Shown: positions 1 through 64,000 of the stretch, piece by piece | Layout: the number at the start of each line of letters is the position of its first letter | Numbering within the stretch: the first letter of the stretch is position 1 | Assembly (NCBI RefSeq): GCF_000732535.1 | Contig: NZ_APNK01000013.1 | Span: 1 to 64,000, forward strand | DNA from: Salinisphaera hydrothermalis C41B8 | GTDB taxonomy: Bacteria > Pseudomonadota > Gammaproteobacteria > Nevskiales > Salinisphaeraceae | Reading direction: 5' to 3' | DNA: 64,000 nucleotides | Made by a program: the position numbers and the translations under genes | Notes under the pieces: generated by a model | Told to the model about the DNA's origin: nothing | What the model saw: only the letters and a program-made list of their open reading frames with translations | The model's database searches: none

Positions 1-1
1 G

Positions 2-544
2 ATGGCTCTTGCGAAGCAGCTTGCCACTTATCGCACTGTCCAGAAATCAGGGGCCAGTTCAGTACGCACCCCGCTTTACGAGGCGATCCGACGGATTCCC
101 AATGCCATATTGGTTCATGCATTCGTCGACTCGGCAACACTAATCGGCGGCGCGAAGCTCACCGCTTCCTGCACCGGCTCAGCGGTCTTCGAAGGCATGC
201 AGGCGGGCATTCCGGGCCTGACCTTTGCCCGCACCTGGCATTCGGACTGTCCAAGCGGCCCCTTCTGCGCCGATGCACAAAGCGTGGCCGAGACCGTACC
301 GCAGCTCCTGGCCAAGCCCACCGACGAAGTTCGCAACGACTATCAGCAATTTCTGATCGCTCATGCGCCTTGGTGGTTTCTTGGCGCCAACGACGATCGC
401 GCCGTGGCGCGTTCGGCCTTTACCCGCGAACGACTGCGCGCTTCCGTGGCCGAGGTGCTACGCAGTTTGACCATCGACGACAGCGCCGAATCCACCGGCG
501 TTCGGCTCGCTAGAGACAACACCCGCGGCGAACGCTCGGCCTAA
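2..544 (+). CDS. Capsule-type polysaccharide transferase, C-terminal part (cut by window edge)
   Basis: Only about 180 C-terminal residues are in the window and the reading frame is open to the left edge, so the first in-frame ATG need not be the start. The visible part matches the C-terminal third of the 484-residue protein at 11,992-13,446: both share an LTASC-x-GS-x-VFEG block, then GIPGLTF, TWHS and a GANDDRA tail. That fold is the capsule-polysaccharide-synthesis type, where the conserved block lies in the nucleotide-sugar-binding domain. It converges on the leftward glycosyltransferase set with only 16 bases between them. The family assignment is by pattern and the sugar transferred is unknown. 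Confidence 0.7.
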   Translation: MALAKQLATYRTVQKSGASSVRTPLYEAIRRIPNAILVHAFVDSATLIGGAKLTASCTGSAVFEGMQAGIPGLTFARTWHSDCPSGPFCADAQSVAETVPQLLAKPTDEVRNDYQQFLIAHAPWWFLGANDDRAVARSAFTRERLRASVAEVLRSLTIDDSAESTGVRLARDNTRGERSA

Positions 545-560
545 ATCATGGACAGCGCTG

Positions 561-1736
561 CTAAACAGTGCTCGCCCGGTCCATCTGCTCGGCAACAAAT
601 CGGCCATAGGCCTTGAAATCGAAAGTCTGCTCGAACAGACGTCGACCTGAGCTGGCGATCGCCTGGCGTTCGGTTTCATGGGTGGCGTAATAGCGGATTT
701 TATCGATCATATCGTCCAGATCGTCGAAGCAGACGAAATGCTCGTACTCGCGCGCCCCACCCGGTAGCGCCAAGGCCCGGATCGAGGGACTGCTCAAACA
801 AAACGCCGCCAGCAGCCACAGCTCCCAATGCCGATGCGTGAATTCGCCGAGGCCATCGAGGGCAAGGTTGACCCGCGATTCGCGAATCGTCTCGACATAG
901 CGCTCGGCATCAACGGCCGGCACGGCTACATCGGCGGCCACATCCGGGTCGATATCATGCCCCTGGATCCCGCCGATCGCATCCAGATCGGACGCCAGTA
1001 CGCGACGCCAGACTTCAGGCCGCAGGCGCGAGCTTTGCGTACCGTAGAAGCAGACGTCGTGGCGACAGTCGGTACTCGGCTCGGCATAGCCGAAAGCCCT
1101 GGGGTCGAGCCGGGCCACGTTGTGGCGCCGCGAGGGGATCAACGGACAGGCCAGCCAAGCCAGACGGATCTTGTCGCGATTGCGATCGGCAATCGCGTAG
1201 CGGTTCAAATCCGCGTAGTGCTCCCGCTTGAACACGACATCGAAGCAGTCCAGGCAGGCATCGTCGACCATGAAACCTGCTTGAGGATTACTGATGAAAA
1301 ACGCCTTGGGCAACCCGTCGATCCCGGCGATAAAATCGAACTCGCGTACGTTGACACCTTCGCCCGACGAATCCGACTTGCTGCATACGATCAGATAATC
1401 AAAACGCTTGGCCACCTCGCGGGCATGGCGCTTCAGCCACTCGAGCCGGGCCTCGGTCACGTCAAAGCTGGCGTGCAACGCCGAACGCATGAATCCGCAC
1501 TGCCCGCGCAACTTGCGGTAGCGATTTTTCTTACGCCGCAGACGCGTGATGGGGCCGGCGCCGATATCCGGATAGTAACGACCGATATATAGAACTCGAG
1601 CCACGCGCTTTAGGGTCAGCCGGCGATTGATAGCGTCCGATGATAGCGGATGATCAACCGTCGACCCCAAGAGCCTATCCCAATAGGCTAAGCGGCCGGC
1701 CACGCCATCGTCACAGCCCGACCGCGTGGCGTACAT
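561..1736 (-). CDS. Glycosyltransferase, CgeB/GT1-like
   Basis: Last gene of the leftward glycan set. The C-terminal third has a single-domain glycosyltransferase pattern: a RESRVNLALDG stretch, an HRHWELWLLAAFCLSS segment and a closing helix with ETERQAIASSGRRLFEQTF, as in CgeB/YkvP-type transferases. The N-terminal Rossmann strand reads ARVLYIGRYYPDIGAG. The open frame begins at an ATG at 1736 and overlaps the upstream gene by 26 bases, but residues 18-23 are encoded by a short repeat also found at 36,872. A GTG at 1604, just before ARVLYIG, is therefore a possible true start (347 residues). Acceptor and donor sugar cannot be told. Confidence 0.72.
   Translation of the reverse strand: MYATRSGCDDGVAGRLAYWDRLLGSTVDHPLSSDAINRRLTLKRVARVLYIGRYYPDIGAGPITRLRRKKNRYRKLRGQCGFMRSALHASFDVTEARLEWLKRHAREVAKRFDYLIVCSKSDSSGEGVNVREFDFIAGIDGLPKAFFISNPQAGFMVDDACLDCFDVVFKREHYADLNRYAIADRNRDKIRLAWLACPLIPSRRHNVARLDPRAFGYAEPSTDCRHDVCFYGTQSSRLRPEVWRRVLASDLDAIGGIQGHDIDPDVAADVAVPAVDAERYVETIRESRVNLALDGLGEFTHRHWELWLLAAFCLSSPSIRALALPGGAREYEHFVCFDDLDDMIDKIRYYATHETERQAIASSGRRLFEQTFDFKAYGRFVAEQMDRASTV
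1670..1687. repeat. 18-base dispersed repeat, copy 1
   Basis: AGAGCCTATCCCAATAGG here matches the complement of 36,872-36,889 at 17 of 18 positions. Its first bases resemble the terminal repeat of the IS5-family element at 11,087 (GAGCCTGTTTC), so it may be a relic of an insertion-sequence end. Confidence 0.55.
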
Positions 1737-2562
1737 GCTCCCAGGCTCGCCCGTCCGCCAATTCGCTGTGCTGCCACTGCTTCCAGGCTAGGTCGCAACA
1801 CCAGGCCTGCCGATCCGGTCTCACCAACGGCGCCTCGATTGCATGACTAGCCATGGGCCAAGCCATCGACCCCGGCCCTTCGACCACCACCGGCACTCCG
1901 GCCAGCACGGATTCCACGCCGGTCGTGGAACTATAGGTCACCACTTGGCCGGCGGCCGCCAGCTCAGTCGCCAGATCGCAATCCGACAACGCCGCCTCGG
2001 GCGGGCAAGGCGTCGGCTTGAGCGGATGTGGGCGATATACCACGTGCTTATCGAGCGCAGTCAGACGCGCGGCCCGATCGGCGGCCCACTGCGCCACGTC
2101 GATACCGTCGAGAGAGATATCGCCCGGCACCTGCCCGATCAACAGAACCCGATCGGATGAGTGCGCTTGCCACGGCGCCAGTTGATGACCGAAATAACGA
2201 GCAAACCGCTGGCCGTCGTCCGCCGGGCCAGCGTAGCGGCCCCGCCGATTCAGACCGTCGAAAGCCAGACTCGCCCACTCCCGACGCGGCTGCAGAAAAC
2301 CCCGTTCGATAATCAGCGCGTGCTGCCCGTTCGCCCGCAGGCGCTCAAACATGGCGGGTTCATGCCAGCCCCAGAAGACATGTACATCGGCGTCAAGCGG
2401 TGCACCCGGCCGATGCAGTCGAGTTTTGATGCCGTGTTTCTTGAAGCCACGACGCAGTGCGATGGACCACTCTATCTTGTGGCGCTTGCGTCTAAAGCGC
2501 CGCCGTGATCGCCGCGTCCATGGCCAGCCTTCGGGATACGTATGGAAACAGACCTCGATCAC
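1711..2562 (-). CDS. Capsular polysaccharide biosynthesis-like glycosyltransferase
   Basis: Predicted 283-residue cytoplasmic transferase starting at a GTG, with GGAG 12 bases upstream. The C-terminal half carries VLLIGQVPGDISLDG, then VYRPHPLK and TYSSTTGVESVLAGVPVVV. The last is the typical donor-binding loop of capsule/Kdo-transferase-type enzymes (Capsule_synth superfamily). The N-terminus has a basic run (RRSRRRFRRKRHK, residues 17-29) that could lie against the membrane. It sits between the GT29-domain gene and the CgeB-like gene, so a role in finishing the same surface glycan is likely. The exact sugar is unknown. Confidence 0.72.
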   Translation of the reverse strand: MIEVCFHTYPEGWPWTRRSRRRFRRKRHKIEWSIALRRGFKKHGIKTRLHRPGAPLDADVHVFWGWHEPAMFERLRANGQHALIIERGFLQPRREWASLAFDGLNRRGRYAGPADDGQRFARYFGHQLAPWQAHSSDRVLLIGQVPGDISLDGIDVAQWAADRAARLTALDKHVVYRPHPLKPTPCPPEAALSDCDLATELAAAGQVVTYSSTTGVESVLAGVPVVVEGPGSMAWPMASHAIEAPLVRPDRQAWCCDLAWKQWQHSELADGRAWEHVRHAVGL

Positions 2563-2644
2563 ACTCGTTCGATGCTCCGTTTAGGGGACAGGCGTGCGGT
2601 AGCCGCCTATTGCGCCGCGTACCCAGTTTTTCCGGCAACGGACA

Positions 2645-3748
2645 TCACGGGTGCCAATGCAGTCGGGCGTCGGCTTCGATCAGCGACAGCGCGCGCCGCC
2701 GCTCGGCGTCGAAATCATGATCGGGGGACATCGGGCGCGTGGGCTGACTGGCCGAATGGGAAGCGCCAAAATCGAAGCCGTAAATATCGAGGCGCGCGCA
2801 ATCCGAGGCCGCAAGCAAATCGATAGCCTTCATGCCGGTAGACGCAATCTTACCCAACTCGCGTGCCAGATGAACATCGCGTGCTTTGGAAAACATATGC
2901 AGCCGTCCGGAGGCGAACATCCAGGCCGGAATGTTACGCATCATCTTGGCCCGGCGACTGACCCAGACCATGCGCTGGATGCCGCGTGACTCGGCGGTTG
3001 CTCGACTGATCGGCAAGCCGGTCACCACCCAATCGGTACGGCTGCCGTGTGAATATTCCGCCACCAGAATGCCCCGGTTACAGCGCACTACGACATCGGC
3101 GGCATCGATGGCCGTCCCATAGTCGCGCTCGGCCAGCGAGACGGCATTGCCGACCAGTGCCACATGCTTACCGGCCAGTTCCCGCAACAGGCGCCGTTCC
3201 GACACAGTGCCGCGCACCAAACGCCAGAGGCGGCCAGCCAATCGCTGTCGGCGGCGCGCCCAGGTCGCTCGGCGTTTGGCTCGCCGCTGCAGATCCGCCA
3301 CCCTGGCGGCCAAGGCCGCATCAACCGGAGCGGTGACGATCACACAGTATTCGCGCGGCGTATTTTCGATCGTCTCGGCATGACCGAACACCGCGGCAAG
3401 CCGTTGGCACCACCATTCGGCGTCGTGCACGCTGGCAAATTCGTTCCTGCCACCGACCAGCGGGCCAGCCGAATAGCGGGTCGCAATGCGAAACACGCCA
3501 AACGAGGCGACCCGGAACGCGGCATCCAGGGCGCGGTCGATGGCGGCATCGTCCAACCAGTGCAGCACGCGATCGCTGGCAACGAGCGCGACGCCGGCCT
3601 CGCTATCGGCGATCCGCTCGCCATCGATTCTGGCCCGGAAACCCTGCTCGATTAGGCGCGTGGCTCCTACGGATTCTGCCACCGCGCCCACCCAGTCGGG
3701 CGCCTCGCCAAGGGCGTGCTGGTATAGAACCGGATCGGGCCTAAACAT
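2645..3748 (-). CDS. GT29 (sialyltransferase-type) protein with N-terminal methyltransferase-like domain
   Basis: Predicted 367 residues. A longer frame opens to 4048, but its first 100 codons only shadow the upstream gene; the ATG at 3748 overlaps that gene's stop by 8 bases, suggesting coupled translation. The C-terminal half carries the GT29 sialylmotifs in order: motif L at about 194-240 (VALVGNAVSL, VVRCNRG, GSRTDW), motif S at about 301-328 (ASTGMKAIDLL, IYGFDFG) and an H-x4-E pair (H344, E349) matching motif VS. These bind CMP-sialic acid in known members. The N-terminal half (VLHWLDDAAIDRAL and following) resembles a degenerate class I methyltransferase. With CMP-sugar synthesis genes 3-7 kb away, transfer of a sialic-acid-like sugar is the best inference. 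Confidence 0.78.
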   Translation of the reverse strand: MFRPDPVLYQHALGEAPDWVGAVAESVGATRLIEQGFRARIDGERIADSEAGVALVASDRVLHWLDDAAIDRALDAAFRVASFGVFRIATRYSAGPLVGGRNEFASVHDAEWWCQRLAAVFGHAETIENTPREYCVIVTAPVDAALAARVADLQRRAKRRATWARRRQRLAGRLWRLVRGTVSERRLLRELAGKHVALVGNAVSLAERDYGTAIDAADVVVRCNRGILVAEYSHGSRTDWVVTGLPISRATAESRGIQRMVWVSRRAKMMRNIPAWMFASGRLHMFSKARDVHLARELGKIASTGMKAIDLLAASDCARLDIYGFDFGASHSASQPTRPMSPDHDFDAERRRALSLIEADARLHWHP

Positions 3749-4775
3749 CTGCGATACGCGCATACAGCGCCTGGTATGCATCGGCCATACGCGCCACCGA
3801 AAAACGGGCGGCTGTGCTTTGACCCGCCGCCCCCAGAGCCCGCGCCAGCTCGGGCTCGTCCCGCAGACGGATGAGCGCGTTGAACAAAGTGTTTTCATCG
3901 CCGGGCGGAACCAACAAGCCGTTACGACCGTCGTCGACGAACTCTGGCAACCCATCGACTGCCGAGGCCACGACCGGCAAGCCCGCGCGCATCGCGTCCA
4001 AAGCGGCGCCGCCGATCCCTTCATGGCGCGATGGCAATACGAACGCATCGGCAGCAGCTAAATAGTCGCCGACGTTGTCGACGAAACCGGCGAACTCGAT
4101 GTTCGCGAGCCCACGCGCCTGGCGTTCGAAAGCCGTACGATCGCGCCCTGCGCCGGCCAGAACGAAATGCATGCCCGGCCGCTCTGAAGCGGCTCGACGC
4201 GCGACCTCGATCAAATGCGACTGGCCTTTCTGGGCATCGACGAGGGCCGCCACATTCAACACGACGAACGCATCCCCCCAACGCTTGCGCAGGGCCTGCG
4301 AACGCCCCCGATCCACTGGCAGATCGGACAGCGCACTATAGATCGTCGCCACATCGCGCTGCGCGTAATCCGCGATTTCACGCGCCACCGATCCGGCCAC
4401 ACCCACACAGGCCGCCGCATCGCGATAAATCGCCCGGGTCACGACATTCGCGCTCGGCCGCTTGCCGATCCGGCGCGTGACGATGTAAGGCGTACCTGCC
4501 ACACGCCAACGCCACCACGCCAACTGCGCCGCCCGGGTTTCGTGGGCATGCAGCACGGCCCCTCGCACACTGGTCACGCGCATCGCGAACGGCTTACGAA
4601 CGGGAACGATCTCCAGATCCGACAGATCAACCAGGCGCTCGGCGAGCGGCTGGCCCCGCCGAGCGATCAGCCTCTGGGCCACACCACGGCGCGCAAGCTC
4701 GCGAATTAACAATTCAGTCTGGCGTTCACCGCCTCGATAACCGCGCGCCAGATTGAGATGACAAATTCGACTCAT
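3741..4775 (-). CDS. Glycosyltransferase family 4
   Basis: A 344-residue GT-B protein. The N-terminus has the ARGYRGGERQTELLIREL acceptor-domain signature. The C-terminal donor domain has VLNVAALVDAQKGQ, FVLAGAG, then HEGIGGAALDAMRAGLPVV and NGLLVPPGD. The usual E-x7-E pair reads E-x7-D here, a conservative change. Its N-terminal signature is nearly the same as that in the relic at 14,399-14,760, so the two derive from one family. It lies in the leftward glycan set and its stop overlaps the start of the GT29 gene. It probably adds a sugar to lipopolysaccharide core or O-chain. Confidence 0.85.
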   Translation of the reverse strand: MSRICHLNLARGYRGGERQTELLIRELARRGVAQRLIARRGQPLAERLVDLSDLEIVPVRKPFAMRVTSVRGAVLHAHETRAAQLAWWRWRVAGTPYIVTRRIGKRPSANVVTRAIYRDAAACVGVAGSVAREIADYAQRDVATIYSALSDLPVDRGRSQALRKRWGDAFVVLNVAALVDAQKGQSHLIEVARRAASERPGMHFVLAGAGRDRTAFERQARGLANIEFAGFVDNVGDYLAAADAFVLPSRHEGIGGAALDAMRAGLPVVASAVDGLPEFVDDGRNGLLVPPGDENTLFNALIRLRDEPELARALGAAGQSTAARFSVARMADAYQALYARIADV

Positions 4776-4838
4776 GAGCCCTTCGTACGTGAGCGTCGCT
4801 TCAGCGCTTCGCGCGCCGGCTCATCTCTTAGTTCGCGC

Positions 4839-5765
4839 CTAGATCGCGCCCAGCACCATTCGAACGAGTTCGGAATGATCATCGCGTGCCAGCCCGCGAT
4901 AGGGCGCCACCTGCTGATAACCACCCGGCGGGAATAGGAAACTGGTAGGAGTCACGAATTGGAAGAACCCCACCAGGCGCGGCTGACCGCCCTCTTGTAC
5001 GCGGCTACCATAGTGGAAACAGCGGCTGGTATCGGCGAACACCGAGGTGCCCGCTACGCCGGTGATCTCATGCTGTGGATCACGACCAACCACACGATTG
5101 GCAACCTCATCGTTCACGCGATAGCCCTTGCGGCCATAGGTGTATCCGATCGACGACCGCAGCTTATCCGAGGCTTCAGCTTCCATCAGCGTCAGAGGGC
5201 CGCTCGCGATATCCACATCGCTGGCGTAGATGAAAATCTTGAGCTGAGCCGTATCGTCCCAGTCGCAGTGATAGAGCTGGCTGGCGTGGTGCTGCGACGG
5301 GGAATTATCGGATTTCCAGACGTCGATCTTGGCGAGAACCGGGACCACACCGAGATAACCCGCGATGGCCGCAATCACGTCTTCGCGCAGGGCAAAGCGT
5401 AAAAACGGCGACTCGTCGGTAAGATGGGCAACGTCTAGATATCCCTGCTGCAAGAAATCCTTGTTGCCCGGGGCGACCTCGGCTTCACGTGCGGCGATAA
5501 TCTCGCGCACGGTTCCGACGATGTCATCGACTTCTGCGAACGTGCCGGGGGAAAACACGGCGAACCCGTTCTCGAGCGGAATCTCATAGCCGCCGCCGGA
5601 GGCCGCCAGCTCTTTGGCCAAGCGTTGACGTGCATCCAGCGATGCCCCCTGCTTGGCGCCGAGGCGCGCGGCGTACCATTGGCGGCGCCGGGGCGTGCTT
5701 TTAACGAAATAGTTCCACAACGCCTTGTTGTGACCCTGTTTGTTGGTACGAAACAGATTTTTCAT
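4839..5765 (-). CDS. Phytanoyl-CoA dioxygenase (PhyH)-like Fe(II)/2-oxoglutarate oxygenase
   Basis: A 308-residue predicted non-haem iron oxygenase. The facial triad is visible as H166-C-D168 (YHCDWDD) and H251 (CFHYGSR), with R255 four residues on as the expected 2-oxoglutarate anchor. The family hydroxylates small substrates with O2 and 2-oxoglutarate. Lying inside a glycosyltransferase operon, it probably modifies a sugar or lipid part of the surface glycan; that is inferred from context only. ATG start at 5765. Confidence 0.78.
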   Translation of the reverse strand: MKNLFRTNKQGHNKALWNYFVKSTPRRRQWYAARLGAKQGASLDARQRLAKELAASGGGYEIPLENGFAVFSPGTFAEVDDIVGTVREIIAAREAEVAPGNKDFLQQGYLDVAHLTDESPFLRFALREDVIAAIAGYLGVVPVLAKIDVWKSDNSPSQHHASQLYHCDWDDTAQLKIFIYASDVDIASGPLTLMEAEASDKLRSSIGYTYGRKGYRVNDEVANRVVGRDPQHEITGVAGTSVFADTSRCFHYGSRVQEGGQPRLVGFFQFVTPTSFLFPPGGYQQVAPYRGLARDDHSELVRMVLGAI

Positions 5766-5822
5766 ATCACGGAGCCGCGACGATGCCGTTGCGAACCATT
5801 ATGTGCCTGAACATGGCTGTCG

Positions 5823-5828
5823 ATTATA
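5823..5828 (-). promoter_or_regulatory. Possible sigma70 -10 box for the PhyH/glycosyltransferase genes
   Basis: A perfect TATAAT on the minus strand lies 57 bases upstream of the ATG at 5765, in the 117-base gap between two leftward genes. The -35 region is weak (TCGTAA at 16-base spacing). It could be an internal promoter separating the 5883-6725 gene from the rest of the set. Confidence 0.4.
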
Positions 5829-5882
5829 GAAGATCGACCGTAGGTTACGAGGGCGCCAGCCCCTGACTTAGAAGGCGCACGT

Positions 5883-6725
5883 TCAGGTTCGCCAACCCAG
5901 CGCCATCGCCGCGCGCCGTAAATTCTGACCAAAACGCTTGCCCGGCGGATCGGAAAAACGATGGGCGTCATACTCGAATGTGCCGGAATGGTCATCGTAG
6001 TAGCAGCTCCGATGGTCAACAATCTGGCTCTGCCAGTCTGCGGCAGCGACCCGCCAGTGATGATCGGGTTTACGCTGGCCGCGTTCCGCCGCGACCTGTC
6101 GTATCGCCAGTCGACGCTTCAACTGCTCCGGATCTCGGGCTCGAAAATGCTGCATGATGATTCGCTCGCGCGCTAAAGGCCCCCGCGGCGTTGGCCAATG
6201 CGCCCTGCCGCACCATTTCAGTTTCGGATGATGCCGCATGAAGCGCAGTTCTTCGTAGGCCGCACGATAATAGCGTCGCCGCTCTTGGATCGGGCGCTGG
6301 CGATCGGCCAGCGTCTCCTGATTGGCCTGCCAGGCCGCCCAATCGATATCGGTGTATTCGTAGAACAGGTTGATCGCGTTCACCCGGCACTCCAAAGGCG
6401 ATAGAGCTGCCAGGAAGGCTTTCGGATCGTGTGGATAGAACTCGTCCCCGTCGAGCCGGCACCACCAGTCTTTGGTGGTTGCTTCGTCAAACAAGCGGTA
6501 GAACGGGATCATGCGCAGATCGTTATGAAATGCCCCGGTATAGCGGCCTATGAATTCGATGCGGTTCGGATGGGCGGCCGCGACCGCTTCGACCCTGGCC
6601 ACGGTATCGTCGTCGCTATCGTTATCGAGCACGGCGATACGGTCACACCAGGCAAGTGCCTCGGTCAGTGTCTGGCTTACGATATCGCCTTCGTCCTTCA
6701 ACACGGTCAGACCGAAAATCTTCAT
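5883..6725 (-). CDS. Glycosyltransferase family 2
   Basis: A 280-residue GT-A transferase. It opens with MKIFGLTVLKDEGDIV, followed by AVLDNDSDDDTV and a metal-binding D92-G-D94 (RLDGDEF), the usual nucleotide-sugar/metal motif. There is no membrane segment. It is divergent from the oxidoreductase/NeuB operon with 93 bases between the starts, so the two transcription units probably share a control region. The sugar transferred is unknown. Confidence 0.82.
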   Translation of the reverse strand: MKIFGLTVLKDEGDIVSQTLTEALAWCDRIAVLDNDSDDDTVARVEAVAAAHPNRIEFIGRYTGAFHNDLRMIPFYRLFDEATTKDWWCRLDGDEFYPHDPKAFLAALSPLECRVNAINLFYEYTDIDWAAWQANQETLADRQRPIQERRRYYRAAYEELRFMRHHPKLKWCGRAHWPTPRGPLARERIIMQHFRARDPEQLKRRLAIRQVAAERGQRKPDHHWRVAAADWQSQIVDHRSCYYDDHSGTFEYDAHRFSDPPGKRFGQNLRRAAMALGWRT

Positions 6726-6818
6726 CGTGCCCTTTGTGTGTAGTGGATGGCCTGACCGCCAGTCGCCGCGGCTGCTATTCTCGTTCGCCTTCGCGCTGCT
6801 CGCGAAGTTCCGTTCACC

Positions 6819-7931
6819 ATGCTACCCCACGCGACCATGGACAAAGTCAAGATCTACGGTGCCGGTTCGATCGGCAACCATATGGCCCACGCGGCGCGCT
6901 CGCTCGGCTGGTCAGTCGCGATCTGCGACCCCGATCCGGCGGCACTCGAGCGCACACGGCACGATATCTACCCCAGCCGCTATGGCCAGTGGGACGAGGC
7001 AATCGAGCTGTACGATCCCGCCGATGCGCCGACTGGCCAACACGACCTCATCATCATCGGCACACCGCCGGATGCGCATATGCCCCTGGCGCTTGCCGCC
7101 ATCGACGAGGGCCCGAAGGCGATTCTGATCGAAAAGCCGGCCAGCACGCCGGAATCCGAACTCGATCGCCAGGTGTTCGAACGTGCCCGTGCAGCGGGGG
7201 TGCGCGTGTTCGTCGGCTATGATCACGTCGTCGGCCTTGCGACCCAACGCTTTGATGAACTGGCGGGTACCGACACGGTCGGAACTGTCACCACGCTGGA
7301 TGTGGAATTCCGCGAGTACTGGGGCGGCATCTTTGCGGCCCACCCCTGGCTGGACGGCCCCGCCGACAGCTATCTCGGCTACTGGCGACGCGGCGGCGGC
7401 GCGCTGGGCGAACACTCGCATGCGCTCAATCTCTGGCAGCACATGGCCCACGTGGTGGGCGCCGGGCGCGTGGTCGAAGTCTCGGCGCTGCTCGATATTG
7501 TCACCGACGGCGCCGCGGAATACGACCGGCTGGCGGCGTTGCACTTGACCACCGAACACGGGCTGCGCGGGCGCGTGGTTCAGGATGTGGTCACCCAGCC
7601 CACGCGTAAATGGGCCCGACTGCAAGGCAGCACCGGTTACGTCGAATGGGCGGCCGGATATGCCCCGGGGGCCGATGCCGTCATCCACGGCTCGGGGAAT
7701 TCGGCTCCCGAAACAGAGAAGTTCACCAAGAGCCGGCCCGACGATTTCATTGCCGAGCTCGATCACATCAATACACATGTGCAGGATGGATCGACCTCGC
7801 CGCTGGAACTGTCGCGCGGGCTGGATACCATGATGGTGATTGCGGCGGCACACCGCTCGCACCGGGAGCAACGGGTCGTGCGTCTCGATGAAGCCGAACC
7901 CTACGACATTCGCGGCATGGCCGGCGCCTGA
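6819..7931 (+). CDS. Gfo/Idh/MocA-family NAD(P)-dependent oxidoreductase
   Basis: A 370-residue protein with an N-terminal Rossmann fold (IYGAGSIGNH), then LIIIGTPPDAH and ILIEKPAS, the family's EKP motif with the conserved lysine. The C-terminal half is the mixed sheet domain. An ATG at 6837 would also serve as start. First gene of the nonulosonate-type operon, 35 bases before the NeuB-like gene. Family members oxidise or reduce sugars and nucleotide sugars; here it probably prepares or edits the aldose that the synthase condenses with phosphoenolpyruvate. That role is inferred from position. Confidence 0.85.
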   Translation: MLPHATMDKVKIYGAGSIGNHMAHAARSLGWSVAICDPDPAALERTRHDIYPSRYGQWDEAIELYDPADAPTGQHDLIIIGTPPDAHMPLALAAIDEGPKAILIEKPASTPESELDRQVFERARAAGVRVFVGYDHVVGLATQRFDELAGTDTVGTVTTLDVEFREYWGGIFAAHPWLDGPADSYLGYWRRGGGALGEHSHALNLWQHMAHVVGAGRVVEVSALLDIVTDGAAEYDRLAALHLTTEHGLRGRVVQDVVTQPTRKWARLQGSTGYVEWAAGYAPGADAVIHGSGNSAPETEKFTKSRPDDFIAELDHINTHVQDGSTSPLELSRGLDTMMVIAAAHRSHREQRVVRLDEAEPYDIRGMAGA

Positions 7932-7966
7932 GCGCGTCACCGCAGAGCAACAAGAGGAGCGCCCGC

Positions 7967-9595
7967 ATGCGTCAGTCCTATGATTTCAATGACCTGTTCG
8001 TGTTCGAGATGGCCAACAACCATCAAGGCGACGTCGAGCATGGCCTGAGGATCATTCGCGAAATGGGCGCCGCAGCCGCCGAATACGGGGTCCGCGCGGC
8101 GATCAAATTCCAGTTCCGGCAACTCGATACGTTCATCCATCCGGACTATCGCGAGGCCAGCGAACCCAAGCATATCCAGCGGTTTTTATCGACCGAGTTG
8201 TCGCGCGACGAATTCCAGACGATGTTCGACGCGGCCCGCGCCCAGAATCTGCTGACCATGTGCACGCCGTTCGATGAAGCGTCGGTGGACGTGATCGAGG
8301 AGATGGGTTTCGACATCATCAAGGTCGCCAGTGCCTCGTGCCAGGACTGGCCGTTGCTCGAACGGATTTCCGAGGCCAACCTCCCGGTGATCGTCTCCAC
8401 GGGCGGCCAGGATATTGCGGCCATCGACAACATCTCGAGCTTCTGCCATCACCGCGGTATCGATCATGCGCTGATGCATTGCGTGGCGTTGTATCCCACC
8501 CCGGACGAGCACTGCCAACTCAACCAGATCGATCGCCTGCGCGAACGTTATCGCGATACCACGATCGGCTGGTCGACCCACGAGGATCCGGGCGACACCG
8601 ATGTCGTGATCGCCGCCTATGCCAAGGGCGCGCGCATGTTCGAAAAACATGTCGGTGTCGTCGATGGGCCGGTCACTCAACTTAATGCCTATTCCGCCGA
8701 CCCGGATCAGGTCAGGGCCTGGCTGGCCGCTTACAAGAAAGCCGTGGCCCTATGCGGCGACGATACCCGCGAAACCCGGCATACCGAGGCCGAGCGCGAT
8801 GCGCTGGCAGCGCTGCAACGCGGCGTCTATGCCCGCGAACCGCTGGCGCCGGGACAGCAATTAACGATGGATGATGTCTTTTTCGCCATGCCGCTGCAGG
8901 ATGGCCAACTGACCTCGGGCCGCTTCAAACCGGGCACGACGGTCAAACAAGCCGTGGAATCCAATGGCGCGGTGGCCTTCAGCAACGTCGATATTCCCAG
9001 CGACCCGGACCGCAAGGTCATTCAGTCATCGCTGCATCAGATCAAGGCGATGCTCAACGAGGCGCGTATACCGCTGAACTCGGACTTCAAGGTGGAATAC
9101 TCGCATCACCACGGCGTCGAGAATTTTCGCGAAGTTGGCGCGGTTCTCATCGACGTGGTCAATCGCAAGTACTGCAAGAAGATCGTCGCGCAGTTGCCCG
9201 GCCAATATCACCCGGCCCACTTTCACAAGCTCAAGGACGAGACCTTCATCATTGTCCACGGCACCCTGCATCTGGAGGTCGACGGCCATCACAAAGTGCT
9301 CTCGCCGGGCGAAACCGCGGTCGTACAACCCGGGGTATGGCATCACTTCTGGACCGAGACCGGCGTGATTTTCGAAGAAATCTCGTCGACACATAAAAAC
9401 GACGATTCGTTCTACAAGGACAAGCGCATCAACCGCATGCCACGCAGCGCACGCAAAACGATCGTCGACCACTGGGGCCGCTTCACCCTGCGTGACGAGG
9501 ACGAGGCGGAAAACGAGATCTGGCCGCCGCAGCGGCGCGCCGCTGAAGACGAAGCATCCGCCGAGGCCGAGCCCAACTCGGCAATCGACGGCTAA
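7967..9595 (+). CDS. NeuB-type sialic acid synthase fused to SAF and cupin domains
   Basis: A 542-residue protein with three domains. Residues 10-260 are the NeuB barrel (FEMANNHQGD, IKFQF, MCTPFDEASVD, STGG, EKH), which condenses an aldose with phosphoenolpyruvate. Residues 285-345 are the SAF (antifreeze-like) domain that caps the active site. Residues 370-475 are a cupin with metal-site pattern H418-x-H420, E425 and H459. A 50-residue acidic tail follows. Classical NeuB ends after SAF at about 345 residues, so the cupin is extra; it resembles sugar-isomerase-type cupins and might supply the aldose. AGAGGAG stands upstream of the ATG. The stop abuts the phosphatase gene. Confidence 0.88.
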   Translation: MRQSYDFNDLFVFEMANNHQGDVEHGLRIIREMGAAAAEYGVRAAIKFQFRQLDTFIHPDYREASEPKHIQRFLSTELSRDEFQTMFDAARAQNLLTMCTPFDEASVDVIEEMGFDIIKVASASCQDWPLLERISEANLPVIVSTGGQDIAAIDNISSFCHHRGIDHALMHCVALYPTPDEHCQLNQIDRLRERYRDTTIGWSTHEDPGDTDVVIAAYAKGARMFEKHVGVVDGPVTQLNAYSADPDQVRAWLAAYKKAVALCGDDTRETRHTEAERDALAALQRGVYAREPLAPGQQLTMDDVFFAMPLQDGQLTSGRFKPGTTVKQAVESNGAVAFSNVDIPSDPDRKVIQSSLHQIKAMLNEARIPLNSDFKVEYSHHHGVENFREVGAVLIDVVNRKYCKKIVAQLPGQYHPAHFHKLKDETFIIVHGTLHLEVDGHHKVLSPGETAVVQPGVWHHFWTETGVIFEEISSTHKNDDSFYKDKRINRMPRSARKTIVDHWGRFTLRDEDEAENEIWPPQRRAAEDEASAEAEPNSAIDG

Positions 9596-10291
9596 TTGGT
9601 GGCGGCTTTGATCAAGGCCGTGGTCTTTGATTTCGACGGTACGCTAGTGCTGTCGAATCAAATCAAATACGACGCGTTTCAGCAGACGGCCGAAGCCCAC
9701 GGCCTGGACCCGGAGCGCGTGATGGCGCTGCGCCACACGCATCCGGGGGCCAACCGGCACCAAATCTTTGCCGAGCTGTCGCGCCAATTACGGGCCGAGG
9801 GGTTCGATCACATCCCGGACGGCCCGACTTTCGTTGCCACCTATGCTGACATCGTGACCCGTGAGGTGACGCGCTGCGACTGGGTGCCGGGCGCCGAGGC
9901 CACGCTGGACCGACTGGCCGCACGGGGTCTCGCATTGTTCATCAATTCCGCCACCCCAAGTGACGGTCTGCTCCCGATCGTCGAAAAGCGCGGCATGCAC
10001 ACACGCTTTCAGGCGGTTCTGGGCGGCCCGGACAGCAAAATCGACAACCTGAATCGCATTGCACGACAGACGGCTCTCGAACCGACCGCCATGGTCATGA
10101 TCGGCGATGGCGAAGACGATCGCATAGCGGCGGCGTCGTTTGGTTGTCATTTCATCGGCGTTGAGCTCGAGACCGAGGACCACGGCCGCCCGGCTCACCG
10201 CCTAACGGTAAGACCCACGCATCTCGTGCCGGACCTGAGTGGTGTACCCGAGCTTATCGATGCGATCGTAGCAGACCGGAGCACGCCGTAA
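9596..10291 (+). CDS. HAD-superfamily phosphatase
   Basis: A 231-residue HAD hydrolase. Motif I is FDFDGTLV with the nucleophile Asp, motif II is INSATPS, and motif IV is MIGDGEDD. The start is TTG or the next codon GTG, immediately after the synthase stop, so translation is probably coupled. Between a NeuB-type synthase and a CMP-sugar synthetase, the natural reading is dephosphorylation of a nonulosonate phosphate, as in the KDN/Neu5Ac 9-phosphate route. The substrate is inferred. Confidence 0.82.
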   Translation: MVAALIKAVVFDFDGTLVLSNQIKYDAFQQTAEAHGLDPERVMALRHTHPGANRHQIFAELSRQLRAEGFDHIPDGPTFVATYADIVTREVTRCDWVPGAEATLDRLAARGLALFINSATPSDGLLPIVEKRGMHTRFQAVLGGPDSKIDNLNRIARQTALEPTAMVMIGDGEDDRIAAASFGCHFIGVELETEDHGRPAHRLTVRPTHLVPDLSGVPELIDAIVADRSTP

Positions 10292-10293
10292 TC

Positions 10294-10995
10294 ATGTACG
10301 CCGACTACAAGATTCTGGCGGTCGTACCCGCGCGCGGCGGTAGCAAGGGCGTACCGCTGAAAAACATCCAGCCGATCCAGGGCATCCCGCTGGTGGCCCG
10401 CGTCGGCCATCTGATATCAGAGTTGCCGGAGATCGACCGCGCGGTCGTTTCCACCGACCACGACGAAATCGCCCGAATCGCCGAGGCATCCGGCCTGGCC
10501 GCCGATTGGCGTCGGCCACCGGCGCTGTCCGGCGACCGGATTGGCGATCTCGACGTGCTCACGCATGCCTTGAACGAGACCGAACAACGCGATGGGCAAC
10601 GCTACGACATCGTGCTCATGCTCCAGCCGACATCGCCCATGCGCACCGCCGCGCACGTTCGCGACACCTACCGCAAACTGATCGACGAAGGGCGGGATGC
10701 AGTCTGGACCGTCTCCGAAACCGATTCGAAATACCATCCACGCAAACAACTGACGCTAACGGACGACCAACTCGGCTATTACAGCCAGGACGGCGGCCAG
10801 ATCATCGCGCGCCAACAGCTGGATGCGCTCTATCACCGCAACGGTGCCGCCTATGCTTTCACTCGCGACTGTCTCGTCGAGCAACGCAACATCATGGGCG
10901 CGAACACGGCCGGCTTGATCACCGAGGACATGGTGAGCATCGATACGCCCTTCGATTTCCGGCTCGTCGAGTTCTTGCTCGCCGACAAGCATTAG
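10294..10995 (+). CDS. neuA: CMP-sialic acid synthetase-type cytidylyltransferase
   Basis: A 233-residue enzyme that activates a keto-deoxy sugar acid with CTP. It has the P-loop-like ARGGSKGVPLKN at about 10-21, LQPTSPMR, NGAAYAF and the metal-binding SIDTPFD. Length matches the NeuA/PseF/LegF group. It starts 2 bases after the phosphatase stop and is the last gene of the operon. A weak stem (11,017-11,038) with five Ts follows. Product would be the CMP-sugar used by the GT29-domain protein at 2,645-3,748. Which sugar is made cannot be read from sequence. Confidence 0.87.
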   Translation: MYADYKILAVVPARGGSKGVPLKNIQPIQGIPLVARVGHLISELPEIDRAVVSTDHDEIARIAEASGLAADWRRPPALSGDRIGDLDVLTHALNETEQRDGQRYDIVLMLQPTSPMRTAAHVRDTYRKLIDEGRDAVWTVSETDSKYHPRKQLTLTDDQLGYYSQDGGQIIARQQLDALYHRNGAAYAFTRDCLVEQRNIMGANTAGLITEDMVSIDTPFDFRLVEFLLADKH

Positions 10996-11137
10996 GGCCT
11001 GTTGCCGTTTCGTCGCGGCGCGATATCAACCGGGCGCCTTTTTCGATTTGATGTGGCTCCAGTTGTCAGCAACGTTCAGGGCCTAAGAGCCTGTTTCAAA
11101 ACTTGAAGGCGAACGATTGCGTTTATAGCGTTCAGGT

Positions 11138-11539
11138 ATGACCTCGAAGATCGTATCCGACGAACTCTGGGCCATTGTGGAGCCGCTATTGCCGGAGCCT
11201 GAAGTGAGCGCGCGCGGCGGTCGCCCGCCGATTTCCAATCGGGCGGCGCTGACCGGCATTCTGTTCGTACTGCGCTCGGGCATTCCTTGGCACATGCTGC
11301 CCCAGGAGATGGGCTGCGGCTCAGGTGTGACGTGCTGGCGTCGACTCCGGGACTGGCAACAGGCGGGGGTCTGGGATCGGCTGCACGAGGTGTTGTTGCA
11401 GCAGCTGCATCAGGCTGATCGGCTGGACTGGTCCCGCGCCTGCGTCGACAGCGCCAGCCTGGCGGCTAAAAAGGGGGATCGGCCATCGGTCCCAACCCGG
11501 TCGACCGCGGCCGCCCTGGGAGCAAACGACACCTCGTGA
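11138..11539 (+). CDS. IS5-family transposase, upstream frame (orfA)
   Basis: 133 codons. Residues 1-110 are the DUF4096-type N-terminal domain ([40 protein letters not shown]). ACVDSASL holds the first catalytic Asp of the DDE triad. After AAKKG the frame loses IS5 similarity, while the -1 frame takes it up. The full enzyme therefore needs a ribosomal frameshift. Confidence 0.85.
11470..11476 (+). other. Putative -1 ribosomal frameshift site
   Basis: The heptamer A_AAG_GGG is in the zero frame of orfA. Slipping back one base gives [20 protein letters not shown], the expected IS5 continuation, with no gap or stop. This placement explains the split transposase without assuming a mutation. Confidence 0.7.
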
Positions 11540-11940
11540 CGAATCGGTATGGCCGACCTCTGGCCGTCCAGCTGTCCGGGGCCAACCGAAACGATTGCCA
11601 GCTATTGGCGTCGTTGTTGGATCGCATACCACCCATTCAAGGGCGACGGGGTCGCCCACACTATCGACCTCGGAAGCTGCATGCCGACAAGGCCTACGAT
11701 CACCGGCATTGCCGTCGCGCGTGCCACCGACGCAGCATTCGGCCCCGTATCGCGCGGCGGGGTGTGGAAGCTAGTCAAAGGCTCGGACGCCATCGCTGGG
11801 TTGTCGAGCGTACGTTCGCCTGGTTGAACGGATTCAGACGGTTAGCTATCCGGTACGAGCGTCGGGCTGACATTCACTACGCCTTGACGGTTCTCGGATG
11901 CGCGATGATCTGCTTCAACCACTTAAAACATGGGTTTTGA
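11536..11940 (+). CDS. IS5-family transposase, downstream frame (orfB)
   Basis: Contains the rest of the DDE domain: LHADKAYDH with the second Asp, and [21 protein letters not shown] with the catalytic Glu and the Y-(2)-R-(3)-E-like signature of IS4/IS5 enzymes. In this frame sequence similarity extends upstream to the slippery site at 11,470. The listed start is a GTG inside orfA; expression is more likely by frameshift than from that codon. Confidence 0.85.
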
Positions 11941-11991
11941 AATGCGCTCTAAGTCGAACGATGTCCGTCGATGGCCAGTATTGGGCGCTGG

Positions 11992-13446
11992 TCATGTTTT
12001 CGGACTTAGGAGGGCCTGAACTTCGGTACGCATGGACGCCACCAGAACGTTACGATCTCGCGCTGATAATTGCGCCGCCCGATCATCGTTGGCTCCGACA
12101 AACCAATGCCGGCTTTCGTCGCGGATAAACTGCGCGAGGTCCGCTCGCACCTGCTCGGGTGTTTTTGCCGCGAGCTCGTTCATCATTCCGGGCAATGCCT
12201 TCATATCGCCAATCGCTGGCGCACTGGCACAGGCCGAGTGCCACGTCGGCACGAAAGTCAGCCCCGGGATGCCGTGCTTGAGCCCTTCGAATACGGAAGA
12301 CCCATTGCAGGAAGCCGTAAGCTCGGCTCCGGCAATCAACCCATCCGCGGGTGCGAATGCATCCATGAGCACGGCATTGCCGAGTTCGGCAATACCCTGA
12401 TACAGCGGCTGGCGCCCGTAATGCAGACAACGCAGATCCGGCCGGCGATCGCCCAACTGACGCGGATGCTCCTTGACCACCAAGATCCAGTCACGCGGCA
12501 TCGCCCGCGCCAGCGCTGTAATAGCTCGGAGTTGATCGTGGTAAAAGCCCGCCTCCGGCACCGTGGTGCGTTCGGGTTGGTAATGCAGGGCGAAATAGAT
12601 ATAGGGGGCGGACGGGGCGTCTCGCCGGGCATGCCGAGTCAAATACGATAGATCGGCTCGCCGTTCGCGATCACGCCGCAACGCATAGCGATACAAACGC
12701 CACCAGGGTTGGCGGAAATAGTGATGATGCCGATAACCATGCCGCGCCCGATAATACCGGCGTATCAGCTTCCACTTGAGCCCGAGCCCCATGGAGCGAT
12801 ACGCCGCGGATTCCGCCCGGCGGTTGATTTCATGCGACCGCTTGAGCCGCCCCGACACTTCGCCCAGCGTGTCGAGCCATGCATCTGCCGACAAGCCTGC
12901 CGCCGCCGGCGGCAACGGCGCACGTCCGCAAACCAGGTCGGTATCGAAAAACATACCGTCCGGCAGCTGCGTTCGTTTAAAGATATAAGCCGGCACCTTC
13001 AGGCGCCGACATACGTGAAAGAACACGATATGCCAAGGGAAGTGCGGCGTATGGGCGAACCAAACCACAAGAGTCGACGCCCGCTCCGAAATCCACGCCT
13101 CGAGTCCACCCACTAACGCCCAGAAATACCGCTCGGCCTCGCGTGCCGGCAACGGGTCGAGAAACACTCGGTCCAACGCTCGCGCAAACTGCCGCCATGC
13201 CTCGGCATATTCTATTTCCATGACCGCATCGACGACCTCGTTGGCACCCGCGGTGTGCGGCACCTCGTCGACGCGTTGATAGGGTTGCCAATCGAAATAT
13301 GCGAAGTCGTGGCCCCGACCCGCCGTATCAGCCCGCCCTGAACGGCCACCGATCAGAACATCGTGTTGCTGGGCAAACCCGAGCAACATCTCCTGCATGA
13401 TGGGGTAATCGGCGAAATCGGCACCAAACAGCAGCTTGCGTTGCAT
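11992..13446 (-). CDS. Capsule-type polysaccharide transferase, full length
   Basis: A 484-residue protein. A longer frame to 13,632 only shadows hldD; MQRKLLFGADFADYP at 13,446 begins 2 bases after the hldD stop and is the better start. The C-terminal domain has YIYFALHYQPERTTVPEAG, ILVVKEHPRQLG, LTASCNGSSVFEG and GIPGLTF, the Capsule_synth-type donor-binding pattern. The last 170 residues are paralogous to the left-edge gene at 2-544, which lies in the opposite orientation. Operon with hldD suggests a role in lipopolysaccharide or capsule assembly. Donor and acceptor are unknown. Confidence 0.75.
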   Translation of the reverse strand: MQRKLLFGADFADYPIMQEMLLGFAQQHDVLIGGRSGRADTAGRGHDFAYFDWQPYQRVDEVPHTAGANEVVDAVMEIEYAEAWRQFARALDRVFLDPLPAREAERYFWALVGGLEAWISERASTLVVWFAHTPHFPWHIVFFHVCRRLKVPAYIFKRTQLPDGMFFDTDLVCGRAPLPPAAAGLSADAWLDTLGEVSGRLKRSHEINRRAESAAYRSMGLGLKWKLIRRYYRARHGYRHHHYFRQPWWRLYRYALRRDRERRADLSYLTRHARRDAPSAPYIYFALHYQPERTTVPEAGFYHDQLRAITALARAMPRDWILVVKEHPRQLGDRRPDLRCLHYGRQPLYQGIAELGNAVLMDAFAPADGLIAGAELTASCNGSSVFEGLKHGIPGLTFVPTWHSACASAPAIGDMKALPGMMNELAAKTPEQVRADLAQFIRDESRHWFVGANDDRAAQLSARDRNVLVASMRTEVQALLSPKT

Positions 13447-13448
13447 GC

Positions 13449-14402
13449 TCACGCAGTACGCCGAGCGGCCAACCAATCGAGATAACGCGGCACCCCCTCT
13501 TCTACCGGCATGAACGTGTTCGGGTAGCCCGCCTGCTGCAAGGCGGCCATATCGGCCTCGGTGAAACTCTGATAACGCCCAACCAGCGACTTCGGGAAAT
13601 CGATATAGCGTTTCTCGCCGCGGCCATGCCAAGCGATCACGGCGTCGGCCACATCGTTGAACGTCTGGGAGCGGCCGGTGCCGCAGTTATAGATGCCCGA
13701 CACCTGCGGGTTGTCGAGCAACCACAGATTCACCGCGACCACGTCGTCGACATGGATGAAATCGCGCCGCTGTTCGCCACTGCCATAGCCGTCCGAACCC
13801 GCGAACAGGCGGCACTCGCCATCCTCCGCGATTTGGTTCGAAAAGTGCCGTGCCACGCTCGCCATTCGACCCTTGTGGCCTTCGCGCGGGCCATAGACGT
13901 TGAAATAACGCAGCCCGACGACCTGCGAGCGGCGCGCTCGTCCTTGTGCCCGTACGTACTGGTCGAAGGCAAACTTGGAAAACGCATACATATTGAGCGG
14001 TTTCTCGGCGTTGCGGCGTTCGACAAAATCCGGGCCCATGCCGTAGACCGACGCCGACGACGCATAAAGAAACGCCACCCGATGGCGCTGGCACCAGGCA
14101 TGCAGCGTTTTCGAATACGTGAAGTTGCGCGCCATGACATAGCGCCCGTCCCATTCCGTGGTGTCGGAACAAGCACCTTCGTGGAATACCGCATCGATGC
14201 CGCCGGGCATGTCGTCGGCCGCCATGCGGCGTTCGAGTTCGTCGTATTCCAGGTAATCGGCAAAGTCGAGATCGGCCAGGTTCAGACATTTATGGCCATC
14301 GGCTAGGTCATCGACGATCAGGATGTCGCGAACGCCACGGGCGTTGAGCCCAGCCACGATATTGCTGCCAATGAAGCCGGCAGCGCCGGTCACAATGATC
14401 AT
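13449..14402 (-). CDS. hldD: ADP-L-glycero-D-manno-heptose 6-epimerase
   Basis: A 317-residue SDR-fold epimerase converting ADP-D-glycero- to ADP-L-glycero-manno-heptose for the lipopolysaccharide inner core. It begins MIIVTGAAGFIGSN (NADP-binding GxxGxxG), then FHEGACSDTTEWDG typical of HldD, the catalytic Y-x3-K (YAFSK), RYFNVYGPREGHKGRMASV and the C-terminal heptose-binding region. The longer frame to 14,624 is not real: the ATG at 14,402 overlaps the TGA of the glycosyltransferase relic upstream. Downstream it is followed after 2 bases by the capsule-type gene. Confidence 0.93.
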   Translation of the reverse strand: MIIVTGAAGFIGSNIVAGLNARGVRDILIVDDLADGHKCLNLADLDFADYLEYDELERRMAADDMPGGIDAVFHEGACSDTTEWDGRYVMARNFTYSKTLHAWCQRHRVAFLYASSASVYGMGPDFVERRNAEKPLNMYAFSKFAFDQYVRAQGRARRSQVVGLRYFNVYGPREGHKGRMASVARHFSNQIAEDGECRLFAGSDGYGSGEQRRDFIHVDDVVAVNLWLLDNPQVSGIYNCGTGRSQTFNDVADAVIAWHGRGEKRYIDFPKSLVGRYQSFTEADMAALQQAGYPNTFMPVEEGVPRYLDWLAARRTA

Positions 14403-14760
14403 TTCGCTCGATCCCCTTGCGACAAACCCGTCATGTGCGCGCCGATCTCCGCATACCAGCGGCGGTAACGCGCGGCCATGGCCGCGGCAGTATAACCGGC
14501 GACGCGCTCGCGACCGGTCGCCGCCAGCCGTTTCGCCCGTGTCGGATCGTCGCGCAGCCTGTGTACGGCCCGCGCAAGAGCGTACGCATCGCCCGCTGGC
14601 ACGAGCAACCCGTTTGCCGCCCATGCTTGATAAAGCGTGGGCGCATGCCGTGGCCCGCCAGCTCGCGGATCAGCAGTTCGGTCTGCCGCTCGCCGCCGCG
14701 AAAGCCGCGGGCCCGATTCATAGGGGTGAGCAAGCGCGCGCCCGGCGCGATGCGGTTCAT
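14399..14760 (-). pseudogene. Glycosyltransferase family 4 relic with internal deletion
   Basis: The ATG at 14,760 overlaps the glnE stop and opens a frame with RARGFRGGERQTELLIREL, the N-terminal signature of the GT4 gene at 3,741-4,775. After about 45 codons similarity stops. In another frame the far C-terminal part of the same family follows (NGLLVPAGDAYALARAVHRL to WYAEIGAHM) and ends in a TGA overlapping the hldD start. About 230 residues including the donor-binding site are missing and the join is out of frame. The gene must once have been an intact GT4 transferase in the glnE-hldD unit. Confidence 0.8.
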
Positions 14761-17573
14761 CCAGCCTGCCCTTCGGCTTCGCCGCCATCTTCCGCCGCGC
14801 GATCCGCAGGGGTGTCGATCCAGCGCGCCCAGAGATCGGCGACCGCCGCACGTTCGGGCTCGCGCCGACTGTCGCGATCGATCATGGCGCGCTGGCCCTG
14901 CAAGGCGGCGGCATGCACGACACGCCGATAATCCCGATATGCGCGGGTCATGGTGCGAATGTCGTCGTAGCTCGCACGCTGGGCCGATTCCATGGTTTCA
15001 AGGATACGAATCGCGTCGGTAAAGATCACGAGCTCCGGACAATCGTGGCCGTACGCCAGCGCGGCGTATTGGGCCATGAATTCGATATCGATGAGCCCGC
15101 CCGGCATCTGCTTCACATCCCAGCGCGCGTCGGTAGTCTCGTCCTTGACCTCGCGCATGCGTCGCCGCATCGAGCGGACCTCAGCCGCCAGCCGCGCCGG
15201 ATCGCGCTCGGCCGCCAGCAACTCGCGTCGGAGCGCGACGAACCGGTTGCCGAGCGCTTCATCGCCGGCAACCGGGCGGGCACGCACCAGCGCCTGGTGT
15301 TCCCAGGTCCAAGCCTGCTCGCGCTGATAGCGAGCGAAAGCGTCGATATGCGTGACCATCAGCCCGGCGTTACCCGAGGGCCGCAGCCGCATGTCGATCT
15401 CGTAAGCCCGGCCGGCCGGCGTCGCCGTCGATAGGATATGAATCAAACGCTGCGCGAGCCGGGTGAAGAATACTTGGTGGGTCAGCTCGCGTGCCCCGCC
15501 CTCGGTCGCGGCCTCCGATGGGCTGTCATAGACGAACACCAGATCCAGATCCGAGGTATAGCCCAGTTCGAGACCGCCGAGCTTGCCGTAGGCGACCACT
15601 GCAAACGGCGCCAACCGGCCATCTTCGAGGCGCGGCTCGCCATAGCGATCGCTCATCTGCGCCCACGCCATGTCGAGCGCCGCCTCCAGCACCACTTCGG
15701 CGAGCGCGGTGAGATGATCAGAGACGATCATCAACGGCATGGCGTTGGTTACATCGGCCGCCGCAACCTGCAGCTTCGCTTTCTGCGTGAACCGGCGCAG
15801 CGCATTCATGCGCTGATCCAAATCCAATATCTCGAACGCGGCCAGATCTTCGGCCAGCTCCGTGACCAATTCGGCGCGACGCGGCGGGCGATAGAGCTGG
15901 CGCGGGTCGAGAAATGAATCGAGCAGGGCCGGCTGCTCGGCGATGCAGTCGGCAATCCATTCGCTGGCCCCGCACAAACGCATCAGCGTGGACAACGCCG
16001 CCGGATATTCCACCAGCAGCGCGATGTAATTGCTGCGCCCAATGATCTCGCTGATGACCGCCAGCGTGCGACGTACCGATCGCTCGGGTACATCGGTATG
16101 AGCCGCGGCCACGATAACGGCCGGAATCAGCTCGCCGAGCCAGCGTTTGCCGCGTGCTTCCAAAATACGATATCGCCGCTGATCCTTGAGGTCGGCCAGG
16201 GCCTGGCGCACCGCGGCCGGGTCCTCGATTCCATAACGCTCGAGCAGATCGTCGGCCTCGGCTTCGGACAGTGTCTGTTTCCAGAGCGCATCGAGAGCTG
16301 CATGCTCGCGGTCGCTGGCCTGGGCGCGATCCTTGGATTCCGGGGAGGCGAAGACCTGCTCGAACAACGCGTGCACTTCGCTTCGCACACGCTCGGTCTC
16401 CGCAGCGAGCGCCTCGCCATCCGACATCTGCATGGCGCGTGCCAGTCGATCGCGCTCGGCCTCGTCGTCGGGAAAGTCGTGCGTCTGCTGGTCATCGACC
16501 ATCTGCAGCCGGTTCTCCAGCCGACGAAGAAAGACATACCCCGTGTCGAGCCGCTCGGCGGTGTCCGGCTCGAGATGGCCGCTATCGGCCAACTTGGCTA
16601 GCGTCGGCCGCAGCCGATTGTCCTGCAGTTCCGGCTCCTGACCGCCGCGCACGAGCTGGAACACCTGGGCCAGGAATTCGATCTCGCGAATACCGCCGTA
16701 GCCGAGTTTGACGTTGGACTGGGAATCCCGACGCGCAACTTGCGCATCGATCATCGACTTCATCTCGCGGATGGATTCGAACGCCCCGTAATCGAGATAA
16801 CGCCGGTACACGAACGGGCGCAATGTGCAGATAAGACGTTGCCCCCCGTCGATATCACCGGCCACGGCGCGCGCCTTTATCCAGGCATAACGCTCCCATT
16901 CCCGGCCATGCGCCTGGTAATACTGCTCCATGGCGCCGATCGAGCCCACGAGCGCCCCGGCATCGCCGAACGGCCGCAAGCGCGTATCGACACGATAGAC
17001 GAAACCGCCGCCCGAGGCCGTCGACAACAGCTGAATTAAACGCTGTGCGACACGGCGGCAGTAACCCGCCGCATCGAGATCGCCCTCGACTTCCGGTTCG
17101 TTACGGCCGTCGTAAGCAAAGATCAGATCGATGTCGGATGAGAAATTCAGCTCGCGCCCGCCGAGCTTGCCCATGCCAATCACGATCAAGCGCACCGGCC
17201 TACCATCGCGATCGCGCAGCATGCCGTGACGTTCGGCGACCGCGCGCTCGGCTTCGCTCAGCGCATAGTCGATACATTGATCGGCCAATTCGGACAAATG
17301 GTCCAAAACCGTGTCCAGCGCATCCACGCCCATCAAATCGCGCCATGCGATCGCCGCCAGATAGGCGTTACGGGCTCCACGCAGCGCCATTTCGGCCGTC
17401 GTGTCGCCAGCACCGGCGGCCCAGCCGGGCACGTCGATGGCAAGCGCTTCGTCCGAGGTCAGCACGCCCTCAGCTTGCCAGCGCTCGAACGCGTCGGTGT
17501 TGCCCTCGCACCAGCGTCCGACAAAGTCGCTGAGTTCACGCGGGTCGCAGGCATCGATGTGTTCGGTATTCAA
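14757..17573 (-). CDS. glnE: Bifunctional glutamine synthetase adenylyltransferase/adenylyl-removing enzyme
   Basis: About 938 residues, the normal length. It adds AMP to, or removes it from, glutamine synthetase in response to PII. Two nucleotidyltransferase halves are visible: GMGKLGGRELNFSSDIDLIF (N-terminal, deadenylylating) and YGKLGGLELGYTSDLDLVF (C-terminal, adenylylating), each with the paired Asp. The frame is open to a TTG at 17,606, but a TTG at 17,573 (protein starting MNTEHIDA) has GGGAG eight bases upstream and is preferred. Its stop overlaps the first codon of the glycosyltransferase relic, so it heads a unit running into hldD. Confidence 0.93.
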   Translation of the reverse strand: MNTEHIDACDPRELSDFVGRWCEGNTDAFERWQAEGVLTSDEALAIDVPGWAAGAGDTTAEMALRGARNAYLAAIAWRDLMGVDALDTVLDHLSELADQCIDYALSEAERAVAERHGMLRDRDGRPVRLIVIGMGKLGGRELNFSSDIDLIFAYDGRNEPEVEGDLDAAGYCRRVAQRLIQLLSTASGGGFVYRVDTRLRPFGDAGALVGSIGAMEQYYQAHGREWERYAWIKARAVAGDIDGGQRLICTLRPFVYRRYLDYGAFESIREMKSMIDAQVARRDSQSNVKLGYGGIREIEFLAQVFQLVRGGQEPELQDNRLRPTLAKLADSGHLEPDTAERLDTGYVFLRRLENRLQMVDDQQTHDFPDDEAERDRLARAMQMSDGEALAAETERVRSEVHALFEQVFASPESKDRAQASDREHAALDALWKQTLSEAEADDLLERYGIEDPAAVRQALADLKDQRRYRILEARGKRWLGELIPAVIVAAAHTDVPERSVRRTLAVISEIIGRSNYIALLVEYPAALSTLMRLCGASEWIADCIAEQPALLDSFLDPRQLYRPPRRAELVTELAEDLAAFEILDLDQRMNALRRFTQKAKLQVAAADVTNAMPLMIVSDHLTALAEVVLEAALDMAWAQMSDRYGEPRLEDGRLAPFAVVAYGKLGGLELGYTSDLDLVFVYDSPSEAATEGGARELTHQVFFTRLAQRLIHILSTATPAGRAYEIDMRLRPSGNAGLMVTHIDAFARYQREQAWTWEHQALVRARPVAGDEALGNRFVALRRELLAAERDPARLAAEVRSMRRRMREVKDETTDARWDVKQMPGGLIDIEFMAQYAALAYGHDCPELVIFTDAIRILETMESAQRASYDDIRTMTRAYRDYRRVVHAAALQGQRAMIDRDSRREPERAAVADLWARWIDTPADRAAEDGGEAEGQAG

Positions 17574-17750
17574 GGGTACGGCTCCCACTTCATCCGCCCG
17601 CGGCAACCGGGCATCTCGCGCGTCGAATATACGGGTACCCGGCTTACTTCACGACGCCGGGCAAGGCAGCGCCTATCGTTAACAACGCCTTCGGATAGTG
17701 CAATGTAACGCTGGATGGCAGCAAACGACCGCGGCCGAACCGTACCCAAG

Positions 17751-17779
17751 AAAAAGCCCCGCACAAGGCGGGGCTTTTT
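17751..17779 (-). terminator. Rho-independent terminator after groEL
   Basis: Perfect 12-base stem AAAAAGCCCCGC / GCGGGGCTTTTT with a 5-base loop. The poly-T tail faces out on both strands. It lies 30 bases past the groEL stop and could also limit transcription from the right. Confidence 0.9.
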
Positions 17780-17808
17780 CGGACTCGCTTTGGGCGAGAC
17801 GGAATGAT

Positions 17809-19461
<1,653 letters not shown>

Positions 19462-19513
19462 TTATCCTTGATTCGTTGATTGGTGGTTGACTGATGGATG
19501 CGCCAGAGGGCTG

Positions 19514-19801
19514 TTAACCCAGCACCGCCAGGACGTCGTCCTCGCGCATCACGACGACTTCTTCGCCGTCGACCTTGATCTCGGTACCCGAGAACTTGCC
19601 GAACATCACCGTGTCGCCGACCTTGACTTCCGGCTTGCGGACCTCGCCATTGTCCAGCGGTTTGCCGTTACCCACCGCGACCACTTCGCCGCGCTGCGGC
19701 TTCTCGGCCGCCGAATCGGGAATGACGATGCCCCCGGCCGTCTTCTGCTCTTCTTCGATCCGCTTGATTACGATGCGGTCATGTAGAGGACGGATATTCA
19801 T
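19514..19801 (-). CDS. groES: Co-chaperonin GroES (Hsp10)
   Basis: 95 residues beginning [14 protein letters not shown], with the mobile-loop segment [20 protein letters not shown] and the family ending [12 protein letters not shown]. It caps the GroEL ring. A longer open frame to 20,044 is rejected because family length starts at 19,801, where GAGGAG lies just upstream. Likely driven by the heat-shock promoter at 19,903-19,930. Confidence 0.98.
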
Positions 19802-19902
19802 GCCACCCTTCTCCTCGAAACTGTGAAGGTTGTTGATTGAAATTGCCCGACGGCTCGTTGCCGCCACCTCGACTGCCGATTGGCAATCTTGATCACCGCC
19901 AT

Positions 19903-19930
19903 TGATGCGGGCTTGCGGCCCCCTTTCAAG
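19903..19930 (-). promoter_or_regulatory. Putative sigma32 heat-shock promoter for groES-groEL
   Basis: On the minus strand CTTGAA (19,930-19,925) and CCGCATCA (19,910-19,903) are 14 bases apart. The RpoH consensus is CTTGAA and CCCCATnT with a 13-15 base spacer, so six of six and most of the -10 match. It lies about 100 bases upstream of the groES ATG. No CIRCE element (GCACTC-N9-GAGTGC) was seen. Confidence 0.68.
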
Positions 19931-20067
19931 ACCGGGGGCACAAATTTTTAACAACCAGCGACCGCCGGCAAAACTGAAACGACGCCTTGTCGGAACTGAG
20001 CTGAGGCAGTATCGTTCGACACGAATCACGTCATGCCGAGCCATCCCTCGGCGATACCGGAGGTTTC

Positions 20068-21354
20068 ATGGCCGAGTCCACCATGCGTCGCGTCGCCATC
20101 GTCGGCGGTGCGCGAATCCCCTTCTGCCGCTCGAATACGGCCTATTCGCACCAGTCGAATCAGGACTTGCTGACCGCGGCGTTCAAGGCGCTGTCGGAGA
20201 AATATCGTCTGGCCGGTGAGCGGATCGGCGAAGTCGCCGCCGGCGCCGTGCTCAAGCATTCGAGCGACTTCAATCTCACCCGGGAAGCTGTGCTTGGCAC
20301 GGACCTGGACCCACATACGCCGGCCTTCGACGTCCAGCAGGCCTGCGGCACCAGTCTGGAAACCACGATCCTGCTGGCCAACAAGATCGCCATGGGCCAG
20401 ATCGAGTCGGGTATCGCCGGCGGCACCGATACCACCTCGGACGCCCCCATCGCAGTGAACGAGGAACTGCGCAAGATCTTGCTCGACATCAACCGCGCTA
20501 AATCCGGCACCGAGCGCGCCAAGCTGTTCACCCAGCTTCGCCCGCGTCATCTGGTCCCGAACCTGCCGGGGGTGACCGAACCGCGCACCGGCATGTCGAT
20601 GGGCGAACACTGCGAGCTCATGGCCAAGGAATGGAAGATTTCACGGCGCGCCCAGGATGAGCTCGCCCTCGCCAGTCATAAGAACGCGGCCCAGGCCTAC
20701 GTCGATGGCTTCTATGACGATCTCGTGTTCCCCTATCTGGGCGTCGAGCGCGACAACAACCTGCGCCCGGATTCGAGCATGGAAAAACTATCGAAGCTCC
20801 GGCCCTCGTTCGATAAGGAAAGCGGGACGCTGACCGCCGGCAACTCGACACCGCTGACCGATGGGGCCTCCAGCGTGCTGCTGGCCAGCGAGGAATGGGC
20901 CAAGGAACGTGGCCTGCCGATCCTGGCTTATTTCACGCCCTACTCGCGTACCGCGGCCGTGGACTATGTCGACGGCGGCGAGGGCCTGCTCATGGCGCCG
21001 ACGTACGCAGTCCCCGACATGCTCGACGCCGCCGGCCTGAGGCTACAGGACTTCGATTTCTATGAAATCCACGAGGCGTTCGCGGCGCAGGTCCTATGTA
21101 CGCTCAAGGCCTGGGAATCGAAGCGTTACTGCACCGAACGTCTTGGCCGCAGCGAGCCGCTGGGATCGATCGATATGTCCAAGCTCAACGTCAAGGGCTC
21201 CTCACTCGGGCTTGGTCATCCGTTTGCCGCCACCGGCGGGCGCATTGTCGCGACGCTGGCCAAGATTCTCGACGAAGCCGGATCGGGGCGCGGGCTCATT
21301 TCCATTTGCGCGGCCGGCGGTCAGGGTGTGACCGCGATCCTCGAAAAACCCTGA
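20068..21354 (+). CDS. fadI: Acetyl-CoA C-acyltransferase (3-ketoacyl-CoA thiolase)
   Basis: A 428-residue thiolase for the last step of fatty-acid beta-oxidation. The nucleophile is C93 (QQACGTSLE). The catalytic His is in EIHEAFAAQV and the second Cys in ISICAAGGQG. The insertion pattern (PRTGMSMGEHCELMAKEW and KLRPSF) fits the FadI subgroup rather than FadA. CGGAGG precedes the ATG. No fadJ neighbour is present; it is alone between groES and a transporter, followed by a terminator. Confidence 0.9.
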   Translation: MAESTMRRVAIVGGARIPFCRSNTAYSHQSNQDLLTAAFKALSEKYRLAGERIGEVAAGAVLKHSSDFNLTREAVLGTDLDPHTPAFDVQQACGTSLETTILLANKIAMGQIESGIAGGTDTTSDAPIAVNEELRKILLDINRAKSGTERAKLFTQLRPRHLVPNLPGVTEPRTGMSMGEHCELMAKEWKISRRAQDELALASHKNAAQAYVDGFYDDLVFPYLGVERDNNLRPDSSMEKLSKLRPSFDKESGTLTAGNSTPLTDGASSVLLASEEWAKERGLPILAYFTPYSRTAAVDYVDGGEGLLMAPTYAVPDMLDAAGLRLQDFDFYEIHEAFAAQVLCTLKAWESKRYCTERLGRSEPLGSIDMSKLNVKGSSLGLGHPFAATGGRIVATLAKILDEAGSGRGLISICAAGGQGVTAILEKP

Positions 21355-21371
21355 TCGGCGGCTGCGCTGAT

Positions 21372-21412
21372 CGCCCCCGGGTCGGCACGGCGGCTGGCCT
21401 GGGGGCGGTTTT
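21372..21412 (+). terminator. Rho-independent terminator after the thiolase gene
   Basis: CGCCCCC-GGG pairs with CCT-GGGGGCG around a 16-base loop, followed by TTTT at 21,409-21,412. It lies 17 bases past the fadI stop. Confidence 0.65.
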
Positions 21413-21505
21413 GCCTTTAGCCTTCGCGGGATCAATCCGCGTTCATTGCCGTCGCATGTCCCGCAGAAACCTTCCGCTGACGTCATCACCCGGGGCCCGC
21501 TTCGC

Positions 21506-22852
21506 ATGAGCGCCCCAACCCGCGGCGGCTGGGCCTCGCGCTTTGGCTTCATCATGGCAGCGGCCGGCTCGGCCATCGGGCTCGGCAACATCTGGAAGTT
21601 CCCGTACATGACCGCCTCTCACGGCGGCGGCGCATTTCTGGTCGTATATCTCGTCTGCGTCTTCGTGTTCGGCATCTCGCTGCTGCTGGCCGAACTGGTT
21701 CTCGGACGCATGGCCAAGCGCAACCCGATCGGCGCGTTCCGAAAACTCGCCGGCGGTGCCTGGCCGGCCGTGGGGGCACTCGGCGTGGTCACGGCCCTGG
21801 TCATTCTTTCGTTTTATGTCGTGGTTTCAGGGTGGGCGATGGCGTATTTCGTCTACGCCGTCGAGGGCACACTCACGACAGCGAGCAGCGGCGAACTCAA
21901 CGCCTTGTTCGGCCATCTGGTGTCGAGCCCGATCGTACCGTTGATCTATGCGGCACTGTTCGTCCTCCTGACCGCCGTCGTGGTGATCGGCGGCGTGGCC
22001 GGGGGTATCGAGCGAATGGCCAAACTGTTCATGCCGCTGTTGTTCATCATCCTGATTCTGTTGATGGTGCGATCGCTGACCCTGCCCGGTGCCGGGCGCG
22101 GACTCGTTTTCTTCCTGCACCCGGACTGGTCCGCCATCGACGGCCATCTAATCTCGGCTGCCCTGGGCCAGGCGTTCTTCACACTATCGCTGGGCGTCGG
22201 CGGAATGATCACCTACGGCTCGTACATGGCCGATACGCAGGATCTGGGGCGCGATGCGCTGTCGGTCGTCGCGCTCAACACAATGGTCTCGCTACTGGCC
22301 GGCTTGATGGTCATTCCCGCGATGATCTCGGCCGGCATTACCCCCGACGCCGGTGGGCCAGGCACCACGTTCAAGGTGCTGCCCACCGTATTCGCCGCTA
22401 TGCCGGCCGGCAATTTGTTCGGTATAGGCTTCTTCTTTCTGCTTATTCTGGCCGCCCTGACGTCGTCGGTTTCGCTACTCGAACCGGTGGTGAGTTTCTT
22501 CGTCGACGAATACCGCATGAAACGCGCCAACGCCACCGTGATCGGCGCCAGCTTCTGTTTTGCACTCGCCATACCGGTGTCGCTGTCGTTCGGCATCTGG
22601 CATCACATCCAGTTGTTCGGGCTTACGATTTTCAAGCTGATGGATTTTCTGACCAGCAATCTGGCGCTGCCGATCGGCAGCCTCATGACGGCGCTTTGCG
22701 TCGGCTGGGTGGTACGCCGGGCGGCAGTGGATGAACTATCGAATCACGGCCGGATCGCCGCGGGCTGGGCCCCGATCTGGCTGTTTTTCATACGCTATAT
22801 CGCACCGATCGGTATCGTGTGGATTCTGGTCCAGGGCCTGTTCGGCCTCTGA
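21506..22852 (+). CDS. Sodium-dependent transporter, neurotransmitter:sodium symporter (SNF) family
   Basis: About 448 residues with some 11-12 hydrophobic segments. The N-terminus has the family signature GFIMAAAGSAIGLGNIWKFPY (unwound TM1 that binds Na+ and substrate), with the TM6-region LSLGVGGMITYGSYM further on. Bacterial members usually import amino acids with Na+. An upstream in-frame ATG at 21,446 is less likely, because homology begins right after MSAPTRGGWASR. The substrate cannot be told from sequence alone. Confidence 0.87.
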   Translation: MSAPTRGGWASRFGFIMAAAGSAIGLGNIWKFPYMTASHGGGAFLVVYLVCVFVFGISLLLAELVLGRMAKRNPIGAFRKLAGGAWPAVGALGVVTALVILSFYVVVSGWAMAYFVYAVEGTLTTASSGELNALFGHLVSSPIVPLIYAALFVLLTAVVVIGGVAGGIERMAKLFMPLLFIILILLMVRSLTLPGAGRGLVFFLHPDWSAIDGHLISAALGQAFFTLSLGVGGMITYGSYMADTQDLGRDALSVVALNTMVSLLAGLMVIPAMISAGITPDAGGPGTTFKVLPTVFAAMPAGNLFGIGFFFLLILAALTSSVSLLEPVVSFFVDEYRMKRANATVIGASFCFALAIPVSLSFGIWHHIQLFGLTIFKLMDFLTSNLALPIGSLMTALCVGWVVRRAAVDELSNHGRIAAGWAPIWLFFIRYIAPIGIVWILVQGLFGL

Positions 22853-22919
22853 TGACCACCTTGCATCCACAAACGATTACCCTAACGTATCGCCAAGACC
22901 CAAACGATAGCGAGGACCG

Positions 22920-23924
22920 ATGATGCGCCGTAATGACCCCGCCCCGGTCGGCGTCCTGTTCACTAACCTGGGCAGCCCGGACGACACATCGGTGCCCGCG
23001 GTACGGCGCTATCTTCGCGAGTTTCTCAGCGATCGACGCGTGATCGATCTGAATCGCGCCGCTTGGTTGCCGATTCTCTACGGCATCATCCTCACGTTCC
23101 GCCCGCGGAAGTCGGCCAAAGGCTATCGCTCGGTCTGGATGGACGAAGGCTCGCCCCTGCTCGTCTATGCACGCCGTCAGGTCGCAGGCATTCAGGCCCG
23201 ACTGGATGCCGATCTGGAGCGCCCGGTGCATGTCGCGCTCGGCATGCGCTACGGCAACCCGTCGATCGAATCGGGGCTGGAAGCGCTGCACGCCGCCGGC
23301 TGCCGCAAAATACTGGTCTTGCCCGCCTACCCGCAGTATTCGGCGACGACGGTCGCCACAACCTTCGACAAGGTTAGCGAGGTGCTCGAGGACTGGCCGG
23401 AACCGCCGGCCCTACGTCAGATCAATCGCTATCACGACGACCCGGGTTACATCGCCGCTCTGGCGGCCTCGGTGCGCGAGCACTGGGCCGAGCACGGCCG
23501 TGCCGACAAGCTGGTGATATCGTTCCACGGCATCCCCAAGCGCTACGTCAAGCAGGGCGATCCTTACCCGCGCGACTGCGGCATCACGGCACAACTTCTG
23601 GCCGCCGAACTGGGCCTGTCGCGTAACGAGTACAAGGTCTGCTTCCAGTCGCGCTTCGGTCGCGAGCCCTGGCTCCAGCCTTACCTGGACGAAACCATGA
23701 AAACCTGGGGCGCGGACCCTGAGATCAATACGGTCGACGTGATTTGCCCCGGGTTTTCTTCGGACTGCTTGGAAACGCTCGAAGAGATCCGCGAGGAGAA
23801 TCGAGGCTATTTCGAACAAGCCGGCGGCGAATCATTACGGTATATTCCGGCGCTCAACGATCGCGACGATCATATCGAGATGTTCGCGCGCCTGATTCGC
23901 GAGGAACTGGCCGGCTGGGTCTGA
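22920..23924 (+). CDS. hemH: Ferrochelatase
   Basis: 334 residues. It inserts Fe2+ into protoporphyrin IX in the last step of haem synthesis. Seen are VLFTNLGSPDD, the WMDEGSPLL segment, the catalytic-His motif SFHGIPKRYVKQGDPY and the CLETLEEI metal-side Glu region. Two consecutive ATGs are possible starts. GCGAGGA is just upstream. Followed by sohB with no clear terminator between. Confidence 0.96.
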   Translation: MMRRNDPAPVGVLFTNLGSPDDTSVPAVRRYLREFLSDRRVIDLNRAAWLPILYGIILTFRPRKSAKGYRSVWMDEGSPLLVYARRQVAGIQARLDADLERPVHVALGMRYGNPSIESGLEALHAAGCRKILVLPAYPQYSATTVATTFDKVSEVLEDWPEPPALRQINRYHDDPGYIAALAASVREHWAEHGRADKLVISFHGIPKRYVKQGDPYPRDCGITAQLLAAELGLSRNEYKVCFQSRFGREPWLQPYLDETMKTWGADPEINTVDVICPGFSSDCLETLEEIREENRGYFEQAGGESLRYIPALNDRDDHIEMFARLIREELAGWV

Positions 23925-23974
23925 ACTGGCCCTGATCCGGCGCCTTCGCGCGGCGCCGAACCATGGAGCACGCT

Positions 23975-25033
23975 ATGCACTGGCTCGCCACTTTCGGCCT
24001 GAACTACGGCCTGTTTCTGGCCAAGGCCGCCACCCTGGTCGCGGCCATCGCTATCGTCGTCATTGTGCTGACCTCCAGCGCGATCAGCCTGAGACGCGAG
24101 AAGAACCGTCGGCTCGTGGTGGAACGCGTCAACGATCGCCTGGAGCGGATGGCGGATACGCTGTCCGATGCCCTGCTCAACGACGCGGAAAAAAAGGCCC
24201 GCGCCAAGCAGCGAAAGAAAGAGACCAAGCAAAAGCAGAAAGCCGAGAAGCTCGGCAAGAAACACCCGCCGCAGCGCTTGTTCGTGCTGGATTTCGACGG
24301 CGATATCCGGGCCTCGGCGGTCGATGGGCTGCGCGAGTCGATCAACGCCCTGCTCCAGGTCGCCGAATCCGACGACGAGGTGCTTCTGCGCCTGGAATCG
24401 GGCGGCGGCATGGTTCACAGCTACGGTCTGGCCGCCTCACAGCTCGTGCGCCTACGCGATGCCGGCATCCGTCTGACCGTTGCCGTCGACCAAGTCGCCG
24501 CTAGCGGCGGCTACATGATGGCCTGTGTGGGCGATCGCATCGTGGCCGCGCCGTTCGCCATCATCGGCTCGATCGGCGTGGTCGCCCAGCTGCCCAACTT
24601 CCATCGCTGGCTGTCGGACAAGCACATCGATTTCGAAATGCACACGGCGGGCGACTACAAGCGAACGCTCACCGTGTTCGGCGAAAACACCGAGGCCGGC
24701 CGCGAGAAATTTCGTGAAGAACTGGAAGACACGCACGGCCTGTTCAAAACGTTCGTGGCCCGGCATCGCCCCGATCTGGATATCGATAGCGTTGCCACCG
24801 GCGAGCACTGGTACGGCAGCCAGGCGCTCGAAAAAGGCCTGGTCGATGACATCGCCACCAGCGATGCCGTGATGCTCGGCGCCGCCCGCGACGGGCGCGA
24901 CGTCTTTACGATTGCCACCCATACCCCCCAGGGGCTGATCGCGCGATTGACGGGGCAGACCAGCCGCGTGCTCGCTAAAACCCTTCACGAACAGGGGCTC
25001 ACACGGGCCGAGATCGGGCGGTCTACGCATTGA
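23975..25033 (+). CDS. sohB: Inner-membrane serine protease SohB (S49 family)
   Basis: 352 residues. One N-terminal membrane segment (about 12-36) is followed by a long charged linker rich in Lys/Glu, then the periplasmic-type S49 fold. The Ser/Lys dyad is visible as S177 in QVAASGGYMMA and K229 in GDYKRTL. An ATG at 23,963 is also in frame, but GGAG lies six bases before the ATG at 23,975. It lies between hemH and an htrA-type protease gene. Confidence 0.92.
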   Translation: MHWLATFGLNYGLFLAKAATLVAAIAIVVIVLTSSAISLRREKNRRLVVERVNDRLERMADTLSDALLNDAEKKARAKQRKKETKQKQKAEKLGKKHPPQRLFVLDFDGDIRASAVDGLRESINALLQVAESDDEVLLRLESGGGMVHSYGLAASQLVRLRDAGIRLTVAVDQVAASGGYMMACVGDRIVAAPFAIIGSIGVVAQLPNFHRWLSDKHIDFEMHTAGDYKRTLTVFGENTEAGREKFREELEDTHGLFKTFVARHRPDLDIDSVATGEHWYGSQALEKGLVDDIATSDAVMLGAARDGRDVFTIATHTPQGLIARLTGQTSRVLAKTLHEQGLTRAEIGRSTH

Positions 25034-25133
25034 TTTCGGCTGGTGATGAAACTCGCAGCCGCCAAGACGGTCAGAAGGCTGGGGACGTGGCCGGCACCGC
25101 CGGTCGTTTGGTGACACCGACGAGTAAGGACCT

Positions 25134-26543
25134 ATGACACAACTCGCATCTCTGCGCTATCGCGCCTTCTTCATTCTGATTCTGGCGCTGTTGGGCACGA
25201 GCGCTCAGGCCTCGATTCCCAGCGGCATGCTGTCCGGCGACGATCCGTCGCTGGCGCCGATGCTCGACAAGACATTGCCGGCGGTAGTCAACGTGGTGGT
25301 GACCGGCAAGGCGCAGCAGGCGCCGAATAACCCGCTGTTCAACGATCCGTTCTTCCGCCAGTTCTTCAACGCGCCGCAACAACAGCAGATGGAGCACCCG
25401 ACGGCGATTGGCTCGGGCGTGATCGTCAACGCGGATAAGGGCTATATCGTGACCAATAATCACGTGGTCCGTAATGCGCAGAAGATCGAGGTTCGGTTGC
25501 GCGACAATCGTCAGTTCAAAGCCAAGATCGTCGGCACCGATCCCGCCACCGATCTGGCGGTCATCCAGATCAAGGCCAAGAACCTGACCCAGATCAATCT
25601 TGCCAACTCCGACAAACTCCGCGTCGGTGATTTCGTCGTTGCCGTCGGCAACCCCTTCGGCCTGCGTCAGACCGTAACCTCCGGCATTGTGTCCGGCCTC
25701 GGCCGCCATATCGGCAACCCGGAAGGTGAACAAGGCAGCCGCTACCAGAACTTCATCCAAACCGATGCGTCGATCAACCCGGGCAACTCGGGCGGTGCCC
25801 TGCTCAACCTCAAGGGTCAGCTGGTTGGCATCAATAGCGAGATCCTGTCGCAGTCGGGCGGCAACATCGGTATCGGTTTCGCCATCCCGTCGAATCTGGT
25901 CAAAACCGTTTATCAGCAGCTCATCAAGTACGGCAAGGTCAAGCGCGGCATGTTGGGCGTGGTCGGTCAGAATCTGACGCCGGACCTGGCCAAGGCCTTC
26001 GGGCTGAACATCGACCAGGGCGTGGTCATTGCCCAGGTCATGCCGGATTCCCCGGCGGCCAAGGCCGGTATCAAGCAGCGTGACGTAATCACCGCGGTCA
26101 ACGGCAAGGAGATCGATAACTTCTCCGACCTGCAGAACGCCATTGGCCTGCGTTCGCCGGGTGACAAGGTGACCATCGACCTGCTGCGCGACGGCAAGAA
26201 AGAACAGGTCCACGCCACCCTGGCCAAGGCATCCGAAATGACGGGCGCGGGCGATGCGAGCACCGGCGGGTCGCTGAACAAGAACCTGGCCGGCGCCCAG
26301 TTCGGCCCCCTGACCGACAACAATCCGTTGTCCGGCGATGTGCAGGGCGTGGTCGTCACCAACGTTCAGCCCGGCAGCCCGGCCGCTCAGGCTGGTCTGC
26401 AGCCCGGCGACGTGATCACTTCGGTCAACCGCCAGCAGATCAGCAGCGTCTCCCAGCTGCACAAGCTGGCCGGCCCGGACACCAAGCAGCTCCTGCTGCA
26501 CGTCCGTCGCGGCCAGGGCGCGCTGTTCCTGTTGATTCAGTAG
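25134..26543 (+). CDS. htrA: Do-family periplasmic serine endoprotease (DegP/DegQ/HtrA)
   Basis: 469 residues. Signal peptide about 1-27 (cleavage near SAQA-S). The trypsin-like domain has H110 (TNNHVV), D140 (ATDLAV) and S219 (NPGNSGGAL). Two PDZ domains follow, at about 270-355 and 370-465. The protease degrades misfolded envelope proteins. A Q-linker of the LA loop (PQQQQM) is short, more like DegQ than DegP. A strong terminator follows, so the gene ends its unit. Confidence 0.94.
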   Translation: MTQLASLRYRAFFILILALLGTSAQASIPSGMLSGDDPSLAPMLDKTLPAVVNVVVTGKAQQAPNNPLFNDPFFRQFFNAPQQQQMEHPTAIGSGVIVNADKGYIVTNNHVVRNAQKIEVRLRDNRQFKAKIVGTDPATDLAVIQIKAKNLTQINLANSDKLRVGDFVVAVGNPFGLRQTVTSGIVSGLGRHIGNPEGEQGSRYQNFIQTDASINPGNSGGALLNLKGQLVGINSEILSQSGGNIGIGFAIPSNLVKTVYQQLIKYGKVKRGMLGVVGQNLTPDLAKAFGLNIDQGVVIAQVMPDSPAAKAGIKQRDVITAVNGKEIDNFSDLQNAIGLRSPGDKVTIDLLRDGKKEQVHATLAKASEMTGAGDASTGGSLNKNLAGAQFGPLTDNNPLSGDVQGVVVTNVQPGSPAAQAGLQPGDVITSVNRQQISSVSQLHKLAGPDTKQLLLHVRRGQGALFLLIQ

Positions 26544-26577
26544 GCCCAAGCAATCGGACGCTACACGCGCCCGTGAG

Positions 26578-26608
26578 AAAAAGCCCGGCTCGATAGCCGG
26601 GCTTTTTT
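26578..26608 (+). terminator. Rho-independent terminator after htrA
   Basis: Perfect 13-base stem AAAAAGCCCGGCT / AGCCGGGCTTTTT with a CGAT loop and a further T, 34 bases past the stop. Confidence 0.92.
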
Positions 26609-26931
26609 CTTGCCCGGGCTTCTCGAACGGTCATCTTATCGGTGCCTCAGCTTGTGTCGGCGACAAGGGCCTACCGATCCCCCGGGGCGCGACGTGAACC
26701 ATGGTGCAACAGGCCAAGTTCATGTCCGCACAGGCAAGCTGACCCGTCAACGCGGCCCGTGTCGACCGTGGTTCTTGGCGGCTATAAGCGGACGCCGGGC
26801 GCTTACTCGGCGATACAACACACCGAGGCCCTAATGGCACCGGTTTTAACGCACAGGTCAACCACCGCGTCGGCCTTGTTTTATACGTCTTGGCCGCATC
26901 GCTATACTCGGACAAGTTGCAGGAGCCCGTC
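26609..26931 (+). other. Intergenic region with a candidate sigma70 promoter
   Basis: About 320 bases with no convincing gene; the short open frames here have no recognisable motif. Near its right end TTTATA (26,880-26,885) and TATACT (26,903-26,908) are 17 bases apart, a plausible sigma70 promoter for the zapB-like/zapA genes. Confidence 0.5.
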
Positions 26932-27129
26932 ATGAGCCAGTTCGATCTCGCCGACTTCGAAGCGCAGGTCCACGCCCTGCTGGCCGCGTATCAACGCCTG
27001 CAGGCGGATTACGACGCGCTCAAGGCCGCCCACGAGGCCGAGTACCAACGTAATCAGGAAATTCGGGAACGTTTGAATGGCGTGATCGAACGCATCAGAG
27101 CGCTTGAGGCCGAAGCGCACAATGTTTGA
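26932..27129 (+). CDS. TIGR02449-type small coiled-coil protein (ZapB-like)
   Basis: 65 residues, almost entirely a coiled coil (heptad pattern through LLAAYQRLQADYDALKAAHEAEYQRNQEIRER). This small family stands directly before zapA in many gammaproteobacteria, and a role beside the FtsZ-ring proteins is assumed from that. A longer frame starts at 26,890, but GGAG is 6 bases upstream of the ATG at 26,932, where homologues begin. Confidence 0.83.
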   Translation: MSQFDLADFEAQVHALLAAYQRLQADYDALKAAHEAEYQRNQEIRERLNGVIERIRALEAEAHNV

Positions 27130-27247
27130 AGCGCTTCTGGCACCGTATCGCACGACCAATCGGCGCACCGGAACGCGTGCAAACACGCGCGACAACCGGT
27201 TTAATCGCAAGGGAACGACTCTTCGTGTCCCCGCGGGGGCGTGACAT

Positions 27248-27595
27248 ATGGCACGGGCGGACATCATGGGTACAGACAAGACACAGACCGCGCTGACGGT
27301 CCGTATTCTCGGGCGTGATTATTCGGTCGCCTGCCCCGAGGGCGAACGGGAAGCGTTGCTGCGTTCGGCCGAACATCTGTCCAAACGCATGAGCGCTATC
27401 CAACGTCAGGGCAAAACACTGGGCACCGAGCGTATTGCCATCATGGCCGCGCTCAACATCGCGCGCGATCTGCTCGATCTACAGCGCGACCTGGAACGAC
27501 GCGAGGCCGGGCTGGCCGGCAGCGACGAGGAAATGACCGAACGACTTTCGCAACTGCAGTTGCGCATCGAATCGGCGCTCGACTCCTCGGGATAA
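27248..27595 (+). CDS. zapA: Cell division protein ZapA
   Basis: 115 residues from the first ATG, or 109 from an ATG at 27,266, which is closer to family length. It bundles FtsZ filaments at midcell. Seen are LTVRILGRDYSVACPEGEREAL and GTERIAIMAALNIARDLL, then a C-terminal coiled coil that forms the tetramer stalk. It is followed by the 6S RNA gene, the usual gammaproteobacterial order. Confidence 0.93.
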   Translation: MARADIMGTDKTQTALTVRILGRDYSVACPEGEREALLRSAEHLSKRMSAIQRQGKTLGTERIAIMAALNIARDLLDLQRDLERREAGLAGSDEEMTERLSQLQLRIESALDSSG

Positions 27596-27609
27596 ACCGC
27601 ATCGTTTGT

Positions 27610-27638
27610 TTGTCACGGCCCCGGCCGGGGCGTACCAT
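27610..27638 (+). promoter_or_regulatory. Putative sigma70 promoter of the 6S RNA gene
   Basis: TTGTCA (27,610-27,615) and TACCAT (27,633-27,638) with 17-base spacing. Five of six and four of six match consensus. The predicted start is at about 27,645, where the 6S structure begins. Confidence 0.55.
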
Positions 27639-27645
27639 GTACGTA

Positions 27646-27830
27646 CCGGCATTCCTGCGGTGTTCGACGGTCTCCCGGTTCCCCTTGAGCCTAATTACCT
27701 AACCAGGGGTGGGAACCGGCGCAGGTGAGTATGCCCGCCTTGCTGCGGGAAACCTAATGCGTCGCAGACCGCCCCACTTGAGCGCTTGTCTCAAGGATAG
27801 TGGACGACTGACGGCACGCGCGGGAATGTC
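27646..27830 (+). ncRNA. ssrS: 6S RNA
   Basis: About 180 nucleotides between zapA and the 5-formyl-THF cyclo-ligase gene, the conserved location. The closing stem pairs CATTCC (27,650) with GGAATG (27,828) and continues with GCG/CGC. Recognisable 6S elements appear in order: CCCCTTGAGCC, GGTGAGTATGC, GGGAAACCTAATGCG, and the terminal hairpin CTTGAG/CTCAAGG with following GATAGT. In E. coli 6S RNA mimics an open promoter and holds sigma70 polymerase in stationary phase. Ends are good to within a few bases. Confidence 0.88.
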
Positions 27831-27856
27831 GGCTCCCATTTTCCGATCGCCTACCC

Positions 27857-28429
27857 ATGGCCCGAGTCGCCGATCAGCGCAAGACCGCTCTGTCTGCTCG
27901 TAAAAAGCTGAGCGCCGCTGACCGTCGACAGGCTTCGCTCCAAGCCAGCCGACGGCTGGCCCGCCTGCCCGCCGTGCGACGCGCACGACGCATCGGCCTG
28001 TACTGGCCGCTGGCCAGCGAAATCGATCCCCGTCCCCTGGTTTCCTTGCTCGGCTCGTCGCCCCCGACGGTCTGCTATCCGCGCGTAGTCGGCGATATCC
28101 TACGGTTTGTACCAGCGCGCCCGGCATCGCGCTGGCGGCGATCCGCCCTCGGCGTACGCGAACCCAGCGGCTGGAGCTACCCGGTCAACGCGCTTGACGT
28201 CCTGATCATGCCGCTCGCGGGTTTCGACGCGGCCGCGCATCGGATCGGCCTGGGCGGCGGTTTCTACGACCGAACGTTGGCGCCGGTGCGCACTCGTCCC
28301 TACACCAGTCCGACACGCATTGGCCTGGCTTTCGAATGCCAGCGTCTCGACACGATCGAGCCCCAGCTCTGGGACGTCGATCTGGCCGCCGTCGTCACCG
28401 AAGACCGCGTATATCGGCCGTATCGATAA
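27857..28429 (+). CDS. ygfA: 5-formyltetrahydrofolate cyclo-ligase
   Basis: 190 residues. It converts 5-formyl-THF to methenyl-THF with ATP. An N-terminal basic helix (RKTALSARKKL) is followed by VLIMPLAGFDAAAHRIGLGGGFYDRTL, which holds the GxGGGxYD phosphate/folate-site motif. It lies about 26 bases after the 6S RNA end, and in many species the two are co-transcribed. Confidence 0.9.
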   Translation: MARVADQRKTALSARKKLSAADRRQASLQASRRLARLPAVRRARRIGLYWPLASEIDPRPLVSLLGSSPPTVCYPRVVGDILRFVPARPASRWRRSALGVREPSGWSYPVNALDVLIMPLAGFDAAAHRIGLGGGFYDRTLAPVRTRPYTSPTRIGLAFECQRLDTIEPQLWDVDLAAVVTEDRVYRPYR

Positions 28430-28582
28430 CCGGCAGCGACCCGGCAGCTCTCTGCACTGCAGGCGATGCACGGGCTGGCGCGCATGCAAAGCCCGCGCCG
28501 GCCGCGCGTCGGCCCTGTCCCTCGCGTGCCGTGCCCTTGCCCTCTAGAATCGAAGCCATCGCAATCACGAGCAGGAAAAAGC

Positions 28583-29059
28583 ATGCGCTACTGGCTGATG
28601 AAGTCCGAGCCCGATGAATTCAGCATCGAGGATCTGAAGAACCGCCCACAGCAGACCGAAGGCTGGGACGGGGTTCGCAACTACCAGGCGCGTAACTTCA
28701 TGCGCGATGACATGAGCGAGGGCGACCTAGCCTTCTTCTATCACTCCAACACCAAGGTGCCCGGGGTGGTCGGCATCATGCGCATCTCGCGCGAGGGCTA
28801 TCCGGACGACACCGCTTTCGATCCCCAGGATCCCCACTACGATCCCAAATCCGACCCGGCCAAGCCCCGCTGGTATCGGGTGGACGTGACCTACGAGCGC
28901 GAACTCGATCGCGTAATCCCGCTATCCGAAATCAAGGACCACGCCGACGAACTCGGCGATTTTCCGCTCGTGCGCAAGGGCAACCGGTTATCCGTCATGC
29001 CGGTCGATAAGGAACACTGGGACTTCATTCTCGATCTGGAAAATCAGCCGCCGGAATAA
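28583..29059 (+). CDS. EVE-domain protein
   Basis: 158 residues, a single EVE (PUA-like) domain: MRYWLMKSEPDEFSIEDL at the start, GWDGVRNYQARNFMR, then AFFYHSN and PGVVGIMRI. EVE proteins are thought to bind modified bases in DNA or RNA. The frame extends upstream to 28,466, but the ATG at 28,583, with AGGA upstream, is where the family starts. Confidence 0.9.
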   Translation: MRYWLMKSEPDEFSIEDLKNRPQQTEGWDGVRNYQARNFMRDDMSEGDLAFFYHSNTKVPGVVGIMRISREGYPDDTAFDPQDPHYDPKSDPAKPRWYRVDVTYERELDRVIPLSEIKDHADELGDFPLVRKGNRLSVMPVDKEHWDFILDLENQPPE

Positions 29060-29099
29060 CTGTTTGCAGCGTGCGCGTTGCGTCACCGCAGGTTCGATT

Positions 29100-29486
29100 A
29101 TGACCCAAGACCCGATTGCCGCCTGGCACGATCTCGTTGAACGCCGCAGTGCCGATGGCCTCGACGCCCTGCTCGCCGACGGGGCCGTATTTCATTCACC
29201 GGTCGTACACACGCCGCAGGTCGGCAAGGCGGTGACCAAGGCCTATCTAAGCGCCGCCTTGCGGGTCTTCGGTACCGACAGCTTTCATTACGTGCGCGAG
29301 CTGCGGGGCGATCACGACGCCGTGCTTGAATTCGAACTGATTCTGGACGGCATCCAGATCAACGGCGTCGATATGATCCAGTGGAACGAAGCCGGCCTGA
29401 TCACCGACTTCAAGGTCATGCTTCGCCCCTTGAAGGCCGTAAACCTGATCCACGAAAAAATGGCGGCGATGTTGCAATCGCGTTAG
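29100..29486 (+). CDS. NTF2-like (SnoaL-type) small protein
   Basis: 128 residues with a cone-shaped NTF2 fold pattern: N-terminal helices (AWHDLVERRSADGLDALLADGAVFHSPV), a central helix, and strands ending in a conserved ILDGIQINGVDMIQWNEAGLITDFKVMLRP. Such proteins include hydrolases, isomerases and binding proteins. No specific catalytic pair can be assigned. It lies 40 bases after the EVE gene. Confidence 0.75.
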   Translation: MTQDPIAAWHDLVERRSADGLDALLADGAVFHSPVVHTPQVGKAVTKAYLSAALRVFGTDSFHYVRELRGDHDAVLEFELILDGIQINGVDMIQWNEAGLITDFKVMLRPLKAVNLIHEKMAAMLQSR

Positions 29487-29536
29487 CAACATGGCTCGCG
29501 ATGGCTCGTTTTGTCGAGGCACTCCGGCCGACGCAC

Positions 29537-30610
29537 TCAGGCCTGCGTCATCGCTTGATCGATACGCGTTGTAACCGCGCCGACCGGAATCAACCCCATC
29601 ACGCCGGCATCGTCCTCGATCCGCGTTCCCCACTTCAGCGCATCCGGTGTACTGTCGCGGTAACGCGCCGCTGCCTCGGCAAAGTAGTCGACGCATAGCT
29701 CGCGCGAGCGGTAGGCGCCGCTGCGACGCGGGTCGGTCGCCGCGTGCAGGCTGATGGTGGCGATATCGGTGGCGTTGGCCATATGTGCCGGGCCGGAATC
29801 CGGGGTCAACAGAATCCGCCCATGTTCGAACAATGCCAGCAGCTGTTTGAGGTTCGTCTGCCCGACGAGGTTGGTCGGCGACTCCTGCATCGCGGCAGCG
29901 ATCGAATCGCCCATGGCCTGTTCCGCCGCGCTCGGCCCGCCGACCAGCACAGCGCGCATCCCATGCGCCCGGATTGCGTGGTCGGCCGCGGCGGCATAGC
30001 GATCAGCGGCCCAGTTACGCATGCCGTGGCTCGAGCAGGGGCTGATGAATAAAATCGGGCGCGTATCGCGCGCGACGTCCAGCAGCGCAGCGGCGTGCTC
30101 GCGATCCGAGTCGGGAATCGGCACCCGCCAGTCGAGCACCGGCGTCTCGGCGCCCACCGCCGCCGCGAACGCCAGAAATCCGTCTACGACGTGCCGGCTG
30201 GCGATGGCAGGAATCCGCTCGCGCACGAACAGGCGCTGGGCGTCGCGAGCACGTCGCTTGTCGAATCCAATGCGTCGCTCGGCCGATACCAACCGACTGA
30301 TTCGATTGGCCCGCCAACTGGCGTGCATGTCGAGCAGCGCATCGAAACGCCGGCCGGCCAGTTGACGCTTCAATGCTCTGAAGGCCGAACGGCCGCCGTG
30401 CTTGTCGTAGACCAAGCATTCCACACCCGGCAGATCCGCCACCAGACCCGCTTCCGTCCGATTGATAACCCAGCCGATTTCCATGTCGGGACGCGCCGCT
30501 CGCAGCGTATGCACCACCGGCACGACGTTGGCACAGTCACCGAGCGCAGACAGTCGCAGAATGCATACACGTCGCGGCACCGCCGCTGCTGGCGAAGCCG
30601 GCTTGGTCAT
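29537..30610 (-). CDS. Glycosyltransferase family 9 (heptosyltransferase-like)
   Basis: 357 residues, GT-B fold. N-terminal CILRLSALGDCANVVPVVHTL is the GT9 opening. The C-terminal donor site has ISPCSSHGMRNWAADRYA and LLTPDSGPAHMANA, as in WaaC/WaaF/WaaQ. It probably adds a heptose or related sugar to lipopolysaccharide core. It starts 2 bases after the CDF transporter stop, although the two functions are unrelated. Confidence 0.86.
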   Translation of the reverse strand: MTKPASPAAAVPRRVCILRLSALGDCANVVPVVHTLRAARPDMEIGWVINRTEAGLVADLPGVECLVYDKHGGRSAFRALKRQLAGRRFDALLDMHASWRANRISRLVSAERRIGFDKRRARDAQRLFVRERIPAIASRHVVDGFLAFAAAVGAETPVLDWRVPIPDSDREHAAALLDVARDTRPILFISPCSSHGMRNWAADRYAAAADHAIRAHGMRAVLVGGPSAAEQAMGDSIAAAMQESPTNLVGQTNLKQLLALFEHGRILLTPDSGPAHMANATDIATISLHAATDPRRSGAYRSRELCVDYFAEAAARYRDSTPDALKWGTRIEDDAGVMGLIPVGAVTTRIDQAMTQA

Positions 30611-30612
30611 GG

Positions 30613-31578
30613 TCAGGCGCGCAGATCGTCCTTGTTCGTATCGGGCGCATCGGCATGCGACGGCGGCCGATCGGCCTCATGCTCGGCCTCGATGAAGATG
30701 CGTTTCACCGTGGGGCATTCGGTCTTGATTTCGCGATCCATATCGGCGATGGCATTTTGCAGTTCTTCGCCCGACAAGCCAGCCTTGAAGCGCAGACTGA
30801 TATTGGCCAGCACGTATTCCGGCCCGATATGCATCGTCGGCACTTCGTTGACGCGGGCGACCGACGGATGCCGGCTGACGATGGTTTCGATCTGCTGCAC
30901 AACATACTTGTTGGCCGCCTCACCAATCAGCAATCCCTTGGTCTCGACCGCCAGCCAGACCGACGAAAATGCCAGGATGCAGCCAATGCCGATCGAGGCG
31001 AGGCCATCGAAAATCTCGATACCGGTCACCTGGACCAGCGCCAACCCGCCCGCGGCCAATAACAAACCTGCAATGGCGGCTGTATCCTCGAACAGGACGA
31101 GAAACTTGTTCGGGTCCTTGCCGCGGCGCACCGCTTCGAGCACACCCCAGCTGCCCTTCACACGCCGAAATTCCTTGGCCGCAATCAGCCAGCTGGTGCC
31201 TTCGAACAGTACCGCCAGGCCGAGCACGCCGTAGTTGACCAGTGGATGATCAATCGGGTGGGGGTGCAGAACTTTTTCCACGCCCTCATAGATCGAGATA
31301 CCGGCACCGAGTGTGAACAACAGCACCGCGACCATGAAGCTCCAGAAATAGATCTCCTTGCCATAGCCGAACGGATACTTGGCATCCGGCGGTTTTTTGG
31401 CCCGGCGCATGCCGTACAGCAACAACCCCTGGTTGCCGGTATCGATCACCGAATGAATGCCCTCGGCCAGCATCGCCGTACTGCCGGTGAAAGCGGAGGC
31501 CACAAACTTGCTGACCGCGATCAAAAAATTACCGGTCAGCGCGGCCAGTACGACCGTCTTCGAGTTGGATTCGGACAT
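30613..31578 (-). CDS. Cation diffusion facilitator family transporter
   Basis: 321 residues. Six membrane segments span about 10-220, with a C-terminal cytoplasmic domain. TM2 has the metal-site-like AEGIHSVIDTGNQ and TM5 has FEDTAAIAGLL. Pairs of Asp/His/Glu at these places carry Zn2+, Mn2+ or Fe2+ in the family. The HxxxD/ExxxD arrangement (H42, D46 by count) suggests divalent export. The metal is not known. Confidence 0.87.
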   Translation of the reverse strand: MSESNSKTVVLAALTGNFLIAVSKFVASAFTGSTAMLAEGIHSVIDTGNQGLLLYGMRRAKKPPDAKYPFGYGKEIYFWSFMVAVLLFTLGAGISIYEGVEKVLHPHPIDHPLVNYGVLGLAVLFEGTSWLIAAKEFRRVKGSWGVLEAVRRGKDPNKFLVLFEDTAAIAGLLLAAGGLALVQVTGIEIFDGLASIGIGCILAFSSVWLAVETKGLLIGEAANKYVVQQIETIVSRHPSVARVNEVPTMHIGPEYVLANISLRFKAGLSGEELQNAIADMDREIKTECPTVKRIFIEAEHEADRPPSHADAPDTNKDDLRA

Positions 31579-31599
31579 CGATTCGCCTTGGAGAGAGCG

Positions 31600-33177
31600 T
31601 CAGCCGGCCTGCAGGAAGCGCTGATAGACCGGGTTGTCGGTTTCCTCGGCATAATCGTAGCCGATGGAATCGAGCGCGGCGCGACAGGCCGCACGATCCT
31701 CGAGCGCAACCTGGATGCCCAGAAGCACGAGCCCGTGGGCGTGACCATGGTTGCGATAGTGGAACAGAGAGATGTTCCAGCGATCGCCCATGGCCTCCAG
31801 GAAACGTAGCAACGCACCGGGACGCTCCGGGAACTCGACCCGGAACAGCACCTCTGAGCCCGCGCCGGCCGCACGACCGCCGACCATGTGGCGTACATGC
31901 AGCTTGGCCATCTCGTTGCGCGACATATCCAACACGTCGTAGCCCGCGTTCTGGAGCGTATCGATAAGCGCGTCGCGTTCGGCGATACCGTTGGTAAGCT
32001 TGATGCCGGCAAAGATCTGCGCACGACTGTCGTCAGCATAGCGATAGCCGAATTCGGTAATCGAGCGATCACCGATGGTGCGACAGAACTGCAGGAACGA
32101 GCCGGGTTTCTCCGGCATGGTCACCGCGAGCAAAGCTTCGCGCTGTTCGCCCAGCTCCGCTCGTTCAGCGATGTAGGACAAGCGATCGAAATTGACGTTG
32201 GCGCCGGAGGTGATGGCCACCAGGTCTTCGTTCTCGATGCCGGTTTCGGCCGCGTATTTCTTCGCGCCGGCCACGGCCAGCACCCCGGCCGGCTCGGTGA
32301 GTGCGCGCGTGTCTTCATACACATCGCGGATCGCGGCACACATCTCGTCGATGGAGACAGTCATCATCGCATCGACGTGGCGCTGGCAGACGCGGAAGGT
32401 TTCCTCGCCCACTTTCTTTACCGCCACGCCGTCGGCGAACAGGCCGACCTCGTCCAGCGCGACACGCTCGCCAGCGGCCAACGACGCCCCCATGCTGGCC
32501 GCATCCTCGGGCTCCACCCCGATCACGCGGATATCCGGGCGCACGCTCTTGATATACGCCGCCACGCCGGCCAGCATGCCGCCGCCGCCGACGCAGACGA
32601 ACACGGCGTGGATCGGCTGTGGATGCTGGCGCACGATCTCCATGCCGATGGTGCCCTGCCCGGCGATCACGTAGGGATCGTCATACGGGTGGATGTAGAC
32701 CAGCCCGTCACGTTCCATGAGTTCAGCGGCATGCGCCGCGGCTTCGTCATAGCCGTCGCCGTGCAGGACAATCTCGCCGCCGAATCCCGCGACTGCGCTC
32801 ACCTTGATCTGCGGCGTAGTCCGCGGCATGACGATCACCGCGCGAATGCCGAGATTACGCCCCGCCAGCGCCACGCCCTGCGCATGATTGCCGGCCGACG
32901 CACAGATCACGCCGCGCGCCTTCTCTTCTTCGGTCAGATGCGAGATCTTGTTGTAGGCGCCGCGCAGCTTGAACGAATGCACCGGCTGGAGATCCTCGCG
33001 CTTGAGAAACAGCCGATTGCCAATCCGCGCGCTCAACTGGGCGGCCTCGACCAACGGCGTTTCAATCGCCACGTCGTAGACCCGCGCCGCATTGATCCGC
33101 TTGAGATACTCGGCATCGCCGACATCGACGGCCGGGGCCGAACCGCTGAGAGCGGTCTGTTTAAGGCTACTGTTCAT
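31600..33177 (-). CDS. ilvA: Threonine ammonia-lyase, biosynthetic (threonine dehydratase)
   Basis: About 525 residues. A PLP-dependent domain (lysine in HSFKLRGAYNK; phosphate loop VGGGGMLAG) makes 2-oxobutyrate for isoleucine synthesis. Two C-terminal ACT-like regulatory domains (LLAVTMPEKPGSFLQFC and EVLFRVEFPERPGALLRFL) bind isoleucine and valine, which marks the biosynthetic form. The ATG at 33,177 is preferred over a GTG at 33,186. It shares a leftward direction with the CDF gene, 21 bases away. Confidence 0.95.
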   Translation of the reverse strand: MNSSLKQTALSGSAPAVDVGDAEYLKRINAARVYDVAIETPLVEAAQLSARIGNRLFLKREDLQPVHSFKLRGAYNKISHLTEEEKARGVICASAGNHAQGVALAGRNLGIRAVIVMPRTTPQIKVSAVAGFGGEIVLHGDGYDEAAAHAAELMERDGLVYIHPYDDPYVIAGQGTIGMEIVRQHPQPIHAVFVCVGGGGMLAGVAAYIKSVRPDIRVIGVEPEDAASMGASLAAGERVALDEVGLFADGVAVKKVGEETFRVCQRHVDAMMTVSIDEMCAAIRDVYEDTRALTEPAGVLAVAGAKKYAAETGIENEDLVAITSGANVNFDRLSYIAERAELGEQREALLAVTMPEKPGSFLQFCRTIGDRSITEFGYRYADDSRAQIFAGIKLTNGIAERDALIDTLQNAGYDVLDMSRNEMAKLHVRHMVGGRAAGAGSEVLFRVEFPERPGALLRFLEAMGDRWNISLFHYRNHGHAHGLVLLGIQVALEDRAACRAALDSIGYDYAEETDNPVYQRFLQAG

Positions 33178-33408
33178 GGCGCACACGGCTTGGAAAAACG
33201 CCCCATGCTAAACCTTTGACGCGGCCGCGACCACGACCACTCGCCCGCATCCCGTTGCTTGGCGTATCATGCCCGCCATTTAGGCAGTCAAGTCCGGCGC
33301 CCCTATTCGAGTCGGCGGCGGATCCATGATCATGGCCAGGGCCGGCCGCGCCATTCGAGCATTCGATACGCGGTCGATAACAGCCTACGGTCCCACAATG
33401 CGAGGGGC

Positions 33409-34236
33409 ATGATGCAGAGCATTGTATTCATTGGCGGCGGCAACATGACGACCAGCCTGATCAGCGGTCTGCGCCATGCCGGCTGGTCCGGCGACGCCAT
33501 CACCGTGGTCGATCACAACGCCGACAAGCGCGAACGCCTGAGCGAGCAATACGGCGTCCAGACCGTCGCGCAGGCCGAGAGCTCGCATCTGCGCGCTGCC
33601 GACGCCGTGGTGCTCGCGGTCAAACCGCAGGTGATGGCCGAGACGGCGCGCGCGCTGGCGCCCGTATTCGAGGATGCGCGGCCACTGATTCTGTCGATCG
33701 CTGCCGGCATCCCACTGTCCGCCCTGCGCCGGTGGCTCGGTGCCGATTTCGCGTACGTACGCTGTATGCCCAACACCCCGTCGCTGCTGGGCGTGGGCGC
33801 GACCGGATTGTATGCCGACGAAGTCGCCACCACCGAGCAGCGTCAGCTCGCTGACGACATCATGGCCACCGCCGGCATCAACGCCTGGGTCGACGACGAG
33901 TCGCTTATCGATGCCGTGATCGCGACGTCCGGCAGCGGTCCGGCTTATTTCTTTGCCTTCATGGAGGCGATGATTGCCGGCGCACGCGACCTCGGGCTGG
34001 ATGAAACCGCCGCGCGTGAACTCGTGCTCCAAACCGCGCTCGGCGCGGCCCGCATGGCCACCGAATCCGGCGACGACCCGGCCACCCTGCGGGCCAAGGT
34101 CACCTCCAAGGGCGGTACCACGGCGGCTGCGCTCAACCATTTCGAAGCCGGCGACCTCGACAAGCTCGTGGCCGGCGCCATGCACGCGGCAAGCGACCGC
34201 GCATCCGAGCTCGCCCGCGATCTGTCCGACGGATAG
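33409..34236 (+). CDS. proC: Pyrroline-5-carboxylate reductase
   Basis: 275 residues. It reduces pyrroline-5-carboxylate to proline. Rossmann motif FIGGGNMTTSLISGL, VLAVKPQV, MPNTPSLLGVGATGLY and the C-terminal SGSGPAYFFAFMEAM and TLRAKVTSKGGTTAAAL signatures. The open frame goes up to 33,259, but GAGGGGC precedes the ATG at 33,409, where the family starts. It stands in the usual proC-yggT-metX-metW neighbourhood. Confidence 0.95.
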   Translation: MMQSIVFIGGGNMTTSLISGLRHAGWSGDAITVVDHNADKRERLSEQYGVQTVAQAESSHLRAADAVVLAVKPQVMAETARALAPVFEDARPLILSIAAGIPLSALRRWLGADFAYVRCMPNTPSLLGVGATGLYADEVATTEQRQLADDIMATAGINAWVDDESLIDAVIATSGSGPAYFFAFMEAMIAGARDLGLDETAARELVLQTALGAARMATESGDDPATLRAKVTSKGGTTAAALNHFEAGDLDKLVAGAMHAASDRASELARDLSDG

Positions 34237-34274
34237 GGTCTGCTGATGCTTCGTCCGAGTACCGTGCTGGAGAC

Positions 34275-34359
34275 CGCAAATCGTGTCCGGCAAGACGCGA
34301 GTCGCCGACTCTGGGCACGCGAAGCCTCAGATTCGCAACGCCGCGGGGCACGATTTGCG
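34275..34359. repeat. Inverted repeat in proC-yggT gap, first pair
   Basis: CGCAAATCGTG at 34,275-34,285 and its exact complement CACGATTTGCG at 34,349-34,359. Three further bases can pair on the inside (one G-T). The arms are 63 bases apart. There is no poly-T tail, so it is not a simple terminator. Confidence 0.75.
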
Positions 34360-34377
34360 ACCCAAGCCGAAGGGACG

Positions 34378-34470
34378 AGCGCTGTTGTGCGGCAATACAG
34401 CGTTGTAACTCTCTCGCGTAGGATGGCTACACCACGCTCGCTACGCCTCGTCTTGCCGCACAACAGCGCT
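34378..34470. repeat. Inverted repeat in proC-yggT gap, second pair
   Basis: Perfect 18-base arms AGCGCTGTTGTGCGGCAA (34,378-34,395) and its complement (34,453-34,470). A nested GCGTAG/CTACGC hairpin lies inside. The arrangement resembles a small palindromic intergenic element rather than a promoter. It ends 38 bases before the yggT start. Confidence 0.8.
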
Positions 34471-34508
34471 TGGCGCGGCCTGGTACGAAACAACAACAGA
34501 CCCTACTG

Positions 34509-35072
34509 ATGATCGATCACACCAACAACGCGCTGCTGTTCCTCGTCGATACGGTGTTGTCGCTCTACATCATCGTGGTGCTGCTGCGCGTGATCCTGCA
34601 GCTGGTCCACGCTGATTTTCGCAACCCGATCTCGCAGTTCGTGTGGCAGACAACGCGCACGCCGGTGAACGTGCTGCGCCGCGTGATCCCGCGCTGGCGC
34701 AACTGGGACGTGCCGGCCCTCGTGTTCGGCCTGATTCTGTCCTACATCCTGATTCAGATCGATCTGGCGCTCGGCGCGCCCGGCTTCGGGCCGCAGCTGC
34801 TGCCCTCCGTGGCCTGGGCCATCCTCAAGATGGCCACGCTGGTCTGTAATCTGTATTTCTTCACCATCCTGATCCAGGCCCTGATGTCCTGGATTTCGCC
34901 GAACCAGTATTCGCCCGCGACCGCGATTCTGTTCACCATCAACGAACCACTGCTGCGGCCGGTGCGCGGCGTGATCCCAACCATCGGCGGGCTCGATCTG
35001 TCGCCGCTGGTGGTCATCATCGCGTTGGAAGTCGTCTCGCGCCTGCTGCCGCTGCCGGGGCTGTTCCGTTAG
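34509..35072 (+). CDS. yggT: YggT-family membrane protein
   Basis: 187 residues, two YGGT repeats, each with paired hydrophobic segments ([36 protein letters not shown]) and the conserved [25 protein letters not shown] ending. Function unknown; a role in membrane or osmotic stability has been proposed. It is always found near proC in related bacteria. The ATG at 34,509 is chosen because homologues start at MIDHxxNA. Confidence 0.88.
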
Positions 35073-35076
35073 GACG

Positions 35077-36225
35077 ATGTCGATGGAGGCCACCGCCCAT
35101 TCGATCGGACTCGTCGAGCCACAGACGCTGCACGTCGACGACCCGCTGGACCTCGACTGCGGTAAGCAGCTGTCGCAGTTCAATCTGGTCTACGAAACCT
35201 ACGGCACGCTCAATGCCGACCGCTCCAACGCGGTGCTGATCTGCCACGCGCTGTCGGGCAACCACCACGCCGCGGGTTATCACAGCGAAAACGACGCCAA
35301 GCCGGGCTGGTGGAACAAGTGCATCGGCCCCGGGAAGATGATCGATACCAATCGCTTCTTCGTGGTGTCATCGGCCAATCTCGGCTGCTACAACGGCTCG
35401 ACCGGCCCAGGCAGCACCAACCCCGAAACCGGACGCCATTACGGCCCGGATTTTCCGGTGGTCACGGTCGGCGACTGGGTGCGCTCGCAGAACCTGCTGC
35501 GCGCGCATCTGGGCATCGATCGCTGGGCCGCGGTCGTCGGCGGCAGCCTCGGCGGCATGCAGGTCATGCAGTGGTCGATCGACTACCCCGACCGGGTGGC
35601 GCACGCCGTGGTGATTGCTTCAGCGCCGAAGCTGTCGGCGCAAAACATCGCTTTTAACGAAATTGCGCGCCAAGCCATCGTCACGGACCCCGATTTCCAC
35701 GAAGGCCGTTACTACGAAAAAGGTGTGGTTCCGCGCCGCGGTTTGATGCTGGCCCGCATGCTCGGCCATATCACCTATCTGTCCGACGATGCCATGCGCG
35801 CCAAGTTCGGACGCGACCTGCGCGCCGGGCGAATCAACTACGGCTTCGACGTCGAGTTCCAGGTCGAGTCGTATCTGCGCTACCAGGGCGAATCATTCGT
35901 GACGCGTTTCGACGCCAACACCTATCTGCTGATGACCAAGGCGTTGGATTATTTCGATCCGGCCTACGAAACCGGCGGCCGGCTGGCCGAGGCCTTCGAG
36001 CCGGCCACGGCGCGTTTTCTGGTCATCTCGTTCACGTCCGACTGGCGCTTCGCCCCGGCCCGCTCGCGCGAGATCGTCGATGCGCTGGTCGACGCCGGCA
36101 AGCAGGTCGCCTATGCCGAGGTTGAGTCCGATCTCGGCCACGACGATTTTCTGCTGACCATGCCGCACTACGCGAACACCATGAAGGCTTACATGAGCCG
36201 CGTCGCGGCCGAGGTCGGCGCATGA
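35077..36225 (+). CDS. metX: Homoserine O-acyltransferase (MetX family)
   Basis: 382 residues, alpha/beta-hydrolase fold. It acylates homoserine at the start of methionine synthesis. The Ser nucleophile is in GGSLGGMQ, with Asp in FTSDWRFAP and His in GHDDFL. The oxyanion segment is CHALSGNHH. In gammaproteobacteria several MetX proteins use succinyl-CoA instead of acetyl-CoA, and the choice cannot be settled by eye. It is followed by metW with a 4-base overlap, forming a functional pair. Confidence 0.94.
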
Positions 36226-36851
36226 ATACGCTCAGCACGCCGACCCGCGACGGCCTTCGCGCCGATCTGGCGCTCATTTCGGACTGGATTGCCCCAGGCA
36301 CGCGCGTGCTCGATCTGGGCTGCGGTAACGGCGCCCTGCTCGCTCATCTCGAGGCCACCAAGAATGTGCGCGGCTACGGGCTGGAGATCGACCCGGACAA
36401 CGTCATCGCCTCGATCGCGGCCGGCGTGAACGTGCTCCAGCTCGACCTCGACGCCGGCCTCGGTCAGTTCGAGGACGACAGCTTTGATTACGTCGTGATG
36501 AGCTCGGCGATCCAGGAAGTCCAGCAGCCCCACGTGCTGATCGACGAGATGCTGCGTATCGGCCGCGACTCGATCGTCACATTCCCCAACTTCGCCCACT
36601 GGCGCATGCGCCTGAGCCTGTCCTGGTACGGCGTGATGCCGTCATCGCGCGCCCTGCCGAATCGCTGGTACAACACGCCGAACATCCATCTGTGCACGGT
36701 GCGCGACTTCGAGCAGCTGTGTGCCACCAAGCGCGTGGAGATCGTGCGGCGACATTTCGTGAACCACGCGCACCGGGCGCATGCCGCGATGCGCCTGGCG
36801 CCGAATCTGCTGGGCGAAATCGCGCTGTATCAGCTGCGCGGCGGCAGCTAG
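36222..36851 (+). CDS. metW: Methionine biosynthesis protein MetW
   Basis: 209 residues, class I methyltransferase fold: [16 protein letters not shown] for S-adenosylmethionine, [10 protein letters not shown], then [17 protein letters not shown]. In pairs like this MetW is needed for full activity of the MetX partner. The ATG overlaps the metX stop (ATGA), so translation is coupled. Confidence 0.93.
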
Positions 36852-36871
36852 AGCAGCGCAGCCCACGCCGT

Positions 36872-36889
36872 CCTATTGGAATAGGCTCT
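36872..36889. repeat. 18-base dispersed repeat, copy 2
   Basis: On the minus strand AGAGCCTATTCCAATAGG, one mismatch from the copy at 1,670-1,687. The motif lies between the convergent metW and TerB-type genes and ends at the TerB stop codon. A preceding CTA makes the block CTAAGAGCCT, also present at the left end of the IS5-family element. Confidence 0.55.
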
Positions 36890-37341
36890 TAGATCGACTC
36901 GCCGGTCACCGCGAACTTGGCCTTGATGAACTGTTCGTGCGGTAGATAGAGCAACTCGGCCAGATCGCGCAGCAGATGCTCTTCATGGGCATCCAGCTCG
37001 TTGTCGGCATAGGCGACCCGCCACAGCATTTCCAGCACCTCGCGTTTTTCGTCCATATCGAGCCCCTCGTTGAGGGTCTTGAGGTACTCGTAGAGCGAGA
37101 CGGAGGCCCGCGCTTTTGGCGCCGCGGCGGCGATCAGCTCCTCGACCTCGCCGTCGGACAAGCCGAAATGCGCCTTGAGCTGGCGCCGGATCTCATCGTA
37201 TTCGGCCGGGTCGTGGTTGTTGTCGGCATGCGCCATTTCCAGCAACAGTACGGAGGCCGCGATCTGCTGGGCGCGCTGCGGGTCGCGCGCGGCGGCATCG
37301 TGCGGCTGGATCGCCTCCTTCAGTCGATCGAACAATCCCAT
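36889..37341 (-). CDS. TerB-family protein
   Basis: 150 residues, all-helical acidic protein: ASVLLLEMAHADNNHDPAEYDEI and MLWRVAYADNELDAHEEHLLRDLAELL, two copies of the D-N-E/D metal-like helix-loop-helix typical of TerB domains. These proteins associate with stress and tellurite-response systems, but a lone gene like this has no assigned role. Convergent with metW. Confidence 0.83.
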   Translation of the reverse strand: MGLFDRLKEAIQPHDAAARDPQRAQQIAASVLLLEMAHADNNHDPAEYDEIRRQLKAHFGLSDGEVEELIAAAAPKARASVSLYEYLKTLNEGLDMDEKREVLEMLWRVAYADNELDAHEEHLLRDLAELLYLPHEQFIKAKFAVTGESI

Positions 37342-37361
37342 CGGTGTATTCCTTTCGCGGT

Positions 37362-38003
37362 TTATCGGCCGGCCCAGAACGTCTCGACCCGCTTGCGCAG
37401 ATCACTCAGGCGTCCGTGCAGAAAATGGCCCGCACCTTCCATGACCTGGACATCAACCGCCGGTTCAAGTTTCCTCACCGCCGCGATCGAGGCGTGCACG
37501 TCGATCACGTCGTCCTGATCACCGAACAGGGCGAGCCAGTCGCAATCCGGCCGCGGCAACGCCTCGTCGAAGTAAGCCGACGGCAAGCCGATGGTCACGA
37601 GATTGGGGGCCCCATCGGCGGCCGCGACACGCAGCGCGGCCGCCGAACCGAAGGAAAACCCGGCCAACCCGCCGAGTGCGAGCCCCGAATGCTCGGCGGC
37701 CCAGTCGCGCACCGCGCGCAGATCGTCCTGCTCGCCCCGGCCTTCATCGTAGGTGCCTTCGCTGCGCCCGGTATCGCGGAAGTTGAAGCGCAGGGTCGCG
37801 AAGCCGGCCTCGCGCGCACCACGAGCCGTCATGTAGACCACTTTGTTGTCCTTGGTGCCGCCCTGCTGCGGGTGCGGATGGGCCACAACGATGAACCCTC
37901 GCGGCTCGCCTCGGGGCAGCTCGACATCGACCTCCAGCGCCCCGTCCGGGCCGTCGATGAATCCGCTTGCACTGCCCTCGTCCGGCCACGCCAGCTTGCT
38001 CAT
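37362..38003 (-). CDS. Alpha/beta hydrolase
   Basis: 213 residues. It has HPHPQQGGTKDNKVV, the nucleophile elbow GFSFGS, an Asp in GDQDDVID and a His in GAGHFLHGRL. This matches the KdgL-like group of small hydrolases often named dienelactone-type. Substrate unknown. Its start overlaps the stop of the Na+/H+ antiporter gene by 4 bases, so the two are co-translated. Confidence 0.85.
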   Translation of the reverse strand: MSKLAWPDEGSASGFIDGPDGALEVDVELPRGEPRGFIVVAHPHPQQGGTKDNKVVYMTARGAREAGFATLRFNFRDTGRSEGTYDEGRGEQDDLRAVRDWAAEHSGLALGGLAGFSFGSAAALRVAAADGAPNLVTIGLPSAYFDEALPRPDCDWLALFGDQDDVIDVHASIAAVRKLEPAVDVQVMEGAGHFLHGRLSDLRKRVETFWAGR

Positions 38004-39901
38004 GAAGACTCCTTGTCACTTTCTTCGGATGCCCCGTTGCCTGCCGCCGAGCGGATGCTCGCGGCCTCGGCGCGTTCGGCGCGGGCCCGGCGCCGATCCT
38101 CGTCGGTTCGCTTGGGGGCGTAATAGATGATGGTATCGCCGATATCCGGCCGCGCGCCGCCGGCGGCCGGCGACAACAACAGCGTCTTGTCGTCGTGCAG
38201 TACGGCAATGGGAATCGCCTCCGGCGAGCGGTCGCGCTTGAGATCGTCGTAGCCGTAGTTCTCGGTCAACTTGGTCTTGTAGAACTGCCAGTTCTGGAAA
38301 TGATGGCGCCAGAGTTCTTCGTACTGCGCGGACTCGTCGAAGGCCGGCCGGCCGCGTAGCGGACGCGCGACGACCTTGGAATCGTTGTTTTCGTCGGCGG
38401 CATACATCGGCAGCTGGAACACGCGATCATGTTCCAGGCTGTTGGAGAAATGCGAACACACCAGCGCGTTGTAGGCATCGTTGCTGGTCGCCGCCAGCAT
38501 GCAGGCGATCTCGTTGAGTTCCAGTGATTGCTGGATGGTCTCGGACAGCACTTCGCCGTAGAGCACACGCACGCCCGCCAGCCGCGCCGTACGCAGGCGA
38601 TGCCAGGACGAATCCACCAGCAGCACCTGGACATGCAGCTCATTGGACAAAGCTCTGGCGAGTTCGGTCGACCACGGCGACGCGCCGACAATCAGCACGC
38701 CGTTGGGCTCCACCGATAGCCGCAGCCAGCGCGCGATCCGGCCCAACGAAAAGCCGTGCAGAATGACCGACGCGAACACGATGGCGAAGATCAGCGGCAG
38801 GAGTTGCTGGGCGCCGCCATAGCCGGCCTGGATCAGCGTCGGCGCGAACACACCGGCCACGGCCGCGGCCACGATGCCGCGCGGGGCGATCCAGCCCACC
38901 AGCAAGCGATCGCGCCATTCCATGTCGGTGAACATCGTAGCCAGGAACACTGCCACCGGCCGGGCGACGAACAGCACCACCGCGACCAGAGCGGCGGCAT
39001 GCCAATCCAGATGACGCAGCACCTTCGGATCGAGATCGGCCGTGAGCACGATGAACACCGACGACACCAACAGGATGGTGACGTACTCCTTGAACCGCCG
39101 CAGTTCGGCCATGCCGGCGACGTTCATGTTGCCGAGCACCATGCCCATCACGGTCACCGCGAGCAATCCGGCCTCGGCGAATATCTCGCTGGCCAGACCG
39201 TAGATCACGAGCACGCAGGCAATGGTCAACGGCGCCTTCAGATATTCCGGTACCCAGATATGGTTGAACGCCCAGCCCAGCAGCCACGCCACCCCGCCAC
39301 CAAGCGCTAGCGAAATCAGGATCGCCAGGCCCAGCTCGAAGAACACCTGGGCCCCGCCGCCCGGATAGGCCCCCGACAGCACAAAGTACTGGAACACCAG
39401 AACCGCGAGCAGCGCGCCGATCGGGTCGTTGATGATGCCTTCCCACTTCAGATACGACGCCGTGCGCCGGTTCAATCCGGCCTGGCGCAGCATGGGAATG
39501 ATCACGGTCGGGCCGGTGACCACCAGAATGGCGCCGAACAGCAGCGACACCGGCAGGCTCAGCGCGCCGACTAAGTAGGCGGCGGTCGAATACAGCCCCC
39601 AAGCCAGCATCGAACCTAGGGTGACCAGCCGTCGTACGCCGGAGGCGGCCTCCTTGAATTCATGCAAACGCAGCGACAGTCCGCCTTCGAACAGGATCAC
39701 GGCGACCGCGAGGCCCACGATCGGCGACAGCACCGGCCCGATGTCCTCGGACGGATGCATCCACCCCAGCACCGGCCCGGCCACCACACCGGAGACCAGG
39801 AACAGCACGATCGCGGGCATGCGCAGCCACCACGCGATCCACTGCGAGAACACGCCGAGCGCAATGATCGAAATCAGCAACAGCGAAAGATGGTGTTCCA
39901 T
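38000..39901 (-). CDS. CPA1-type Na+/H+ antiporter with C-terminal cytoplasmic domain
   Basis: 633 residues. About 12-13 membrane segments over 1-400. LFEGGLSLRL and EGIINDPIGALLAVL hold the two Asp/Glu sites for cation-proton exchange in the NhaP group. Residues 400-600 form a Rossmann-like TrkA-N domain (VLIVGASPWSTELARAL) that probably senses NAD or pH. The tail is very acidic. Salt export would suit a halophile. Downstream hydrolase overlaps by 4 bases. Confidence 0.9.
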   Translation of the reverse strand: MEHHLSLLLISIIALGVFSQWIAWWLRMPAIVLFLVSGVVAGPVLGWMHPSEDIGPVLSPIVGLAVAVILFEGGLSLRLHEFKEAASGVRRLVTLGSMLAWGLYSTAAYLVGALSLPVSLLFGAILVVTGPTVIIPMLRQAGLNRRTASYLKWEGIINDPIGALLAVLVFQYFVLSGAYPGGGAQVFFELGLAILISLALGGGVAWLLGWAFNHIWVPEYLKAPLTIACVLVIYGLASEIFAEAGLLAVTVMGMVLGNMNVAGMAELRRFKEYVTILLVSSVFIVLTADLDPKVLRHLDWHAAALVAVVLFVARPVAVFLATMFTDMEWRDRLLVGWIAPRGIVAAAVAGVFAPTLIQAGYGGAQQLLPLIFAIVFASVILHGFSLGRIARWLRLSVEPNGVLIVGASPWSTELARALSNELHVQVLLVDSSWHRLRTARLAGVRVLYGEVLSETIQQSLELNEIACMLAATSNDAYNALVCSHFSNSLEHDRVFQLPMYAADENNDSKVVARPLRGRPAFDESAQYEELWRHHFQNWQFYKTKLTENYGYDDLKRDRSPEAIPIAVLHDDKTLLLSPAAGGARPDIGDTIIYYAPKRTDEDRRRARAERAEAASIRSAAGNGASEESDKESS

Positions 39902-39954
39902 CGGCCTGTCAGGCGCGTATCAAGTTGTGGGCACGACGCGGCGTATCGCCGTTG

Positions 39955-40638
39955 TCAGAGCGAATCCCAGCTGCCCTTGCCGCGCCGACGTCGGAACATC
40001 GGCAGCAACAGACCCAGCAGAATACCGCCGAACAGAATCAGCGCGCCGATCTTCATGCCCTCGCGGCGCGACTGCAACGCCTGGTTCTCGTGTTTGAGGC
40101 GATCGACATCCGAGCGCAGGCTCATCAGTTGCTTGCGATATTTTTCGTTCTCCTTGCTGATGCGAATCGCATCGGCCGAGGTCTCCCGGATATTCTGCAG
40201 CTGCGATTTCAGCTTCTTGTTTTCGTCCACCAGGTTGCGCTTGAGCTCGCCCAGCTTGTCCGAGCCGTGCAGCGCCTGTGCCAGCTCCTTCTTGAGATCG
40301 GCGTTGTCCGATTGCAGCTGGTTGACCTGGTTTTTGAGGTCGGCGACCTGATCGCGCGCGGCCGGCTGATCGGACAGAAAGCGGGTGAGCACATAGCCGG
40401 TGTTGCCCGAGGACGTCCGCACCCGTGTCCAGCCGTTGGACGAGGAACCGAGCGTATCGAGTTTGTCGCCAGCATCCAGCAGTTTCTCGATCCGGTACTT
40501 GGTGCCCGGACCGCTACGCATGTTGATCGACAGTTGATCACTCACGTATTGCGTGGCCGCGCTGGCCGCCACGGAGAACAGCAGGGTCGTACCGAGCAGA
40601 CTCGCGACGACGAGCCGGCGCGTCATACGATTGAGCAT
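39955..40638 (-). CDS. SH3-domain membrane protein, TIGR04211/YgiM type
   Basis: 227 residues. A signal peptide (cleaved near ASAA) is followed by a bacterial SH3 domain (YVSDQLSINMRSGPGTKYRI to GYVLTRFLSDQPA), a long coiled coil (about 100-195) and one C-terminal membrane segment (GALILFGGILLGLLLP) ending in RRRRG. The layout matches E. coli YgiM. A second ATG at codon 5 is also possible. Function unknown; probably envelope-anchored in the periplasm. Confidence 0.87.
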   Translation of the reverse strand: MLNRMTRRLVVASLLGTTLLFSVAASAATQYVSDQLSINMRSGPGTKYRIEKLLDAGDKLDTLGSSSNGWTRVRTSSGNTGYVLTRFLSDQPAARDQVADLKNQVNQLQSDNADLKKELAQALHGSDKLGELKRNLVDENKKLKSQLQNIRETSADAIRISKENEKYRKQLMSLRSDVDRLKHENQALQSRREGMKIGALILFGGILLGLLLPMFRRRRGKGSWDSL

Positions 40639-40788
40639 TGCATCCCTCGAAATATGATGTGGGCAGGTGTTTGAGTCGCCCCCGTACCGGCGAAGCGGAA
40701 GTGTAGCAAAGCCCGGGGCAACGACCGACCGGGGCGCTTGCCGGGCGCGCTACACTACGCGGCCTGATTGTTCCGCCGTAGCGCTTGC

Positions 40789-41577
40789 ATGACCATGATC
40801 GACATCGGGGCCAACCTCGCCCACGAAAGCTTCGACGACGACCGCGACGCGGTACTCGACCGCGCGGCCGAGGCCGGCGTGACCCGCTGCATCATCACCG
40901 GCAGCGATCTCGCGAGCAATCGGGCCGCCATTGATCTGGCTGGACGCTACCCGGGCCGCTGTTTCGCGACCGCGGGCCTGCATCCGCATCATGCCAGCGA
41001 TTGGAACGATGAACTGGCCGCGATAATGCGCGAATCCGCGGCCGCCGGCGATATCGTTGCGATCGGCGAAACCGGGCTCGATTATTTTCGTGACATCAGT
41101 CCGCGCGATGTCCAGCAACGCGTGTTCGCCGAACAGCTCGCCATCGCCGCCGAACACGGCATGCCGGTCTTTCTGCACCAGCGCGACGCGCATGCCGATT
41201 TCATCGCTATCCTGCGCGAACATTTGCCTCATCTGCCGCGTGCCGTGGTGCACTGCTTTACCGACGGGCGCGACGTGCTGACCGATTATCTGGCCGAAGA
41301 TCTGTACGTCAGCGTGACTGGCTGGATCTGCGATGAGCGCCGCGGCGCCGATCTGTACGACGCCGCGGCCGATATCCCGGACGACCGTTTGATGATCGAG
41401 ACCGATTGCCCCTATCTCATGCCGCGTACGATCCGCCCCCGTCCCAAAACCCGGCGCAACGAACCGGCCAATCTGCCCTGGGTGCGGGACAGCGTGGCCG
41501 CCGCGCGCGGCGTGGCGCCGGAATACATCGAGCAACTCACCACGGCGAACGCCGAACGGTTTTTTGCGCTCGTCTGA
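40789..41577 (+). CDS. tatD: TatD-family metal-dependent DNase
   Basis: 262 residues, TIM-barrel amidohydrolase fold. Metal ligands are visible: a leading IDIGANL (in place of HxH), GLHPHHA, GETGLDY, LHQRD, and ETDCPYL. The family acts as a 3'-5' exonuclease or DNA-end-processing enzyme. A longer frame begins at 40,768, but MTMIDIGANLAH matches homologue starts. Divergent from the SH3 protein. Confidence 0.92.
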   Translation: MTMIDIGANLAHESFDDDRDAVLDRAAEAGVTRCIITGSDLASNRAAIDLAGRYPGRCFATAGLHPHHASDWNDELAAIMRESAAAGDIVAIGETGLDYFRDISPRDVQQRVFAEQLAIAAEHGMPVFLHQRDAHADFIAILREHLPHLPRAVVHCFTDGRDVLTDYLAEDLYVSVTGWICDERRGADLYDAAADIPDDRLMIETDCPYLMPRTIRPRPKTRRNEPANLPWVRDSVAAARGVAPEYIEQLTTANAERFFALV

Positions 41578-41685
41578 ACAGGCCGATCGAGCAACTGTCG
41601 ACTGGGTGATCCAACGTATGGCATCCCCTGCATCAGCCCGCTATGCTGGGATTTCCCATACGGCTATGAACGACAGGATTGGCCC

Positions 41686-41943
41686 ATGAGCGATACCGAC
41701 GCCCTCAAGAAAGATCTCGAGGCCCTGCGCAGCGACCTGCGCGAACTGGCCGAACATGTTCGTCATTCCGGCGAGAAGCGCTATCAGGACGGCGTGAATC
41801 AGGCACGCCATGCCTACGACGATTTGCGTAGCGAAGCCAGCAAGCGCAGCAAGGAAGTCGGCGCCGAAATCGAAGCCCGCCCGTTCACCAGTGTATTTGC
41901 CGCCTTCGGTATCGGCCTGGTGCTGGGCAAGCTGCTTCGCTAG
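41686..41943 (+). CDS. DUF883-family protein (YqjD/ElaB-like)
   Basis: 85 residues. A charged amphipathic helix (TDALKKDLEALRSDLRELAEHV) leads to a C-terminal membrane segment with GIGLVLGKLLR. E. coli YqjD and ElaB of this family bind ribosomes to the inner membrane in stationary phase. It is followed by a small membrane protein, the usual pair. Confidence 0.86.
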   Translation: MSDTDALKKDLEALRSDLRELAEHVRHSGEKRYQDGVNQARHAYDDLRSEASKRSKEVGAEIEARPFTSVFAAFGIGLVLGKLLR

Positions 41944-41953
41944 GTTTCCCGTC

Positions 41954-42430
41954 TTGAGCGTGAAAAGCAAAATTGCGGCAGCCGTATCGCTGCACATGAT
42001 GGCGTGGCTGGCGATGCTGATCGCACTCGCCGGCATTGTATTCCTCGCGCTCGGCGTGTTCTGGCTGATTGCCCCGCCGCTTGGCGCGGGCGTGGCAGCG
42101 CTCATTGTCGGCGGGGGCCTGCTCGGCCTGATCCTGGTGTGCACGCTGGTTGCGGTGATCGTCGGCCGGCTCCGCGCTCGATCGAAACGGCTGGCGCCCC
42201 ATCGCAGCACCGATAACCGGATCGAGGAACAGCTTCGGCCCGTAATCGGCGATCGGGCGACCGAATGGGCGAAAGCCAATAGCGGCATTGCCGTGGTCGG
42301 CGCCCTGTCGGCCGGCGTGATCATCGCCGCCAGCCCGAGCATGCGCCGGCTGGTCTACGATGCGGCCCGGCCAATCATCGCCCGCAAGGCGTTGCAGGCC
42401 ATGCAGGGGCTCACCGAACCTCGCGACTGA
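41954..42430 (+). CDS. Phage-holin-like/YqjE-type membrane protein
   Basis: 158 residues. Two hydrophobic helices (WLAMLIALAGIVFLALGVFWL and AALIVGGGLLGLILVCTLVAVIVG) are followed by a basic loop and an amphipathic tail. It resembles the YqjE partner of DUF883 genes. The frame is open back to 41,810 inside the DUF883 gene. TTG at 41,954, GTG at 41,960 and ATG at 41,997 are the plausible starts. Confidence 0.7.
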   Translation: MSVKSKIAAAVSLHMMAWLAMLIALAGIVFLALGVFWLIAPPLGAGVAALIVGGGLLGLILVCTLVAVIVGRLRARSKRLAPHRSTDNRIEEQLRPVIGDRATEWAKANSGIAVVGALSAGVIIAASPSMRRLVYDAARPIIARKALQAMQGLTEPRD

Positions 42431-42451
42431 CCGCATAGCAAAGTGCACAGC

Positions 42452-42489
42452 AAAAAGGCCCGGCGATCATCGATCGTCGGGCCTTTTTT
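42452..42489. terminator. Bidirectional terminator between YqjE-like and ilvD genes
   Basis: AAAAAGGCCCGGCGATC pairs with GATCGTCGGGCCTTTTTT with one mismatch and a 4-base loop. The A and T runs let it serve both converging genes. Confidence 0.88.
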
Positions 42490-42531
42490 GATCCCGCGAG
42501 CCGAATTCGCACTCGGCTCTGGCTATGGGCC

Positions 42532-44244
42532 TCAGTCCTCGAACGGCTGATCGGTGACCGCGCCTTTCGCAGCACTGCCGACCAGACGCATGTACTTGGC
42601 CAGCACACCGCGCGTGGCATTCGGTGGACGCGGTGCCCATGCCGCACGCCGGCGCTGCAGCTCGTCGTCGTCGACATCGAGATGCAGCTTGCGCTCGTTG
42701 GCATCGATGATGATGGTGTCGCCTTCCTCGACCAGCGCAATGCCGCCACCGACCGCGGCTTCCGGCGCGACATGGCCGACCACCATGCCGTAGGTGCCGC
42801 CCGAGAAGCGGCCGTCGGTGATCAGGCCGACCTTCTCACCCAGACCGCGCCCGATGAGCGCCGAGGTGGGCGACAACATCTCGCGCATTCCAGGGCCACC
42901 CTTCGGGCCTTCGTAGCGGATCACCACGACGTCGCCAGCGACGATCGATTCATCAAGAATCGCCGCCATGGCCTCTTCTTCCGAATCAAACACCCGCGCC
43001 GGACCGGTGATCGCCGGTTTCTTCAGGCCGGTGATCTTCGCCACCGCACCTTCCTCGGCCAGGTTGCCGCGCAGGATCGCCAGATGGCCGGACTTATACA
43101 GCGCCTGCTCCATCGGAAGGATCACTTTCTGATACGTCGGCGGCTCATCCGGCACATCGACCAGCGTCTCGGCCAGCGTCGCTCCGGTGATCGTCAGCGT
43201 ATCGCCGTGCAGCAGCCCGGCATTGAGCAGCATCTTCATCACCTGCGGAATCCCGCCCGCGCCATGCAGCTGGGTGACCACGAACCGTCCCGAGGGCTTG
43301 AGGTCGCAGAACACCGGCACCTTGGCGCGGATACGCTCGAAGTCGTCGAGCGACAGATCGACCTCGGCCGCCTGGGCAATCGCCAGCAGATGCAGCACGG
43401 CGTTGGTGGAACCGCCCACGGCCATCATCAGCGTAATCGCGTTCTCGAATGCTTTCTTGGTGAGCAGGTCGCGCGGCTTGATGTCCTTCTCGATCGCCTG
43501 AATCAGGACACGCGCGGACTCGGCCGCGCTGTCGGCCTTCTCGGCGTCCTCGGCCGCCATCGTGGAGGAATACGGCAGGCTCATGCCCATCGCCTCGAAG
43601 GCCGACGACATGCTGTTGGCGGTGTACATGCCGCCACAGGAGCCCGCCCCCGGACAGGCATTGCATTCCACCTGATGCAGGCGCTGCTCATCGATCTGAC
43701 CGGCCGCATACTGCCCGACCGCTTCGAACGCGGAGACCAGATTCAGGTCCTCGCCGTCGAGGTGTCCCGGCTTGATCGTGCCGCCGTAAACGAAGATGGC
43801 CGGTACGTTCATGCGCGCGATGGCAATCATCGCGCCCGGCATGTTCTTGTCGCAGCCACCAATGGCCATGACGCCGTCCATCGCTTCGGCCTGAACCGCG
43901 GTCTCGACCGCATCGGCGATCACTTCGCGCGAGACCAGCGAATACTTCATGCCCGGCGTGCCCATCGAGATGCCGTCGGACACCGTGACGGTGCCGAACA
44001 TCTGCGACTTGGCACCGCCGGTTTCGAGCGCTTCTTCAGCGCGGCCTGCGAGTGCGTTCAGTCCCATGTTGCAGGGCGTGATAGTCGAGTAACCGTTGGC
44101 GATGCCGACGATGGGCTTGTTGAAGTCTTCGTCGGTATAACCCATCGCGCGGAGCATCGCGCGGTTTGGGGCGCGCGACGTGCCCTGCGTGATCACCTCA
44201 CTGCGGCGGCGCCTCGGTTGGGGCTGATTGTCGTCGGCGGCCAT
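42532..44244 (-). CDS. ilvD: Dihydroxy-acid dehydratase
   Basis: 570 residues. It dehydrates dihydroxyvalerates in valine/isoleucine synthesis. The Fe-S ligands are Cys58 (TPCNMGLN), Cys in GGCDKNMPG and Cys in [16 protein letters not shown]. Three cysteines with this spacing fit the [2Fe-2S]/[4Fe-4S] IlvD family. The C-terminal [18 protein letters not shown] block holds the active-site Ser region. It is convergent with the small membrane-protein pair and lies downstream of its own start with terminators on both sides. Confidence 0.95.
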
Positions 44245-44304
44245 GATCGCTCCGGCTGGTAAATAAAAGGCGCCTCAATATACCGTCGCGTCTGCGCCGC
44301 GCAC

Positions 44305-44335
44305 AAAAAAACGGCGCCCGGAGACGCCGTTTTTT
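44305..44335 (-). terminator. Rho-independent terminator after the peroxiredoxin gene
   Basis: AAAAAACGGCG pairs with CGCCGTTTTTT around an 8-base loop, 24 bases past the peroxiredoxin stop on its strand. Confidence 0.88.
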
Positions 44336-44358
44336 GAACCAGCGGATCGAACGCGGAA

Positions 44359-44994
44359 TCAGCGATTCGGCTGTTTGGTCATCCGCAGATAGGGCTTGAG
44401 TTCGTTCCAGCCCTCGGGGAAATACTGCTTCGCTTCTTCGTTCGACAGCGCCGGCGAAATAATCACGTCGTCGCCGTTCTGCCAGTTGGCCGGCGTGGTG
44501 ACCTTGTAATTATCGGTCAGCTGCAGCGAATCGATAACGCGCAGAATCTCGGCAAAGTTGCGACCGGCGCTCTTCGGATAAGTCAGCGTCAGACGAATCT
44601 TCTTGTTCGGATCGATCACGAACACGCTGCGCACCGTCGAGGTATCGCCCTCGTTCGGATGGATCATGTCGTAGAGCTCGGCCACCTTGCGGTCGGTATC
44701 GCCGATGATCGGGAAGGTCGGCGCACAGCCCTGGGTTTCCTCGATGTCCTTCGACCAGGCCTTGTGGTCTTCGACCGAATCGACCGACACGACAATCGGT
44801 TTGGCATTGCGCTTGGCAAACTCGTCGGACAGCTTGGCGGTGGCGCCGATTTCGGTGGTGCACACCGGCGTGAAATCGGCCGGGTGCGACATCAGTACGC
44901 CCCAGCTATCGCCGAGCCACTCGTGAAAATCGATTTCGCCTTCCGTGGTATCCGCGGTGAAGTTCGGCGCGGTATCGCCCAATCTCAGACCCAT
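44359..44994 (-). CDS. 1-Cys peroxiredoxin (Prx6 family)
   Basis: 211 residues. Peroxidatic C45 lies in HPADFTPVCTTEIG. The C-terminal half (ISPALSNEEAKQYFPEGW) is the Prx6-type extension, and no resolving Cys of the 2-Cys group is present. It reduces hydrogen and lipid peroxides. It is divergent from cutA with a 134-base shared upstream region. Confidence 0.93.
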   Translation of the reverse strand: MGLRLGDTAPNFTADTTEGEIDFHEWLGDSWGVLMSHPADFTPVCTTEIGATAKLSDEFAKRNAKPIVVSVDSVEDHKAWSKDIEETQGCAPTFPIIGDTDRKVAELYDMIHPNEGDTSTVRSVFVIDPNKKIRLTLTYPKSAGRNFAEILRVIDSLQLTDNYKVTTPANWQNGDDVIISPALSNEEAKQYFPEGWNELKPYLRMTKQPNR

Positions 44995-45128
44995 GACGTT
45001 CTCCTTTTATTGCGTGGACGCGATTGTAGCAGCGCACGCTCGCACTGCATCGGCGCGGCCATCGACCGCCCCCGACGCGTGGTATATGGTCACGAACCCG
45101 TGCCCGCTCAAGATCACGGAGCCGAACC

Positions 45129-45458
45129 ATGACCGACACCACAGACGATGCCGTCGTTGTATACGTCACCACGCCCGATAACGAGACCGCCCGCGCGATC
45201 GCGGCCGCACTGATCGAGCATCATGAGGCCGCCTGCGTGAATATCGTGTCCGGCGTGGAATCGGTTTATCGCTGGCAAGGCCAAGTGGAAACCGATGCCG
45301 AATGGCTGCTGGTGATCAAGACACGGCGGGCGCGTCTCGATGCCATCGATGCCCGGCTGGCCGAACTGCATCCCGACGACGTCCCCGAGCGCATCGCCCT
45401 GCCGATCGTCGACGGTGCGCCGGCCTATATGAACTGGCTACTCGACCAGACGCGTTGA
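45129..45458 (+). CDS. cutA: Divalent-cation tolerance protein CutA
   Basis: 109 residues, PII-like trimeric protein: VYVTTPDNETARAIAAALIEHHEAACVNI, SVYRWQGQVETDAEWLLVIKTRR, and HPDDVPERIALPIVDG. It is linked to copper tolerance and cytochrome maturation. The last codon overlaps the dsbD start, as in many gammaproteobacteria. Confidence 0.94.
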   Translation: MTDTTDDAVVVYVTTPDNETARAIAAALIEHHEAACVNIVSGVESVYRWQGQVETDAEWLLVIKTRRARLDAIDARLAELHPDDVPERIALPIVDGAPAYMNWLLDQTR

Positions 45459-47263
45459 TGCGCCGATCGCCGTTCGGCGCAGCTGTCGCGCTCGCGCTGT
45501 TCCTTGCCGTACTGCTGATCGCCGGCGCCGGCCTGCGTGTGGCGCATGCGGACGAATCACCGCTGCCGGCGGATCAAGCGTTTCAACCCAGCATCCAGCG
45601 ATCGGGCCCGCATATGCTGGTCGTGTCCTGGCGGATCGCGGACGGTACGTATCTGTATCGCCACGCGCTGGACTTCAAGCTGGTCGACGGCGGCAGCGCC
45701 CGGCTGGGCACGCCGCAGATACCGCCCGGGCACAAACATCGCGATCCCTACTTCGGTTCGGTGGAGACCTATCGCCATCGATTGCAGGTGAGTATTCCGA
45801 TGATCGGCCCGCAACCACCGGGCGCCCGATTGCAGGTGACCTATCAAGGCTGTGCCGACGTCGGGCTGTGTTATCCGCCGCAACACGACACGCTGACCCT
45901 GCCGCCCCCGCCGTCGGAGACCGCCGTCGCGCAGGCCGAGCCTCGGACGCGCCACGATACCGCGGCCCCGGCGGATACCGGCGACCGCAGCGCCGACCTT
46001 GCTGCCGCGCTCGGCCGGGCCGATCTGTGGTACACGATGGCACTGTTCTTCGTGCTCGGCATCGGACTGGCGTTCACGCCCTGCATCCTGCCGATGATTC
46101 CCATCGTCGCCGGCATGCTCGGCACCCGCGATCATTCGCGCCGCCGCGCGGCCGCTCTCACGGGCGCCTATGTTTTCGCGATGGCACTGGCGTACGGTCT
46201 GTTCGGGCTGATCGCGGGCTACTTTGGCGCCAATCTGCAGGCGTGGCTGCAACGGCCGACGATATTGCTGCCGTTCGCGGCGCTATTCGCCATCCTGGCC
46301 GCCGCGAGTTTCGGCTGGTTCGAGCTCCAGATCCCCGCCGGTGTGCGATCGCGTCTGGCTGCCTTGAATATCGGCGGCGGGCTGACCGGCGCGGCCGCTC
46401 TGGGGTTTCTGGCCGCGCTGATCGCCGGGCCTTGTCTCGCGCCACCGCTGGCCGGCGCGCTGCTGTATATCTCGTCGAGCGGCAACGTGCTGACCGGCGC
46501 GCTTGCCTTGTTTTGTCTGGGGCTCGGCATCGGCGCGCCCCTGATCGCGCTTGCGGTATTCGGCGTCGGCGTATTGCCGCGCAGTGGCCCTTGGATGATT
46601 GAAATCCGGGTTTTCTTCGGCGTACTGCTGGCCGCCATCGGGCTCTGGCTGGCGCTGCGCCTGGCCGCACCGGGCATCGCGCTCGCCGCCTGGGGCGCCT
46701 TGGCCCTGGCGTACGGTGCCTATCTGTCGACCCGCGCGACGATCTCGACCACCACCACCGTACTCAAACGCATGGCGGTGGCCGCGCTGTTCGGCTACGC
46801 GGCTCTGGCGGGCGCGGGTTGGTCGATCGGCGACGGGCGACCTACGGCGCCCCTGGCCGGCGTTGCCTCCGGCAATCGCACGGCGGCCACCCGGGCATCA
46901 CCGTTCGAGCAGGTGACCACGCCGGCCCAGCTTTCGCAGGCGCTGGCGGCCGCGCGCCGCGCCGGGCGCCCGGCCGTGGTCGATGTCTATGCCGACTGGT
47001 GCGTGGATTGCGTGCGCATGCAGCACACCGTATTCGCCGACCCGTCGGTGCGACAGGCGCTGTCCCGGGTAGCCGCCATCCAGTTCGACGTCACCGCCTA
47101 CGACCCGGCACAACGAGAGCGCCTGCAGAATCTTAACGTCTTCGGCCCGCCCACACTGCTGTTTTACTCGGGCGGTGCGACGGCGGACAAACCCAGCCGT
47201 CGTCTGGTCGGCACGGTCGACAAAACGAGCTTGATCGACGCGATCCACACCATAGACGGCTGA
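45458..47263 (+). CDS. dsbD: Thiol:disulfide interchange protein DsbD
   Basis: 601 residues. The signal peptide (to about residue 30) is followed by the periplasmic alpha domain with CxxxxxCY (YQGCADVGLCYPP), eight membrane segments with GIGLAFTPCILPMIPIV and GPCLAPPLAGAL, and a C-terminal thioredoxin domain with YADWCVDCV. It carries electrons from cytoplasmic thioredoxin to the periplasm. The start is the ATG at 45,458; the frame running back inside cutA is a shadow. Confidence 0.94.
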   Translation: MRRSPFGAAVALALFLAVLLIAGAGLRVAHADESPLPADQAFQPSIQRSGPHMLVVSWRIADGTYLYRHALDFKLVDGGSARLGTPQIPPGHKHRDPYFGSVETYRHRLQVSIPMIGPQPPGARLQVTYQGCADVGLCYPPQHDTLTLPPPPSETAVAQAEPRTRHDTAAPADTGDRSADLAAALGRADLWYTMALFFVLGIGLAFTPCILPMIPIVAGMLGTRDHSRRRAAALTGAYVFAMALAYGLFGLIAGYFGANLQAWLQRPTILLPFAALFAILAAASFGWFELQIPAGVRSRLAALNIGGGLTGAAALGFLAALIAGPCLAPPLAGALLYISSSGNVLTGALALFCLGLGIGAPLIALAVFGVGVLPRSGPWMIEIRVFFGVLLAAIGLWLALRLAAPGIALAAWGALALAYGAYLSTRATISTTTTVLKRMAVAALFGYAALAGAGWSIGDGRPTAPLAGVASGNRTAATRASPFEQVTTPAQLSQALAAARRAGRPAVVDVYADWCVDCVRMQHTVFADPSVRQALSRVAAIQFDVTAYDPAQRERLQNLNVFGPPTLLFYSGGATADKPSRRLVGTVDKTSLIDAIHTIDG

Positions 47264-47843
47264 AGCATGACTCACGCGTTGCCGCCGTGACGCGCCTCGT
47301 TTGTTCGTCCCCGGCAGTCGCGATCGGTCATCATGGTACTCGCGCAGCATGCGTGTGCTCGAGCGCAGCCCGGTGGCACCGCGATGCACGCGCAAGATCG
47401 ACACCTCAGCCTGCGGGCAGCCAACGTCCCGGAAGCGGCTCGAACACGCATGCAGCAAGCCGCAAGCCGCACATCGCGACACCGATTCCGGCCCGAACGT
47501 CGGGCATCTTGCGTCGATTGGCTCGTGTGGCCGGAAAAGCGCACCATTCTGTGCCGATTGCCCCCATTCGGCGTCGAAGCCGACACAAAACCGCGGCGAT
47601 CCGGGCCGCGACGTGCATTGATGCGCTGTGATCACGCCATACAAAATGTCCGAACGTCGGCGAATGTCCGACAATACGGCGGCGAACGGCGGCGATCGAC
47701 CTTACGCTAGTTGTGCCACGCCCGACCATGCGGCACACTTTGTCGCAGACACACGCGGGAAGGCGCACGGCAGCCGTTTTAGTGACACCCCAAGTCGCCG
47801 GGGCTACCGGCGCGCCGTGCCGACAGGAGCGAATCGACACGCC
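47264..47843. other. 580-base gap between dsbD and accB with no convincing gene
   Basis: Several short open frames cover it but none has a recognisable motif or good ribosome site. AATGTCCGA occurs twice at about 47,645-47,670. In many relatives aroQ stands just before accB; it is not here. The left part may be a decayed gene and the right part the accBC leader. No promoter can be named with confidence. Confidence 0.45.
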
Positions 47844-48314
47844 ATGGATATCCGAAAACTAAAGAAACTGATCGAGCTGGTCGAGGATTCCGGCATCGCC
47901 GAGCTGGAAATCACCGAGGGCGAAGAGTCGGTCCGCATCGGTCGTTATCCGCCGGCCGGTAGCCAGCCGAGCGCGCCGCCAGCCGCCTACATGACGGCCC
48001 CGCCGCCGGCTCCGGCAGCCGATCACGGGTCGGCCGCCGAAGCCGCGCCGGCAGGCGGCGGCAGCGAACCCGCCCACGAGGGGCATATTATCCGTTCGCC
48101 CATGGTCGGCACGTTCTATCGCGCCCCGGCGCCCGACGCCAAATCGTTCGTCGAAGTCGGCGACCGAGTCGGCCCAAACGATACGGTGTGCATCATCGAA
48201 GCGATGAAGATGCTCAACCAGATCGAGGCCGAAATTTCCGGTACCGTCAGCGAGATCCTGGTCGAGAACGGTCAGCCGGTCGAATACGATCAGCCGTTGT
48301 TCGTGATCAAGTGA
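47844..48314 (+). CDS. accB: Biotin carboxyl carrier protein of acetyl-CoA carboxylase
   Basis: 156 residues. An N-terminal helix pair ([23 protein letters not shown]), an Ala/Pro linker (about 38-82) and a biotinyl domain from [13 protein letters not shown], with biotin on K122 in EAMKMLN. It carries CO2 between AccC and the transferase for fatty-acid synthesis. The frame is open to 47,628, but family homology begins at MDIRKLKK. Followed by accC after 133 bases. Confidence 0.96.
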
Positions 48315-48447
48315 TGCAGCGCCGCGGCGCATTTCTCGAGCGCCGCGCGCGGCACTTGCCGCGAACCTACGGCTACACCCGCAAGCACAACGCGTCGGCG
48401 CGGAACGTCTGTCTGTTGCGCGTCCCGACCTGACCCGAGGTTCACAC

Positions 48448-49803
48448 ATGCTGGACAAGGTTCTCATCGCCAACCGCGGCGAAATCGCGCTACGCATCCT
48501 GCGCGCCTGTCGTCAGCTCGATATCCCCGTGATTGCCGCCTACTCCTCGGCCGATCGCGATCAGAAGCACGTACTGCTGGCCGAAGAGGCGGTGTGCATT
48601 GGTCCGCCTTCGGCCGCTGCGAGCTATCTGAACATGGCCACGCTGATGAGCACGGCCGAAGTGGCCGGCGCCACGGCGATCCATCCGGGCTACGGCTTTC
48701 TTTCGGAGAACGCCGATTTCGCCGAGTCGGTCGAGCAGTCGGGCTTCACTTTCATCGGGCCAAAAGCCGAAACCATCCGCTTGATGGGCGATAAAACGTC
48801 GGCCATTCAGGAGATGATGGCGGCCGGCGTGCCCTGCGTGCCCGGCTCGGGCAAGCCGCTGACCGCCGACGATGTGGAAAACCGCGAGATCGCCGATCGC
48901 ATCGGTTATCCGGTCATCATCAAGGCCGTGGGCGGCGGCGGCGGCCGCGGCATGCACGTGGTCTACGAGCCGGACGATCTGGCCGGCGCGGTCGACATGG
49001 CGCGGCGCGAGGCGGCCAGCGCGTTCGGCAACCCGCAGGTCTACATGGAGAAATACCTGGAGTTGCCGCGGCATGTGGAAGTCCAGGTGCTGTGCGACAC
49101 GCACGGCAACGCGATTCACCTGGGCGAGCGCGACTGCTCGCCGCAGCGTCGTCACCAGAAGGTGGTCGAGGAATCGCCGGCGCCGGGCATCACGCCCGAG
49201 CAGCGCGAGCACATCGGCGGCCTGTGCGTGGAGGCCTGCAAGCGCATCGGCTACCGCGGCGCGGGCACGTTCGAGTTCCTGTACGAGAACGGCGAGTTCC
49301 ATTTCATCGAAATGAACACGCGTATCCAGGTCGAGCATCCGGTCACCGAAATGGTCACCGGCGTGGATCTGGTCGCCGAACAGCTACGCGTGGCCGCCGG
49401 CGAGAAGCTGCGCTATACGCAGGACGATATCGTCATTCGCGGGCATGCCATCGAGTGCCGCGTCAACGCCGAGCATCCGGAGACGTTCGCACCCTCGCCC
49501 GGCAAGATCACGCAGTACCACGCCCCCGGCGGCCCCGGTATTCGCATGGACAGCCATATGTATGCCGGCTATACCGTGCCGCCGTATTACGATTCGCTGA
49601 TCGGCAAGCTCATCGCGCACGGCGATACGCGTGACGCGGCCCGGGCGCGCATGGATATGGCGCTGTCGGAAATGGTCGTGGAAGGCATTCACACCAACCT
49701 GGCGCTGCACGAGTGGATCATGAACGATCCGGACTTCGCCGCCGGTGGCGTGTCGATCCACTGGCTCGAGAAGAAGATCCGCGAACGTCTGGGCAAGGGC
49801 TAG
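48448..49803 (+). CDS. accC: Biotin carboxylase subunit of acetyl-CoA carboxylase
   Basis: 451 residues, ATP-grasp enzyme. [34 protein letters not shown], the glycine loop [27 protein letters not shown] and the catalytic [15 protein letters not shown] with Glu and Arg. It carboxylates biotin on AccB. SD GAGG lies upstream of the ATG. Followed 3 bases later by prmA. Confidence 0.97.
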
Positions 49804-49806
49804 CGA

Positions 49807-50706
49807 GTGAGCATCGCCTGGCTGCAGATCACCGTCACCACCCATCGGACCCAGCTCGCCGAAGCGGTATTCGAGCAATTCGACGCCGAGGCGGTGACGG
49901 AACTCGATGCCGGCGATGATCTGACCGTCGAGGAAAGCCCGAACAGCCAGCCGGCATTCCAGCGCGCCCGCGTGGTCGGCCTGTTCACCCAGGGCACGCT
50001 GGCCGAGCCCATCGTGGCCGCGATGACGGAGGCGCTCGGTGACGACGTCGAAATCGCGACCGAAACGCTGGAAAACCAGGACTGGGCCAGCGCGTGGCTG
50101 GCCGAGCACCCGCCGCTGGTGTTCGGCGATCGGCTCTGGATCGCGCCGCATAGCGCCGAGGTGGACGCCGATGACGATGCCATCATCGTTCGTCTGGACC
50201 CCGGCCTGGCTTTTGGCACCGGCACGCACCCGACTACCAGACTGTGCCTGCAATGGCTCGCCGCACAGGATCTGACCGGCCGGCGCGTGGTCGATTACGG
50301 CTGTGGCTCCGGCATCCTGGCGATCGCGGCCGCGCGACTGGGCGCGACGGAAGTGGTGGCGGTCGACATCGACGATCAGGCAGTGCGTGCCACGCGCGAG
50401 AATGCCGCCCGCAACGATGTGTCCGATGTCATCCAGACGCCGCCGATGGATGCAATCGACGGCAGTCCGTTCGATATCGTGCTGGCCAATATTCTCGCCA
50501 AGCCGCTAATCGCGCTCGCACCGACGCTCACCGAGCTGGCCGCGCCCGGCGCGCCGGTAGTGCTGGCGGGCTTGCTCACGCGCCAGATCGACGACGTCAT
50601 GGCCGCGTACGACCCCGCATTCACGTTCGAGGCCCCGGTCGTGGAAGACGATTGGGCCCGACTGGTGGGCCAGCGGGCTGTCGCTGCGTCCCGACACCGC
50701 CAATAG
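49807..50706 (+). CDS. prmA: Ribosomal protein L11 methyltransferase
   Basis: 299 residues from a GTG start. The N-terminal L11-recognition domain (AWLQITVTTHRTQLAEAV) is linked to a class I methyltransferase: DPGLAFGTGTHPTTRLCL, VVDYGCGSGILAIAAARL, VDIDDQAV and the NILAKPL active-site loop. It methylates L11 on lysines and the N-terminus. The order accB-accC-prmA is typical of gammaproteobacteria. Confidence 0.95.
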   Translation: MSIAWLQITVTTHRTQLAEAVFEQFDAEAVTELDAGDDLTVEESPNSQPAFQRARVVGLFTQGTLAEPIVAAMTEALGDDVEIATETLENQDWASAWLAEHPPLVFGDRLWIAPHSAEVDADDDAIIVRLDPGLAFGTGTHPTTRLCLQWLAAQDLTGRRVVDYGCGSGILAIAAARLGATEVVAVDIDDQAVRATRENAARNDVSDVIQTPPMDAIDGSPFDIVLANILAKPLIALAPTLTELAAPGAPVVLAGLLTRQIDDVMAAYDPAFTFEAPVVEDDWARLVGQRAVAASRHRQ

Positions 50707-50763
50707 TCGGCTTTTGCTGGACCGCGATTGCCGTTATAGTTCCGCGCTGTTCCCACTAGGCTG

Positions 50764-51033
50764 ATGACACGGATGCGCCAAGCCGACGCCGACGATGACA
50801 ACGCTCAGCCGCTGAGTCACTACGTCGGGGCGAGTCTCGACCGTTATTTCGAGTCGTTGAACGGCAGTGCGCCCCCGACCGACCTGTATCGCATGGTGCT
50901 CGAGCAGGTCGAACGCCCGCTGCTGGAGCGCGTGCTCGAATACAACCGCGGCAACCAATCCAAGGCCGCGACCATGCTCGGCATCAACCGCGGCACGCTG
51001 CGCAAGAAACTGCGCAGTTACAATCTCGATTAA
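50764..51033 (+). CDS. fis: DNA-binding protein Fis
   Basis: 89 residues. The C-terminal helix-turn-helix is clear: ERVLEYNRGNQSKAATMLGINRGTLRKKLRSYNLD. The N-terminal arm includes PLSHYVGASLDRYFESL. It bends DNA and activates rRNA and recombination sites. In many relatives dusB precedes fis, but here prmA lies just upstream. A terminator follows. Confidence 0.94.
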   Translation: MTRMRQADADDDNAQPLSHYVGASLDRYFESLNGSAPPTDLYRMVLEQVERPLLERVLEYNRGNQSKAATMLGINRGTLRKKLRSYNLD

Positions 51034-51041
51034 TCACCCGC

Positions 51042-51081
51042 CTCGCGGCGCGCTCGTCCGACCCGCGCCGCGGGTTTTTTT
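51042..51081 (+). terminator. Rho-independent terminator between fis and purH
   Basis: CTCGCGGCGCG pairs with CGCGCCGCGGG (one G-T pair), followed by seven Ts. It begins 9 bases after the fis stop and 22 bases before purH, so purH needs its own promoter or readthrough. Confidence 0.85.
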
Positions 51082-51102
51082 GTCTGCAACGATCTTAACG
51101 CC

Positions 51103-52698
51103 ATGACCTCGACTGATACCGTCGCCCCGATTCGCCGCGCTTTGATCAGCGTCTCCGACAAGACCGGCGTGGCCGACTTCGCCCGCGCGCTGGCCGAGGA
51201 TCACGGCGTCGAAATTCTGTCGACCGGCGGCACCGCACGCATGCTGCGTGAGGCCGGCGTGACGGTCACCGACGTGTCGTCGCATACCGGCGCGCCCGAG
51301 ATCATGGACGGCCGCGTAAAAACGCTGCACCCGAAGATCCACGGCGGCATCCTGGGCCGACGTGGCACCGACGATGCGGTCATGGCCGAACAGGAGATCG
51401 CGCCGATCGATCTGGTGGTGGTCAACCTCTATCCGTTCGAGCAGACCATCGCCAAGCCGGATACCGATCGCGCGACCGCCATCGAGACCATCGATATCGG
51501 CGGACCGGCCATGCTACGGGCCGCGGCAAAGAATCACGCCGACGTGACGCTCGTGGTCGATGGCGCCGACTACGCGGCCGTGCTCGACGACCTGGCCCAA
51601 CACGGCGGCGCCCGCGAGACCACGCGCCGCCGGCTCGCCGCCAAGGGCTTCGCCCACACCGCGGGCTACGATCGTGCCATTGCCGCCTATCTGGCCGGTG
51701 AAGACGCATCGCCGGGCAACGCCCAGGCCGACGCGCTGCCCGCCCGCTATGCGCCGGTCTACACCAAGCGTACGGATCTGCGCTACGGCGAGAACCCGCA
51801 TCAGCGCGCCGCACTCTATGCTGACGGCCGGCATACCGAGGCCAGCCTGGTCGACGCTAAGGTCGTGCAGGGCAAGCCGTTGTCCTACAACAACCTCGCC
51901 GATGCCGATGCCGCGCTGTCTTGCGTCAAGGCCTTCGATCAGGCCCCGGCCTGCGTCATCGTCAAGCATGCCAATCCGTGCGGCGTGGCCGTCGCTCCCG
52001 ATCTCACCAGCGCCTACCGGCGCGCCTTTGCGACCGATCCGGTCTCGTCGTTCGGCGGTATTCTGGCCTTCAACGCCGAGCTCGGCGCAGACACCGCCGA
52101 GGCGATCGTGTCCAACCAGTTCGCCGAGGTCATCCTGGCCCCGGCGATTACTGAAGACGCGCTCGCCGTGTTCTCGAAAAAGAAGAACCTGCGCGTACTC
52201 ATCACCGGGCCGTGGCGCAAGAGCGATAAAGGCGGGCTCGTGGTCAAACCGATCGCGGGCGGCCTGCTGGTTCAGGACGACGACGACCAGTTGCTCGACC
52301 GCAGCCAGCTCAAGGCCGTCACGAAGACCGAGCCCACCGGCGAACAGCTTCAGGATCTGCTGTTCGCATGGCGCGTGGCCAAATACGTGAAATCCAATGC
52401 CATCGTCTATGCGCGCGACGGCGCGACCGTGGGCGTTGGCGCCGGCCAGATGAGCCGCGTGGATTCTGCCCGCATCGCGCGCCAGAAAGCCGCAGACGCC
52501 GGGCTCGAGGTCGCCGGTTCCGTGATGGCCTCCGATGCCTTCTTCCCCTTCCGCGACGGCATCGACACCGCGGCCGAAGCTGGCGTCGCCGCCGTAATCC
52601 AGCCGGGCGGCTCGATCCGCGACGATGAAGTCATCGCGGCCGCCGACGAAGCCGGCATCGCCATGCTGTTCACGGGCATGCGCCACTTCCGGCATTAA
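51103..52698 (+). CDS. purH: Bifunctional AICAR transformylase/IMP cyclohydrolase
   Basis: 531 residues. The N-terminal cyclohydrolase domain has [20 protein letters not shown] and [14 protein letters not shown]. The C-terminal transformylase has [21 protein letters not shown] and [12 protein letters not shown]. It catalyses the last two steps of IMP synthesis. In most relatives purD follows; here an SDR gene of a catabolic island stands next. Confidence 0.97.
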
Positions 52699-52770
52699 CG
52701 AGCGGCCACGGCGCATTCGGCTGCGATACCCTGAGCCGACTCGTTCGACCCAGCTATCGCAGGTACGCAA

Positions 52771-53514
52771 ATGACAACAAAGGTCGCCCTGGTCACCGGC
52801 GCGGGGCGCGGCATCGGCCGCGCCTGTGCCCTCGCGCTCCACGACATCGGATTCGAGCTCGTGCTCGTCGGTCGCCGTGAGGCGCCGTTGGCAGAACTGG
52901 CCGGCGAACTAGCTGGCGATCCGCTGGTAGTGCCGACCGATGTTGCCGATTCGGTCGCGGTCGATCATCTGTTCTCGCAAATCGAGCAACGCTTCGGTCG
53001 GCTCGATCTGTTGTTCAACAACGCCGGGCTGAACATCCCCAGCACGGAATTCGGCGATATCGAGGAAGCGGACTGGCGCGCCTTGGTCGACGTCAATCTC
53101 ACCGGCGCTTTTCTCTGTGCCCGGGCGGCGTATCGACTGATGAAACGCCAATCGCCGGCCGGCGGTCGCATCATCAACAACGGCTCGATTTCCGCGCATG
53201 TGCCGCGCCCCGGCTCGGCGCCCTATACCGCCAGCAAGCATGCCATCACCGGCCTCACCCGCTCGATCGCACTGGACGGACGCGCCCACGGCATCAACTG
53301 CGGTCAGATCGATATCGGCAACGCCGCCAGCGATATGGCCGACGCAATGACGCAAGGCGTACCGCAGGCCGACGGCCGCATGGCTGCCGAACCGGTCATG
53401 GCAGTGGACAACGTCGCCACGGCGATCCGCTTCATGGCCGAGTTGCCCCCGGACGTCAACGTGCCCTTCATGACGATTATGGCCAGCGGCATGCCCTATA
53501 TCGGACGCGGCTGA
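52771..53514 (+). CDS. Short-chain dehydrogenase/reductase
   Basis: 247 residues, classical SDR: VTGAGRGIGRACALAL (TGxxxGxG), NNAGLN, the catalytic Ser in NNGSISAHV, and Y-x3-K in PYTASKHAI. Substrate unknown. Beside sugar-acid catabolic genes it is probably a sugar or sugar-acid dehydrogenase, for example producing the lactone for the SMP-30 enzyme or a keto intermediate. Convergent with the Ldh gene, 174 bases of GC-rich sequence between. Confidence 0.85.
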   Translation: MTTKVALVTGAGRGIGRACALALHDIGFELVLVGRREAPLAELAGELAGDPLVVPTDVADSVAVDHLFSQIEQRFGRLDLLFNNAGLNIPSTEFGDIEEADWRALVDVNLTGAFLCARAAYRLMKRQSPAGGRIINNGSISAHVPRPGSAPYTASKHAITGLTRSIALDGRAHGINCGQIDIGNAASDMADAMTQGVPQADGRMAAEPVMAVDNVATAIRFMAELPPDVNVPFMTIMASGMPYIGRG

Positions 53515-53688
53515 AGCCGCCCGACGCCCGGTCGGCCGGGCCTCCGCCCGGGCCGGCGCCGGAAAGCGGCGCTGTTTCGAACGCTGACCCAGCCTTCGCG
53601 CGGGGCGAGCGTGGTCGTCGCGACTGGCGTCGCTAAACGTAGGATCCTGACCGGGCAACAACGCCCCCCGCGGCATCCGCCCCGTGTG

Positions 53689-54762
53689 TCAGGACGCGGC
53701 CCGCAGCGGCGGCGCCTCGATGTGCAGACGCTGCGACCAGTCGCGTATTTCGGCTGCGAGGCCGGGCTCGATGGGGATACCATCGCGGCGGCGTTGTCGT
53801 TCGCAGCGATACTCGGGATCCCCAGGCGCCAGTACTTCCGCGCCCTCGCGAGCCGGCATCGCCCGAGCCTCTGCCGCCATGCGCGCGACTTCCACGGCAA
53901 GCGCATCGCCACCAAAAAACCGACCCGGATCGATGGCCATCATCAGCGAGCCCAGATTGCGTCGCGCCTCGAGATCGCCGTACATTGCCGCGATATGCGG
54001 GCCGAAGGTCATGCCGTTGAGCAGGCCACAGAGCACGTCGATCATGAAACCCAGCGCATAGCCCTTGTGCTCGGCGAACGGCAGCAGCGAACGCGCCGCC
54101 TCGGCGTCGGTCGTCGGTTCGCCCTCGGCATCGATCGCCGTACCCGGCGGGAGCGACACGCCGTCGCGGCGCGCGTTCATCACGCGGTTGAACGGGATAA
54201 TGCTGGTCGCGGTATCCAGACAGACAGGCTCGCCCTCGGCGCTCGGCACGGCGATACAGATCGGGTTCGTGCCTAGAAAAGCGTGCCGGCCCGCATGCGG
54301 CGCCACGAACGCATCGGAATGCGTGAAGGCAATTCCGATCATGCCGCGAGCGGCGGCCTGCCGGCCATACAGACCGATCGCGCCGCAGTGACTCGAGTGG
54401 TAACACCCAACCACTCCGGCCCCGGCCTCCTCCGCGCATTGGATGGCCTGATTCATGGCGGCATCGCAGACCACCATGCCGAGCCCGTGGCCGCCATCCA
54501 CCGAGGCCGTGGCCGGCCCGGTACGCTCGATCTTCAGCGCCGGCTTCGCCTCGATCGATCCTCGATCCAGGCGGTTCAGATAGTGCGGCAAGCGCGCGAT
54601 GCCGTGGGTATCGATGCCCCAGAGGCTAGTCTGGACCAGGCAGTTCGCGACCAGCGTCGCGTCTTCCACGCCGAGGTTCTGGCGCTGTAAGACCTCTGCC
54701 GCCCAGCGCCGCAGTGCATCGGCATCCACGACATCGGAAGTCAAACCGGTTTCATCGCGCAT
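53689..54762 (-). CDS. Ldh-family (malate/L-lactate/ureidoglycolate-type) NAD(P)-dependent dehydrogenase
   Basis: About 357 residues, non-Rossmann Ldh_2 fold: SLWGIDTHGIARLPHY, VVGCYHSSHCGAIGLYG with the catalytic His, FLGTNPICIAVPS and GYALGFMIDVL. It oxidises or reduces 2-hydroxy acids. An ATG at 54,798 would add 12 residues, but it leaves only 20 bases to the operator-like site, and family proteins start near MRDETGLTSDVVDADALRRW. Divergent from the UxaA-type gene, so probably co-regulated with it. Confidence 0.83.
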   Translation of the reverse strand: MRDETGLTSDVVDADALRRWAAEVLQRQNLGVEDATLVANCLVQTSLWGIDTHGIARLPHYLNRLDRGSIEAKPALKIERTGPATASVDGGHGLGMVVCDAAMNQAIQCAEEAGAGVVGCYHSSHCGAIGLYGRQAAARGMIGIAFTHSDAFVAPHAGRHAFLGTNPICIAVPSAEGEPVCLDTATSIIPFNRVMNARRDGVSLPPGTAIDAEGEPTTDAEAARSLLPFAEHKGYALGFMIDVLCGLLNGMTFGPHIAAMYGDLEARRNLGSLMMAIDPGRFFGGDALAVEVARMAAEARAMPAREGAEVLAPGDPEYRCERQRRRDGIPIEPGLAAEIRDWSQRLHIEAPPLRAAS

Positions 54763-54817
54763 CGGCGTTGTACGGTGGTCGAATACAACCCCGAACATAG
54801 CGGTTTTGGATCTGCAT

Positions 54818-54828
54818 TGGTATAACAG
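54818..54828. promoter_or_regulatory. Candidate GntR-family operator, site 1
   Basis: TGGTATAACAG lies between the divergent Ldh and UxaA genes and is identical to 57,500-57,510. It fits the FadR-subfamily pattern TnGTnnnACnA except for the final base, and recalls TTGGTATACCAA-type ExuR/UxuR sites of hexuronate genes. Confidence 0.6.
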
Positions 54829-54893
54829 CTCTACCTAAGTTTTAGACGGCTCGACCGAGCCGCGTCATAACAAAGCAGAGGAGATGGCCCGCC

Positions 54894-56429
54894 ATGACCG
54901 CATCGCTTGCCAACGACGGCCCAACAATCCGGCTCCACGACGACGACAACGTGGTGATCGCCCGCCATTCGATCGCGGCCGGCGAAACGCTCGACGAAGC
55001 CGGCGTGACGGTCGCGTCCAACATTCCGGCCGGGCACAAGATTGCCGTGCGCGCGATCGCGGCGGGCGAGCCAGTACTGCGCTACGGGCAGATCATCGGC
55101 TTCGCGTCGGAGACGATCGAAGCCGGCACGCACGTACATATGCACAATCTTGCCATGGGTGACGTCACGCCCGACTATGCCTTCTGCGAGGACGCCCGTC
55201 CGACCCGTTTCGTCGAGCAACCGGCCACGTTCGCGGGCTATCGTCGCGCCGACGGCCGGGCCGGTACGCGTAATTACGTGGCGATCGTATCGAGCGTGAA
55301 CTGTTCGGCCACCGCCGCGCGGCACATCGCCGACGGTTTTCGTTTTTCCGGCGAACTCGACGCCTATCCCGATGTAGACGGCGTTATCGCGCTGACCCAT
55401 CAGGGCGGCTGCGGCATGGCGGACTCGGGCGAAGGCTTCGAGATGCTCAAGCGTACGCTGCAGGGCTATGCCGATCACCCCAACGTGGCGGCCGTGCTGT
55501 TTCTCGGCCTCGGCTGCGAAGTAATGCAGGTCGGTGGGCTACAACGTATCGAGGGCCTGCGATCGATCAAGCCGGTTCGCTCGATGACCATTCAGGCCAC
55601 CGGCGGAACACGCCAGACGATCGAGCGCGCCACTGCGCTGATCCGAGAACTGCTCCCGGAAATCAACCAAGCCAAGCGCGAACCGATCCCAGCGGCCGAG
55701 CTGTGTGTGGCGCTGCAATGCGGCGGCTCGGACAGCTATTCCGGCATCACGGCCAATCCGGCGCTGGGCTATGCGGTCGATCGGCTGGTGGAACATGGCG
55801 GCACCGCGATTCTGTCGGAAACGCCCGAGATCTACGGCGCCGAGCATCTGCTCACACGCCGCGCCGTGTCACCGCAGGTCGCCGAGCGCTTGCTTGAGCG
55901 CATCCGTTGGTGGGAGGCCTACACCCGCCGCGAAGGCGCCGAAATGAACAACAACCCGTCGCCCGGCAACAAGGCCGGCGGCATCACGACGATTCTGGAG
56001 AAATCGCTCGGCGCGGTCGCCAAGGGCGGCACCACCAATTTGGTGGATGTCTACGAGTACGCCGAACGCGTGACCGCCAAGGGCTTCGTCTATATGGACA
56101 CCCCCGGCTACGACCCGGTCGCCGCCACCGGCCAGGTCGCCGGTGGCGCCAACCTGGTCTGCTTTACCACGGGCCGGGGATCGGCCTTCGGCGCCAAGCC
56201 CTCGCCTTCGATCAAGCTGGCCACGAATACGACGCTCTACGAACGCCAGACCGAGGACATGGACATCAACTGCGGCGGGATCGCGACCGGCGACGAAACC
56301 CTGGCCGAATGCGGCGAACGTATCTTCGCGCACATGCTGGCCGTGGCCTCGGGCGAACCCAGCAAAAGCGAAGCATTCGGCTACGGCGACAATGAGTTCG
56401 TGCCGTGGCAGCTCGGCGCGACCATGTAG
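54894..56429 (+). CDS. UxaA-family sugar-acid dehydratase (altronate/galactarate dehydratase-like)
   Basis: 511 residues. The N-terminal SAF domain (IRLHDDDNVVIARHSIAAGE to MHNLAMGD, about 10-90) is fused to the catalytic part: GYRRADGRAGTRNYVAI, THQGGCGMADSGE, LGLGCEV, ALQCGGSDSYSGITANPA and GGITTILEKSLGAVAKGG. The cysteines in CGM, GCE and QCGG bind iron in the family. It removes water from aldonate/uronate-type acids to give 2-keto-3-deoxy acids. Sulfolactate sulfo-lyase (SuyAB) is a relative, so other substrates are possible. GAGGAG precedes the ATG. Confidence 0.86.
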   Translation: MTASLANDGPTIRLHDDDNVVIARHSIAAGETLDEAGVTVASNIPAGHKIAVRAIAAGEPVLRYGQIIGFASETIEAGTHVHMHNLAMGDVTPDYAFCEDARPTRFVEQPATFAGYRRADGRAGTRNYVAIVSSVNCSATAARHIADGFRFSGELDAYPDVDGVIALTHQGGCGMADSGEGFEMLKRTLQGYADHPNVAAVLFLGLGCEVMQVGGLQRIEGLRSIKPVRSMTIQATGGTRQTIERATALIRELLPEINQAKREPIPAAELCVALQCGGSDSYSGITANPALGYAVDRLVEHGGTAILSETPEIYGAEHLLTRRAVSPQVAERLLERIRWWEAYTRREGAEMNNNPSPGNKAGGITTILEKSLGAVAKGGTTNLVDVYEYAERVTAKGFVYMDTPGYDPVAATGQVAGGANLVCFTTGRGSAFGAKPSPSIKLATNTTLYERQTEDMDINCGGIATGDETLAECGERIFAHMLAVASGEPSKSEAFGYGDNEFVPWQLGATM

Positions 56430-56486
56430 GCGCCGTATCGCGGGCTCGCCGCGAGGTCCGCCCAGTCCACCCGACACACACCGCAG

Positions 56487-56519
56487 AAAAATAAGCCGGC
56501 GCTAGTCCGGCTATTTTTT
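56487..56519. terminator. Terminator between UxaA-type and GntR-type genes
   Basis: AAAAATAAGCCGG pairs with CCGGCTATTTTTT with one bulged base and a 7-base loop. It serves the two converging genes. Confidence 0.85.
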
Positions 56520-56570
56520 CCTACCGCTTACGCGAACGACAACCGTTGCCCGACGGTGCGTCCCGGTCGA

Positions 56571-57290
56571 TTAGTAATCGCGGCTACCGGCCCGCATACG
56601 ACGATAGACGCCGTAGTGCTGGTCGAGATGTTCGCGCATGGCGAGATCGGCGTCTTCCGGCTCGCCGCGCTCGATAGCCTGAAAAATCCGTTCGTGCGCC
56701 GCCAGCGCGATACGATCCTGCCCCGGTTGTTCGAGCGCCACCGCACGGCGATCGTCGAGCCACTGGGCCATGGCATCGTGTACGGCGGTATAAACCGGAT
56801 TGCCCGGAATCGCCGCGATCACGCGATGAAACGCAATATCGGTACGCTTGAACTCGGCTTCGTCACCAACCGCTGCCGCATTGGCTGCCAGCGCCGCGTG
56901 GAGCGCTTCGACATCTTCCGCGCGAGCCTGCCCTGCCGCTTGGCGGGCCATGGCGGTTTCGAAAACAGCGCGGGCCTCCTGGAAATGATGCTGACCGGCC
57001 ACGCTCGACAACAAATGCCCCATCACGCCGGATAGCCCTTCGAGCACGACGGCGGGCGTTGGCCGGATTACCTGGGCACGCGACCCACTGGCCAGCGCGA
57101 CCAACCCCATTTTTTCGAGCGCGAAAAGTGCCTCGCGAATCGTGGGACGACCGACGCCGAACTGCGCCATGAGCGCGCGCTCCGACGGCAGGCGATCCCC
57201 CGGCTTGAAGTGCTCGGAGACGATATCGTGCTCGAGCTGGCGGGTGACCTGGTCGGAAAGTTTCGTGCGTTCGATCTGGTATCGGGCCAT
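56571..57290 (-). CDS. GntR/FadR-family transcriptional regulator
   Basis: 239 residues. The winged helix (about 10-75: LEHDIVSEHFKPGDRLPSER, FGVGRPTIREALFALEKMGL) is followed by an FCD ligand domain (about 90-230) with acidic/His positions that bind a metal and an acid ligand in FadR/UxuR types (DIAFHRVI; AAHERIFQAI; MREHLDQH). A longer frame to 57,413 has no homology. The ATG at 57,290 starts MARYQIERTKLSDQV. Divergent from the ABC importer, it probably represses it and the Ldh/UxaA pair through the repeated site. Confidence 0.87.
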   Translation of the reverse strand: MARYQIERTKLSDQVTRQLEHDIVSEHFKPGDRLPSERALMAQFGVGRPTIREALFALEKMGLVALASGSRAQVIRPTPAVVLEGLSGVMGHLLSSVAGQHHFQEARAVFETAMARQAAGQARAEDVEALHAALAANAAAVGDEAEFKRTDIAFHRVIAAIPGNPVYTAVHDAMAQWLDDRRAVALEQPGQDRIALAAHERIFQAIERGEPEDADLAMREHLDQHYGVYRRMRAGSRDY

Positions 57291-57481
57291 GGCATTCGCT
57301 TCGAAGAACGCATCCGGGATGCGTCGTACGGTTTCGGGACAAAGGGCACCAGCTCCCACGCTGGCTGATGCGCAGCACCCGTCGACAAGTCGACACTCTG
57401 CCGCCAGTTGCATCGTGCAACAAGCCGGGCCTAAACGAGCGGTCTAAGACCAAAGCGTATGTTGCTCATAGAGAGCCCCGC

Positions 57482-57510
57482 TGTTAGACATAACACGACT
57501 GGTATAACAG
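57482..57510. promoter_or_regulatory. Candidate GntR-family operators, site 2 with adjacent palindrome
   Basis: TGGTATAACAG at 57,500-57,510 is identical to site 1. Five bases upstream is a perfect palindrome TGTTA-GACA-TAACA (57,482-57,495). Both lie in the 304-base gap between the divergent regulator and importer genes; nothing else is recognisable in that gap. TATAAC inside the site might also act as a -10 box. Confidence 0.58.
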
Positions 57511-57594
57511 GCTGACAGGCTGGAGTGAACTCCGGGCTCGACGTTATGCCGGCACCACCACAACAAAGACTCGGCATCTCGGAGGAGACACGAT

Positions 57595-58689
57595 ATGAAA
57601 CGAAGGGACCTTCTCGTACAGGCCGCCGGCGGCCTCGGTTCGGCCATGCTGCTCGGCGCGCTGCCGTCGATGGCCTGGGCCGACAACTCGGCCTGCTACA
57701 AGGCCTGGAGCGGCAGCACCAAGATGTTCTCCTGGCCGCATACCAAAAAGCCGCCGTATCGAATCGCGCTCAGCAATTCGTACATCGGCAACGAATGGCG
57801 CGCCGAGATGGCGACCATCGCGAAGATGTACGCCAACCGTCCGGAGGTCAAAAAGCTGATCAAGGACTTCAAGATTTCCAGCGCCGGCAATGACGTCAAC
57901 GCCCAGATCGCGCAGATCAACCAGATGATCCTGTCCGGCGTGGACGCCATCGTGCTCGACGCCGCCAGCCCGACCGGATTGAATTCGACCATCGAACGAG
58001 CCGCGAACGCCGGCGTGCTTGTGGTGTCCTTCGACAACGTCGTGACCACCGACAAGGCGATCACGATCAACCAGGACCAGTTCGACATGGGCAAGCGCTG
58101 GGCCGATTTCGTGATCAAGCACACCGGCGGCAAGGGCCATGTGTTGGTGGTCCGCGGCGTGGCCGGCACCTTCGTCGACCAGCAGCGCTACAAGGGCGGC
58201 AAGTCGGTATTCGACAAACACCCCGACATCAAGACTACCGAGGTCTACGGCAACTGGGATAACGGCACGGCCCAGAAAGTCACGGCCAATGCCATTGCCT
58301 CGGGCGCCAAGTTCGACGCGGTGTGGAGCGAAGGCGGCGACAGCGGCGTGGTCAACGCATTCAAGCAGCACGGGCTCAAGATGCCGCCGATCGCCGGCGA
58401 GGCCGAGAACGGCTTCCGCCTCGCAGCCGCCAAGGACGGCTTCCCGATGATGTCGATCGGCCAGTCGGCCGGTCTGGTCGCGCTCTCGATGAAGGTCGCG
58501 CTCAGCGTATTGCAGGGCGAGAAGGTGCCCCAGTCGATCCAGTCGCCGCTGAATATCGTGACCAACGACAACCTCGAAAAAGGGAAGAATTACTTCACCG
58601 GCGTGCCGGACAGTTTCTTCGACGGGGTGAGCGTGCCCGATTGCGGTCTGCACTTCGACGCCAAACAGGTCTACCACGGCATCGACTGA
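57595..58689 (+). CDS. Sugar ABC transporter, periplasmic substrate-binding protein
   Basis: 364 residues, type I periplasmic binding fold (RbsB class): IALSNSYIGNEWRAEM, QINQMILSGVDAIVLDAAS, and VVSFDNVVTTDKA. The N-terminus MKRRDLLVQAAGGLG-A has adjacent arginines like a Tat signal, cleaved near SMAWA. It binds a sugar or sugar acid for the downstream permeases. CGGAGGAG precedes the ATG. First gene of the importer operon. Confidence 0.9.
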   Translation: MKRRDLLVQAAGGLGSAMLLGALPSMAWADNSACYKAWSGSTKMFSWPHTKKPPYRIALSNSYIGNEWRAEMATIAKMYANRPEVKKLIKDFKISSAGNDVNAQIAQINQMILSGVDAIVLDAASPTGLNSTIERAANAGVLVVSFDNVVTTDKAITINQDQFDMGKRWADFVIKHTGGKGHVLVVRGVAGTFVDQQRYKGGKSVFDKHPDIKTTEVYGNWDNGTAQKVTANAIASGAKFDAVWSEGGDSGVVNAFKQHGLKMPPIAGEAENGFRLAAAKDGFPMMSIGQSAGLVALSMKVALSVLQGEKVPQSIQSPLNIVTNDNLEKGKNYFTGVPDSFFDGVSVPDCGLHFDAKQVYHGID

Positions 58690-58761
58690 TCCGGCGACCG
58701 TCCGTACGACGGGCGGGTGCCGACAAGCACCCGCCCTTCGAGGCCTTTTGTGTAACCGACT

Positions 58762-60360
58762 ATGAGCCCTCCCATGGCCGATTCATCCGAATCCGGCGCG
58801 TTCAACGATGCGCCGGCCCTCGAAGCGAGCGGCATCGCCAAACACTTCGCCGGCACCATCGCCCTCGACGACGCCGATTTCAGTTGTCGTCGCGGCGAGG
58901 TCCACGTGCTCCTCGGCGCCAACGGCGCGGGTAAGAGCACCCTGGTCAAGATTCTCTGCGGCGTGCAGCCGCCGGACGCGGGTACGATTCGCTTGGCGGG
59001 CGAGCCAGTCAAGCTCGAGAATCCGATCCGGGCCGCCGAACTCGGCGTGGCCGCCGTATTTCAGGAGCTGTCCCTGGCGCCGCATCTGACGGTGGCCGAG
59101 AACATCATGCTCGCGCACGAACCGACCGGGCCGCTCGGCCAGATCCGCGGTCGCGAACTCCGCCGCCGGGTAACCGAGCTGTTCGAGCAGATCGGCATCG
59201 ATCACATCAAACCGAACACGCTAACCGGGCGGCTGACGCTGGCCGATCAGCAGCTCGTCGAGATCGCCAAGGCACTCTCCCACGACCCGAAGACGCTGAT
59301 CGTCGACGAAGGCACGTCGGCGCTCGGCCAGGAAGAGGTCCGGCGGCTGTTCGATCTGCTGGGCCGGCTGCGTGAGCGCGGCACGGCCATCATCTTCATT
59401 TCGCACCGCATGGCCGAAGTCCGCGAAATCGCCGACCGGCTGACGGTGTTCCGCAATGGCACCAACGTCGGTACGGTCGACGCTGCGGACATGGACGAGA
59501 GTCATCTCGTCGAACTGATGCTCGGTGAACGCATCGAGCAATCGTTTCCCGAGCGCGCGCCGCGACCGACCGATAACGACATTCTGCTCGACGTAGACCA
59601 TCTGAGCGCAGGCGAGCTGTTGCATGACATCAGTTTTCAGCTGCGGCGTGGTGAAGTCCTGGGTATCGCCGGCCTCGAGGGCCAGGGCCAGGGGGATCTG
59701 CTGCTGGCGTTGTTCGGCATGGTCCGTCGCCTGTCCGGCGACGTTCGTGTTGCCGGCAAGCCCGTGAATCTGGGCTCGCCCTGGAAGGCGATCCGGGCCG
59801 GATTCGCGCTCATTCCGGAAGACCGGAAAACGCAGGGTCTGCTCCAGCCCCAGTCGCTGCGCGAGAACATCGCGCTTGCCAGCCTGAAGAACCTGAGCCG
59901 CGGCGGGCTGATTGACCGCGCGCGCGAACGCCGTACCGCCGACGAAGGCATGAAGCGCATGGAGATCAAGGCGGCGAGCATGGAAACGCCGGTCGCCGCG
60001 CTGTCCGGCGGTAACCAGCAGAAGGTGGTCATTGCCAAGTGGCTGGAGACCGGCGGCGATATCTTTCTGTTTTACGACCCCACCCGCGGCGTCGACGTGG
60101 GCACCAAGCGTGCCTTCTACGAACTGATCGGCGAACTCGCGCGGGCCGGCAAGGCGGTGATGCTCTACAGCACCGAACTGTCCGAACTGGTCGGCGTTTG
60201 TCATCGCGTGCTGGTCATGAACGACCGCCGCATCGCCGAAACCCTCGAGGATACGGACATTACGGAAAACGCCATCCTCGCCGCCTCGCTGGGCGTGCGC
60301 GAGCGTGCCGGCGCCGACGCCGAGCCGGCCGCCACTCGGAACATCGGAGCCGCCTCGTGA
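58762..60360 (+). CDS. Sugar ABC transporter, dual ATP-binding protein (RbsA/MglA class)
   Basis: 532 residues with two nucleotide-binding domains. The first has Walker A GANGAGKST, signature-like LTLADQQ and Walker B LIVDEGTSAL. The second has the usual degenerate Walker A (GLEGQGQGD), canonical LSGGNQQK and a Walker B reading FLFYDPTRGVDVG, where canonical members have LDEPTRG. This Tyr/Asp change alters the catalytic Glu position and is worth noting, though it may be common in the subfamily. An ATG at 58,774 is an alternative start. Confidence 0.9.
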   Translation: MSPPMADSSESGAFNDAPALEASGIAKHFAGTIALDDADFSCRRGEVHVLLGANGAGKSTLVKILCGVQPPDAGTIRLAGEPVKLENPIRAAELGVAAVFQELSLAPHLTVAENIMLAHEPTGPLGQIRGRELRRRVTELFEQIGIDHIKPNTLTGRLTLADQQLVEIAKALSHDPKTLIVDEGTSALGQEEVRRLFDLLGRLRERGTAIIFISHRMAEVREIADRLTVFRNGTNVGTVDAADMDESHLVELMLGERIEQSFPERAPRPTDNDILLDVDHLSAGELLHDISFQLRRGEVLGIAGLEGQGQGDLLLALFGMVRRLSGDVRVAGKPVNLGSPWKAIRAGFALIPEDRKTQGLLQPQSLRENIALASLKNLSRGGLIDRARERRTADEGMKRMEIKAASMETPVAALSGGNQQKVVIAKWLETGGDIFLFYDPTRGVDVGTKRAFYELIGELARAGKAVMLYSTELSELVGVCHRVLVMNDRRIAETLEDTDITENAILAASLGVRERAGADAEPAATRNIGAAS

Positions 60361-61316
60361 TCATCGAACGCTATTACAGTTCCCTGACCGCCGTCATCGG
60401 CCTCGTGCTGCTGGCGATCCTATTCGCCTACATCCAGCCGATGATTCTCTCGCCGTTCGGCGTCACCATGTCGGCCAACCAGGGCACCACGCTGGCGCTG
60501 GCCGCCCTCGCGCAGCTCGTAGTGGTGCTGACGGGCGGCGTGGATCTGTCGGTCGGTGCGATGGTCGGCCTGACCAATGCGATCGCGGCCACTTATATGG
60601 GTACCCACCCGGCGATCGCCACCCTGGTGATCATCGGCACCCTGTTCGCCGGCACCCTGGCCGGATTCGTCAACGGGCTGATCGTGGCCTACGGGCGTAT
60701 TCAGCCGATCATCGTCACGCTGGCCACGCTCTATATCTATACCGGCATCGGCCTGGTCGTGCGTCCACAGCCAGGCGGGAGCGTGCCCAGCGGGTTCGCC
60801 AACGCGCTGACCGGCTCCTGGGGCTATCTGCCGTACGGGCTGATCTTTCTGCTCGTGGTGGTCGGTGTCGCCTGGGTGCCCCTGATGCGTTCGCGGCTCG
60901 GCCGGGCGATCAAGGCGGTCGGCGATAACCGCAACGGCGCGCGTGTGTCCGGCATCTCGGTCGCCCGGACCGAGCTCTGGGCCTATACCGCCGGCGGTTT
61001 CTTTGCGGCCTGCGCCGGCATCTTCCTGACCGCCCAGACGACCTCCGGCGATCCGACCATCGGCACCAGCTATACGCTGAACTCGGTGGCCGCCGTGGTA
61101 TTCGGCGGCGCGGTGCTCGGCGGCGGGCGAGGCGTGGCGCTCGGCCCGATCTGCGGCGCCTATTTCCTGTCGCTGCTGATCAGCGTGTTGTTCGCCAGCG
61201 GCGTATCGCCCTTCTATCAGAACCTGCTGCAGGGCGCGATTCTCGTGATCGTGCTGGCCGCCGCCAACGTCTGGCGGCTGCGCACGCGGCACTGGCTCAA
61301 CGTGATGTCCAACTAG
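60357..61316 (+). CDS. Sugar ABC transporter permease 1 (RbsC class)
   Basis: 319 residues from a GTG that overlaps the ATPase stop by 4 bases; the frame running back to 60,039 is a shadow. About 8-10 membrane segments with the conserved LTGGVDLSVGAMVGLTNAIAA loop, the cytoplasmic coupling EAA-like region (KAVGDNRNGARVSGI) and VFGGAVLGGGRG. It works as a heterodimer with the next gene. Confidence 0.89.
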   Translation: MIIERYYSSLTAVIGLVLLAILFAYIQPMILSPFGVTMSANQGTTLALAALAQLVVVLTGGVDLSVGAMVGLTNAIAATYMGTHPAIATLVIIGTLFAGTLAGFVNGLIVAYGRIQPIIVTLATLYIYTGIGLVVRPQPGGSVPSGFANALTGSWGYLPYGLIFLLVVVGVAWVPLMRSRLGRAIKAVGDNRNGARVSGISVARTELWAYTAGGFFAACAGIFLTAQTTSGDPTIGTSYTLNSVAAVVFGGAVLGGGRGVALGPICGAYFLSLLISVLFASGVSPFYQNLLQGAILVIVLAAANVWRLRTRHWLNVMSN

Positions 61317-61318
61317 AT

Positions 61319-62293
61319 ATGAACAACGTATCCGAATCCAAACGTGCGGTGGCACTACCGTCCTGGCTGCTCCAGGGCGTGACCATCTCCTATATCCTGC
61401 TGGTCGTGCTGTTCGCGCTCGCCGCAGCGATCAATCCGCACTACGCCTCGTGGGACAATATCCGCAATCTGCTACAGATCGGCGCTTTCATCGGCGTGAT
61501 CGCGGTCGGCCAGACGCTGGTCATCATCACCGGCCAGATCGATCTGTCGGTGCCGTGGAATCTGACCTTCTCGGCGATCCTGATGGCGACCCTGATCAGC
61601 CATGGAACCAGCACGCCGGTCGCCATCGCCGCCGCGCTGGCCTCGGGCACGCTGGTGGGCATGTTCAATTCGATCGGCACGGCGATATTCCGTATCCATT
61701 CGCTGGTCTGGACGCTGGGCACCAATGCGCTGATGCAGGGCGCGACGCTGGTCTATACCCATGCGCAACCGCCCAAGGTCGATGTGCCTCCGTTCATCCG
61801 GGCGCTGGGCGCCGGCAATCTTTGGGGTATTCCGGTGCCGCTCATGGTGTGGATCGTGGCTGCGATATTCGCGCTGGTGATCCTCCATCAGACGCGCTTC
61901 GGCCGTTATCTGTATGCCATCGGTAACAACGAATCGGCCCTGTTCCTGTCCGGCGTGGACAGTCGCAAGGTCTATCTCGGCGCCTATGCGATCTCCGGCT
62001 TCTGTGCCGCGCTTGCCGGCATCATGCTCACCGGCTATTCGTCGCAGACCTATCTCGGCATGGGTAGCGACTATCTGCTGGTGCCGGTGGCCGCGGTGAT
62101 CATCGGCGGGACCAATATCATGGGCGGGTCCGGCGGCTATCTGGGTTCGATTTCCGGCGCGATGATCGTCGTGCTGCTGCAGTCGGTCCTCTCGACCGTC
62201 CAGATCCAGGAAGCGGGGAAGAACATCATCTTCGGCTCGATCATCATCGTGCTGTTGCTGCTATACGGTCGCGAGAAACTCAGCACCCACTGA
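61319..62293 (+). CDS. Sugar ABC transporter permease 2 (RbsC class)
   Basis: 324 residues, 8-10 membrane segments. It has IITGQIDLSVPWNLTFSAIL, the coupling region YAIGNNESALFLSGVDSRKV and IIGGTNIMGGSGG. Starts 2 bases after permease 1. The two permeases differ, as in heterodimeric sugar importers. Confidence 0.9.
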   Translation: MNNVSESKRAVALPSWLLQGVTISYILLVVLFALAAAINPHYASWDNIRNLLQIGAFIGVIAVGQTLVIITGQIDLSVPWNLTFSAILMATLISHGTSTPVAIAAALASGTLVGMFNSIGTAIFRIHSLVWTLGTNALMQGATLVYTHAQPPKVDVPPFIRALGAGNLWGIPVPLMVWIVAAIFALVILHQTRFGRYLYAIGNNESALFLSGVDSRKVYLGAYAISGFCAALAGIMLTGYSSQTYLGMGSDYLLVPVAAVIIGGTNIMGGSGGYLGSISGAMIVVLLQSVLSTVQIQEAGKNIIFGSIIIVLLLLYGREKLSTH

Positions 62294-62315
62294 TCCAAAC
62301 CGAGGGAGTCGCGCG

Positions 62316-63224
62316 ATGAGCGACACGATCGAATATCTCGATCCGCGTTTCTACGATCTGACGCAGCCGAATGCGCATCTGGAACAACTGCATACCGGCT
62401 CGCTATGGTGCGAGGGACCGGTTTATATCGCCGATGCGGACGTCGTGCTCTGGAGCGATATTCCCAACGACCGCATCCTGCGCTGGACGCCGGCCGGCGA
62501 CGTCGGCGTGTTCCGCCAGCCCAGCCGGCACGCCAACGGCCATACCCGCGATCGACAGGGCCGACTGATCAGCTGCGAGCACGGCGGCCGGCAGGTCACC
62601 CGGACCGAGCACGACGGTCGCGTCACGGTACTGGCCGACCGCTATAACGGCGGTCGGCTGAATTCGCCCAACGACGTGGTCGTGGCCTCGGACGACAGCG
62701 TCTGGTTCACCGACCCGCCCTACGGCATCCTGAGCGACTACGAAGGCCACAAGGCCGAATCGGAACAGGCCGGTTGTTTCGTGTTTCGTCTCGACCCGCA
62801 TTCTGGCGAGCTGACGGTCGTCGCCGACGATTTCGTGCGACCTAACGGGCTGGCGTTCTCACCGGACGAACGAACGCTGTATATCTCCGACACCGCCCGC
62901 TCGCACGATCCGAACGGTCATCATCATATCCGGGCCTTCGATGTCGTCGACGGTGGCCGGCTGGAGAATTCGCGCGTCTTCGCCGTGGTCGAGCCCGGCG
63001 TGTCCGATGGCTTTCGCGTGGATACCGACGGCAATATCTGGACCAGCGCGGGCGACGGCGTCCAGTGCTTCGCGCCCGAGGGCACGCTGCTCGGCAAGAT
63101 CCACGTACCCGAGGCCGTCTCCAATCTCACCTTCGGCGGGCCGCGGCGAAATCGCTTGTTTATCACCGCCAGTAGCTCGCTGTACGCGATCTACGTGGCC
63201 CAGACCGGCGTCCAATGGCCCTAG
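62316..63224 (+). CDS. SMP-30/gluconolactonase-family lactonase
   Basis: 302 residues, six-bladed propeller. The metal and active-site residues are all visible: E33 (WCEGP), N119 (SPNDVV), N177 (RPNGLAF) and D231 (SDGFRVD). It hydrolyses sugar lactones to aldonic acids. Last gene of the importer operon. It would feed aldonate to a dehydratase such as the UxaA-type enzyme. Confidence 0.9.
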   Translation: MSDTIEYLDPRFYDLTQPNAHLEQLHTGSLWCEGPVYIADADVVLWSDIPNDRILRWTPAGDVGVFRQPSRHANGHTRDRQGRLISCEHGGRQVTRTEHDGRVTVLADRYNGGRLNSPNDVVVASDDSVWFTDPPYGILSDYEGHKAESEQAGCFVFRLDPHSGELTVVADDFVRPNGLAFSPDERTLYISDTARSHDPNGHHHIRAFDVVDGGRLENSRVFAVVEPGVSDGFRVDTDGNIWTSAGDGVQCFAPEGTLLGKIHVPEAVSNLTFGGPRRNRLFITASSSLYAIYVAQTGVQWP

Positions 63225-63235
63225 CTTGAAACGCG

Positions 63236-63649
63236 CTAACTGGCCGAGGTGAGCGTCACCACGACCTGACGCGTATGCCGCGAACTGCGGTGTTCGTAGA
63301 GATAAATACCCTGCCAGGTGCCGAGATTCAGTCGGCCGTCGGTGATCGGTACGGTCACGTCCATGCCGGTGAGGATCGAACGGATATGGCCGGGCATGTC
63401 GTCCGGGCCTTCCATGGTATGCACATACATCGGATCGCCGTCCGGCACCGTGCGGCTCATCCAGGTCTCGACGTCCTCACGCACGGTCGGATCCGCGTTC
63501 TCGCAGATCATCAGACTGGCCGAGGTGTGCTTGATGAACACATGCGCCAGCCCGGTCTCGATGCCGGCATCGCGCACCACGGCATCGATATCGCGCGTGA
63601 TGTCCCGGGTCGAACGGCCGGGCGTGTCGTAGGTCAGCGTCTGTTGCAT
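63236..63649 (-). CDS. YjbQ/UPF0047-family protein
   Basis: 137 residues. It has VFIKHTSASLMICENADPTVREDVETW and MPGHIRSILTG with the His/Glu set that gives weak thiamine-phosphate-synthase activity in YjbQ. Physiological role unclear. It converges on the lactonase gene, ending 11 bases after it. Confidence 0.9.
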   Translation of the reverse strand: MQQTLTYDTPGRSTRDITRDIDAVVRDAGIETGLAHVFIKHTSASLMICENADPTVREDVETWMSRTVPDGDPMYVHTMEGPDDMPGHIRSILTGMDVTVPITDGRLNLGTWQGIYLYEHRSSRHTRQVVVTLTSAS

Positions 63650-63773
63650 GGCTTCAAGGGACTCCAGAATACTGCACTACAGGCTAACGCGCTCGGCAAA
63701 TCCTGTGTGCCGGATCGACTCTCTTATCTCCCGCGCAGAAAATGTCGCTGGAAAGTGCAATTTCCGTAAGACA

Positions 63774-63892
63774 AGTCCGCAAATGAACGCTAAAAACGCA
63801 AATGAAGTCATAATTTTTAGATATGAACTTTCGTTCACCGAACCGCTTCGTTCAATGTTTTATTTGCGCTCATTCGCGTTCATTTGCGGACT
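63774..63892. repeat. AT-rich inverted repeat upstream of gatB's 3' end
   Basis: Perfect 17-base arms AGTCCGCAAATGAACGC (63,774-63,790) and its complement (63,876-63,892). Inner partial copies of CGCAAATGAA make a larger imperfect hairpin of about 119 bases. Base composition is clearly lower in GC than both sides. There is no open frame. CGCAAATGAACGC-type repeats are known to be dispersed in several proteobacteria. Confidence 0.8.
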
Positions 63893-63906
63893 GCAAACAG
63901 ACCGTC

Positions 63907-64000
63907 CTAAGCCATCGCGTTGAGCTTCTCGACCATCATCTGGTTGACTTCCTTGGGATTGGCCTTGCCCTTGGAGGCTTTCATCACCTGGCCGACGAGG
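63907..64000 (-). CDS. gatB: Aspartyl/glutamyl-tRNA amidotransferase subunit B, C-terminal part (cut by window edge)
   Basis: The last 30 codons end LVGQVMKASKGKANPKEVNQ-MMVEKLNAMA, the typical GatB/YqeY C-terminal helix that binds tRNA. GatCAB amidates Glu-tRNAGln or Asp-tRNAAsn. The rest of the gene is outside the window, and the stop is at 63,907-63,909. Confidence 0.9.
   Translation of the reverse strand, partial: LVGQVMKASKGKANPKEVNQMMVEKLNAMA

Follow-up and report, generated by a model that had tools for sequence, protein, structure and literature searches.

A conserved four-gene cassette with a NeuB–cupin fusion in Salinisphaera hydrothermalis suggests a candidate route to a CMP-activated, Kdn-like sugar acid

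Gene content of the locus

The window, meaning the whole stretch of 64,000 nucleotides that we analyzed, comprises positions 1 to 64,000 of contig NZ_APNK01000013.1 from Salinisphaera hydrothermalis C41B8, a genome that is 99.9% complete. Its forward strand holds, between 6819 and 10995, a four-gene cassette encoding a Gfo/Idh/MocA oxidoreductase, a NeuB–cupin fusion, a HAD phosphatase, and a CMP-sugar synthetase (Table 1). The initial annotation had reported these enzymes together with a GT29 gene, and Pfam recovers all of them, including PF01408 in the oxidoreductase gene and, at the C-terminus of the NeuB protein, PF07883 (cupin) and PF07385 (D-lyxose isomerase). Relatives of the PhyH-like gene are found near the cassette in 6–9 of 80 related loci.

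Table 1. Features of the cassette and neighboring genes (window positions)
Position	Strand	Feature	Evidence
2645..3748	-	GT29 (sialyltransferase)-domain protein; candidate transferase in Salinisphaera only	PF00777 3.7e-10
3741..4775	-	GT4 glycosyltransferase, neighbor	PF13692 4.4e-36
4839..5765	-	Uncharacterized protein, PhyH-type dioxygenase-like by eye, without Pfam match	
5883..6725	-	GT2-type glycosyltransferase, neighbor	PF13704 1.7e-8
6819..7931	+	Gfo/Idh/MocA-type NAD(P)-dependent oxidoreductase, 370 aa, cassette gene 1	PF01408 6.6e-11, PF02894
7967..9595	+	NeuB-type synthase fused to cupin ketol-isomerase-like domain, 542 aa	PF03102 1.9e-44, PF07883 3.4e-11, PF07385 1.3e-9; model pLDDT 90
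7988..9001	+	Synthase part: NeuB TIM barrel and C-terminal SAF/antifreeze-like region, residues ~8-345	
9008..9493	+	Cupin part: D-lyxose/D-mannose-isomerase-like domain, residues ~348-509	
9596..10291	+	HAD-IA type phosphatase, proposed sugar-acid-phosphate phosphatase	PF13419 4.7e-19
10294..10995	+	CMP-sugar synthetase (cytidylyltransferase, PseF/NeuA-like)	PF02348 5e-17

Conservation of the cassette and its transferases

Loci with the same gene order had been proposed as a check on the locus, and the order recurs in many phyla. Across the 80 related loci, the Gfo gene was present in 76, the synthetase in 69, and the phosphatase in 51. All four genes occurred together in 45 loci, 38 of which kept the order on one strand, and in one locus (L110) NeuB, cupin, and HAD form a single 760-aa chain. 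The Gfo subfamily was found in exactly three of 398 Pseudomonadota genomes, the same three that carry a Gfo-linked NeuB–cupin gene. Two short peptide patterns alone locate the cassette at 276 places in one-genome-per-species data, and its range extends from Proteobacteria to CPR bacteria. Among its carriers are the isolates Salinisphaera japonica YTM-1, Thalassospira sp. HF15, and Niveispirillum irakense DSM 11586. Because gene order is shared by loci of many phyla and co-occurrence of Gfo and NeuB–cupin is strict among the 398 genomes, the four-gene set is a real unit, beyond chance. No nitrogen-sugar gene was a regular neighbor in the 80 loci; aminotransferase genes were present in eight and PseB-like genes in six.

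The GT29 gene is real (PF00777, 40 bits versus a cut-off of 23), but the reading frame first assigned to it, 2645–4048, overlaps the GT4 gene and is too long; homology with S. japonica (L046:2641–3750) points to approximately 2645–3748. The protein is conserved in S. japonica (66%), and its best solved match is mammalian ST3Gal1 (E 0.007), with L- and S-motif stretches that align weakly. It had been grouped with the locus enzymes, but we reject it as a cassette member, as tblastn across the 80 loci found it only in S. japonica and it lies outside the conserved unit. Transferases of the BFO_1060 type were present in 56 of the 80 loci; we take the family name to denote a Tannerella NulO transferase. 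Many, though not all, of these BFO_1060-type members carry the HP and D/E-D/E-G motifs described in PMC6388019, which supports a link to NulO transferases. We also considered a hidden BFO_1060-type transferase in the gene at 11992–13632 and rejected it, as neither profile comparison nor NCBIfam gave any relation.

The cupin domain resembles sugar isomerases

Profile and structure comparisons indicate that the cupin is homologous end to end with D-lyxose/D-mannose isomerases. Its model matched 2y0o (B. subtilis YdaE; TMt 0.71, rmsd 1.8), and further matches included 7nzp, 7nzq, and 3mpb, which have fructose or mannose bound. In Thermofilum TsLI, residues K62, H75, H77, K86, E88, H143, and E156 bind mannose/fructose and Mn (PMC8378251); these correspond to K405, H418, H420, K423, E425, H459, and E471 of the fusion. 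The cupin fold thus comes with an HxH...E...H metal site, predicted to hold Mn (H418, H420, E425, H459), and with the substrate residues K405, K423, and E471. Seven of eight isomerase active-site residues are matched, and all seven are invariant in 54 of 54 cassette-group sequences of 48–83% identity. The domain scores 30 bits against the NCBIfam LyManIsomGneg cut-off of 350. YdaE, TsLI (7nzo), and E. coli Z5688 (3kmh) share its fold, metal site, and active-site residues, but they are stand-alone enzymes of sugar metabolism, whereas this cupin is part of a NeuB protein, an arrangement of which our literature search found no description. The earlier suggestion that the cupin supplies an aldose is supported and can be sharpened: the sequence comparisons support a lyxose/mannose-type ketol-isomerase domain whose active site appears intact.

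Alternatively, the cupin could lack catalytic activity and regulate the synthase by sensing sugar. Cupins frequently have no enzymatic role (PMC8378251), and the related B subfamily, in which five of six cupin-bearing proteins have Gln in place of the first metal histidine, tolerates the loss of that ligand. Invariance of all seven mapped residues (the four that bind metal and three others in the active site) in the cassette group itself makes this reading unlikely.

The cassette might instead make a Kdo-like octulosonate, with the cupin converting a pentulose (xylulose or its 5-phosphate) to an aldose of the D-lyxose type, NeuB condensing this with PEP to a C8 acid, and the phosphatase and cytidylyltransferase mirroring KdsC and KdsB. 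The gene set follows a logic like that of KdsD-KdsA-KdsC-KdsB, and the closest isomerases are D-lyxose isomerases. TsLI prefers D-lyxose, with mannose turnover below 2%, so a pentose substrate is possible for the cupin, but the other characterized lyxose isomerases reportedly act on D-mannose as well (PMC8378251). The synthase is a NeuB-type enzyme with an SAF region, structurally far from KdsA, and the one fusion precedent, in Serratia (below), yields a nine-carbon acid. The host also has KdsA and KdsB among normal Kdo genes, and for this reason we rejected the cassette as a replacement for Kdo synthesis. Taken together, an eight-carbon product has a low probability in our estimate.

The synthase domain differs from ordinary NeuB proteins

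The synthase belongs to the NeuB family (PF03102 over its cut-off) and has K119, Y176, S203, H205, E226, and H228 in common with 17 ordinary NeuB proteins. It scored below curated cut-offs for N-acetylneuraminate synthase (TIGR03569, 144 versus 400 bits) and PseI (TIGR03586, 127 versus 340 bits), and in our tree the cassette synthases form a separate clade: the branch between them and the ordinary NeuB proteins compared is long and has full support. The closest solved synthase is 3g8r_B from Chromobacterium violaceum (334 residues, 43–44% identity, Z 38.1, rmsd 1.7; sequence-profile match 2.3e-124). This "putative spore coat polysaccharide biosynthesis protein E", to which the entry title assigns no function, was crystallized as a chain without a cupin, unlike the cassette fusion.

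Sialic acid synthase holds the N-acetyl group in position through Arg314, a residue of its antifreeze-like domain (PMC6795526). The equivalent in Salinisphaera is M308, and the position is hydrophobic (M/F/I/V) in 54 of 54 cassette-group synthases and polar in 17 of 17 ordinary NeuB-type proteins. The structure 3g8r likewise lacks an Arg314 equivalent. Some ordinary NeuB proteins also lack the arginine, having N, S, or Q instead, which counts against a nitrogen-free reading. The initial proposal of a CMP-activated, possibly non-acetylated keto-deoxy acid agrees with the hydrophobic position and with the scarcity of nitrogen-sugar genes in the loci, and we consider it fairly likely that the product is nitrogen-free.

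Ordinary sialic acid made by the phosphorylated route (ManNAc-6-P to Neu5Ac-9-P, Neu5Ac, and CMP-Neu5Ac), with the cupin and Gfo enzymes modifying supply or decorating, would use the same three steps as the human pathway (synthase, phosphatase, and cytidylyltransferase), and the NeuB model, though under its cut-off, is the best-scoring NCBIfam family for the synthase. The arginine that holds the N-acetyl group is absent from the whole cassette group, the tree sets these synthases apart, and the genome has neither NeuC nor NanE, all of which make this explanation very unlikely.

The remaining cassette enzymes

Across 51 sequences, the phosphatases conserve their DxD, S/T, K, and DD motifs. The synthetase has an ARGGSKG..KN motif conserved in 66 sequences and matches the PseF model at 2.9e-33, under its cut-off. 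The Gfo protein combines a Rossmann domain with a C-terminal domain; its GAGSIG nucleotide-binding motif, EKP lysine (K106), and E198-H199-x-H201 are invariant or nearly so in 51 sequences. It represents its own subfamily and is the most constant partner of NeuB–cupin. A profile built from three sequences found no solved relative under 1e-8, and one built from 51 found only general Gfo relatives at about 1e-9. The structure model is confident (pLDDT 95.6), but its best matches were tied among many activities.

Competing routes in the genome

The genome encodes one NeuB. No NeuC was found genome-wide: the only Epimerase_2 protein is WecB (TIGR00236 3e-93, over cut-off), and the NeuC model scored far under its cut-off. 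ManNAc supply by an AGE-type enzyme was rejected because the genome's AGE-fold protein is nearest to D-mannose isomerase/YihS. Among the best four of six Polysacc_synt_2 matches, none passed the PseB or LegB models; they are a dTDP-glucose-dehydratase/GalE-like protein, RmlB, GalE, and HpnA, with LegB far under cut-off. The reported absence of NeuC and PseB/LegB from the locus therefore extends to the genome (for PseB/LegB, to these four matches), and a pathway elsewhere that would feed this NeuB, which had been named as grounds for abandoning the idea, was looked for and not found. An amino nonulosonate of the Pse/Leg type, with first steps encoded elsewhere and the Gfo and cupin enzymes acting in tailoring or as alternative early enzymes, is quite improbable given these results and the rarity of aminotransferase and PseB-like genes in the 80 loci. 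Points in its favor are that PseF is the family nearest to the cassette synthetase, that some Aeromonas pse/neuC islands contain Gfo genes (PMC7874193), and that one DegT aminotransferase and RmlB-type dehydratases are encoded in the genome.

A proposed pathway and its relation to known systems

From the gene content and order, the fusion, the conserved active sites, and the missing competing routes, we infer a pathway in which every reaction, substrate, and product, including the Gfo step, is a prediction. The cupin domain would convert a ketose, free or phosphorylated (fructose-6-phosphate most likely, fructose alternatively), to the 2-epimeric, mannose-type aldose, which the NeuB domain of the same chain would condense with PEP to a 2-keto-3-deoxy-nonulosonate or its 9-phosphate. 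The HAD enzyme would then remove the phosphate, the cytidylyltransferase would form the CMP sugar, and a transferase would place the sugar on a surface glycan, a BFO_1060 type in most loci and a GT29 type in Salinisphaera. The Gfo enzyme may act at one carbon, changing its oxidation state or its configuration before the condensation or in the product. The sugar that results may then be an epimer or oxidized form of Kdn instead of Kdn, and this step could be what makes the product new. We judge it slightly better than even that the cassette is a self-contained route to a CMP-activated, nitrogen-free, Kdn-like keto-deoxy sugar acid. Two further observations count against this. The genome has other sources of mannose and Man-6-P, namely a type II PMI and a YihS/D-mannose-isomerase type protein, which would make a dedicated isomerase redundant. 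A plain Kdn route also requires no oxidoreductase, yet Gfo is the most constant partner. The chance that the product has the Kdn backbone itself falls somewhat short of even.

The established scheme leads from Man-6-P and PEP to Kdn-9-P, Kdn, and CMP-Kdn, with Kdn-9-P synthase, Kdn-9-P phosphatase, and CMP-Kdn synthetase described in Bacteroides thetaiotaomicron and Prymnesium parvum (PMC6200933). The cassette has the corresponding synthase, phosphatase, and CMP synthetase in one unit, so that three of its four steps are alike by function (NeuB-type PEP condensation, phosphatase, and cytidylyltransferase), and the phosphatase fits the phosphorylated scheme from Man-6-P to Kdn-9-P. It differs in the ketol-isomerase domain on the synthase and in the near-constant Gfo partner. 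In Serratia marcescens KL1/KL2, a NeuB with a fused COG1082 isomerase domain acts with NeuA to give KDN and Neu5Ac at about 20:1 (PMC9000132). The Serratia system resembles the cassette in its NeuB–isomerase fusion, adjacent NeuA, lack of a reported NeuC, and mainly KDN product, but its fused domain is a xylose-isomerase-like barrel unrelated to the cupin, and neuA and neuB are the sole sialic acid genes that the paper lists, with no phosphatase or Gfo. Serratia-like NeuB–AP_endonuc_2 fusions (L019, L031) grouped with ordinary NeuB proteins in our tree.

With the Kdn scheme established and the Serratia precedent available, the route need not be wholly undefined, as first described. For the cassette itself, a full-text literature search that took in few subscription papers found no published description or characterized counterpart. 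The cassette is probably a widespread variant of known NeuB-based nonulosonate synthesis. More tentatively, and with less confidence than for a Kdn backbone, it may represent an undescribed, phylum-crossing CMP-nonulosonate route in which a bifunctional enzyme isomerizes a ketose phosphate of central metabolism and condenses the aldose with PEP, and in which Gfo leads to a Kdn epimer or oxidized Kdn new for bacteria.

Genome-based prediction of nonulosonic acids usually relies on NeuC, PseB/LegB, and their partners. The cassette needs none of these markers and, if our reading is true, annotations would underestimate how common nitrogen-free sialic-acid-like sugars are among environmental bacteria. 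The cassette also provides a candidate one-chain isomerase–synthase and a Gfo enzyme whose substrate is probably new.

Organization of the locus

Family searches confirmed the gene set reported in the initial annotation, namely a NeuB synthase, cupin, Gfo/Idh/MocA oxidoreductase, HAD phosphatase, CMP-sugar synthetase and GT29-domain protein. The four cassette genes are closely spaced, with successive gaps of 35, 0 and 2 bases, and the glycosyltransferase genes, including the GT29-domain gene, lie on the minus strand, divergent from the cassette. The GT29 gene is present, but its frame, initially taken to 4048, overlapped the GT4 gene, and homology to Salinisphaera japonica places its start near 3748. 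The equivalent locus of S. japonica YTM-1 encodes a NeuB-cupin protein 84% identical to that of the window.

Genes of the cassette in the window
Feature	Position	Strand	Basis
Gfo/Idh/MocA oxidoreductase	6819-7931	+	family searches
NeuB-cupin fusion	7967-9595	+	family searches
HAD phosphatase	9596-10291	+	family searches
Cytidylyltransferase	10294-10995	+	family searches

Directly downstream, two overlapping frames at 11138-11940 (+) encode an IS4/IS5-type transposase, as expected of a frameshifted insertion-sequence transposase. Related reading frames occur at both ends of the glycan island (2-544, +, and 11992-13632, -); the terminal part of the gene truncated at the window start is similar to the C-terminal end of 11992-13632 (LTASC.GS.VFEG motif), and 11992-13632 itself matched no Pfam or NCBIfam family. 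The 4839-5765 (-) protein, with no Pfam match even at E 1, resembles a PhyH-type dioxygenase, and in 6-9 of the 80 loci a relative is encoded close to the cassette.

Conservation of the cassette

With one genome per species scanned, 276 places encoded a relative of the NeuB-cupin protein. Of the best 80 loci, 76 carried the same Gfo, 69 the cytidylyltransferase and 51 the HAD by tblastn at 1e-4, a threshold at which divergent HADs go undetected; the 80 were picked by closeness to the query, so the proportions carry no information on more distant relatives. In 38 of the 45 loci where all four genes were clearly placed, they lie on one strand in the order Gfo-NeuB-HAD-CMP synthetase. By record title, the loci span Alphaproteobacteria, Gammaproteobacteria, Desulfuromonadales, Nitrospirota, Verrucomicrobiota and Planctomycetota, with further loci in Acidobacteriota, Gemmatimonadales, Nitriliruptoraceae, Bacteroidetes and CPR bacteria, although many are metagenome bins and single placements may be wrong. 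One Gemmatimonadales bin (L110) encodes NeuB, cupin and HAD as a single 760-residue protein, and the Gfo subfamily (E up to 1e-40) occurred in 3 of 398 Pseudomonadota genomes, exactly those with a Gfo-linked NeuB-cupin. Gene order, fusion and co-occurrence point to genes that act jointly rather than to chance neighbours. Five loci (L123, L124, L062, L049 and L061) combine the cassette with another NeuB gene, in some cases also with a NeuC-like gene, and may therefore produce both kinds of nonulosonate in parallel.

Competing sugar routes

The genome (99.92% complete) encodes a single NeuB. The absence of NeuC and PseB/LegB noted in the window was borne out: the genome has WecB instead of NeuC, and the proteins scanned for PseB/LegB were RmlB-, GalE- and HpnA-type. 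NanE was not found in the genome, nor was any other nitrogen-sugar source; one clear DegT aminotransferase lies away from the cassette. Mannose(-6-P) could be supplied by a phosphomannose isomerase of type II and by a relative of D-mannose isomerase/YihS. Replacement of Kdo synthesis by the cassette was rejected because KdsA and KdsB are both present.

Synthase, cupin and Gfo domains

In a tree of NeuB domains, the cassette group and a subfamily B were separated from 17 ordinary NeuB-type proteins, all from Pseudomonadota, by a long branch with full support, and by sequence the cassette synthase is its own kind of NeuB. Its closest solved structure is the functionally unassigned Chromobacterium protein 3g8r (Z 38.1, rmsd 1.7, 334 aligned). 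In meningococcal NeuB, Arg314 positions the N-acetyl group, and its replacement by Ala abolishes activity (PMC6795526). All 54 cassette-group members have M, F, I or V at this position and seven B members have I, whereas the 17 ordinary proteins each have R, N, S or Q. The hydrophobic residue throughout the group argues against an N-acetyl sugar, although some ordinary synthases likewise lack Arg.

Subfamily B (L035-L043, e.g. L040:9701-11209) is a second NeuB-cupin type, about 45% identical. Its loci had no Gfo partner and mostly adjoin a TPP-dependent enzyme; L040 also has nucleotidyltransferase, DegT-type and dehydratase genes nearby. The first metal histidine (H418 equivalent) is Gln in 5/6.

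The cupin domain matches the Pfam D-lyxose isomerase model, and a profile of 36 such domains matched B. subtilis D-lyxose ketol-isomerase YdaE (2y0o) and a Thermofilum enzyme over the full domain length. In the AlphaFold model (mean pLDDT 90), the cupin superposes on 2y0o (rmsd 1.8) and on 7nzp, 7nzq and 3mpb, structures with bound fructose or mannose. The Thermofilum sugar and Mn contacts K62, H75, H77, K86, E88, H143, E156 and D163 (PMC8378251) align by profile with K405, H418, H420, K423, E425, H459, E471 and N478, the first seven invariant in 54/54 sequences. Given this fold match and the invariant active-site residues, the cupin is very probably an isomerase that converts between a ketose and an aldose with the mannose/lyxose configuration. 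A Serratia NeuB is fused to a different domain, the COG1082 isomerase, and yields KDN with about 5% Neu5Ac (PMC9000132); two unrelated isomerase domains, each joined to NeuB, suggest the same reading. Two other genomes encode NeuB-SAF-AP_endonuc_2 fusions of this Serratia KDN type (L019:499-2754 and L031:544-2469), one of which also has a CBS domain at its N-terminus.

The confidently modelled Gfo enzyme (pLDDT 95.6) retains the nucleotide-binding motif and K106, along with a conserved E-H-S-H stretch that is unusual. By structure, many activities tie as its nearest neighbours, among them levoglucosan dehydrogenase, WlbA and RgNanOx, a sialic acid enzyme. Since Gfo is the most constant cassette partner, the final product may be other than plain Kdn.

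Proposed route and destination of the sugar

The cupin would produce Man-6-P from Fru-6-P, or mannose from fructose, and the NeuB domain would condense this aldose with PEP; dephosphorylation by HAD and CMP activation by the cytidylyltransferase would precede glycosylation. The phosphatase favors the phosphorylated version, as in the Kdn scheme of Bacteroides and Prymnesium (PMC6200933).

A glycosyltransferase of about 460 residues lies near the cassette in 56/80 loci (neighbour clusters c6, c10 and c18). Clusters c6 and c10 are related by profile comparison, and all members tested match the NCBIfam BFO_1060 family, below cut-off. An RPHP motif, present in 12/12 c10 and 9/16 c6 members, matches the HP motif described for sialyltransferases of bacteria and for the Tannerella NulO transferases (PMC6388019). 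No recognisable member of these clusters occurred among the Salinisphaera genes examined; the natural candidate there is the GT29 protein, for which mammalian ST3Gal1 is the best, though weak, match among solved structures. Transferases of the BFO_1060 and GT29 types are expected users of CMP-activated keto-deoxy acids, which fits a cytidylyltransferase as the last cassette enzyme.

The best reading of the cassette product is a nitrogen-free CMP-keto-deoxy acid, made with a dedicated fused isomerase. The initial proposal, a CMP-activated and possibly non-acetylated keto-deoxy acid for which the oxidoreductase and cupin could supply or isomerise an aldose, was largely right, but its route need not be entirely undefined, as the Kdn scheme is known. 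With each enzyme family also known, the cassette falls short of categorically new. We found no published account of it in the literature searched, within which it is apparently undescribed, and it is widespread.

Follow-up and report, generated by a model that had tools for sequence, protein, structure and literature searches.

Bacterial GT29 proteins have been in print since 2018, when Petit et al. reported 23 sequences, 19 of them alphaproteobacterial (PMC5811610); a GT29 in a bacterium is therefore not in itself surprising, and in presenting it as such the first-pass annotation of the DNA considered here was out of date. The published sequences carry the same motifs L, S and VS as the protein described below and lack the animal-type disulfide; the passages of that paper that we found mention neither a methyltransferase-like domain nor Salinisphaera. 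The plant protein RCKT1/MGP2, a GT29 in an organism without sialic acid, has been proposed to be a CMP-Kdo transferase (PMC11288761), the same donor that is the main rival reading for our protein. It differs in being a Golgi enzyme acting on pectin, and a fused domain is not reported in the passages found. A paper of 2026 linked a GT29-GT107 protein of the Escherichia coli K6 capsule to a putative Kdo polymer (PMC13171606); as far as the parts found tell, the idea that a bacterial GT29 uses Kdo as donor has thus already been proposed in print. Compared by description, this is likewise a bacterial multi-domain GT29 protein linked to ulosonic acid transfer, but its partner domain is a second glycosyltransferase, whereas in our protein it is methyltransferase-like (PMC13171606). 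What is surprising about the present locus is not so much that a bacterium has a GT29 as the class of this GT29, the dead methyltransferase domain and a recurrent pairing of the two gene types.

The gene and its GT29 domain

The window, i.e. the whole stretch of DNA analyzed, comprises 64 000 nucleotides of Salinisphaera hydrothermalis C41B8. The gene occupies positions 2645–3748; the first-pass coordinates were correct, and the coding strand is the minus strand: an ATG there opens a frame of 367 codons, and stops interrupt the plus strand. Its start codon overlaps by 8 nt the stop of a GT4 glycosyltransferase gene lying upstream (3741–4775, minus strand). As judged from its sequence, the 367-residue protein is a C-terminal GT29 domain with an N-terminal class I methyltransferase-like domain devoid of SAM-binding motifs. 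All parts are encoded on the minus strand: the degenerate methyltransferase domain (residues 1–140; 3329–3748), a long linker helix predicted from the secondary structure of the model (residues 144–190; 3179–3319) and the GT29 catalytic domain (residues 191–367; 2648–3178).

The protein scored 41.1 bits against PF00777 (curated Pfam cut-off 23). A single-sequence search of the PDB gave ST3Gal1 as sole match, at 0.018; with a profile of nine bacterial rows ST3Gal1 was reached at 5e-10 and other GT29 enzymes at up to 8e-5, and the profile-based search returned GT29 entries only, no GT42. Sialylmotif L (residues 193–239; 3032–3172), sialylmotif S (residues 299–327; 2768–2854) and motif VS, H344-x4-E349 (2702–2719), the predicted catalytic base and acid, all on the minus strand, are retained in all four Salinisphaera genes. 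The key residues of these motifs vary little or not at all across Salinisphaera and the rows of class A (one of two genomic classes, A and B, described below). The alignment, PF00777 and the profile search thus bear out what had been claimed for the C-terminal half, namely sialylmotifs L and S and the H-x4-E of VS. Motif III is not evident: in the alignment the protein reads SASQP where class B rows read TYYNP, and the displayed class A rows have SLSLSG at this stretch. The TYYN/TYYNP assignment uses what we take to be the motif III consensus.

A model of the GT29 half was made from a four-sequence alignment (block pLDDT 60 to 94 over this half). The comparison of folds proposed earlier gave, for this predicted structure, a GT29 fold; the best PDB match was 2wnb, ST3Gal1 (Z 15.3, 188 residues, 4.3 Å), and the top 14 entries were all GT29 (Z 12.4–15.3). 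The related fold of GT42 (CstII of Campylobacter jejuni) ranked next, under these 14, with Z 12.3, i.e. below the best GT29 entries yet within 1 of the weakest GT29 rows. With animal ST3Gal1 our protein shares the predicted fold and motifs, but it is only ∼20% identical, is without the motif L cysteine and has a different motif III stretch; in contrast to animal GT29 enzymes it is bacterial, would be cytoplasmic and carries the extra N-terminal domain.

A degenerate methyltransferase at the N-terminus

The N-terminal domain alone had no Pfam match at E 1. The profile of nine bacterial rows additionally retrieved stand-alone methyltransferases, and an HMM built from eight intact relatives of this family scored the window's N-domain at 32.2 bits (28.8 to 36.2 bits for the four Salinisphaera N-domains); the best of 1000 shuffles reached 6.2 bits, which ruled out homology by chance. 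The C-terminal signature of the methyltransferase family, LP[ND]GxNAHxTVxxxxWW, is retained as PLVGGRNEFASVHDAEWW (residues 96–113; 3410–3463, minus strand), as its alignment to 24 viral methyltransferases shows. Both SAM motif I, the glycine-rich LD[FY]GCG, and the acidic YDP motif are absent in all four Salinisphaera N-domains, and for this reason we call the N-domain a degenerate domain rather than a methyltransferase. The missing motif is not due to a wrong start, an explanation that we ruled out because the open frame of the S. japonica ortholog is only 370 residues long. The first-pass view of this half as a degenerate methyltransferase thus held up, given the HMM scores and the loss of the SAM motifs.

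In a model built with the 24 viral methyltransferases (mean pLDDT 70; residues 26–51 poor) the match to methyltransferase structures was only modest, with best Z 8.6 over 87 residues, and Foldseek gave no match at 0.001; the model itself depends in part on the true methyltransferases in its alignment.

Fusion of the two domains was seen only in Salinisphaera, in four genes of three genomes; PF00777 was likewise found in 3 of the 14 genomes of the genus, in four genes, two of them in S. japonica. A search for the fusion elsewhere in the class (369 genomes, 1e-6) added one genome, G869, matched over the GT29 part alone; no plasmid relative was matched. No intact methyltransferase partner was found in the window's own genome at 0.001 besides the fusion itself. 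We found no report of a GT29-methyltransferase fusion or gene pairing in the open-access literature searched; a degenerate methyltransferase fused to a GT29 is a domain architecture found in no paper searched.

Neighboring genes

The S. japonica ortholog, 65% identical to the window protein, is flanked on both sides by the same neighbors: the GT4 gene and, downstream, a conserved gene at 1711–2562 (minus strand) without a Pfam family. Divergent from them runs an operon on the plus strand (6819–10995). Its first gene codes for a Gfo/Idh/MocA oxidoreductase (6819–7931), followed by a NeuB-family synthase with a D-lyxose isomerase-like cupin domain (7967–9595), a HAD phosphatase (9596–10291) and a CMP-sugar synthetase, or cytidylyltransferase (10294–10995); no equivalog cut-off was reached in it. 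The local CMP-sugar genes on which the first-pass annotation had relied are thus present. Within the genus, 2 of 14 genomes have the NeuB-cupin gene; these are also the two with the 65% ortholog pair, and gene order is conserved. In the third genome with the fusion (G010, 81% complete) the contig stops near the expected place of the operon, so that its absence there is uninformative.

Two genomes of the order have a relative of the NeuB-cupin protein, 43–45% identical, close to a cytidylyltransferase; the stretches of roughly 20 kb around these relatives (L040, L041) have no GT29 match.

The window codes for HldD, ADP-heptose 6-epimerase (13449–14402, minus strand; TIGR02197 408.8 bits, cut-off 274.6), and the S. 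japonica locus has genes for KdkA, an LpxL-like protein and HldE; these genes place the cluster in LPS biosynthesis. Neither the 1711–2562 gene nor the one at 11992–13632 has a Pfam family at 0.01 or a convincing PDB match; a resemblance to KpsC-type Kdo transferases is possible. Between the cytidylyltransferase and 11992–13632 lie two overlapping ORFs (11138–11940) that we take to resemble an IS5-type transposase. Between HldD and glnE a remnant of a second GT4 copy is seen at 14444–14721, its head (residues 7–37) and tail (residues 285–341) in different frames and its middle missing; S. japonica has its second GT29 paralog at that place.

Two genomic classes of bacterial GT29

Of the 295 genomes that share a family with genome G417, 51 were matched by the GT29 profile A1 at 0.001. 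We dropped eight with weak or N-domain-only matches (G527, G593, G607, G640, G643, G649, G701 and G724) and added G437 to the 43 strong ones; the resulting 44 fell into 32 genomes of class A (the alphaproteobacterial GT29 class), nine of class B and three others. NeuB is present in 2 of the 32 class A genomes; in class B it is present in all nine, in seven of them ≤1.8 kb from the GT29 gene; the three other GT29 genomes have none. Among 36 GT29-negative genomes, taken as the first by number rather than by random draw and all counted, 13 have NeuB. Fisher tests, which ignore relatedness, gave p 0.003 for class A versus negatives and p 2e-7 for class A versus class B; the classes were drawn from A1 scores with the NeuB result already in view, and A1 itself includes class A rows.

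In a tree of 51 of the 54 rows (all except L031, L036 and G605) the proteins of Salinisphaera form a clade with class A (support 98/94); class B is not one clade there, since G661 falls apart from its other members. A CTP_transf_3 gene, which we read as a candidate KdsB, occurs in 32 of 32 class A genomes (best E 2.5e-39 to 2.2e-30). With NeuB in only 2 of 32 genomes of class A, most relatives of the window protein cannot use home-made sialic acid; given also that in 7 of 9 class B genomes the GT29 gene stands beside NeuB, the name ‘sialyltransferase’ is to be taken as putative. The sialic acid donor that this name had implied is not supported, as NeuB is in 2 of 32 genomes of the closest relatives and the protein, at the motif III stretch, does not read as the NeuB-linked class does. 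Splitting bacterial GT29 by whether the genomic class has sialic acid synthesis opens the donor question to direct tests, and it bears on whether the ancestral GT29 donor was Kdo or sialic acid.

A class B locus of G543 (L091, 3361–11999) has its GT29 gene amid genes for NeuC (360 bits, cut-off 235.9), NeuB, a cytidylyltransferase, a sulfotransferase and a WaaA-like protein; this GT29 is a promising candidate for a genuine bacterial sialyltransferase of the family, with LPS as its target. In high-GC loci genes were called by codon-position score, as longest-ORF calling yielded false long genes. The GT4 neighbor of class A genes might be LpcC; we do not claim it, as NCBIfam gave general GT4 models below cut-offs only.

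Donor and function

As best explanation, to which we give about an even chance, the 2645–3748 gene encodes a cytoplasmic GT29 CMP-ulosonate transferase of LPS assembly, inverting by the rule of its family, with the CMP-sugar of the NeuB-cupin operon as most likely donor and a former methyltransferase as N-domain. The enzyme would add a Kdo-like or nonulosonic acid residue during assembly of the LPS core or O-chain. Its donor would most likely be the CMP-sugar made by NeuB-cupin, phosphatase and cytidylyltransferase, with CMP-Kdo a close second; either of these is likelier than sialic acid. The ancestor of the N-domain would be a class I methyltransferase of the kind found alongside GT29-like enzymes in phages and in a single bacterial genome; the N-domain, its SAM binding lost, is probably a structural or acceptor-binding part. 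Co-occurrence of NeuB-cupin and GT29 in two genomes is a thin basis for naming the donor, and the operon's product could instead be used by the protein of 1711–2562 or of 11992–13632.

The alternative that survives best, although we consider it rather unlikely, is a CMP-Kdo transferase, the NeuB-cupin operon feeding another transferase of the locus. CMP-Kdo is favored by the nesting of the Salinisphaera proteins in a class that mostly goes without NeuB and always has a CTP_transf_3 gene; a further cytidylyltransferase, of KdsB-like type, is encoded elsewhere in the window's genome, and the proposals for RCKT1 and the E. coli K6 protein, as far as the parts found go, point the same way (PMC11288761; PMC13171606). 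The conserved clustering with the NeuB-cupin operon in both complete genomes having the ortholog argues against it, and what holds for class A genomes does not have to apply to the Salinisphaera donor.

It is improbable, in our view, that the N-domain is decaying baggage rather than a working part and that the GT29 half alone matters. The N-domain has indeed lost its SAM motifs and diverges faster than the GT29 domain (56% versus 73% identity); yet it is retained in all four genes, which are of two paralog types, and both domains are under purifying selection, with dN/dS of about 0.2 in both of two comparisons (dS being near saturation in one). We hold it very improbable that the protein is a sialyltransferase in the true sense, with CMP-Neu5Ac or a closely related nonulosonic acid as donor: the predicted fold is closest to ST3Gal1, a NeuB-family synthase is nearby and the nearest PDB relatives of the cytidylyltransferase are CMP-Neu5Ac synthetases, but the NeuB-cupin protein is far under the NeuB and PseI equivalog cut-offs, no NeuC relative was found within the window at 1e-4, the motif III stretch is not retained and class A genomes are mostly without NeuB.

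Paired methyltransferase and GT29-like genes in phages and bacteria

Returning to the origin of the N-domain proposed in our best explanation, we considered 84 viral loci, made up of the best 80 matches to the methyltransferase alignment and a scan with the protein of phage DLP6. The METHYLTRANSFERASE link was seen here: among these best matches listed, fetched by the methyltransferase alone, 32 of the 84 loci hold a GT29-like gene. In 17 of the 32 listed pairs the two genes share a strand and are no more than 120 bp apart; all 17 have the methyltransferase in front, which is also its place in the fusion. The remaining 15 differ in gene order, strand and spacing. Clustering at 40% identity sorts the 32 listed loci into six groups, one of which comprises 19, so that independent pairing events are far fewer than 32. 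As a control, three shuffled sets and a reversed set of the 4455 ORFs gave no match.

Conversely, the methyltransferase is present in 7 of 77 viral loci fetched by GT29; no viral ORF holding both was found. The 77 loci came from 182 pattern-matched stretches, 133 of which encode a relative (L209–L285, e.g. L209:6016–6579); another viral GT29-like gene is that of phage DLP6 (L042:5965–6756), near which lie two members of the methyltransferase family. The comparison of eight phage GT29-like proteins with Pfam speaks against a pairing with GT29: one passes the PF00777 cut-off, three score below it and four are unmatched at 0.1. Used singly in viral scans, the L043 and L044 proteins matched only themselves, and no report of a phage GT29 was found in the literature searched.

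On the bacterial side, members of the methyltransferase family are uncommon: at 1e-12 they occur in 8 of the 295 genomes of the G417 family. In one of these, G500, an intact member precedes a GT29-like gene by 38 bp on the same strand; this GT29-like protein, too, scores under the PF00777 cut-off.

Occurrence of the two protein types as adjacent separate genes in phages suggests a shared sugar-capping module. Tentatively, and with the chances somewhat against it, one could generalize: a class I methyltransferase and a GT29-like ulosonic acid transferase may form a recurrent two-gene module for glycan capping, by transfer and methylation, widespread in phages and transferred between phages and bacteria; Salinisphaera would have fused the pair, the methyltransferase becoming a pseudoenzyme domain, and the class would transfer Kdo or another non-sialic ulosonic acid. 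Such pairing offers a possible route by which phages could alter the glycans of surfaces or of virions. In a phmmer search with the window and L091 enzymes, no phage-supplied CMP-sugar synthetase or NeuB was found at 1e-6 among the 161 listed viral loci holding GT29-like or methyltransferase genes.

Relatives of the 1711–2562 gene of the window are present in 8 of these 161 listed loci; in two viral loci (L184 and L207) the methyltransferase is directly followed by such a relative, in place of a GT29.

Follow-up and report, generated by a model that had tools for sequence, protein, structure and literature searches.

The described route closest to the one considered here is the Kdn-9-phosphate synthase pathway of Bacteroides thetaiotaomicron and Prymnesium parvum, whose known steps are the condensation of mannose-6-phosphate with PEP, a phosphatase reaction and activation by a CMP-Kdn synthetase; no fused isomerase is apparent in the accessible part of the report, in which the word "cupin" is absent (PMC6200933), and BT1714 was compared by its description only. 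D-lyxose isomerases (7nzo, 2y0o and 3kmh/3mpb; PF07385) are free-standing cupins that act on free sugars. In the accessible text on the Thermofilum D-lyxose isomerase, the sugar contacts are given as K62, H75, H77, K86, E88, H143, E156 and D163, and the characterised close relatives of the cupin discussed below use free sugars and not phosphates (PMC8378251). The first-pass annotation of the present locus had allowed that the fusion encoded there might already be a well-studied family. No description of a NeuB-SAF-cupin fusion was found in the open-access papers searched, yet the fusion proves to be common and is not singular to this genome.

The fusion protein of Salinisphaera hydrothermalis C41B8 is encoded in the window (the whole stretch of DNA analysed, 64,000 nucleotides from the start of contig NZ_APNK01000013.1; Table 1) within a cassette of four plus-strand genes for an oxidoreductase, the synthase, a phosphatase and a CMP-sugar synthetase. 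The last three genes are spaced by 0–2 bases and are therefore probably co-translated, and the cassette is flanked on both sides by minus-strand genes, some of which resemble polysaccharide genes. No second NeuB-family gene occurs in this genome. The fusion is present in two of 14 Salinisphaera genomes, this one included, and its closest named relative among the best 80 of 124 loci is the S. japonica protein (84% identity). Two further proteins, encoded at 11992–13632 (minus strand) and 2–544 (plus strand), have similar C-termini with a GANDDRA stretch and are possible candidates for the glycosyltransferase of the pathway; no identity is claimed for the minus-strand protein, which had no match in Pfam, NCBIfam or the PDB and a homologue of which also adjoins the cassette in locus L011.

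Table 1. Features of the cassette and of the fusion protein, in window coordinates.
Feature	Position	Strand	Basis
Gfo/Idh/MocA oxidoreductase, cassette gene 1	6819..7931	+	Pfam
NeuB-SAF-cupin fusion protein, 542 aa	7967..9595	+	Intact ORF, ATG at 7967, stop at 9593–9595; AlphaFold2 model
NeuB-type PEP-condensing barrel, residues 9–270	7991..8776	+	Pfam NeuB; structural match to 3g8r; H205, H228
SAF-like domain, residues 275–343	8789..8995	+	Structural match to NeuB/3g8r up to 342–343; Pfam SAF below cut-off
Cupin of D-lyxose/L-ribose isomerase kind, residues 345–503	8999..9475	+	pLDDT 93.9 when modelled alone; match to 7nzo
Metal and catalytic motif H418-x-H420-xx-K423-x-E425	9218..9241	+	Conservation, profile alignment
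Stretch from H459 (fourth metal ligand) to E471 (sugar contact)	9341..9379	+	Conservation, profile alignment
Acidic tail, residues 504–542, mostly predicted disordered	9476..9592	+	pLDDT < 50 at 509–542
HAD_2 phosphatase, directly 3' of the synthase	9596..10291	+	Pfam HAD_2, 69.6 bits
CMP-sugar synthetase, CTP_transf_3	10294..10995	+	Pfam; closest NCBIfam model PseF, score below its cut-off
IS5-family transposase, two overlapping frames, after the CMP-sugar synthetase gene	11138–11940	+	

The architecture of NeuB, SAF and a complete cupin that the first-pass annotation had read in this single frame is borne out by the AlphaFold2 model (monomer, mean pLDDT 89.9), in which NeuB-SAF extends to residue 343 and is followed by an isomerase-like cupin. 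Pfam NeuB (PF03102) covers residues 36–265 with 152.4 bits against a gathering score of 22.1, which places the barrel in this family. The C-terminal SAF domain scores 13.9 bits, under the Pfam cut-off of 21, and is recognized by structure in the predicted model, where sialic acid synthase 2wqp aligns over residues 3–342 (Z 31.8) and 3g8r over residues 8–343 (Z 38.9, 334 residues, rmsd 1.6). The latter, a "probable spore coat polysaccharide biosynthesis protein E" from Chromobacterium violaceum, is the closest solved NeuB-SAF relative at 43–44% identity; its solved chain, to which the comparison refers rather than to the whole gene, has 350 residues and no cupin. It heads a structural ranking that continues with 6ncs, NeuB and PseI (Z 29.3). 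NeuB and PseI have the barrel, the SAF-like lid and the metal histidines in common with the fusion protein, but are 18–26% identical to it and lack a cupin, and the equivalog cut-offs for N-acetylneuraminate synthase (TIGR03569; 144.3 against 399.65 bits) and PseI (TIGR03586; 126.5 against 340.25 bits) are missed. H205 and H228 fall on histidines in Neisseria meningitidis NeuB that we take to be the two metal-binding ones of its barrel; H228 is kept in all 80 bacterial proteins compared and H205 in 79, and R285 of the SAF-like domain is invariant (81 of 81, window included). S124 stands where N. meningitidis NeuB has the glutamate of its SGE stretch.

For the cupin half, Pfam Cupin_2 matches residues 410–465 (43 bits against 27.2) and Lyx_isomer (PF07385) residues 439–484 (38 bits against 20.8), so that the gathering score of the latter is passed; the D-lyxose/D-mannose isomerase model NF051472 is missed at equivalog level (30.4 against 350 bits), and the cupin-type mannose-6-phosphate isomerase PF01050 stays below its gathering score (15.1 against 23.6 bits). 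The 12 solved entries closest to the predicted cupin, ranked by Z, are all aldose-ketose isomerases. D-lyxose isomerases come first (7nzo, Z 19.3, 142 residues aligned, rmsd 1.8; 2y0o, Z 18.9; Escherichia coli 3mpb, Z 17.4), as they also do with Foldseek, and L-ribose isomerases follow at Z 14.8–15.8. The isomerase alignments span 140–153 residues, approximately the whole domain, whereas phosphomannose isomerases (Z 13.3 and 12.8) and other cupins rank below with about 100 residues aligned.

Profile alignment equates K405, H418, H420, K423, E425, H459 and E471 with K62, H75, H77, K86, E88, H143 and E156 of the Thermofilum D-lyxose isomerase. The window protein thus keeps seven of the eight sugar contacts and the four metal ligands (three His and one Glu); the counterpart of D163 is out of register, with an invariant D480 two residues further on. 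The metal set H418/H420/E425/H459 had been picked out in the first-pass annotation, and it holds across the family. Among the window protein and 80 bacterial relatives, H420, K423, E425, H459 and E471 are each present in 81 of 81, K405 in 80 and H418 in 74, the remaining seven having glutamine at 418. The same residues are kept in 57 viral fusion proteins, save for glutamine at 418 in 20 of these and a single K405M. This change creates a QxH motif, and Gln97 and His99 are named among the residues crucial for catalysis and zinc binding in type I and II phosphomannose isomerases in the accessible part of a cyanophage study (PMC9602691); the substitution therefore need not kill the site. The cupin shares its whole-domain fold and metal site with D-lyxose isomerases, but is 27–29% identical to them, is fused to a synthase and has additional invariant SHHxG and RK residues. 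The invariant or near-invariant motifs of the domain are SHHxG (379–383), NRxYCxK (399–405) and RKT (496–498); SHHxG and RK, which lie outside the lyxose isomerase contacts, may bind phosphate or carboxylate. The acidic tail noted in the first-pass annotation is present in the window protein; it is not a feature of the family, because most relatives end near residue 503.

From the predicted fold and the conserved active-site residues we are fairly confident that the cupin is an active sugar isomerase. We favor, with somewhat less assurance, a bifunctional protein in which the cupin isomerizes a ketose, probably phosphorylated, to an aldose and the barrel condenses this with PEP into a deaminated ulosonate such as Kdn-9-phosphate. 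In the proposed mechanism, the C-terminal metal cupin would turn a ketose into a 2-hydroxy aldose and the N-terminal NeuB barrel, by analogy with its family, would add PEP to it; the likeliest route would lead from fructose-6-phosphate to mannose-6-phosphate and, with PEP, to Kdn-9-phosphate, from which the HAD phosphatase would release Kdn for activation to CMP-Kdn by the CMP-sugar synthetase; the Gfo/Idh oxidoreductase would modify the sugar at some point along the way. An aldose-ketose isomerase needs a C2 hydroxyl, from which we deduce that the product is a deaminated 3-deoxy-2-ulosonic acid and not an acetamido sugar (Neu5Ac, Leg or Pse). That this product is Kdn itself is put forward tentatively. 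A phosphorylated substrate is probable, as the phosphatase, which adjoins the synthase gene here and recurs in three forms elsewhere (see below), suggests phosphorylated intermediates. The Kdn-9-phosphate pathway, as the accessible report describes it, likewise combines a synthase with a phosphatase and a CMP-sugar synthetase (PMC6200933). Both predicted active sites lie in one protein, and direct transfer of the aldose between them, the substrate channelling suggested in the first-pass annotation, would be possible. Against this reading we count the use of free sugars by the relatives of the cupin, the lack of a visible HAD gene at some loci with a cytidylyltransferase, the unmatched D163, the glutamine that some members have in place of metal ligand H418 and the existence of a cupin-less relative.

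The closest solved relatives of the cupin, acting on D-lyxose and L-ribose, are pentose isomerases, and its substrate could accordingly be ribulose-5-phosphate (or xylulose-5-phosphate), converted to arabinose-5-phosphate (or lyxose-5-phosphate), which the barrel would then turn into octulosonate-8-phosphate, leading to Kdo or a Kdo isomer. We consider this improbable. Kdo-8-phosphate synthases do share the barrel fold, but at Z ~23 (KdsA) they are much more distant from the model than the NeuB-type structures (Z 38.9 to 29.3), and the CMP-sugar synthetase of the cassette, although it matches KdsB models weakly, scores best with PseF (115 bits, NCBIfam). Bacillota, which are not known to make Kdo lipopolysaccharide, account for 25 of the 80 carriers (best 80 of 124 loci). 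A different order of events is conceivable, in which the cupin acts after the synthase and epimerizes, ring-opens or isomerizes the 2-keto acid of the ulosonate in the manner of KdgF. KdgF-type cupins act on keto-uronates, KdgF turns up in the structural comparison (5fq0, Z 12.5), and the invariant R496, K497 and SHHxG stretch outside the shared contacts could bind a carboxylate or phosphate; KdgF is nevertheless almost seven Z units under the lyxose isomerases over about 100 aligned residues, and the lysines and glutamate that lyxose isomerases use on the sugar are kept, which makes this order unlikely. A binding, regulatory or structural dimerization module devoid of catalysis, as in some cupins that only bind ligands, would suit the glutamine found at 418 in some members, but is very unlikely given that three metal ligands and further polar sugar contacts are kept across 137 proteins in a catalytic-site pattern and that cupin and barrel have similar mean identities (0.51 and 0.53).

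Isomerization remains the best-supported reading of the modelled cupin. The first-pass annotation had proposed that it makes an aldose from a ketose; the fold, the metal ligands and seven of eight contacts strongly support an isomerase, the ketose-to-aldose direction agrees with the aldose requirement of the synthase, and the particular sugar is our suggestion. If correct, this would amount to a compact enzyme for sialic-acid-type sugars from fructose-6-phosphate and PEP. According to the accessible part of a study of wastewater granules, Kdn ranked second in abundance among the nonulosonic acids of the exopolymers in three of the four granule types measured, and current annotation cannot separate Kdn from Neu5Ac synthases (PMC10483923). 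Should a fused cupin go with a deaminated product, it would serve as a gene marker for Kdn-type synthesis that starts from plain sugar phosphates and needs no UDP-GlcNAc.

The distribution of the fusion was analyzed in the best 80 of 124 related genome loci, to which the window was added to give 81 proteins. Barrel and cupin are found together at all 80 loci and the protein is full length at 79, the exception (L080) being cut by the contig start, so the fusion does not reflect chance; these loci and the viral contigs described below (57 of 60) rule out chance or an annotation artefact of one genome. By NCBI names, which place 75 of the 80 loci, the carriers belong to at least 13 phyla, candidate phyla included; five loci have no phylum. 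Distance matrices of barrel and cupin are correlated (Mantel r 0.82), with none of 999 permutations as high. The fusion is an old, conserved and widespread joining of two known enzyme families. Plasmid spread was considered and rejected: 89 plasmid records match, none covering more than 80% of the query.

A full-length match to the cupin was obtained in 12 of 398 Pseudomonadota genomes, in each case inside an open frame of 502–567 aa, and no free-standing form of the fusion cupin was seen in these 398 genomes; after the 12 fused proteins, cupin matches fall to E 2e-12 or weaker with partial profile coverage. With a threshold of E 1e-40, the barrel subfamily occurs in 13 of the same genomes. 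Twelve of these have the fused protein, and the thirteenth, G097 (L162:9190-12134), has a 362-aa cupin-less relative (42% identity) that adjoins a ThDP-type gene, labelled from the start of its sequence and not by family search. The NeuB part can therefore occur without the cupin.

Relatives are also encoded on 60 IMG/VR contigs (L102–L161), 57 of which carry the full-length fusion (for example L102, L108, L111 and L114). Among 44 contigs tested, the T4-type major capsid protein gp23 was found on seven and terminase on ten (nine above the cut-off), so that one or both are present on 11; L102 additionally encodes a head-tail adaptor and a tail sheath stabilizer. The other 33 have neither, which says little because the contigs are fragments. 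Uncultured T4-like phages thus carry such a synthase. A collection of 50,697 cultured-phage records yields three matches, each over less than 80% of the query. A cyanophage "mannose-6-phosphate isomerase" was considered as a possible relative and set aside; these enzymes are classical phosphomannose isomerases by the paper's description, and neither "cupin" nor "sialic" occurs in its accessible part (PMC9602691).

The neighboring genes of 68 genome loci (3 kb or more on each side; the window is counted among them) and of 49 viral loci were tallied with HMMs built from the same loci as were counted. A cytidylyltransferase is found at 51 of the genome loci, a HAD protein at 47 and a Gfo/Idh/MocA oxidoreductase at 19; the phosphatase and CMP-sugar synthetase expected of the Kdn-9-phosphate pathway are both present at 44 loci, as at the window. 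No HAD is visible in the flanks of seven of the 51 cytidylyltransferase loci. The viral loci have a cytidylyltransferase in 28 cases, a HAD protein in 25 and both in eight. The phosphatase takes three forms: the product of a separate gene, a C-terminal extension of the synthase, or a C-terminal domain of the CMP-sugar synthetase. A Gemmatimonadales MAG encodes a 760-aa NeuB-SAF-cupin-HAD protein (L016:6968-9247) with HAD_2 at residues 546–729, and CMP-sugar synthetases with a C-terminal HAD-like domain (DIDG...TARG...KPxAD-YxDD) are encoded at L043:5854-6927, L057:5737-6795 and in relatives. The full HAD motif test is passed by 32 of 35 long CMP-sugar synthetases, and the L043 tail matches a solved capsule-biosynthesis protein (PDB 9iqw, E 4e-10).

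An acetolactate-synthase-like ThDP enzyme is the partner at 14 of the genome loci, 13 of which lack a cytidylyltransferase, and at 19 viral loci, none of which has one. In a tree of 137 proteins, a single clade of 44 (SH-aLRT 99), with bacteria and viruses mixed, takes in all 39 ThDP-only proteins, and the window protein falls in the cytidylyltransferase part; in this quick tree, one change explains the switch between ThDP enzyme and cytidylyltransferase, which counts as one event rather than as several independent ones. A NeuB-domain gene next to a ThDP gene has been described before, in the sfmABCDE operon of Shewanella oneidensis, which is needed for flagellin modification, so the pairing as such is known. 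There, as in the ThDP clade, the partners of the NeuB-domain protein are a ThDP enzyme, a methyltransferase and a reductase; it has 290 aa, however, "cupin" is absent from the accessible text, and the ulosonate is considered to be pseudaminic-acid-like (PMC3765264). A broader proposal, which we regard as doubtful, is a self-feeding synthase that takes a ketose phosphate of central metabolism directly to a ulosonate phosphate, the aldose never leaving the protein, in bacteria and T4-like phages, with two outputs: CMP-activation in the set of clades to which the window protein belongs, and in one clade a ThDP enzyme that would replace the cytidylyltransferase and decarboxylate or ligate the 2-keto acid. 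If true, the ThDP output would be an undescribed route to higher-carbon sugars. The loci of the ThDP clade (parts of L050–L088 and of L104–L125) often also contain epimerase, C-methyltransferase and NUDIX-like genes, in Lachnospiraceae as well as in phages.
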